A DNA stretch of 24,658 nt from a virus, in IMG/VR virus record IMGVR_UViG_3300025652_000519, positions 1 through 24,658 of that record; one strand, given 5' to 3'. This document shows positions 1 through 24,658 of this stretch, one piece after another. Below the pieces are notes generated by a model. That model saw only the letters and a program-made list of their open reading frames with translations, ran no database searches and had not been told where the DNA came from. Position 1 is the first letter of the stretch. Every line of letters begins with the position of its first letter. The position numbers were made by a program, and so were the translations under genes.

Positions 1-1463
1 ATTTTATCTTGCATCCTGGCTCTAGACATTCTTGTTTCGACTTCATTAATCATTGCTTCGTCTCCAACAATTTTAATATCTATATCTTTTATTTGCTCAT
101 CAGTAGCAGTCCTAAGTATTGTTGATACATCTTTTTTTGTTGCTTTAGAGTTGTTTACATTGTATTCAAAATCTTTATATGTTTTTGAGAATTTACCAGA
201 AGCAGCATCATATTTAGCTTGAGGTCCAACTGCCTTAGCCAAAGCAGTACCAGCTCCAAACATACCCTGAATAATAACTCTTCCAGCGACTTCTGATGGA
301 TCTATTTCTGTTCCTGCAACGACACTACTACCAGCAGAAGAAGCCCCACCAAGACCAGCTCCAACAGCTGTAGTGGCAAGAGCTGATTTTGTTTTACCAA
401 GTGTAGCGGTAAGTTTTGAAACCCTACCCATTATCCCGAAGGTCAAATAATCAAATGCACTCATACTAGCCCCTTTAGCTAAGGCTTTGTTTCTTAATTC
501 ATTTCTTTTTTCTTCATCATCAAGAATTGATTTAATATTCTCTTCTGTTAAAGGTTTATCTCCAAGCTCATCAATTAATAGATCTTTATATGTTGAAACA
601 GCAAACATAGTTCCGCCAACAGCTGACATAGCTCCTCTTACACTTTGACTAATAGCTCCAGCAAACATACCTAAAGGACCTCCTGAAGCGCCCATAGCGA
701 TTCCTATTCCAGCTCCTACTGCTGTACCAGCTACAACAGCTTCAGCCCCTTCTTCGCTTCCGAATGAAGCACCAGCCATACCGCCAACCATAGTCGAGGC
801 TATTTCAGGTATTGCATTAGGATTTAAAGCTAAGCCTTTTATCCATGAAAAAAATGTACTATCTCCGTTTTCTTGACTTTCTTGAAGAGTTTTTATGAAG
901 CCAGACATATATTCGCTTGGAGGTTTTGATTGGGCTTCTTGTAAAAGTTTTGTTACTTCAGCAACCTCCTCGTCAGTATAATCTTTATCACTTTTTACTT
1001 TAGGAAATATTAATTCAGTAGACTTGCTTTCAGAAGTGAATGCTTCAGTGGCTGGATCAATGGTCATTTTACCAAAGTCCTCTATAGCCGCAGACATTAA
1101 TGGATCGACTTGATCTTGAAAAAAAGTTTTATTTTTATTTAGGTTGGATTTCCAATCAAATTCAACTGTTTCACCTAAGTCAACTGGTTTTTTTGACTCC
1201 GAAGAAGTAGTCTCCAACTCCGAATCCATAGGATCCATTTGAGAAGTAGGTTCTGATTCTTCTTTTTTTTTTACTTCTCCAGATACTTTAGATTCAAAAT
1301 CCTCAAAAGAACCTAAATCATACTTAGATCCAATTGCATCATATAAAGCTTTTCTTTTGTCAGCGTCTTGAAGCTTAGACGCAAACTCTTCATACGATCC
1401 CAAATCGTATTCACTAGAAGCAGCATCATAAAGTAATTTTATTTTGTCTTTATCTTGAATCAT
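1..1463 (-). CDS. Large internal-virion / ejection-type protein, 3' end cut by window edge
   Basis: An open frame runs from an ATG at 1463 to the left edge without a stop (487 codons visible). The start lies 2 bases past the stop of the upstream gene and reads well. Residues 9-31 and 38-60 are two copies of a unit with the core LYDAxxSxYDLGSxExF. A charged, Ser/Glu-rich spacer follows (about 61-100), then two long Gly/Ala-rich, weakly hydrophobic stretches (about 224-292 and 331-410) with many small-residue GxxxG-like spacings, separated by a charged helix. Such membrane-prone segments after the tail genes of short-tailed phages fit proteins packed in the capsid and ejected into the host envelope. 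No catalytic motif is visible in the part present. A lytic or polymerase domain could lie beyond the edge. The role is inferred mainly from position and composition. Confidence 0.72.
   Translation of the reverse strand, partial: MIQDKDKIKLLYDAASSEYDLGSYEEFASKLQDADKRKALYDAIGSKYDLGSFEDFESKVSGEVKKKEESEPTSQMDPMDSELETTSSESKKPVDLGETVEFDWKSNLNKNKTFFQDQVDPLMSAAIEDFGKMTIDPATEAFTSESKSTELIFPKVKSDKDYTDEEVAEVTKLLQEAQSKPPSEYMSGFIKTLQESQENGDSTFFSWIKGLALNPNAIPEIASTMVGGMAGASFGSEEGAEAVVAGTAVGAGIGIAMGASGGPLGMFAGAISQSVRGAMSAVGGTMFAVSTYKDLLIDELGDKPLTEENIKSILDDEEKRNELRNKALAKGASMSAFDYLTFGIMGRVSKLTATLGKTKSALATTAVGAGLGGASSAGSSVVAGTEIDPSEVAGRVIIQGMFGAGTALAKAVGPQAKYDAASGKFSKTYKDFEYNVNNSKATKKDVSTILRTATDEQIKDIDIKIVGDEAMINEVETRMSRARMQDK
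1284..1439 (-). repeat. Tandem YDLGS(Y/F) repeat, two units, in the N-terminus of the left-edge gene
   Basis: Two in-frame units of 23 residues recur with a 29-residue period (residues 9-31 and 38-60). Both have the pattern K-x-LYDAxxSxYDLGSxExFxSK. The DNA has diverged between the copies, so this is an old duplication kept at protein level. I recall similar units at the N-termini of large virion proteins of other Bacteroidota phages; this is from memory. Confidence 0.7.
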
Positions 1464-1465
1464 AA

Positions 1466-2968
1466 TTAGAATCCTGGAATTGTTTGTTTTTCGTTTTCTA
1501 TAACCTGATCTTGAGTCACTTGATTGTTCTCCTGATTTCCTTGCGCTTGAGGCGTATTACTATTTACTTGCAGTGATTGAGTTGTTGGAATCTTCAATCT
1601 TGTTCTAACAAAGTTCTTGGTCTCTATGTCAGGTATTCTAAGTCTTTGCGTTATATACTTTTTAGTGGTTGTGCCTGAATCTATAAGGTTTCCGCCTTTA
1701 TCTTGAACTTTATTCTTTTCTTCAATAGGATAGGTTATTGTTACATAACTGTTTTTATCATACTCCTCATAGTAAGATATGGTTGCTTCTGGAATAGCTC
1801 CTAAAAGCCCAGCTTCAGCTCCTAATTTTTTAAGAGAATCTTGAGTAAGACCAACAATGCTTGGCTGCTTTCCTTGTCTAGGAACTATTTGAAAACCCTC
1901 TTTATCTTGAAGGCTGGGATTTGTATATACATCAAAACTAGGTTCTCCTTCTAATTCCCTTTCTTTTAACCTTAAAGCTTGTATTTGCCTAACATCATTA
2001 GCCATCATGCTATTAACCTTAATGCCTTCGACTTCATCTTTATAGTCTCTTATATTAAGACTAGATTCAGTTAAAGACCCTAGATATTCGTTGACTTTTT
2101 CTTCAACTTTTTCTCTGTTATTTATCTTTAAAATCTCATTTGGATCTAAATCTACTATCTTATTTCCTTCATCGTCTACAGCATCTATTAATCCAGCTTT
2201 GTCTGCTAAATCAAATAAATCTTTGTCGTCTTGAGTTTTTGTCCAACTGCTGATTAATGTTTTGTGCTCTGATTGCAGCTTACCTGTTTCTAAGAATTTA
2301 TTATAAACAGTACCTGACTCAAATATTTTATTTGCATTCTTTTCGAATCCAATAATCTCGTTAACTATTTCTTTTTCATCAACGCTAGCTCTAATGTCTA
2401 GCATGCCTTGTAATTGCATAAAAGGAGTTGCTTCTAGCGCATCCCCATCTTTAGTGTAAAACTTCAGCATAGAGTCTGTATCGACCCCAGGAGCGGTGTT
2501 TTGAAATAGTTTATTGGCTTTTTCCATTATCAACTTAGAAGAAGCGGACGCATTGTCTCCAAGTTTCTTATATTCTTCTACTGCTCCAGATATTCCATTT
2601 ATAAAGTTGCTGTATTGAGATGTCTGAGCCTTAAGAAGATTCATTCTTCTGGAAACTTCTGGTCTACTTAGCTTTCCTTCTTCAAAAAGCTTATTTATTA
2701 TGTTTGATTGACCTACAATACTATCTTTTATCTTTTGATTTGCTATATCTATGTTAGCTAATCCGGTGTTATCAAATGGAGAATATATAGTTTCCCCATA
2801 TAACTCATCCATCTTAACCTGAAAATCTTCTCTTTCTTTCTGCTTTCTTTCTGCTTCTAATCTTTTGTTCTCAGAAACCTGAGCAAACCCCATAGCTATT
2901 TTCCCAAAGTCAACTGGTGCTGCTTGGGAGTATTGCATTGCTTCAAATTGAGCTGTATTTTGTGCCAT
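1466..2968 (-). CDS. Coiled-coil internal-virion / ejection-type protein
   Basis: A 500-residue protein starting at the ATG at 2968 behind an A/T-rich leader. Residues about 25-55 are highly charged (K/E/R) and helical, and about 75-220 continue as predicted helices. The middle is acidic and mixed, and the last 40 residues are Gln/Asn/Thr-rich and look disordered. There is no signal peptide or clear membrane segment. It lies between a small protein with a hydrophobic N-terminus and a large Gly/Ala-rich protein, with gaps of 12 and 2 bases, so the three are very likely co-translated as a set. That arrangement resembles the internal virion protein genes of short-tailed phages. I do not recognise a family with certainty and assign the role by context. 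Confidence 0.7.
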   Translation of the reverse strand: MAQNTAQFEAMQYSQAAPVDFGKIAMGFAQVSENKRLEAERKQKEREDFQVKMDELYGETIYSPFDNTGLANIDIANQKIKDSIVGQSNIINKLFEEGKLSRPEVSRRMNLLKAQTSQYSNFINGISGAVEEYKKLGDNASASSKLIMEKANKLFQNTAPGVDTDSMLKFYTKDGDALEATPFMQLQGMLDIRASVDEKEIVNEIIGFEKNANKIFESGTVYNKFLETGKLQSEHKTLISSWTKTQDDKDLFDLADKAGLIDAVDDEGNKIVDLDPNEILKINNREKVEEKVNEYLGSLTESSLNIRDYKDEVEGIKVNSMMANDVRQIQALRLKERELEGEPSFDVYTNPSLQDKEGFQIVPRQGKQPSIVGLTQDSLKKLGAEAGLLGAIPEATISYYEEYDKNSYVTITYPIEEKNKVQDKGGNLIDSGTTTKKYITQRLRIPDIETKNFVRTRLKIPTTQSLQVNSNTPQAQGNQENNQVTQDQVIENEKQTIPGF

Positions 2969-2980
2969 GTTTATATATTA

Positions 2981-3748
2981 TTAATTTCCTCCAAGGTTAA
3001 AGAAAGTCCTTTGTTGATTTCCAAAAGAAGAACCATAATCCTGAGTTGGAGCAAATGGATTTGTGGCGGTAAAACTACTAGGAATCTGAAAAGAACTAGC
3101 TTTAGACTGCGGGTTAGCCGTTATCGGGGCGCTTAAAGCTTGTTTAGCCGCGTAACCAGCATCTATACCTGATTTTAATGATGAAGCAAATTTTGCTGCT
3201 CCAGTGGCGTCTACAGCTCCTTTAGCTAATCCTCCTGCTGGAACTCCAGCTGTAAATGCAGCTAATCCTGCTCCAGCTATACCAGATATACCAGCGTTAG
3301 TTGTTTGTCTTGCGTTTTGTAATTCAGCGCCTAGTCCAGCTATTGCAGCTGACTCTCTATTCTCAATCATGCTTCTGATTCTTCCTTCATCCTCAGCTCG
3401 CATCATATCTATTTGCTGTTGTTGTTGATCTAATCCAGCGGCAATTTGTTGTTGTCCGATTTGTTGTTGTTGTTCAACTTGACCTAAACCACCAACAAGA
3501 CCTCTAACTCCACCAGATCTTAAAGCATCTACAGATGTAGCGAATCTTCTTTGAGCTTCCTGAGTTTGTAGTTCAGCACCCATAGTAGAAACCCTCATTC
3601 CCTCTGTTATGTTTGTAAGTCTTTGTCTTTGAAATCCAGCTAATGCTTTCTTTGCTTTATTAGTTCTTGATATGCCGCTAATAGTTTGAGCAATTCCACC
3701 AGCTGCGGCTGCTCCGATACCTATTGCTGCTATTAATGGTAATGGCAT
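2981..3748 (-). CDS. Small ejection-type virion protein with hydrophobic N-terminus
   Basis: A 255-residue protein. Residues 1-25 form an Ala/Gly/Ile-rich hydrophobic segment after a short MPLP start. Residues 30-150 are helical, with a Gln-rich stretch (about 90-112, including QQQQQ) and many Arg/Glu. Residues 151-195 are a second Gly/Ala-rich hydrophobic part. The C-terminus (about 205-255) is Ser/Pro/Phe/Asn-rich and probably disordered. The layout (membrane-prone N-terminus, helical middle, next to two larger helical proteins) resembles the smallest internal virion/ejection protein of T7-like phages, and I infer a similar role. A TAnnTTTG motif lies 21 bases before the start, so it may open its own transcription unit. 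The start at 3748 is supported by an A-rich leader. Confidence 0.72.
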   Translation of the reverse strand: MPLPLIAAIGIGAAAAGGIAQTISGISRTNKAKKALAGFQRQRLTNITEGMRVSTMGAELQTQEAQRRFATSVDALRSGGVRGLVGGLGQVEQQQQIGQQQIAAGLDQQQQQIDMMRAEDEGRIRSMIENRESAAIAGLGAELQNARQTTNAGISGIAGAGLAAFTAGVPAGGLAKGAVDATGAAKFASSLKSGIDAGYAAKQALSAPITANPQSKASSFQIPSSFTATNPFAPTQDYGSSFGNQQRTFFNLGGN

Positions 3749-3768
3749 AGTTTATCTTTTTATTTGTT

Positions 3769-3777
3769 ACAAATATA
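3769..3777 (-). promoter_or_regulatory. Bacteroidota-type -7 promoter motif before the ejection-protein genes
   Basis: On the minus strand the sequence reads TATATTTGT, matching the TAnnTTTG -7 element of Bacteroidota promoters. It lies in the 36-base gap between two genes, 21 bases before the ATG at 3748. I see no convincing TTTG/TTG -33 element, which lowers confidence. Confidence 0.45.
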
Positions 3778-3784
3778 CTAATTA

Positions 3785-4087
3785 TTAAGGGAAGCTCTTG
3801 CTTACCTCACTGTTTACAGCAAAAACCTCAACAGGCGTTGTTCCGCTGTTTGTTAACTTTATATTAGCGTAATATCCTTTAAGTCCATAGCTCTCAGCTA
3901 CAGTATCTTTGGCTACGAACATAAACTGTCCTTGAGATGGTGTAGATAATTCACTATCAACAGTCACGGAAGTTGTTGTTTTGTTTGTTATCGTGCCTAC
4001 TTTTGTATATGATCCGTTAGAAGATGAGTATAAAACATCTCCTATTGATATGTTGTGTGGCACTGTATTAAAATTATATATTGGCAT
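3785..4087 (-). CDS. Small beta-rich virion-associated protein, unknown function
   Basis: A 100-residue protein if translation starts at the ATG at 4087, which I prefer. The leader there is A-rich (ATAAAAAATATAATT) like those of the other genes, and it avoids overlap with the upstream stop at 4099. An in-frame ATG at 4117 would add 10 residues and overlap the upstream gene by 19 bases. The sequence alternates short hydrophobic and Ser/Thr/Gly stretches (for example HNISIGDVLYSS and TTSVTVDSEL), typical of a small beta sandwich. Its place behind the adhesin suggests a decoration, cap or assembly partner, but nothing in the sequence proves this. Confidence 0.65.
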   Translation of the reverse strand: MPIYNFNTVPHNISIGDVLYSSSNGSYTKVGTITNKTTTSVTVDSELSTPSQGQFMFVAKDTVAESYGLKGYYANIKLTNSGTTPVEVFAVNSEVSKSFP

Positions 4088-4098
4088 AATTATATTTT

Positions 4099-6105
4099 TT
4101 ATGGACAAGTCCCCCATACTGGTCTTGAATTAGGTAATGTCCAAGCTGTAGCACCATCGTCAAATACAGCTGGCTCAGAAGCAATATTAGTAACACACCA
4201 TCCAGATAGATCTTGATTGAACGCTGCTGCATCTCTAAACATATAGGTCATTGTTGTTACACTAGAAACATCCCAATTACCAATGTCTTGATTAAATGAA
4301 CTTGCATTAAAGAATATCCATTCCATATTCTCTACACTAGAAACATTCCAATTGCCAATGTTTTGATTGAATGAAGTTGCATTATAGAACATCCTAGACA
4401 TATATAGAGCTGCTGAAGTATTCCAGCTACTTATATCCTGGTTAAATGATGAAGCTCCAGCAAACACCTCATTCATGTTAAATGTATTTGAAACATCCCA
4501 ATTACTTATATCCTGATTGAAAGACGAGGCTCCATTAAACAATTGAATCATACTTGTAACATTGGATACGTCCCAAGAAGAAATATTGTCATTAAATGAA
4601 GTCTGATTTTGAAAAACAGATGTCAAATCAGTAAGTCTAGTAGTCACTACAGTAGACATATCCCTACCAGATCCTAATGCTTGAATTAATGTAGTCCTAT
4701 TGCTAACCACTAAATATGTAACACCATTTAATTCATATTCTTGCCCAGAAACAGCTGCTGGATAAGCAGAAACAGTTACACCATTAGGTTTTAAATATAA
4801 AAACTCACCAGGGCTTGATGTTGTAGTCGTTGTCGTTGCAGGAGCAGCCGTTGTTGTTGTAGGTGCAGCTGTAGTCGTTCCTAATGTTGTAAAAGTAATT
4901 ATAGTACCTACTGAATCACCTGCACCATTTTCTGCCCAAGCTTTGTATCTATATTGTGTGTTAGGAGATAATCCTGATAAACTAAATGTGAAAGCTCCTG
5001 CGGCAGATCCACTTACTAATTCTACATTATCTGTTCTTGCAGGTTGCGCTGCTCCTTGTACCCAAAAGAATCCCTTTGTAAAATATGGAGGATTTCCTAG
5101 TTGTAAAATATTACCCCTGATTGTAGCTGAGTTAGATGTTATATCTTGATATGATTGACTTACTACTTGAGGATAAGCAAAAGGTGCTGCTGCTGTTGTT
5201 GTCGTCGTAGTCGGAGCTGCTGTTGTAGTAGTAGTAGGTGCAGCTGTTGTTGTTGTAGTACTGGTAGTACTGGTGGTGGTTGTAGGCGCTGCTGTCGTAG
5301 TGGTAGTAGGTACTGCGGTGGTGGTAGTTGTGGTGGGCGCTGCTGTTGTTGTCGTCGTTGTAGGCGCTGCTGTTGTTGTCGTTGTTGGATCAACACATCC
5401 AGTTAGTCCAGTGATAGTAACATTTCCAACACTAAAACCAGATGAAGTAGTTCCTCTTACCTTGTAAAAAACTGAAGAAGACTCAACTCTGTCGTTTATA
5501 GACAAAGATATTGCGCCAACTTCTTGTCCAGTTCTGAATCCAACAGCTCCATCGCTACATCTTTCTAATGAATAGAAAACCTGTTGTGTCGTTGTGGTTG
5601 TAGTTGTAGAGGGTTTTGCTGCGGCGTCTGTGGTTGTTGTTGTTACAGGAGCTTGAGTTGTTGTTGTTATCGGAGAGTCTCCAATGTTTATTAAGTTACC
5701 AATACCTTGAACAGATAAAAGCTCAGTCTTAACCTCATCAATAGCATTCCTTCTTATATAAGAATATTTAAAGCCCTCCTTGTTTTCAAAGTCAGCCTTA
5801 TTAACATGCCCTGATTCTAGATCAGTAGAAACAGTTACATCCCACTCCTTGGAGTCTCCTTCTATTTCTATTGTTTTAAATATCTTTACCTCAGATGGAC
5901 CATCGTTAGCTACAAATTCTATTTCTGTTCCATATTGAGTGTTGTAGAAGTTGTTTCTAACGCCTTCAGTTTGGTTATGTATGTACAACTGACCATCCTT
6001 AAATGAAAAGAACTCGTTATTTAGGTTGACCATCATTTCTGGCTCGTAAGAGTGAAATGAAGTCCATCCCTTTACCTTTTCATCATAAGTAAGAGTCTTA
6101 GACAT
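4099..6105 (-). CDS. Modular adhesin: threonine-rich linkers, Fn3-like domain, BspA-type repeats
   Basis: A 668-residue virion adhesin candidate. In order: an N-terminal domain (1-145, beginning LTYDEKVKGWTSFHS, resembling structural proteins of other Bacteroidota phages); Thr linker 1 (about 147-173); a small Cys-containing beta domain (175-240); a long Thr/Ala/Pro linker 2 (241-307); a fibronectin type III-like domain (about 309-408, with SPNTQYRYKAWAENGAG near its end); Thr linker 3 (409-430); and a C-terminal domain (431-668) with six BspA/DUF285-type repeats of exactly 25 residues (Trp at 511, 536, 561, 586, 611, 636; core SSFNQDISxWDVSNVTxM). BspA-type repeats are known in bacterial surface adhesins, so receptor binding is the natural inference. 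No signal peptide is seen, as expected for a virion protein. The start at 6105 has an A/T-rich leader. Confidence 0.85.
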   Translation of the reverse strand: MSKTLTYDEKVKGWTSFHSYEPEMMVNLNNEFFSFKDGQLYIHNQTEGVRNNFYNTQYGTEIEFVANDGPSEVKIFKTIEIEGDSKEWDVTVSTDLESGHVNKADFENKEGFKYSYIRRNAIDEVKTELLSVQGIGNLINIGDSPITTTTQAPVTTTTTDAAAKPSTTTTTTTQQVFYSLERCSDGAVGFRTGQEVGAISLSINDRVESSSVFYKVRGTTSSGFSVGNVTITGLTGCVDPTTTTTAAPTTTTTTAAPTTTTTTAVPTTTTTAAPTTTTSTTSTTTTTAAPTTTTTAAPTTTTTTAAAPFAYPQVVSQSYQDITSNSATIRGNILQLGNPPYFTKGFFWVQGAAQPARTDNVELVSGSAAGAFTFSLSGLSPNTQYRYKAWAENGAGDSVGTIITFTTLGTTTAAPTTTTAAPATTTTTTSSPGEFLYLKPNGVTVSAYPAAVSGQEYELNGVTYLVVSNRTTLIQALGSGRDMSTVVTTRLTDLTSVFQNQTSFNDNISSWDVSNVTSMIQLFNGASSFNQDISNWDVSNTFNMNEVFAGASSFNQDISSWNTSAALYMSRMFYNATSFNQNIGNWNVSSVENMEWIFFNASSFNQDIGNWDVSSVTTMTYMFRDAAAFNQDLSGWCVTNIASEPAVFDDGATAWTLPNSRPVWGTCP
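4186..4653 (-). repeat. Six tandem 75-base repeats encoding BspA/DUF285-type units
   Basis: Conserved tryptophans recur every 25 codons without exception across six units, with the core FNQxIxxWxVSxxxxMxxMF. The DNA copies have diverged but remain clearly related, which would allow unit gain or loss by recombination. Confidence 0.85.
4816..4881 (-). repeat. Threonine-rich linker 3 of the adhesin
   Basis: Codons 409-430 encode mostly Thr with Ala/Pro spacers, between the Fn3-like domain and the BspA-type domain. ACN codons are mixed. Confidence 0.8.
5185..5385 (-). repeat. Long threonine-rich linker 2 of the adhesin
   Basis: Codons 241-307 encode runs of 4-6 Thr separated by AAP or AVP, with a TTTTSTTST variant inside. 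All four ACN codons are used, so this is not a simple DNA microsatellite. The composition resembles mucin-type linkers. Frames on the other strand here look like poly-Val or Cys/Gly proteins and are artefacts of the repeat. Confidence 0.9.
5587..5667 (-). repeat. Threonine-rich linker 1 of the adhesin
   Basis: Codons 147-173 hold three Thr runs broken by QAPV and DAAAKPS. They join the N-terminal virion-attachment domain to the first small beta domain. Confidence 0.8.
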
Positions 6106-6114
6106 AATAAATTT

Positions 6115-6255
6115 TTATAAAGGGCAGTCAGTTAAATCTGTATAAGGAGCTATGTAGTCAGGATCTCCAACTGTATTTGTTTTAGTCTCGTTAGTAGGGA
6201 CTCCATCAATATATTTCCTTAGAGTCAATACGTTCTTAATACCGGTATTAGCCAT
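6115..6255 (-). CDS. 46-residue protein of unknown function between glycosyltransferase and adhesin genes
   Basis: A short open frame (ATG 6255, TAA at 6117-6115) fills the only sizeable gap in the window. The product starts MANTGIKNVL and ends DPDYIAPYTDLTDCPL, with a single Cys near the C-terminus. Support: it sits 9 bases before the adhesin start, and a TAnnTTTG motif lies 15 bases before its own start. The acidic Tyr/Pro tail ending in Asp-Cys-Pro looks like tails I recall from other Bacteroidota phage structural proteins. It could be a small virion component or an adhesin cofactor; no function can be assigned. Confidence 0.62.
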   Translation of the reverse strand: MANTGIKNVLTLRKYIDGVPTNETKTNTVGDPDYIAPYTDLTDCPL

Positions 6256-6269
6256 GATTTATGTTTTAT

Positions 6270-6278
6270 GCAAAGATA
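6270..6278 (-). promoter_or_regulatory. Bacteroidota-type -7 promoter motif before the adhesin unit
   Basis: The minus strand reads TATCTTTGC, an exact TAnnTTTG match and identical to the motif before the scaffold gene. It lies in the gap after the second glycosyltransferase gene, 15 bases before the 46-codon gene. No clear -33 element is visible. Confidence 0.5.
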
Positions 6279-6291
6279 ATGAATTTATGAT

Positions 6292-7173
6292 TTACAGGAA
6301 TAAGTAGCCGTAGTCGTTATAATCTCCCCAATATGTATTTGTTTTTTCTGTATTTTCAGAGTCATATATAGAAAAGTGAGATGTAAAATGAATACCATGA
6401 TTTACATGTACTGATGGGTTTTTAGTCTCCCAAGTCCTCCTAACCACTCCCTCCTGTGGTTCTATTAATCCACTATTTGTTCTTAGCGCATTTGCTAATA
6501 TCTTCTCACAGTGCTCTATAGCCTCATTAAACCTCATAGTCATTTGGTGAAATGGCTGATCATCTTGTTTTCTTTTCTGAAATCCTTTTTCACATAAACC
6601 AATGTAGTTCATATTGGTAAATACACAGTTAACAAATCCAGTGTCGCTAAAGCTAAAATAATCTTCAGGATACATTACGTCGTGCTCTAAAAAACTTACA
6701 AACTCGTAATCTCCTGTTTTTTCAGCGTAATACAGACACTGCATTATTTGTAGTAACTGGTTTAAGTGACCACCGCTTTGCATCCAAGAATTTAATTCTA
6801 TAAATGGGTTGTTTGGTATTGGATTCCAAACACAGGTAATTATATCTGCCACACCTTCTGCTGCCTTTTCTATCGTCTGTAATGACTTTTCAATAGCAGG
6901 AAATGTTTTTGGGTTTTTGTTATTGGAATAAAATACTCCTAACCTTTTGTTGCTTTGTGGCTTTATAATTAAATAATCACCCTCTATGACTTCCTTAGAT
7001 AGACTTTCTCCGTTAAATGTATAGTCAACTATTAGTTTCTTAACTTTTCCATACAAAGTGTCTCCTATAATGTTATTAGAAGCCCTTACGCTTAAACTTC
7101 CTTTCTTTACTAATCTAGAGATTTCTTCTGTGCAATCTTTTCCTCCGTAGGTAGCTTTTTTTATTACAAGCAT
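6292..7173 (-). CDS. Glycosyltransferase-like protein with an N-terminal DUF3395-like domain
   Basis: A 293-residue protein in two parts. Residues 1-72 form a small beta domain with the pattern ATYGGKDCTEEI...SVRASNNIIGDTLYGKVKKLIVDY, which I recognise tentatively as DUF3395-like. Residues 75-293 look like a GT-A glycosyltransferase. The segment 109-117 (ADIITCVWN) could be an early beta strand, and 158-169 reads FVSFLEHDVMYP, where E163-H164-D165 occupies the place of a DxD metal/sugar-nucleotide motif after a hydrophobic strand. A His-rich stretch (H256, H259, H262, H266) may supply metal or acceptor contacts. Its start overlaps the upstream glycosyltransferase gene by 10 bases, implying coupled translation. 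Donor sugar and acceptor are not readable. The neighbourhood suggests action on the adjacent Thr-rich virion proteins, or alternatively on host glycans. Confidence 0.68.
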   Translation of the reverse strand: MLVIKKATYGGKDCTEEISRLVKKGSLSVRASNNIIGDTLYGKVKKLIVDYTFNGESLSKEVIEGDYLIIKPQSNKRLGVFYSNNKNPKTFPAIEKSLQTIEKAAEGVADIITCVWNPIPNNPFIELNSWMQSGGHLNQLLQIMQCLYYAEKTGDYEFVSFLEHDVMYPEDYFSFSDTGFVNCVFTNMNYIGLCEKGFQKRKQDDQPFHQMTMRFNEAIEHCEKILANALRTNSGLIEPQEGVVRRTWETKNPSVHVNHGIHFTSHFSIYDSENTEKTNTYWGDYNDYGYLFL

Positions 7174-8066
7174 TCTTTTAGTATTTCGTAATATTTATAA
7201 CTTGCCTTAGTGTTGTCTATAACAAGATCTTTTATTGGGAATTGATTTATATAATTTCCTTTATAAAACAACCCATCTGAAGCAGATGTAACTCCAGCAT
7301 TGTGATATATAGCCTTAGAGTTCCAGTTTTCTATAGGATCAGTAGCAAACATAAAATCTAATTCACTTATTACTAGCGTCTGCTTTCCTTCCTTCCAAAG
7401 ATTCCAAAGAACCGCCCACATATCAGCGCACCATATTTGTATATCGTGATAGTCTGGATTTTCTTTCTTCTTAGCGGCACTCAACCTGCTAACTAAGTAA
7501 TACATATTTTGACAATCAGCCTCTACTTTTAGCCAAAAACCTTCATTTATGCTTTTTAAAACATATTGCGCTCCTCCTGAGTTAGCTTGGTTTTTTATAA
7601 CTAATTCAGGGTCTATGCGGCAAGCATTAGTCATTTCTTCAAAAACATCTTGACCTTTAGATATTATATAGTCGTATCCTATATAAGAAATTGTATCTGA
7701 CAAATAACAAGCAGCACCATTTTCAAGCAAATCAACATTAAGAGGTCTGGTTAATACTATATCGCAATCGTGATAAAATATAGTTTCCTTACTCAATTCT
7801 GGATGCTCTTTAAAATGCTTAAAAAGTATGTGAGGCCTTATGGAAGATATATAGTGTTTTATATTTCTAGTGTCTTCATAAAAATAAAAATTAGCTCCTT
7901 CATACTTTTGTTTTAACACTTCAAAATGAGGGTCTATATCTCCATGAATAGCGTTTACCAATATTACATCAGACAAGTTAACGCCTTGATTCACAAAACT
8001 GTGAAGCATAACGTCAATTTGCCAGGCGTAGTATTTAGTTGCAGGTTGTGCTGATAAATATTTCAT
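7164..8066 (-). CDS. Glycosyltransferase-like protein resembling peptidyl Ser/Hyp O-glycosyltransferases
   Basis: A 300-residue cytosolic protein without signal peptide or membrane segment. The N-terminus reads KYYAWQIDVMLHSF (11-24), which resembles the xYxxWQxxxxxxSxxK start of plant hydroxyproline O-arabinosyltransferases and algal peptidyl-Ser galactosyltransferase. Residues 96-109 (IFYHDCDIVLTRPL) give a DxD-type motif (D100, D102) after a hydrophobic strand. Residues 210-224 (QIWCADMWAVLWNLW) match the position of the xMW motif of that family, and H255-N256-A257-G258 followed by LFYKG (266-270) closes the fold. The family match is from memory. The gene starts 1 base after the stop of the muzzle gene and overlaps the next glycosyltransferase-like gene by 10 bases, so all three are probably translated together. 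Substrate is inferred, not shown. Confidence 0.7.
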   Translation of the reverse strand: MKYLSAQPATKYYAWQIDVMLHSFVNQGVNLSDVILVNAIHGDIDPHFEVLKQKYEGANFYFYEDTRNIKHYISSIRPHILFKHFKEHPELSKETIFYHDCDIVLTRPLNVDLLENGAACYLSDTISYIGYDYIISKGQDVFEEMTNACRIDPELVIKNQANSGGAQYVLKSINEGFWLKVEADCQNMYYLVSRLSAAKKKENPDYHDIQIWCADMWAVLWNLWKEGKQTLVISELDFMFATDPIENWNSKAIYHNAGVTSASDGLFYKGNYINQFPIKDLVIDNTKASYKYYEILKECL

Positions 8067-8067
8067 T

Positions 8068-11000
8068 TTAATCGAAAGTTATTGTTGCTTGTCCAGATGT
8101 CAGGAAGTCTGTTCCGTAATTCCAAGCGTATGTTACAAAAGTGTATCCGTTTTCTTGAACAATTATCTTATCTGCTAGGTCAGCGTAAGCAAATCTAACA
8201 GGAGGAGGAATAGTTCCTTGAAATGGAGTCCAATCAAATATTATTCCATTGAATGTTGTTGGTTCAGAGTGAGATCCCTCTTTTCTTATTCTAATTCTAA
8301 AGTCATTATTGTCTGTATCATATTGAATAAGTCTTATTTGCCAAGTTCCATCTAATCTCCACCACTGATCAGTCATTGACCCTTCAAATTCTCCATCTCT
8401 TATGAATCCAAATTTAGTATCGTTAAGCGGAACTGGAGCCCAAGATCCAGGGTAAACTATTTGATCTGGTGGCGCTGTAGAATTTATAATAAACGTATCT
8501 GTATCTGCTATAATTTCTTGACCAAGGTTATTCACCAAAACAAAGTCTATACTTCCAGTACCTCCGTTTACAGCGTTTATATGTTCATCCCAGCCAAAAC
8601 TACTAGACCATAGTTGGTTTACTATTGTGTGGAATTCATCTTTTCTTACTGTTACCGTATCGGTGCTTGTAGTTATTGTTATATCAACAAAAACATCTGA
8701 TGCATCTGATTGATACATTTCATATCCTAATATTCTAGGAGCCTCAGATACGCTAGTCACATTGATCGTCCCTGTTGGATTAGTAGGGGCTATCGTAGTA
8801 GTGCTAGTACTAGTTGTAGTAGTAGTGCTAGTTGTAGTGGTGCTAGTTGTGGTAGTCGTAGTGGTTTCTCCTGGAACAGTAGTACAGCCATTTACTTCAA
8901 CTGCTATCCAAGGTGTTTCATAGTAACAACCACCTTCAATAGGATCGTATGCATAAACATCAAATCCACTTGTGTCTAATCCGCAGTTGTTTCCTGCTGT
9001 AACTGTTAATTGACTACCGTTAATACTAACATCAGTCAAAGTACTTGCATCAGTAGAAGCATAGGTTAATTGAGCTCCGTCTGAATGCGTAAAGTAGTTA
9101 TCCAAATTAATTATAACACTTTGACCAATAGTTAATGTTTGAGTAGGTATGTCAGAATAACTTATTCTTTGCACACAAGCTGCCTGAGTAGTAGTAGTTG
9201 TAGTTGCTGGTGGCTGAGTTGTAGGGGCCTGTGTTGTAGTTGTCGTAACGCACTCATAAGTGTCCTCAAGCCATTGTTGCGATTGACAAGAATAAGTGTC
9301 TTCAAGCCATTCAAAAGACTCGCACTTTTTAGTTCCTTCTCTCCACTGTATAACTTTATCCCATACTCTTAAAACGTACTGCTGATTAACCGGGTCGTAC
9401 CCCGCCACTACATTAGAATTTATATGAAGATTATCATTAAACCAACTATTCATTCCATAGTCAGATATTGGAAACAATCCATTGCTGGCTAATCTAAGTA
9501 CTTTAGATCTTTTTTCGTCAGCAAAATACATAGCATCACTCCAGTTGACTATGCTGTACATATTATCAGTAACACCATATTGCCCTTGATAAGGAACTTC
9601 TTGTCCTAATACATTTGTATTTTGACTTAAATTACCTGATCCATCAGCATTATATAAAACACTTTTATTAAACAAAACCTTAGCTACTCTATTGCTTTGA
9701 AATGAAACTAAGTCCCCATCTCTAGATATTATTCTTGCTATTGGTCCAAAATTTGCATCTAAGTCTTTATAGTTTGCTAAGGATAGGTTAAACTCATTTA
9801 CTCCATTAAAAGAAGTAGTAGCTTCATAAACTTGGCTATACGTTAAAGAAGATATTCTTGTAACCTGCTTATAGTTGTCTAGTGGCACTAATGGTTTTGA
9901 ATCAAGAAGCATTTTGCTCTCGTTAAACGAGTCTCCTATTTTTATAGACTCGTATCCGTTATACCATCCGAAAGAATTAAAGAAATCTAGTTTTATTGTT
10001 GCGTTTACACCTCCAGAAGTTTGATTAGTGTCTCCGATTTTTCCTTGGTGGTATCCTCCTGATATATTGTATGTATATGGAAGCTCGTAAAAAACATCTG
10101 AGCTAGCATTTTTGTAATCAGTCTCTAGTATTATTGGATTATCAAGCTCTAATACCCTTAAGTCTATATCTATTCTAACCCTATTATCTCCAGTGTAATT
10201 ACATTCAGATAAAATACACATCCATAAATCACCACTAGACGCTATAGTTAAAGTTTCTTGATTTGACGATATGGCACCTCTTCTAAATAAAATTTCTCCT
10301 GAATCTTTAGGGTGTGAAACTTTAGAAAGAACATTGTCTTCCCAAAACCATTCCTCTAAATTTGCATAGTCTGCACTAGAAACAAATCTTTGATAAACAT
10401 ATCCAGTTAGGTTGTCAACTCCATTTTCTGACCTTGTATCATCATACTCTATGGTTATTATCGCACCTGCTTTTATTCCTTCAGTAGAAGATGTTTTTGC
10501 CTTAAAATTCATTATGGCTTTTCTACCATAATCATCAACGTCTCCCCCTCCATTCCAAGTAGAAGCTCTTGCAGAAGACTTCGCGCTTATTATCCACCTA
10601 TCATCTAATGTGTGCCCGGTAAATGAAGAAAAAGATATTGATATTCCTTCTCCTAAAGAAGATGTTCCTGACATTGCTATTGGGGAACTCCAAGACGTAA
10701 CCTTATTTTCTGCACAATCAAGAGATCTCCACTTGTAAGTGTCAGTTGATCCAACCGAAGCAACTTTTACTTCAAATCTTTTATCTGTTGTTCCGGAATA
10801 AGAGCTTGAAGCCAGATTAATATCGTTTATTCCCTCTCCATAAAAAACTGGAGATTCAACATAAGATATGTTATTTTGAAAGTTGTTTGGGTTGCTCGGA
10901 CTCCTAAAAGCGTATCCATCATAATTAAATGTATCTACCGATGTCTCGTCTAATGCAATCTCTTCAGTATCTAGCTTTATGTAGTTTCCAGGCTCTTGAA

Positions 11001-12531
11001 GTGTATTATCTGTTACATCTTCATCTAAAAAATTCCTGGTCTTTGGTTTTGCTTCTAATACCTTTACTTTAGTTGGCTTTGACTTAATTCCAGATGTATC
11101 TGATTTAAGGAACAAAAAGTCTCCTTCTTTTACTTTGTTTACATCTTCACCCTCTATTTTAACATAGGCATAAACTCCGTCTCTATAAAATACAACAGGG
11201 GATATTACATCATAATCGTTCCTGCTTTGTTTTACGAAGAACCTATAGTTAGTTGCCCAATCAGGTGCTTTAGATGATATTTGTACTGATAGGCTATTTT
11301 TTTTGTTGCATTTATTTATTGGAATATGAACAGTGTTGTTCTCGCTTGTTATTGGAGTTGTCATTCTTCCCTTTCCATCTAAATATGCAATAGCAACCTC
11401 ATAGTCCATATTAGACTTAACTGTATCGTGTGCCAACCCCTCTGTTCCAGAAGCAGACTCGTATGTAATACTTATAGATGTATTTACATCTTCAAAGTTG
11501 TTAGTAAGGTTGTAGTTTTCTGTGTAGTTCCCAAAAACAACACGCCCACCTATTATCTCTACCGTATTAGCTCTAATTGGAACATTATCGTAAAGCCTTA
11601 GCAATTGATTGCTAGGTAAAGCCTTATATATCTTGCTATTACTAAAAGTAAATGTTTGATCTGAATTGTCAGTCCACTCTTTGTCGCTCTTATCTAATCT
11701 CTCAACTATGTAAGCAGTAGAGACACCAGATTCCTTTGCAATAATTTCTATTTTTTTTACGTTATTGGATCCAGTATTAAATGAAAGATTAACCTTATTG
11801 TATCTATTAAACATTGATTTGTTTGTGCCTGAATTGTAGTCATATCTAAATGACTTAGGCATAAAAGCAAAATCAGAAAATGGAGCTAAAGCGCTTACCT
11901 CTCCATGCTCATATATATATCTGTATGAAAAAGAAAAGAATTTATCTTCTATATTGTTTTCTTCTGAATCGTCAGTCTCCTCTAAAGTAATAGCAGGAGC
12001 TGTTAGTGGTGACATTTTTATTAGCGAAACATCTTCCAGCAAAAAAGCACTATCTACTAAGGATCTGGCGGTTTCTATTTCAAAATACTTAGGCTCTGTT
12101 TTATTGTCTGTAGTTATTAGAAATCTTTTGTTGTTTTCAGCATCATTAAGTATAGATATACTTAAGCTTCTAACTTCATTAAACTTCAATATGTTTGAAG
12201 ATGAATTTCTTATATCTGAAAGAAGTATTGTGGATGTGTTTGTTTCTTTTACAAACTCACATATATATGATCCAACGCTAGAAGCAACTGCCCAGTATAT
12301 TCTACCAGATGCATCGTCTTCAACAACACCTATACACTTAGCTCCAGAGCCAAAAGATATATTAGATATTTTAGAATTAGAAAGAGCATTCTCTATAGCG
12401 CCAACATCTGAACCATCAGAGTTTGCTATTTTTACATTTAATGCGTCTCTATACTCTCCTTTAGGAACAAGTCTCTCATCAAGATCCTTGTTCATCTTTC
12501 CAGATGTAAATAAGTTTTTAACTTTCCCCAT
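8068..12531 (-). CDS. P22 gp10-like tail stabilization ('muzzle') protein with adhesin-like C-terminal extension
   Basis: A 1487-residue protein. The N-terminus (about 3-50, with SGKMNKDLDERLVPKGEYRDAL and SDGSDVGAIEN) is the signature I associate with stabilization/muzzle proteins of crAss-like and related podoviruses, which form the distal tail tip. The beta-rich body runs to about residue 1060, with YNADGSGNLSQNTNVLG and YFADEKRSKVLRL near its end. Then come two Cys-flanked WLEDTYxC units (about 1070-1093), a Thr linker (1096-1115), an Ig/cadherin-like domain (about 1118-1215, ending VEVNGC), a longer Thr/Ser linker (1223-1246), and a beta-rich C-terminal domain (about 1250-1487) that could bind a receptor. 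The start at 12531 shares one base with the upstream stop (TAATG). The core assignment is firm; the extension's role in adhesion is inferred. Confidence 0.82.
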   Translation of the reverse strand: MGKVKNLFTSGKMNKDLDERLVPKGEYRDALNVKIANSDGSDVGAIENALSNSKISNISFGSGAKCIGVVEDDASGRIYWAVASSVGSYICEFVKETNTSTILLSDIRNSSSNILKFNEVRSLSISILNDAENNKRFLITTDNKTEPKYFEIETARSLVDSAFLLEDVSLIKMSPLTAPAITLEETDDSEENNIEDKFFSFSYRYIYEHGEVSALAPFSDFAFMPKSFRYDYNSGTNKSMFNRYNKVNLSFNTGSNNVKKIEIIAKESGVSTAYIVERLDKSDKEWTDNSDQTFTFSNSKIYKALPSNQLLRLYDNVPIRANTVEIIGGRVVFGNYTENYNLTNNFEDVNTSISITYESASGTEGLAHDTVKSNMDYEVAIAYLDGKGRMTTPITSENNTVHIPINKCNKKNSLSVQISSKAPDWATNYRFFVKQSRNDYDVISPVVFYRDGVYAYVKIEGEDVNKVKEGDFLFLKSDTSGIKSKPTKVKVLEAKPKTRNFLDEDVTDNTLQEPGNYIKLDTEEIALDETSVDTFNYDGYAFRSPSNPNNFQNNISYVESPVFYGEGINDINLASSSYSGTTDKRFEVKVASVGSTDTYKWRSLDCAENKVTSWSSPIAMSGTSSLGEGISISFSSFTGHTLDDRWIISAKSSARASTWNGGGDVDDYGRKAIMNFKAKTSSTEGIKAGAIITIEYDDTRSENGVDNLTGYVYQRFVSSADYANLEEWFWEDNVLSKVSHPKDSGEILFRRGAISSNQETLTIASSGDLWMCILSECNYTGDNRVRIDIDLRVLELDNPIILETDYKNASSDVFYELPYTYNISGGYHQGKIGDTNQTSGGVNATIKLDFFNSFGWYNGYESIKIGDSFNESKMLLDSKPLVPLDNYKQVTRISSLTYSQVYEATTSFNGVNEFNLSLANYKDLDANFGPIARIISRDGDLVSFQSNRVAKVLFNKSVLYNADGSGNLSQNTNVLGQEVPYQGQYGVTDNMYSIVNWSDAMYFADEKRSKVLRLASNGLFPISDYGMNSWFNDNLHINSNVVAGYDPVNQQYVLRVWDKVIQWREGTKKCESFEWLEDTYSCQSQQWLEDTYECVTTTTTQAPTTQPPATTTTTTQAACVQRISYSDIPTQTLTIGQSVIINLDNYFTHSDGAQLTYASTDASTLTDVSINGSQLTVTAGNNCGLDTSGFDVYAYDPIEGGCYYETPWIAVEVNGCTTVPGETTTTTTTSTTTTSTTTTTSTSTTTIAPTNPTGTINVTSVSEAPRILGYEMYQSDASDVFVDITITTSTDTVTVRKDEFHTIVNQLWSSSFGWDEHINAVNGGTGSIDFVLVNNLGQEIIADTDTFIINSTAPPDQIVYPGSWAPVPLNDTKFGFIRDGEFEGSMTDQWWRLDGTWQIRLIQYDTDNNDFRIRIRKEGSHSEPTTFNGIIFDWTPFQGTIPPPVRFAYADLADKIIVQENGYTFVTYAWNYGTDFLTSGQATITFD
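8794..8865 (-). repeat. Threonine/serine-rich linker near the muzzle protein C-terminus
   Basis: Codons 1223-1246 encode almost only Thr with scattered Ser and one Ile-free core, joining the Ig-like domain to the terminal beta domain. Codons are mixed, as in the adhesin linkers. Confidence 0.85.
9187..9246 (-). repeat. Threonine-rich linker between muzzle core and Ig-like domain
   Basis: Codons 1096-1115 read as Thr runs separated by QAP and QPPA. The linker begins right after the second WLEDTYxC unit, at the point where the conserved virion body seems to end. Confidence 0.82.
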
Positions 12532-13391
12532 TATTTAATCCACTTGTTTCTACCCCTAAGCGCTTGAATCATGTCCATTGGATGAATGTCCATCATTCTT
12601 ATTTTAGTGTTCTTAAGAGCAGCAAACGCCTGTCTTCTAACTCTATTTACGATGTACTCTTGAACACCAAACTTGTTCTTTAGCACTTCGTGTAATATGT
12701 ATTTATAAAGGTAATCTTCTGCTTGTTTGTGTACTTTTAAGTCTCCTTCAGCTGTGTTAGATAATCCATCTGATATGAACTCAAGTATAATGAGTTTTCC
12801 AGCGCAATCAGAGCTAAATCTAATAACACCTAAAGTTTTGTTTATATTATAAGTTCCATTTACTGTTGCGTTAGCTGGATCTAAACCAAATCTACCACCG
12901 AAAGCAAAGTTGTATGCAGAGTCGTTAAGAGTATCCTGAGTCTCAGATGCCTGCATATTCCTAATATCCATAAGCGGAGTACCGCTTAATGCAACTCCAG
13001 CCTCTGAGAATAATATGTTGCCTTGATCATCTTGCAAGTACGCATTGTCAACACTTGTTGTGTAGTTTCCATTAACCATTGGATGAAGTTTTCCTTCTCC
13101 ATCAGCCCATGAAACCCTAACCATTCTTACATAATCCCTAGGAAGCGTTATCTGCAACGTATCAGGCATTTCTAACTCCAAGCCCCTTATTTCATTTAAA
13201 GCGTCGTAGTGAAGCTCCTGAAGGCCTCTTTTAGCGTGAAAGACTACATCAAACCTAGATATGTCATTTATAAGTTTATCATCTCCTACATTAAACAGCA
13301 TGAAGTTGTTTATAATGTCAGCCATTAAAACATATTGATCTTCACCCCAGTTTGTCGAATTTTGATAGTATTGTTGATCTGTTGTTGCCAT
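12531..13391 (-). CDS. Head-tail connector (ring) protein, upstream of the muzzle gene
   Basis: A 286-residue protein. The N-terminus is Gln/Asn/Tyr-rich, followed by a helical segment (about 18-70, including RFDVVFHAKRGLQELHYDAL) and a beta part (about 75-110, LQITLPRDYVRMVRVSW). A Gly/Asn-rich middle follows, then a C-terminal helical, basic region (about 215-286, KQAEDYLYKYILHEVLKNKFGV then many Arg/Lys). Helical ends around a beta core and a place directly before the gp10-like gene match the tail-tubular/adaptor proteins of short-tailed phages (P22 gp4 or T7 gp11 position; ring proteins in crAss-like phages). I infer it forms a ring between portal and muzzle. It lies 3 bases from the upstream connector gene. 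Confidence 0.65.
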   Translation of the reverse strand: MATTDQQYYQNSTNWGEDQYVLMADIINNFMLFNVGDDKLINDISRFDVVFHAKRGLQELHYDALNEIRGLELEMPDTLQITLPRDYVRMVRVSWADGEGKLHPMVNGNYTTSVDNAYLQDDQGNILFSEAGVALSGTPLMDIRNMQASETQDTLNDSAYNFAFGGRFGLDPANATVNGTYNINKTLGVIRFSSDCAGKLIILEFISDGLSNTAEGDLKVHKQAEDYLYKYILHEVLKNKFGVQEYIVNRVRRQAFAALKNTKIRMMDIHPMDMIQALRGRNKWIK

Positions 13392-13394
13392 CTA

Positions 13395-14084
13395 TTAGGA
13401 GTTTTCTTTTTGGAATTCAGCTGTATCTAATCCAATTGCAGCTTGAGTTATTTCAGGCTCTCTAATAGTAAGTCCTGCTAGTTTAAGTATCTCCAAAACT
13501 AAGTTTGGCTCATCTTCTGGTGCTATTTCAAAGTCTTTATAGTCTCCAGCACTAGGATTAAATATAGGGTTATCTGCCACCATGTTGTAGGTCCACTTAG
13601 GGTCTGCTACATTTCTAACATAAACCAAAGTCATATCATCTGTAAGAGTGTCTGGCTTAATATAATAATAGTTATTTTTATCTACATAAACAGGAAAGTT
13701 GGCTGTTGGTGCAGTTAAGTTTGAGCTATAAAGATACATCTCCTTGTTTTTTGGAACCATATCTAGTTCTTTAGATCCATATCTCAATGATACCGGCTGA
13801 TACATATCAGATGGCTTAACGTAGTACCCTGAAGTCTGAGCAATATCAGATTCAACTACAAACGTTTCTATGTTGGATCTTAAAGCTTTAAGTCTATCTC
13901 CGTACTCAGCGCTAAGTCTTCTTGCATTTTTAAGTGCAGTGAGTTTAGCATACTCACTAAAATACTGATCAAATATTAACTGCTGCGCATGTTTTGCGTA
14001 TAAGTTAAACTGCTCAGGCGTTAAATAGCCTCTATTCTCTTTGTTAAGAGTAGTAAGTACAGTATTTCTTACATGGTTTATCAT
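13395..14084 (-). CDS. Head-tail connector / adaptor-type protein
   Basis: A 229-residue protein from the ATG at 14084 (MINHVRNTVL). A longer reading from a TTG at 14111 is rejected because that codon lies in the T-run of a terminator. The N-terminal half is helical (RGYLTPEQFNLYAKHAQQLIF at about 18-38). The middle is beta-rich with YYVKPSDMYQPVSLRYG, and the C-terminus is an acidic then hydrophobic helix (EDEPNLVLEILKLAGL). I recognise this layout from connector-region proteins of Bacteroidota phages, though not an exact family. It is paired with the next connector gene (3-base gap), so both probably build rings below the portal. A TAnnTTTG motif lies 17 bases before the start. Confidence 0.65.
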   Translation of the reverse strand: MINHVRNTVLTTLNKENRGYLTPEQFNLYAKHAQQLIFDQYFSEYAKLTALKNARRLSAEYGDRLKALRSNIETFVVESDIAQTSGYYVKPSDMYQPVSLRYGSKELDMVPKNKEMYLYSSNLTAPTANFPVYVDKNNYYYIKPDTLTDDMTLVYVRNVADPKWTYNMVADNPIFNPSAGDYKDFEIAPEDEPNLVLEILKLAGLTIREPEITQAAIGLDTAEFQKENS

Positions 14085-14100
14085 CTTGAAATCTTTGATA

Positions 14101-14108
14101 CAAAAATA
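14101..14108 (-). promoter_or_regulatory. Bacteroidota-type -7 promoter motif before the connector genes
   Basis: The minus strand reads TATTTTTG, matching TAnnTTTG, 17 bases before the ATG at 14084 and directly after the T-run of a terminator. The region is T-rich, so a chance match is more likely here than at the other three sites. Confidence 0.38.
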
Positions 14109-14110
14109 CA

Positions 14111-14140
14111 AAAAAAAAGGGAAGACTATTTCGTCCTCCC
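14111..14140 (-). terminator. Rho-independent terminator after the 252-residue gene
   Basis: In the minus-strand transcript GGGAGGAC (14140-14133), a 6-base loop (14132-14127) and GTCTTCCC (14126-14119) form an 8-bp stem with one G-T pair, followed at once by eight T (14118-14111). A smaller hairpin (AGTGTT/AACACT) overlaps the stop codon of the gene above. Confidence 0.85.
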
Positions 14141-14168
14141 CTCTTTCAAAGCAGTGTTGGTGGAAACA

Positions 14169-14927
14169 CTACAGTTTATTTGTAAGTGACTGGAGTACAT
14201 CCAATCCCTCGTCTGTTTTGAAGTATACCGCTAGTGCAGAGAAAACATTCTCTCCGTAAGGTACGGTAATAATTTTAGTCTTCTTAGCATCATTCCAACA
14301 AACCGTTCTGTTATCGTCTTTAATAAAGATCAATCCCATTTCGTTAGCTCTAACGGCTACGTTTCTAAGCTTGATGTTCTCATCGTTAGTCAGACTCAAA
14401 AACTCTTGTGGGTTCTTTCTCGCAAATAATAGCATATCCCTTCGGATCTCATTAGATGCCATGTCAGACACTCTAGACCTAAGAACCACTCTTGCGATAG
14501 CCTCAAGGTCCTCTATTTGCATTTCTTTAGCGGCGTTCATTGCCTCTAGTTCTGCTTCAACATTATCTATCTCTGTTTGAGCTGATTTATCTGCATCAAA
14601 CTCTAAATACATCTTATCCCTGTCTGGGTGGTATAAAGATAAAAACTGTTGTAGTAATACGTTTTCTTTGTTAACGATAAGCTTACCGTCTCTAAAGATA
14701 ATTGCTGGAAGCGTAACATCTCCGTATTGCTCATCTTCAAACACAGAAGTTTGATTGGTAGCATACCTAAGAGATCTGTTCATTGTTCCGTCAAAATATT
14801 GTAAGGGTTTATTTAGGTGGTGTCTAGAACGTAAGATGTAGTTCACAGGTGTTGCACCTCCTTTTAAGACATAGATTCTGTCTTTAACCTCCCACTTAGG
14901 GGCGGCTGTTGTTTTTTTTGTAGCCAT
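14169..14927 (-). CDS. Capsid-region protein of unknown function, 252 residues
   Basis: The protein begins with a Lys/Thr/Ala tail (MATKKTTAAPK). Residues 13-85 form a beta-rich domain (DRIYVLKGGATPVNYILRS, then FDGTMNRSLRYATNQTSVFEDEQYGDV). A helical middle follows (about 112-185, with ADKSAQTEIDNVEAELEAM), then a C-terminal alpha/beta part (about 190-252). I recall the YVLKxxxTPxxYxLxS...LRYAxNQxSxFxDEQ pattern from proteins next to the capsid gene in several phages, but no function is established. It is bracketed by two terminators, one just upstream and one just downstream, so it depends on read-through from the capsid gene or on a promoter I cannot see. It may be a minor capsid, cement or head-completion protein; this is by position only. 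Confidence 0.7.
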   Translation of the reverse strand: MATKKTTAAPKWEVKDRIYVLKGGATPVNYILRSRHHLNKPLQYFDGTMNRSLRYATNQTSVFEDEQYGDVTLPAIIFRDGKLIVNKENVLLQQFLSLYHPDRDKMYLEFDADKSAQTEIDNVEAELEAMNAAKEMQIEDLEAIARVVLRSRVSDMASNEIRRDMLLFARKNPQEFLSLTNDENIKLRNVAVRANEMGLIFIKDDNRTVCWNDAKKTKIITVPYGENVFSALAVYFKTDEGLDVLQSLTNKL

Positions 14928-14950
14928 TATAATTAAAATTAAATTAGATT

Positions 14951-14992
14951 AAAAAAAAGTAAGAGTTACCCCCGTCGTTACAACGAGGGTAA
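14951..14992 (-). terminator. Strong hairpin terminator just after the major capsid gene
   Basis: In the minus-strand transcript the 27 bases 14992-14966 fold into a 12-bp stem (TTACCCTCGTTG pairing with CGACGGGGGTAA, two G-T pairs) with a 3-base TAA loop. Seven bases later comes a run of eight T (14958-14951). The slightly long spacer suggests partial rather than complete termination. Confidence 0.78.
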
Positions 14993-15006
14993 TTCCTACA
15001 GTAATG

Positions 15007-16344
15007 TTACTTCAATAAGATGAAGTTGTTTGCACCATGTACACATAAAGCTCTTTCAGATAAGAAGTGAACGCTCATTGCATCCAAGTCAGTGTTAGAA
15101 GCTCCACCAGCAGAACCAACAACCCAAGACTTATACTTTCTGTCTTCAGCTTCTGATTTTCTGTATTTAATGTGTAAGAAAGGACGAGTTGCATTCTTTC
15201 CTAAGATTTGATCGTAAACAGTAGTTGTACCAGCTGGAACAATAACTCCGTCAACACCAGCAGTTAATCCTCCTGTAGTTGCATCGTTTAAGTATTTCCA
15301 GTCAGTCTTGTAGAAATCATATCCTAAGTTGAAGCCCATGAAACCTAAGTTTAATGCCATAGACTCATCGTTGTCAAATAAACCGTAAGAAGCAGTAGAA
15401 GCTCCACTGTTGTTTTGAGCAGCAAGTACGTTGTCAATCTCGAAAGATTTAGTTCTGTTAACGAACATTACGTTTTCTTGAATTGCTCCTTCTTTGTCAA
15501 GAACTTTGATTAATTCTTCTAAATCTCCTCTAGAAGCGATAGAGCCAGTAGCAATATTTCCTCTGTTTTCGATTTCGTAGAATAAACCTTTTGTTCCTTT
15601 GTATCCTGCTGATTCAGCACCAGAAGATGCAGCAGCTGGACGTCCTTCGATCAAAGATAATTCTAGGTAGTCTTCGAAACGTAATCTTGTCTCATGCTCA
15701 GATTTTAAGTACCATAAGTATCCGGTTGCACCGTTCTCAGTAGTTACTTCAATCCATCCGATTTGAGCCATATCTGAACCATTAACCTCGTACTTATCTT
15801 TGATGATAATTGGGTTGTTAGTTAAAATGTCTTTTGGAGCCTCTAAAGATCCAGCCATTCCAGCAGTTCCTTTTTTGAATTCAGCACCGAAAGCAAAAAC
15901 TTTTAATCCAGTTGTGTCTAAAGCAGCAGCCAAGTTAGCATTCTCGTAAGAAGCAACTGTGAAAGTGTCAGTAGTTACACCAGTGATTAAAGCTTTTTCT
16001 TGTGTTCCGTCACCATCAGTAATAACTACTGTTTGGTTAACACGGAATGGGTGTGCAGCAGAAGTTACTACATCAGCAGATCTGGTTGCACCAGTTACAG
16101 CTAAATGTAAACGTCCTTGCTCTGCCCATTGGATTACGTCAGAAGCGAAAGGCATTTCAGCTCCGACCATTCTTAAAAAAGAAGATACAGATCTGTTTCC
16201 GTATTTTTCGAATTCTTTTTCGTAAACGTCTGGCAAGTACTGTGATGTGAACTCGATGTCAGATCCCAAGTAATTACTTGATAATGTTGATTTTGATGGA
16301 GAAGGAGTTAATGCTCCTTGTACTCCGGAAATTGATACACTCAT
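15007..16344 (-). CDS. Major capsid protein
   Basis: A 445-residue protein that forms the icosahedral shell, probably with an HK97-type fold. Evidence: it follows terminase, portal and scaffold; it has the usual length; and residues 41-80 (YEKEFEKYGNRSVSSFLRMVGAEMPFASDVIQWAEQGRLH in part) resemble capsid proteins of crAss-like and related phages. Residues about 81-155 are a Thr/Val/Ala-rich beta segment that looks like an inserted domain. The Gly/Ala-rich loop near 235-250 and helices with ENRGNIATGSIASRGDLEEL (about 255-280) fit the A-domain and spine regions. The start at 16344 has an A-rich leader (AACTTACAAAA). A strong hairpin follows its stop, as expected for a highly expressed gene with its own transcript end. 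Confidence 0.85.
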   Translation of the reverse strand: MSVSISGVQGALTPSPSKSTLSSNYLGSDIEFTSQYLPDVYEKEFEKYGNRSVSSFLRMVGAEMPFASDVIQWAEQGRLHLAVTGATRSADVVTSAAHPFRVNQTVVITDGDGTQEKALITGVTTDTFTVASYENANLAAALDTTGLKVFAFGAEFKKGTAGMAGSLEAPKDILTNNPIIIKDKYEVNGSDMAQIGWIEVTTENGATGYLWYLKSEHETRLRFEDYLELSLIEGRPAAASSGAESAGYKGTKGLFYEIENRGNIATGSIASRGDLEELIKVLDKEGAIQENVMFVNRTKSFEIDNVLAAQNNSGASTASYGLFDNDESMALNLGFMGFNLGYDFYKTDWKYLNDATTGGLTAGVDGVIVPAGTTTVYDQILGKNATRPFLHIKYRKSEAEDRKYKSWVVGSAGGASNTDLDAMSVHFLSERALCVHGANNFILLK

Positions 16345-16363
16345 TTTTGTAAGTTTTTAAGTT

Positions 16364-17503
16364 TTAGCGTTTTCTAATTTTAAATGAGAAATCCTCACCA
16401 GAATCAACTACTCTAAACTTAGTACCCTTAACATCTACAGTCTTATTATCTCTAACAGACATATCTATGTTTTTGGTTTCTTTAACTAATCCTCCTGTTG
16501 CATCCGCAACGCCTTGCTCATAAAAGTGCTTAGCTAATGCGTCTACGTTAGAGGCAGCAAAGATTGCCTTGTGGTACTGGGAAGCGTCTTTAACGATACC
16601 TTTTTCATCTAGGTGTTTAGCGAAGAAGTTCGAAATATCCGACTGTTCTTCTTTAACTTGACCTACATCTTTTGGCTTGAAGACTTGCTTCTTATCCCCT
16701 AAGTTGAATTCAAAACCTTTGAACTCCTCATTGAATAGTTTGTTTGTCTTCTCGGTAAAGGCGTTTGACCTTTGTTCTTGTAGTTGAGCGTCTTGTTCAG
16801 ATTGCTCTTGGTATTGACTATAAAAGTTAAAAGCCTCTTTGTAGTTCTCTGGAATAGAGGTTGCACTTGACTCAAGTGGCGCCTTGTATTTTTCCTTTAA
16901 ACCCTCAAAGTGATTTCTTGCCTTGTATAGTTCTTCTTTATAAGCTAACTTCTTTTTCCTAATATCAGAAGGCTCATCTAGCTCTTCATCATAAGAAAAA
17001 TCTTCAGACAATATTAATCTAATATCCTCTTCGTCAAGATGTGGTTTTGTTTCCTTGTAGTACTCAGTTAAAACAGATGCATCGTTTACTTTTGTCCAAT
17101 CTTTTTGCAGATTAACAAAATCATCGAAACCTCTACCTGTTTCTTTTTTGTACTCCAAGAACTTTTCTACATCTTCAGATAGCTCTTGTTTTTCAGTTTT
17201 TCTAAGATCGTCTATAGAGCTAAGCTCTAAGCTGTGTCTTTCTTTTAAGTAAGACAATATACTACTATCGTCTAACTCAAATTGTTGAGGTTTTTCTATT
17301 ACCTCTTCAGAAACTTCTAGTTCTTTTACAATTTCTTGCTCAGAAACTAGTTCTGCTTCTTGTTGTGGCTGCTCTTGAATAACTTGTTCTTGAACTTGTT
17401 CTTCTTGAACTTCCATCTCTTGAACTTGCTCTTCTTGAACTTGTTCTTGCTTTGGTTCAATTGGATTACCATCGGCATCCAACTCCCTAAGTTTCCATTC
17501 CAT
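16364..17503 (-). CDS. Capsid scaffolding protein (acidic, coiled-coil)
   Basis: A 379-residue, very acidic and helix-rich protein between portal and capsid genes, the usual scaffold position. Residues 20-49 are a Gln/Glu/Val repeat (QVQEEQVQEMEVQEEQVQEQ) likely to be extended or coiled-coil. Residues 75-310 are charged helices (for example DFVNLQKDW and KLAYKEELYKARNHFEGL). The C-terminal 70 residues are basic and beta-rich (DVKGTKFRVVDSGEDFSFKIRKR), as in scaffolds whose basic tail contacts the capsid protein. No protease triad is evident, so I do not call it a protease-scaffold fusion. A promoter-like TATCTTTGC lies 21 bases before the start, and the capsid gene follows after 19 bases, making one transcription unit. 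Confidence 0.78.
   Translation of the reverse strand: MEWKLRELDADGNPIEPKQEQVQEEQVQEMEVQEEQVQEQVIQEQPQQEAELVSEQEIVKELEVSEEVIEKPQQFELDDSSILSYLKERHSLELSSIDDLRKTEKQELSEDVEKFLEYKKETGRGFDDFVNLQKDWTKVNDASVLTEYYKETKPHLDEEDIRLILSEDFSYDEELDEPSDIRKKKLAYKEELYKARNHFEGLKEKYKAPLESSATSIPENYKEAFNFYSQYQEQSEQDAQLQEQRSNAFTEKTNKLFNEEFKGFEFNLGDKKQVFKPKDVGQVKEEQSDISNFFAKHLDEKGIVKDASQYHKAIFAASNVDALAKHFYEQGVADATGGLVKETKNIDMSVRDNKTVDVKGTKFRVVDSGEDFSFKIRKR
17357..17446 (-). repeat. Short Gln/Glu/Val repeat in the scaffold N-terminus
   Basis: Codons 20-49 repeat a QVQEEQ-type unit about five times. In the DNA this appears as recurring CTTGAAC/TTCTTGAAC words on the plus strand. It may vary in copy number between relatives. 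Confidence 0.7.
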
Positions 17504-17523
17504 ATGATTAAATTTAATTTAGC

Positions 17524-17532
17524 GCAAAGATA
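17524..17532 (-). promoter_or_regulatory. Bacteroidota-type -7 promoter motif before scaffold and capsid genes
   Basis: The minus strand reads TATCTTTGC, an exact TAnnTTTG match, in the 39-base gap between portal and scaffold and 21 bases before the scaffold ATG. The same nine bases occur before the adhesin unit at 6270-6278. No clear -33 TTTG is present. Confidence 0.52.
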
Positions 17533-17542
17533 CAAACATTAA

Positions 17543-19963
17543 TTACATGCCTATCATACCCTCTAATCCCGACCCTAGTGAGTCTTGACCATCGAAGTCA
17601 ATAGGATCTAAATCCTGCTGTCTTTGCTGTATTAATTTCGATTGTTGAGAGGCCTGCTTAGCAGTTCTCTTATCTTTTCTGTCTTCTTTGTATTTTTCTT
17701 TACCTAACTGAGACTGTATTTCTGCGCCTTTAATCTGACCGTCCATGCTTTTTTGCATTTGAATCAACCTAGATTTAAGCTCAAACTCCATTTGCATTCT
17801 TTGCAACTCATACTCAGACTTCATTTGTATAAGCTTAGCTTCTACTTCTCCTTCTGCCATTATTGTTTGTTGCTTACCTTGTTCTGCAACTTGTGCTGCT
17901 TGTTGGTTAGCTTCAGACTGTAGGGCAATGTTTTCTTGTTGTCTTTTCTGATCGAGTTTTTCTTTTCTTCTTTTTCTAACCTTAAGTAGTTGTGAAGCTA
18001 TCTTAACGTTCTTAACGCCTCTAATATCAATAGCATCATCTATATCAATCTTTCCAGCACTAAGAGATGTTTGAATATTCTGCTCTAGCATATTTCTTTC
18101 TTCTTCGTCTGGATGAAGCTCTATGTAGATACCAAAGTCATGTAAGTGTAATTCTTTTATTTCATCTAAAATATCTACGCTATGTCTTCCTATATTCTTA
18201 ATAAAGTCTTCTCTCATATCAGAGTACTCTAAAACATCAGAAACTCTATAGCTAATACACTCAGCTAGTCTTTGTGTTAAAAATATTCCTGCCTTTAGTA
18301 CATGTCTTGTTGCTGTGTTAGAATTTAACGCAGCTAACTTTTGAACACCAACTAAAGCACTTGGATCTGGAGTACTACCGTCTCTCGCTTCATTTAAGCC
18401 CGTTACAGAGCGTATCATGTTTAAGTTGTAGTTGTACATGTTTATTAAAGAAGAGATCTTTGAATTGGCTCCAGAAGAGGTTAACTCTTGTATTGGAATT
18501 TTACCATGATTGTATTCTCCTTCTTCATTGTAGGATCTACCTATAACAGACCCCGTTTGGAAGTACATATTCAATGCTTCTTGAGGGGTGTAGGATGCGC
18601 CATTCCCTAAGTTAATAGAAGAAAGCCCATCTATATCCATATATACACCATCAGGCATCATTTTAGATGTTACCTGCTGTAGCTTTAAGTGTGTAAGCTG
18701 TATTTGGTCTGCAAAAGGAATCATTCTTTTAACTAAAGAATCAATCTGTCCTCTATACATTCTAGGAGCAGTAACGATAAATGGAGCGTAAACTTTTTGA
18801 ATAGAAGACTTTGGTCTAACCATATTCTTCATTACTTCCCACTTAAGTATGTGATTTGTTCCCAAAACGAGAACACCTTCATACCATACGTCAATCTTCT
18901 TAGAAAGCTTTTCGAATCTTGCTTCTTCAGTTTTTGGAGGATTAAAAGAATCATCTTTCCTTAAAACCTTTTCTCCGCCTGTTGTAGTGACTTTCTTTTT
19001 GTATACGATAGTTTTATCGGTCTTGTAAGAAAAGTACAGGAGAGTGGCTGTATTGTGATCAAAATTGTCCACTTGGTATCCGCCCCTTGTTCCCTGGTAA
19101 GCATCCCACTTACTAGACATCTTAGATATTTCTTTTATGTCTTCAGTAGTTAAACTAGAGTCTATCTTTTTAAGCTCAGTAATATTAACATTCTTAACTT
19201 CTCCAAAATAGTAGCAATCCTCAAAGTTAGGATCCTCAGTAGGACTCCATATTAAGTTAGCTGGATCAACATAGTCAACCTTTATTCCATCGTGTAAGTT
19301 AAATGAATGCCTTAAAGCTGATATTCCAAGTATTGTAGCATCCTCATCTACTTGCCTTTTAATAAGCTCGTAGTTGTTTTGCTTCATAACTGTTTCAATA
19401 ACTTTTTCTTCAGCTATTTCAATATCATCTTTGTAATCAATCTGCATGTGTAAGTCAAGCTCATCATCGCTATCTGGTAGCATGTCTGGATCACCAGCAA
19501 ACATGTCTTGACCAAGCAAAGCTCCCATCTCTTCGAAGGCAGCCTTGTTACGCATTTCAGTTTGTATTTGGTTTTTATAGTTTGCCTTCTTGTTAGTAGA
19601 TACAGAGTCAACTGCTTCTGCCTTAACATCAAAAAGCCTGTTAGACATTCCGTTAACTACAATGTCTACAAACTTAGGTACAATAGGTACAGGAGTCCAA
19701 TCTAAGTTTAGATAAGATATATCTCCATTAATAGAAAGCTCGTTCTTGTACTTCTGTACAGACTGCTCTCCCATTGCATAAGTTCTTAATTTATGATATG
19801 TATCACGGTTGTTATAAAACCTTGAAGTTCCACTTTCTTTCCTGAACCATTCAGACTCTATTGCCCTTCCAACTATGAGTCCATAGTCCTTAGAAGACTT
19901 CTCAGAATCAGATGCTAATTGATCAGGGAATCCAATGGCGTAATTCACTGGAGATTTATCCAT
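17543..19963 (-). CDS. Portal protein
   Basis: An 806-residue protein directly after TerL, with a 4-base gap. The dodecameric portal is the channel through which DNA enters and leaves the capsid and the site where terminase docks. Residues 60-106 (ending NLDWTPVPIVPKFVDIVVNGM) match the conserved N-terminal part I know from portals of Bacteroidota podoviruses. A Asp-rich loop lies at 157-180 (GDPDMLPDSDDELD), and the wing and clip region contains KVDYVDPANLIWSPTEDPNFEDC. Residues about 663-785 form a long charged/Gln-rich helix (EGEVEAKLIQMKSEYELQRM), consistent with a barrel or C-terminal coiled coil, and the tail is acidic and Gly-rich. It is longer than many portals (450-700), mostly because of that extension. 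Confidence 0.85.
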   Translation of the reverse strand: MDKSPVNYAIGFPDQLASDSEKSSKDYGLIVGRAIESEWFRKESGTSRFYNNRDTYHKLRTYAMGEQSVQKYKNELSINGDISYLNLDWTPVPIVPKFVDIVVNGMSNRLFDVKAEAVDSVSTNKKANYKNQIQTEMRNKAAFEEMGALLGQDMFAGDPDMLPDSDDELDLHMQIDYKDDIEIAEEKVIETVMKQNNYELIKRQVDEDATILGISALRHSFNLHDGIKVDYVDPANLIWSPTEDPNFEDCYYFGEVKNVNITELKKIDSSLTTEDIKEISKMSSKWDAYQGTRGGYQVDNFDHNTATLLYFSYKTDKTIVYKKKVTTTGGEKVLRKDDSFNPPKTEEARFEKLSKKIDVWYEGVLVLGTNHILKWEVMKNMVRPKSSIQKVYAPFIVTAPRMYRGQIDSLVKRMIPFADQIQLTHLKLQQVTSKMMPDGVYMDIDGLSSINLGNGASYTPQEALNMYFQTGSVIGRSYNEEGEYNHGKIPIQELTSSGANSKISSLINMYNYNLNMIRSVTGLNEARDGSTPDPSALVGVQKLAALNSNTATRHVLKAGIFLTQRLAECISYRVSDVLEYSDMREDFIKNIGRHSVDILDEIKELHLHDFGIYIELHPDEEERNMLEQNIQTSLSAGKIDIDDAIDIRGVKNVKIASQLLKVRKRRKEKLDQKRQQENIALQSEANQQAAQVAEQGKQQTIMAEGEVEAKLIQMKSEYELQRMQMEFELKSRLIQMQKSMDGQIKGAEIQSQLGKEKYKEDRKDKRTAKQASQQSKLIQQRQQDLDPIDFDGQDSLGSGLEGMIGM

Positions 19964-19967
19964 ATTG

Positions 19968-22253
19968 TTACTTAAGTATTGAGCTAACTAAACCGTTATT
20001 ATTATACTTTGCAAAGTTAACATTTATTATTTTATTAGTTTTCTCAGGCTTAATTAGATACTTTTGGTTAGCCATAAGCGCTAAACCAGAGGAAACAGTG
20101 GCATCAAACTTAGTTCTCTTTGATATATCATAGTTCGCCCAGTCCAATAAAGTCCTTGTAAAGTACATACTTCCAGAGCCTTGTTCTGTATATCCTACAT
20201 TCTGCTCTATGTATGACTCGATAGCTTCTGCATGTATTGATATAACAGCAGTAGAAGATGGTATACCACCTAGTTCTTTTTCGGCTTTAGATAAGTCGTT
20301 TTTGTGTTTGTCAGGTCTATTTATGCTCCACTTCCTATAACCTCTGTTCTTTAAGTGATACAAAAGCCTAGGTTTGTTATTCTCGACTAGTATAGGCATT
20401 CCGTAAAACACCATAGCCATTAGAACATCTTCATAGAACAACTCTGCTGTTTGTGGTCTTGATATGTACTCTAAAAAGAACATATTAGAAGGTCCCTCAA
20501 AGTTTAACTTAGTAACTCCATGTAGGGCGCCATTAGATCCACCTCCACCTACAGTTCCAGAAATATCATAACTATCACATCCGAATGCTCCAATATGTTC
20601 GTTGCCTGGAGATTTAACTCCGTTGTTCATTACAACTCTATTTCTAAGTTCAGGCTTGGGCAACCAAGACACAAAGAATCTTCCTCTATTGTCTGGAGTC
20701 CATATAACTTCAGTATCCTTCTTTCCGTTTCTCCAAGAGAAGCTTCCACGCATTACGGCTCTTTGACCTTCTATACCATCGTTATAGTCTATCTGCTCAT
20801 ATATTCTTTGCAGATTAAACAAACTATTGTTTGCCTCATCTCTAAAAGCATGACCCTCTGTTCTAGGGAATTGTCTGTAAAACTCATTTAACGCATCAGG
20901 ATCGCTTTTAAGAGACTTTACTTCGTTTTCCCAGTAATCTATTACCCCACCACTTATAATGCCGCCATAGGGATCGAAAATAGGGTCCTCGGAGTTCCTG
21001 AAGACTGGTTGTCCATATACATCTATATATCCTTCAAAATTCCATTCCATAGGGATGAAAAGTGAATACATTCCGCTTTTGGTTTGACCATTCTCATTTC
21101 TTTCTAAAACATCAGAGTCTTCGTAAAGTTTTTTGAAGTTTGCTCCACCTTTATCTAAAGCGTTAGAGGTGGATCCCATTAAACACTTGCCAACGATGTT
21201 TCGTCCAAGCCTTAGTGTTGTTTTAACTACACGCCAGTTATTTAGAATATTATCTGGAGGTAACCACTTACCTGATTCATCGTGTATTAAAAGTCTGAGC
21301 TTTTCACCATCGTAGGAGTTATCACCGGTGTTCTTCCAGTCGATGGTCGTATCAAGTCCCTGTAATTCAGCTTGGGTATCGGTTGCTTGAACGATGGACT
21401 TTCTTGTAAGCTTGGAGGCGGGGACACGGTACGCAAGTTCCGTTTTCGGTCTGTCCATTCCGTCTTGTATTGGCTTGAAGAAAAACGGATAGTTGATTGA
21501 TATTGGGACCACCTTGTCTGTAAACAGTTTCTTAGCATCAGATCCAGTCTTAGAGAGTATTCCGAATCTAGCATCCGAAGATATTGTTGCCATATTAACC
21601 GCTGCTCCGCTTGCCATGAAGCTAAAACCGGACCTCCTATTCTTAAGGTAGCACATCCCATAGCATCTATTGTCGGCCTGGCAAGCTTCCCAGAATATGA
21701 AGAATAATCTGTTTGCCTCTCTAAACTCTGGCTGCCCAACATCAATCTTGGTCCACTGCAAGTACATGTAGTGAGTGCCAGTAAGATAAGTAGGAATCCC
21801 CTTGTTATAAAACCAAAAACCTTCATCTCTTTTTGTAAATTCATCTTCTATGTAATCTACCCAATCGTTTTTAAATGCGTTAGGCATCTCGTTCCAATCA
21901 AAAATAGTCTTTATTCTGGAAAGTTCTTTTGGGTATTCGATTACCTCCCAGTATTGCTCAGATTCTTTGTTACTTCTTTTATGTACGTTATCCTGTACAG
22001 AAGGCAAAGCTATTTTTAAATTTTGTATCTCTATTATATCACCTATAGTTCCGTCTTTAGATATAACAACAATATCGTAGTCTGGGTTGTATCCATAATC
22101 CCAGGCTTTCTTTTTGTTTTTATTCTTTATAACGGTTTCAGATACTACTCCAGATAGAACAGTGCAAAGCCTAAGACTTTCTACTTCTTCGTTCTGCAAA
22201 GCTTTGGAATCCTGTATCTTTTCCTTTACTTGTTTCAGATTCGTCCTCGCCAT
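19968..22253 (-). CDS. terL: Terminase large subunit (packaging ATPase and nuclease)
   Basis: A 761-residue motor that cuts concatemeric DNA and pumps it through the portal. Residues 201-212 (CYLKNRRSGFSF) are a Walker A-like motif of the deviant, Arg-rich type seen in terminases; 320-326 (RLLIHDE) is Walker B with catalytic D325-E326; 358-364 (LMGSTSN) fits the coupling motif. The C-terminal nuclease shows D560 (FGCDSYD) and a later acidic site around D717 (KFDATVSSGLALMA), as in RNase H-fold terminase nucleases. Residues 52-85 (DYGYNPDYDIVVISKDGTI and following) match an N-terminal region I recall from Bacteroidota phage terminases, supporting this start. It overlaps the gene above by 83 bases. 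Confidence is high. Confidence 0.93.
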   Translation of the reverse strand: MARTNLKQVKEKIQDSKALQNEEVESLRLCTVLSGVVSETVIKNKNKKKAWDYGYNPDYDIVVISKDGTIGDIIEIQNLKIALPSVQDNVHKRSNKESEQYWEVIEYPKELSRIKTIFDWNEMPNAFKNDWVDYIEDEFTKRDEGFWFYNKGIPTYLTGTHYMYLQWTKIDVGQPEFREANRLFFIFWEACQADNRCYGMCYLKNRRSGFSFMASGAAVNMATISSDARFGILSKTGSDAKKLFTDKVVPISINYPFFFKPIQDGMDRPKTELAYRVPASKLTRKSIVQATDTQAELQGLDTTIDWKNTGDNSYDGEKLRLLIHDESGKWLPPDNILNNWRVVKTTLRLGRNIVGKCLMGSTSNALDKGGANFKKLYEDSDVLERNENGQTKSGMYSLFIPMEWNFEGYIDVYGQPVFRNSEDPIFDPYGGIISGGVIDYWENEVKSLKSDPDALNEFYRQFPRTEGHAFRDEANNSLFNLQRIYEQIDYNDGIEGQRAVMRGSFSWRNGKKDTEVIWTPDNRGRFFVSWLPKPELRNRVVMNNGVKSPGNEHIGAFGCDSYDISGTVGGGGSNGALHGVTKLNFEGPSNMFFLEYISRPQTAELFYEDVLMAMVFYGMPILVENNKPRLLYHLKNRGYRKWSINRPDKHKNDLSKAEKELGGIPSSTAVISIHAEAIESYIEQNVGYTEQGSGSMYFTRTLLDWANYDISKRTKFDATVSSGLALMANQKYLIKPEKTNKIINVNFAKYNNNGLVSSILK

Positions 22254-22473
22254 TTAATTTAGCTCTTTCTAATTCTATTCTATTAAGTATTTCGAATGCA
22301 TCAAATATTGCAAGCTTTTTAGTTGCCGCAGCATTCTTAAGTCTATCGGCAGCAATATCCTCATTAGGATCGTCTGTAATGATTTCATCGTGAGCAACCT
22401 TAATAAGCTCCTCTACGGCCTTTTCTCCTGCTGCAATAACTCTTTCTATTGTTTGTTTTATATCTCTAGGCAT
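22171..22473 (-). CDS. Small helical protein, candidate small terminase subunit
   Basis: A 100-residue, strongly helical protein immediately before TerL. Residues 1-30 (MPRDIKQTIERVIAAGEKAVEEL) and 40-78 (DIAADRLKNAAATKKLAIFDAFEILNRIELERAKL) are amphipathic helices, and the C-terminus is charged and disordered (FQSFAERRSRKS). Size, helix content and position fit a TerS, which recognises the packaging site and regulates TerL. No clear helix-turn-helix is visible, so the call is by context. Its last 28 codons overlap TerL in another frame. TerL has no later Met for a long way, so the overlap appears real. The upstream GroES-like gene overlaps its start by 16 bases. Confidence 0.6.
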   Translation of the reverse strand: MPRDIKQTIERVIAAGEKAVEELIKVAHDEIITDDPNEDIAADRLKNAAATKKLAIFDAFEILNRIELERAKLNGEDESETSKGKDTGFQSFAERRSRKS

Positions 22474-23024
22474 ATGTCTCTTGTTTGCATTCTATAGAGC
22501 TTCTTGCCCTCTATATTGAATTCATATTCGCTATTCTTAGTAAATCCAATCTTAGATCCTTTGAATATGCCTTTAGACTGTAAGTAAGCATTAGAGACTT
22601 CTATAAGTCCCACATGGTCTTCCTTTTCTTTGTTTCTAAGTATAACGCTATCCTCGCTGTAATCAACAGGAAGGACAAAGCAATATGTCTTAAGAGCTTT
22701 CCAATCATCTTTTCTTTTATATAGATATATTCTTTCTAGTGGAACTATGTAAGAGTTTTCTCTAAAGAACTCATTACTTTTGGTCTTCTGACCTTTCATG
22801 TTTAAGTAAGTTCTAAACACATTGTGATGAACCACGACAATATCTCCTATCTCTAGTTCGTTGTCTTCTATGTTTGTTGGCAAGCCTTTAACAACACCAA
22901 TTCTATTTACAAATGCAGCATCCTCTATAGTTGTGTTAACTACGAGGTCTAATCCTGCTATGTTCTTTGTGTTATTGTATTCGCTTCCTAGTGGTTCAAT
23001 TAAATATCCATACCTTGGATTCAT
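22458..23024 (-). CDS. GroES-like co-chaperonin with two barrel-like halves
   Basis: A 188-residue protein. The first half (about 25-105) has the GroES pattern: IGVVKGLPTN at 42-51, then LEIGDIVVVHHNVFRTY (57-73) like the GDxVxF strand of GroES, a flexible stretch (74-90, KGQKTKSNEFFREN) where the mobile loop or roof could lie, and IVPLERIYLYKR (93-104). The second half (about 113-188) repeats the pattern: VGLIEVS (138-144), KGSKIGFTKNSEYEF (155-169) and a tail GKKLYRMQTRDICLEI, closely like the idGxxYxxxxxxDIxaxi end of GroES. T4 gp31 is a known phage GroES substitute for capsid folding; by analogy this could serve the major capsid protein with host GroEL. The gene overlaps its upstream neighbour by 4 bases (ATGA). 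Confidence 0.6.
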   Translation of the reverse strand: MNPRYGYLIEPLGSEYNNTKNIAGLDLVVNTTIEDAAFVNRIGVVKGLPTNIEDNELEIGDIVVVHHNVFRTYLNMKGQKTKSNEFFRENSYIVPLERIYLYKRKDDWKALKTYCFVLPVDYSEDSVILRNKEKEDHVGLIEVSNAYLQSKGIFKGSKIGFTKNSEYEFNIEGKKLYRMQTRDICLEI

Positions 23025-23242
23025 AATAGATTATATTCGATTACTACGGGAATGTCAATGAAATGCTTCCATCTAACTACTTCCCCATTTGATTTGATCC
23101 ACACGCTATAGCCTTTTGGTTCTTCTGCTATCTCGTGTATTATGTAATTACCCCCTAGGACGTTTTGACCAACTATGTAATGCATAGCGTTCTTGTAGTC
23201 TCCTCCTACAGAGATCTTACGAATGTACAAAATATTTTCCAT
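23021..23242 (-). CDS. Small conserved-looking protein of unknown function, 73 residues
   Basis: The product has an N-terminal beta part with KISVGGDYKNAMHYIVGQ and LGGNYIIHEI, then a short hydrophilic loop and VVRWKHFIDIPVVIEYN. I recall the DYKNAMHYIVGQxVLGGxYxIHEI pattern from packaging-module neighbours of other Bacteroidota phages, with no known role. It lies 5 bases from the structural gene above, and its stop overlaps the start of the GroES-like gene (ATGA), so the two are likely co-translated. No membrane segment or catalytic motif is visible. Confidence 0.7.
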   Translation of the reverse strand: MENILYIRKISVGGDYKNAMHYIVGQNVLGGNYIIHEIAEEPKGYSVWIKSNGEVVRWKHFIDIPVVIEYNLL

Positions 23243-23247
23243 TTTAT

Positions 23248-24658
23248 TTAAAATTGATTAGCAAATGCCATATAGATATATGTGTCCCCGCTCCCGTTAG
23301 CCGCCGAACTTGTTTGCACTAATGTAAACCCATCAGAATCAAAATTAACGTGATGAGTAAAATAATCCACAAATTCTGCATCAGATGTGTTGGCAAGTAA
23401 TAAATCATTTCTTGGGTTAGACGGACTTCTTTTGTTATCATAAATAACCCAATTTTCTCCACTTGTACTTGTGCGCTTAAACATTATAAAAGCAGGCTCA
23501 AAATCTGTTGTTATTTTTTTATTTGCAGTACCTCCTGCATAACTACCAAACTTGCTGAATCCTGCAACCTCTGCAAAGCAGTAGGCTATGAAATTTTCTG
23601 CGTTAGCATTAACATCTCCACTTGCTCCAACATAAAAAACATTTCCAGTAGGTGTTGTACTTTGAAAAATAGCCGCATCGCTTGAAGCCGCGTCTGTTGT
23701 ATTTAGTTTTAAATTTTGACCAGCCCCTATTGCTGAATGATAAACCCTCCAGTTTCTTCCTACTGTTCTATCTTTAATAATGATTACATCAGGAGAAATT
23801 CCCAATCCGTGACCGATAGTATTATTTACATCAGTACCTGTATAACTAACAATACTAAACCCAGCAGCAGGATTTGCACTAACAACAGAAGGAATACTAC
23901 CGTTACTGTTTATAGCAGGTATTTCTGCTCCTTTCCAATTCCAAGCTACATATGTATCTCCTGTTGCGTTTGAATTTCCGTTGCCTTTAATAGTGAACCC
24001 ATCATTATCAAAAGAATCTACAATATGTGGTACTGTTGTTCCTTCAGCTCCTGTTGATTGTGATATTAAAAAGTTTTCAGCACCCCTAATAGAATCTTGT
24101 AAAAAATGACCCCAAGACGCGTTGTTTCTACCCTTTAGCCATACTAAATCTGGCTGAAATCCAACCCCAGTGATTGGTCTTGTAGCTGAATAATCCCCTG
24201 TCCACAAAACAGTATTAAAACTATCTTCTAAAGAAGGTTCTACTGTTGTAGGGTCAGCAGCAAATGCCATATAGATGTATTCGCCGCCGCTTGCGTTTAA
24301 TTGTGGGTCACTTGAATTAACAGTAAATCCGTTTTCAAGGAAATTCATACCGTATGCGTCAAGGTTATTTTCAGCATTAGAAGCATTAGGCAATAAATAA
24401 GTTCCATTAGGATTTGTTGTATCTCTTTTATTATCCCATATAAACCAATTTGAACTACCAGCATCTGTTCTTTTAGCAATAATCATAGCAGGCTCAAAAC
24501 CTGTAACTACGCTTACATTACCAACAACTCCTGTACCAACATACGAACCAAAAGAAGAAAAGCCTTCTACTTCTGCGAAACAGTAGGCTATGTAGTCAAC
24601 ACCTGTATCTCCACCTTGTCTTATTACGGTATCATTTGTAATTGTGTCGCTAAGACCA
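23248..24658 (-). CDS. Repeat-containing virion structural protein, 5' end outside the window
   Basis: The frame is open to the right edge (57 codons beyond the first internal ATG at 24486, encoding the end of another repeat unit), so that ATG is not the true start. The visible 469 residues consist of units of about 90-120 residues sharing a pattern FxPDxxxxKxR...NWxxxD...R, then a DGFT stretch and an aromatic strand (YIYMAFA, YVAWNWKG or FIAYCFAEV). Three unit types follow in order, A-B-C, and then A again. The units are beta-rich with no enzyme motif. Similar repeats occur, to my memory, in tail-fibre or appendage proteins of marine phages, so a fibre or surface decoration is inferred. The C-terminal ANQF ends right after a unit, so the protein stops at a repeat boundary. 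Confidence 0.72.
   Translation of the reverse strand, partial: GLSDTITNDTVIRQGGDTGVDYIAYCFAEVEGFSSFGSYVGTGVVGNVSVVTGFEPAMIIAKRTDAGSSNWFIWDNKRDTTNPNGTYLLPNASNAENNLDAYGMNFLENGFTVNSSDPQLNASGGEYIYMAFAADPTTVEPSLEDSFNTVLWTGDYSATRPITGVGFQPDLVWLKGRNNASWGHFLQDSIRGAENFLISQSTGAEGTTVPHIVDSFDNDGFTIKGNGNSNATGDTYVAWNWKGAEIPAINSNGSIPSVVSANPAAGFSIVSYTGTDVNNTIGHGLGISPDVIIIKDRTVGRNWRVYHSAIGAGQNLKLNTTDAASSDAAIFQSTTPTGNVFYVGASGDVNANAENFIAYCFAEVAGFSKFGSYAGGTANKKITTDFEPAFIMFKRTSTSGENWVIYDNKRSPSNPRNDLLLANTSDAEFVDYFTHHVNFDSDGFTLVQTSSAANGSGDTYIYMAFANQF
23260..24276 (-). repeat. Super-repeat of about 999 bases (A-B-C cassette) in the right-edge gene
   Basis: The 18-base word AGCAAATGCCATATAGAT occurs at 23260-23277 and again at 24259-24276, exactly 999 bases (333 codons) apart. 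A second shared word, CAGTAGGCTATG, occurs at 23579 and 24581, 1002 bases apart. Both mark homologous unit ends (YIYMAFA and IAYCFAEV). Confidence 0.78.

Follow-up and report, generated by a model that had tools for sequence, protein, structure and literature searches.

Does a phage gene lying among virion genes encode an enzyme that decorates the virion itself? This question is raised by a 24.7-kb IMG/VR fragment (24,658 nt, hereafter the window), which carries a crAss-like structural module transcribed leftwards. A preliminary description placed at positions 7164–8066 a protein resembling plant hydroxyproline arabinosyltransferase (HPAT, family GT95) and algal peptidyl-Ser galactosyltransferase (SGT, GT96), and it was supposed that such a protein-directed enzyme in a tail operon might glycosylate an adhesin. 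The gene is real and its coordinates are correct, the coding strand being the minus one (8066..7164, 300 aa), while the plus strand of the same interval is riddled with stop codons. All motifs quoted from the product are indeed there: KYYAWQIDVMLHSF (residues 11–24), DCD (100–102), and ADMWAVLW (214–221). The protein matches phrog_4417, a PHROG family of “unknown function”, over its full length (E 2.4e-73), and the phrog_4417 glycosyltransferase (GT) has 304 confirmed relatives in IMG/VR and is found in 75 phage records at about 31–40% identity. The ATG of the GT gene lies 1 nt past the stop codon of the upstream gene, and there is a 10-nt overlap with the next gene.

PF25731, PF25729, the phrog_6681 terminase, phrog_13704, and phrog_14478 are all present in the window, as expected for a Crassvirales structural module. 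The genes are as follows:

22253..19968, minus strand: terminase (phrog_6681), by phrog profile match
19963..17543, minus strand: portal-sized ORF, taken as portal by position only
16344..15007, minus strand: virion protein taken as the major capsid protein (phrog_13704)
between the 16344..15007 protein and the muzzle-like protein: three small virion proteins
8068..12531, minus strand: crAss muzzle-like virion protein, 1487 aa, directly upstream of the GT (PF25731, E 2e-12; phrog_14478, E 1e-246); proposed substrate
7164..8066, minus strand: phrog_4417 glycosyltransferase, GT-A fold, 300 aa (DCD 100–102, HNAG 255–258, K269)
6292..7173, minus strand: second predicted glycosyltransferase, 293 aa (GT-A domain at about 73–260, EHD motif 163–165)
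4099..6105, minus strand: 668-aa virion/adhesin-like protein downstream of both GTs (crAss_MUZ_C domain, Thr-rich linkers, DUF285 repeats); proposed substrate

A DUF7483 protein is encoded at the edge of the fragment (23248–24486, E 2.6e-122), and in a number of related contigs a similar gene precedes the GT by several kb.

Fold and conserved residues of the phrog_4417 enzyme

The window GT was modelled with AlphaFold2 from its alignment with 45 IMG/VR relatives (46 members), and the model (pLDDT 96, pTM 0.92) has a GT-A glycosyltransferase fold. A Foldseek search of the PDB returned 198 matches at E ≤ 1e-3, those listed being GT-A glycosyltransferases; the best of them are GT24 UGGT structures (E 5e-7 to 3e-6), with a TM-score of only about 0.5. 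Structural alignment by VIA-align gave Z 14.7 for glycogenin (rmsd 3.6, 223 residues aligned), 14.5 for LgtC (rmsd 3.3, 227 aligned), 14.3 for the Skp1 galactosyltransferase 6mw5, 13.6 for UGGT, and 13.5 for LARGE1, the GT8 and GT24 matches spanning Z 13–14.7 across 205–239 residues. Since rows not more than one Z unit apart count as tied, a single closest family is not picked out among the best structural matches, i.e., GT8, GT24, GT6, the Skp1 galactosyltransferase, and LARGE1. Most of these fold neighbours (GT8, GT24, etc.) are retaining enzymes using UDP-sugars, and because they include both protein- and glycan-directed ones, the fold alone is silent on the acceptor.

D100 and D102 of the DCD motif, singled out in the preliminary description together with W217 as candidate catalytic residues, are invariant in every aligned member, both in the 46-member alignment and in an alignment of 19 divergent members, which come from phages of Bacteroidota and Bacillota. 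In the latter, W15, R67, P78, Q210, W212, M216, H255, G258, and K269 are invariant as well, D215 is frequently replaced by E, and the position of W217 is occupied by W, Y, or N, so that this residue is not invariant. By its place in the sequence order, H255 is a candidate for the late metal-binding His of GT-A enzymes.

Sequence searches of Pfam, NCBIfam, and PDB gave no name for the protein. In public annotations, its homolog is described as PqqD-like or as bearing an lpxB motif (Enterococcus 9183 gp095; vB_EfaS_140), and the fold supports neither. Kinship to plant GT95 found no confirmation: Pfam HPAT (PF23452) matched none of the 46 members and, at E ≤ 10, none of 19 diverse members, while hhalign of the phrog_4417 profile against HPAT gave a probability of 1.3%, the same range as for E. 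coli GT8 enzymes (0.9–2.2%; shuffled controls ≤0.9%). The HPAT probe sequence was verified against PF23452 (E 9e-128). There was no GT95 or GT96 structure among the fold-search matches listed. Nor was GT8 recognized by sequence, as Pfam GT8 matched none of the 46 or 19 members and hhalign detected no profile similarity (2.2% vs. waaO). Given that the HPAT tests are negative and the structural matches are GT-A enzymes, the claim of a GT-A fold holds, being borne out by AlphaFold2, Foldseek, and VIA-align, and the claim of GT95 membership is unsupported.

Threonine tracts and the enzyme

Runs of at least five Thr occur in the window only in the muzzle-like and 668-aa proteins, which flank the two-GT cassette; the latter protein contains 18% Thr overall. 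The tracts are as follows:

9178..9249, minus strand: Thr tract 1 of the muzzle-like protein, residues 1095–1118, VTTTTTQAPTTQPPATTTTTTQAA
8794..8865, minus strand: Thr tract 2 of the muzzle-like protein, residues 1223–1246, 20/24 Thr
5587..5667, minus strand: Thr tract of the 668-aa protein, residues 147–173, from the translation
5182..5394, minus strand: long mucin-like tract of the 668-aa protein, residues 238–308, 44/71 Thr, TTTTTAAP repeats
4810..4878, minus strand: Thr tract of the 668-aa protein, residues 410–432

The second enzyme of the cassette (7173..6292) is a predicted GT-A protein (pLDDT 89), whose residues 73–260 match GT2-type enzymes with a best Z of 15.6. It carries a FLEHDVMYP motif (EHD 163–165) and is without any family assignment; the first 70 residues make up a beta-rich part of their own, outside the structural matches. 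An ORF of this type is a close downstream partner of the phrog_4417 GT in some 20 other loci, and it recurs next to the GT in Bacteroidota-type phages.

In isolated phages, the gene immediately before the GT homolog usually encodes a capsid, tail, or small mucin-like protein with a poly-Thr stretch. Thus, the tail proteins of phiFL1A and phage 1706 carry the stretches ...TTTTTSTTTTTTSSTTTTTTTQASSK and ...TTTTTTTTTTHHD, respectively, and a poly-Thr neighbour of the GT is also present in iLp84, Iacchus, TPWB06, staphylococcal F1, and Chryseobacterium MA9V-3. For stand-alone homologs from Bacteroidota and Bacillota phages, the tract is usually a C-terminal tail of the major capsid or major tail protein. 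Relative to the GT, the tract gene is found at position −1 in 59%, at −5 to −2 in 3–19%, and downstream in 0–4%. Of 63 GT loci, 48 have tracts on the sense strand and one has them on the antisense strand. Their origin as DNA microsatellites was considered and ruled out by the mixed Thr codons, the sense-strand location, and the reversed pattern, which gave 0 matches. The Pfam Mucin model matches several of the Thr tails weakly. When crAss-like loci of 9 kb or more were compared, 59/78 GT-positive and 3/40 GT-negative loci had at least five Thr in a row, though this is a weaker test than a within-family one because the two sets were gathered by different queries. Some of the 78 GT-positive loci lack a long Thr run nearby; four or more Thr in a row are found in 71.

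The within-family test was built on homologs of the tailed proteins gathered regardless of the GT, to which GT-positive prophage loci with the same proteins were added; identical cores were scored once, and the trait was a homolog ending in a Thr tail. Over all the homologous capsid and tail proteins compared, 38/38 GT-positive and 1/46 GT-negative cases have the tail. This holds for the Bacillus-type tail protein (20/20 vs. 0/24, p 6e-13), the phiFL-type tail protein (4/4 vs. 0/16), and the Enterococcus-type capsid protein (14/14 vs. 1/6, the exception being a contig that ends just past the gene). On the tree of the Bacillus-type tail protein, tail and GT labels each need 11 changes and are concordant in 44/44 rows. 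Homologous sequences are not independent, and of the 11 independent pairs on the best tree only three lie on strongly supported branches, all in the same direction.

Moreover, among 39 GT-positive genomes that encode two tailed proteins, the two C-terminal tripeptides are identical in 24, with 3.0 expected (p < 5e-5). In the cases checked, one protein is the major capsid protein and the other a tail protein, tail tube, or connector, so they belong to different families. As these proteins are unrelated, their tags have the appearance of substrates matched to a single enzyme. Alternatively, the match could stem from tail DNA copied from one gene to another, although retention of the copies would still need a reason. 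The protein-directed role proposed initially is, therefore, strongly supported by genomic evidence, namely the co-occurrence of the GT with Thr tails on virion proteins. For the C termini of capsid and tail proteins as the target, this co-occurrence is likewise strong evidence, though of an indirect kind. “Adhesin” is too narrow a term since the tagged proteins in other phages are major capsid and tail-tube proteins.

The link has its limits. On the GT tree, a Thr-tract gene is near 57 of 63 stand-alone enzymes. A second GT domain is fused to 11 other homologs, all in a setting not obviously phage, and 10 of these lack Thr tracts, so that it is the stand-alone phage enzymes that are tied to the tracts. 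Ten fused homologs are from Bacteroidota genomes and one is on a Bacteroidota plasmid; since they are mostly without tracts, the phrog_4417 family is not exclusively a Thr-tail enzyme. In two of these loci (L306, L307, L309–L312, L316, L318, L323, L340, and L085) that were checked, the second domain is Glyco_transf_7C/GT2. A scan of bacterial genomes gave 49 GT loci, mostly in Bacillaceae, Lactobacillaceae, and Bacteroidota. Conversely, the phrog_4417 GT is near only 11 of 75 random viral loci with an in-frame run of seven Thr and is present in 3 of 50 further whole viral records; poly-Thr is thus widespread in viral proteins without this GT, and the tag alone does not predict the enzyme. Among the 25 most frequent Pfam families of genes beside Thr-tract genes in loci without phrog_4417, there is no glycosyltransferase. 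The two largest GT-negative contigs with pure C-terminal Thr tails, L181 (tails T12–T13, phrog_4417 absent from the whole record) and L292 (absent within the stretch fetched), each have a gene for a GT2 protein at another site. Thr tails may also be served by other GTs.

Two apparent exceptions were dropped. In bIL285, the capsid gene adjacent to the GT is tail-less, but the major tail protein encoded a few genes on has nine Thr. In Enterococcus phage 9183, one of the six stand-alone cases without a tract gene nearby, a Thr tail is encoded in the −1 frame immediately after the stop codon annotated for the capsid gene. Such a tail, absent from annotation, also follows the capsid stop in nattely and in a Listeria fleischmannii prophage (capsid genes with −1-frame tails: L087, 4595–5800; L351, 4538–5740; L308, 1932–3071). 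This position in the −1 frame suggests that in all three the tail is probably added by programmed frameshifting onto a fraction of subunits. In Arcanobacterium phage TPWB06 (L089, 5164–5926), the tail protein ends in TTTTTTTTTP, and the overlapping +1 frame continues with a poly-Thr extension of roughly 60 aa.

Proposed function and rival explanations

The GT-A fold, the conserved DxD, and the tight, repeated co-occurrence with Thr tracts of virion proteins argue that the phrog_4417 GT is a phage-encoded enzyme for O-glycosylation of poly-Thr tracts in the phage’s own virion proteins, a reading to which a probability of roughly 85% can be assigned. A cytoplasmic, metal-dependent GT-A enzyme would glycosylate these tracts before or during assembly, with Thr as the likely acceptor and Ser within the tracts probably O-glycosylated too. 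Judging from the fold neighbours, it would use a retaining mechanism and a nucleotide-sugar donor, probably a UDP-sugar. In the window, the phrog_4417 GT would add the first sugar to Thr-rich stalks of the muzzle-like and 668-aa proteins, and the second GT-A protein (7173..6292) might then extend the glycan. One may guess that the benefit consists in virion shielding, stiff hydrated stalks, or altered adhesion.

A broader proposal, for which the odds appear about even, is that phrog_4417 represents a widespread, transferable virion-glycosylation system in which one enzyme acts on a portable poly-Thr tag that capsid, connector, tail-tube, decoration, and crAss muzzle/adhesin proteins have acquired independently of each other. 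In some phages the tag would be read by frameshifting, on a fraction of subunits, and in crAss-like phages two stacked GTs would build a mucin-like coat on the tail stalks.

The same fold might serve other ends. Modification of a cell-surface polymer (teichoic acid, capsule, or LPS) that blocks superinfection, with the Thr tails unrelated, would fit the presence of the polymer-directed LgtC among the nearest folds and the second GT domain fused to cellular Bacteroidota homologs, an arrangement known from polysaccharide enzymes. However, the gene belongs to the late structural operon, where it immediately follows genes for capsid or tail proteins, and unrelated proteins gain and lose their Thr tails together with it, which makes this explanation quite unlikely. 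A modification of the Thr tails other than by sugar is very improbable: the fold is common to nucleotidyltransferases, but the nearest matches are DxD glycosyltransferases.

A further rival is membership of the enzyme in GT95/GT96, as a phage relative of the plant and algal Hyp/Ser glycosyltransferases. A YxxWQ-like start, an acidic metal motif, and a late H..G that follow one another much as in those enzymes, together with a weak collinear hhalign piece around residues 69–109, speak for such kinship, and GT95 itself has been predicted to be GT-A-like (PMC8476585). Against it are the lack of a Pfam HPAT match and the hhalign probability, which is lower with HPAT than with the GT8 enzyme waaO, and we regard the assignment as unlikely.

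Relation to known glycosylation systems

O-glycosylation of Thr tracts by the phrog_4417 GT would resemble several known reactions. HPAT and SGT also modify side-chain hydroxyls in Pro/Ser/Thr-rich proteins, but their acceptors are Hyp and Ser, rather than the Thr proposed here. Mucin-type O-glycosylation likewise takes dense Thr/Ser/Pro tracts as acceptors, whereas phrog_4417 would be a cytoplasmic enzyme of a phage, in contrast to the GT27 family. The GT8 enzymes (glycogenin, LgtC, WaaO/WaaJ) share with it the fold class, the DxD, and, by sequence order, a late H and K, but identity in structural alignments is only 5–13%. The catalytic domain of UGGT (GT24) is similarly of GT-A type and related to glycoproteins, but it glucosylates an N-glycan, not Thr.

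If the proposed reading is true, phrog_4417 acquires a function, and phage virion glycosylation, so far described in mycobacteriophages in the open-licence literature searched, extends to phages of Lactococcus, Lactobacillus, Enterococcus, Staphylococcus, halophilic bacilli, and Chryseobacterium and to crAss-like environmental phages. Given the co-occurrence of the GT and Thr runs across many unrelated phages, phages with sugar-coated particles are probably much more widespread than has been assumed. A Thr tail with a neighbouring GT provides a searchable sequence signature, and protein engineering would gain a candidate minimal tag/enzyme pair for O-glycosylation. The idea can be tested directly in the Lactococcus laboratory phages bIL285, 1706, and CHPC836. 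No published link between poly-Thr tails and phage GTs was found in the open-licence literature.

Virion glycosylation as such is known from mycobacteriophages; the enzyme family, the tag, and the hosts are new here. Freeman et al. (2023, Cell Host Microbe) are said to have described it for Che8, Corndog, and Myrna, with O-glycosylation reportedly at the C termini of capsid and tail proteins. According to two papers that cite this work, phage-encoded GTs of mycobacteriophages O-glycosylate capsid and tail-tube proteins, and this shields the virions from antibodies (PMC12363180, PMC11652166). The phrog_4417 GT, too, is phage-encoded, and its gene lies with the structural genes. However, Che8 gp108–110 are GT2/GT25-type enzymes by Pfam and thus of another family than phrog_4417, with hhalign probabilities of 0.1–0.2% and no hmmsearch match between them. 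Che8 lacks poly-Thr tails and has an actinobacterial host, in contrast to the poly-Thr tag and the Bacillota and Bacteroidota hosts of the present system. In Che8 (L475), the capsid protein (5051–5872) ends in ...FNKTGS and the tail protein (7613–8422) in ...YSDGS; the two share only the GS ending, a parallel to the matched tail ends of GT-positive phages.
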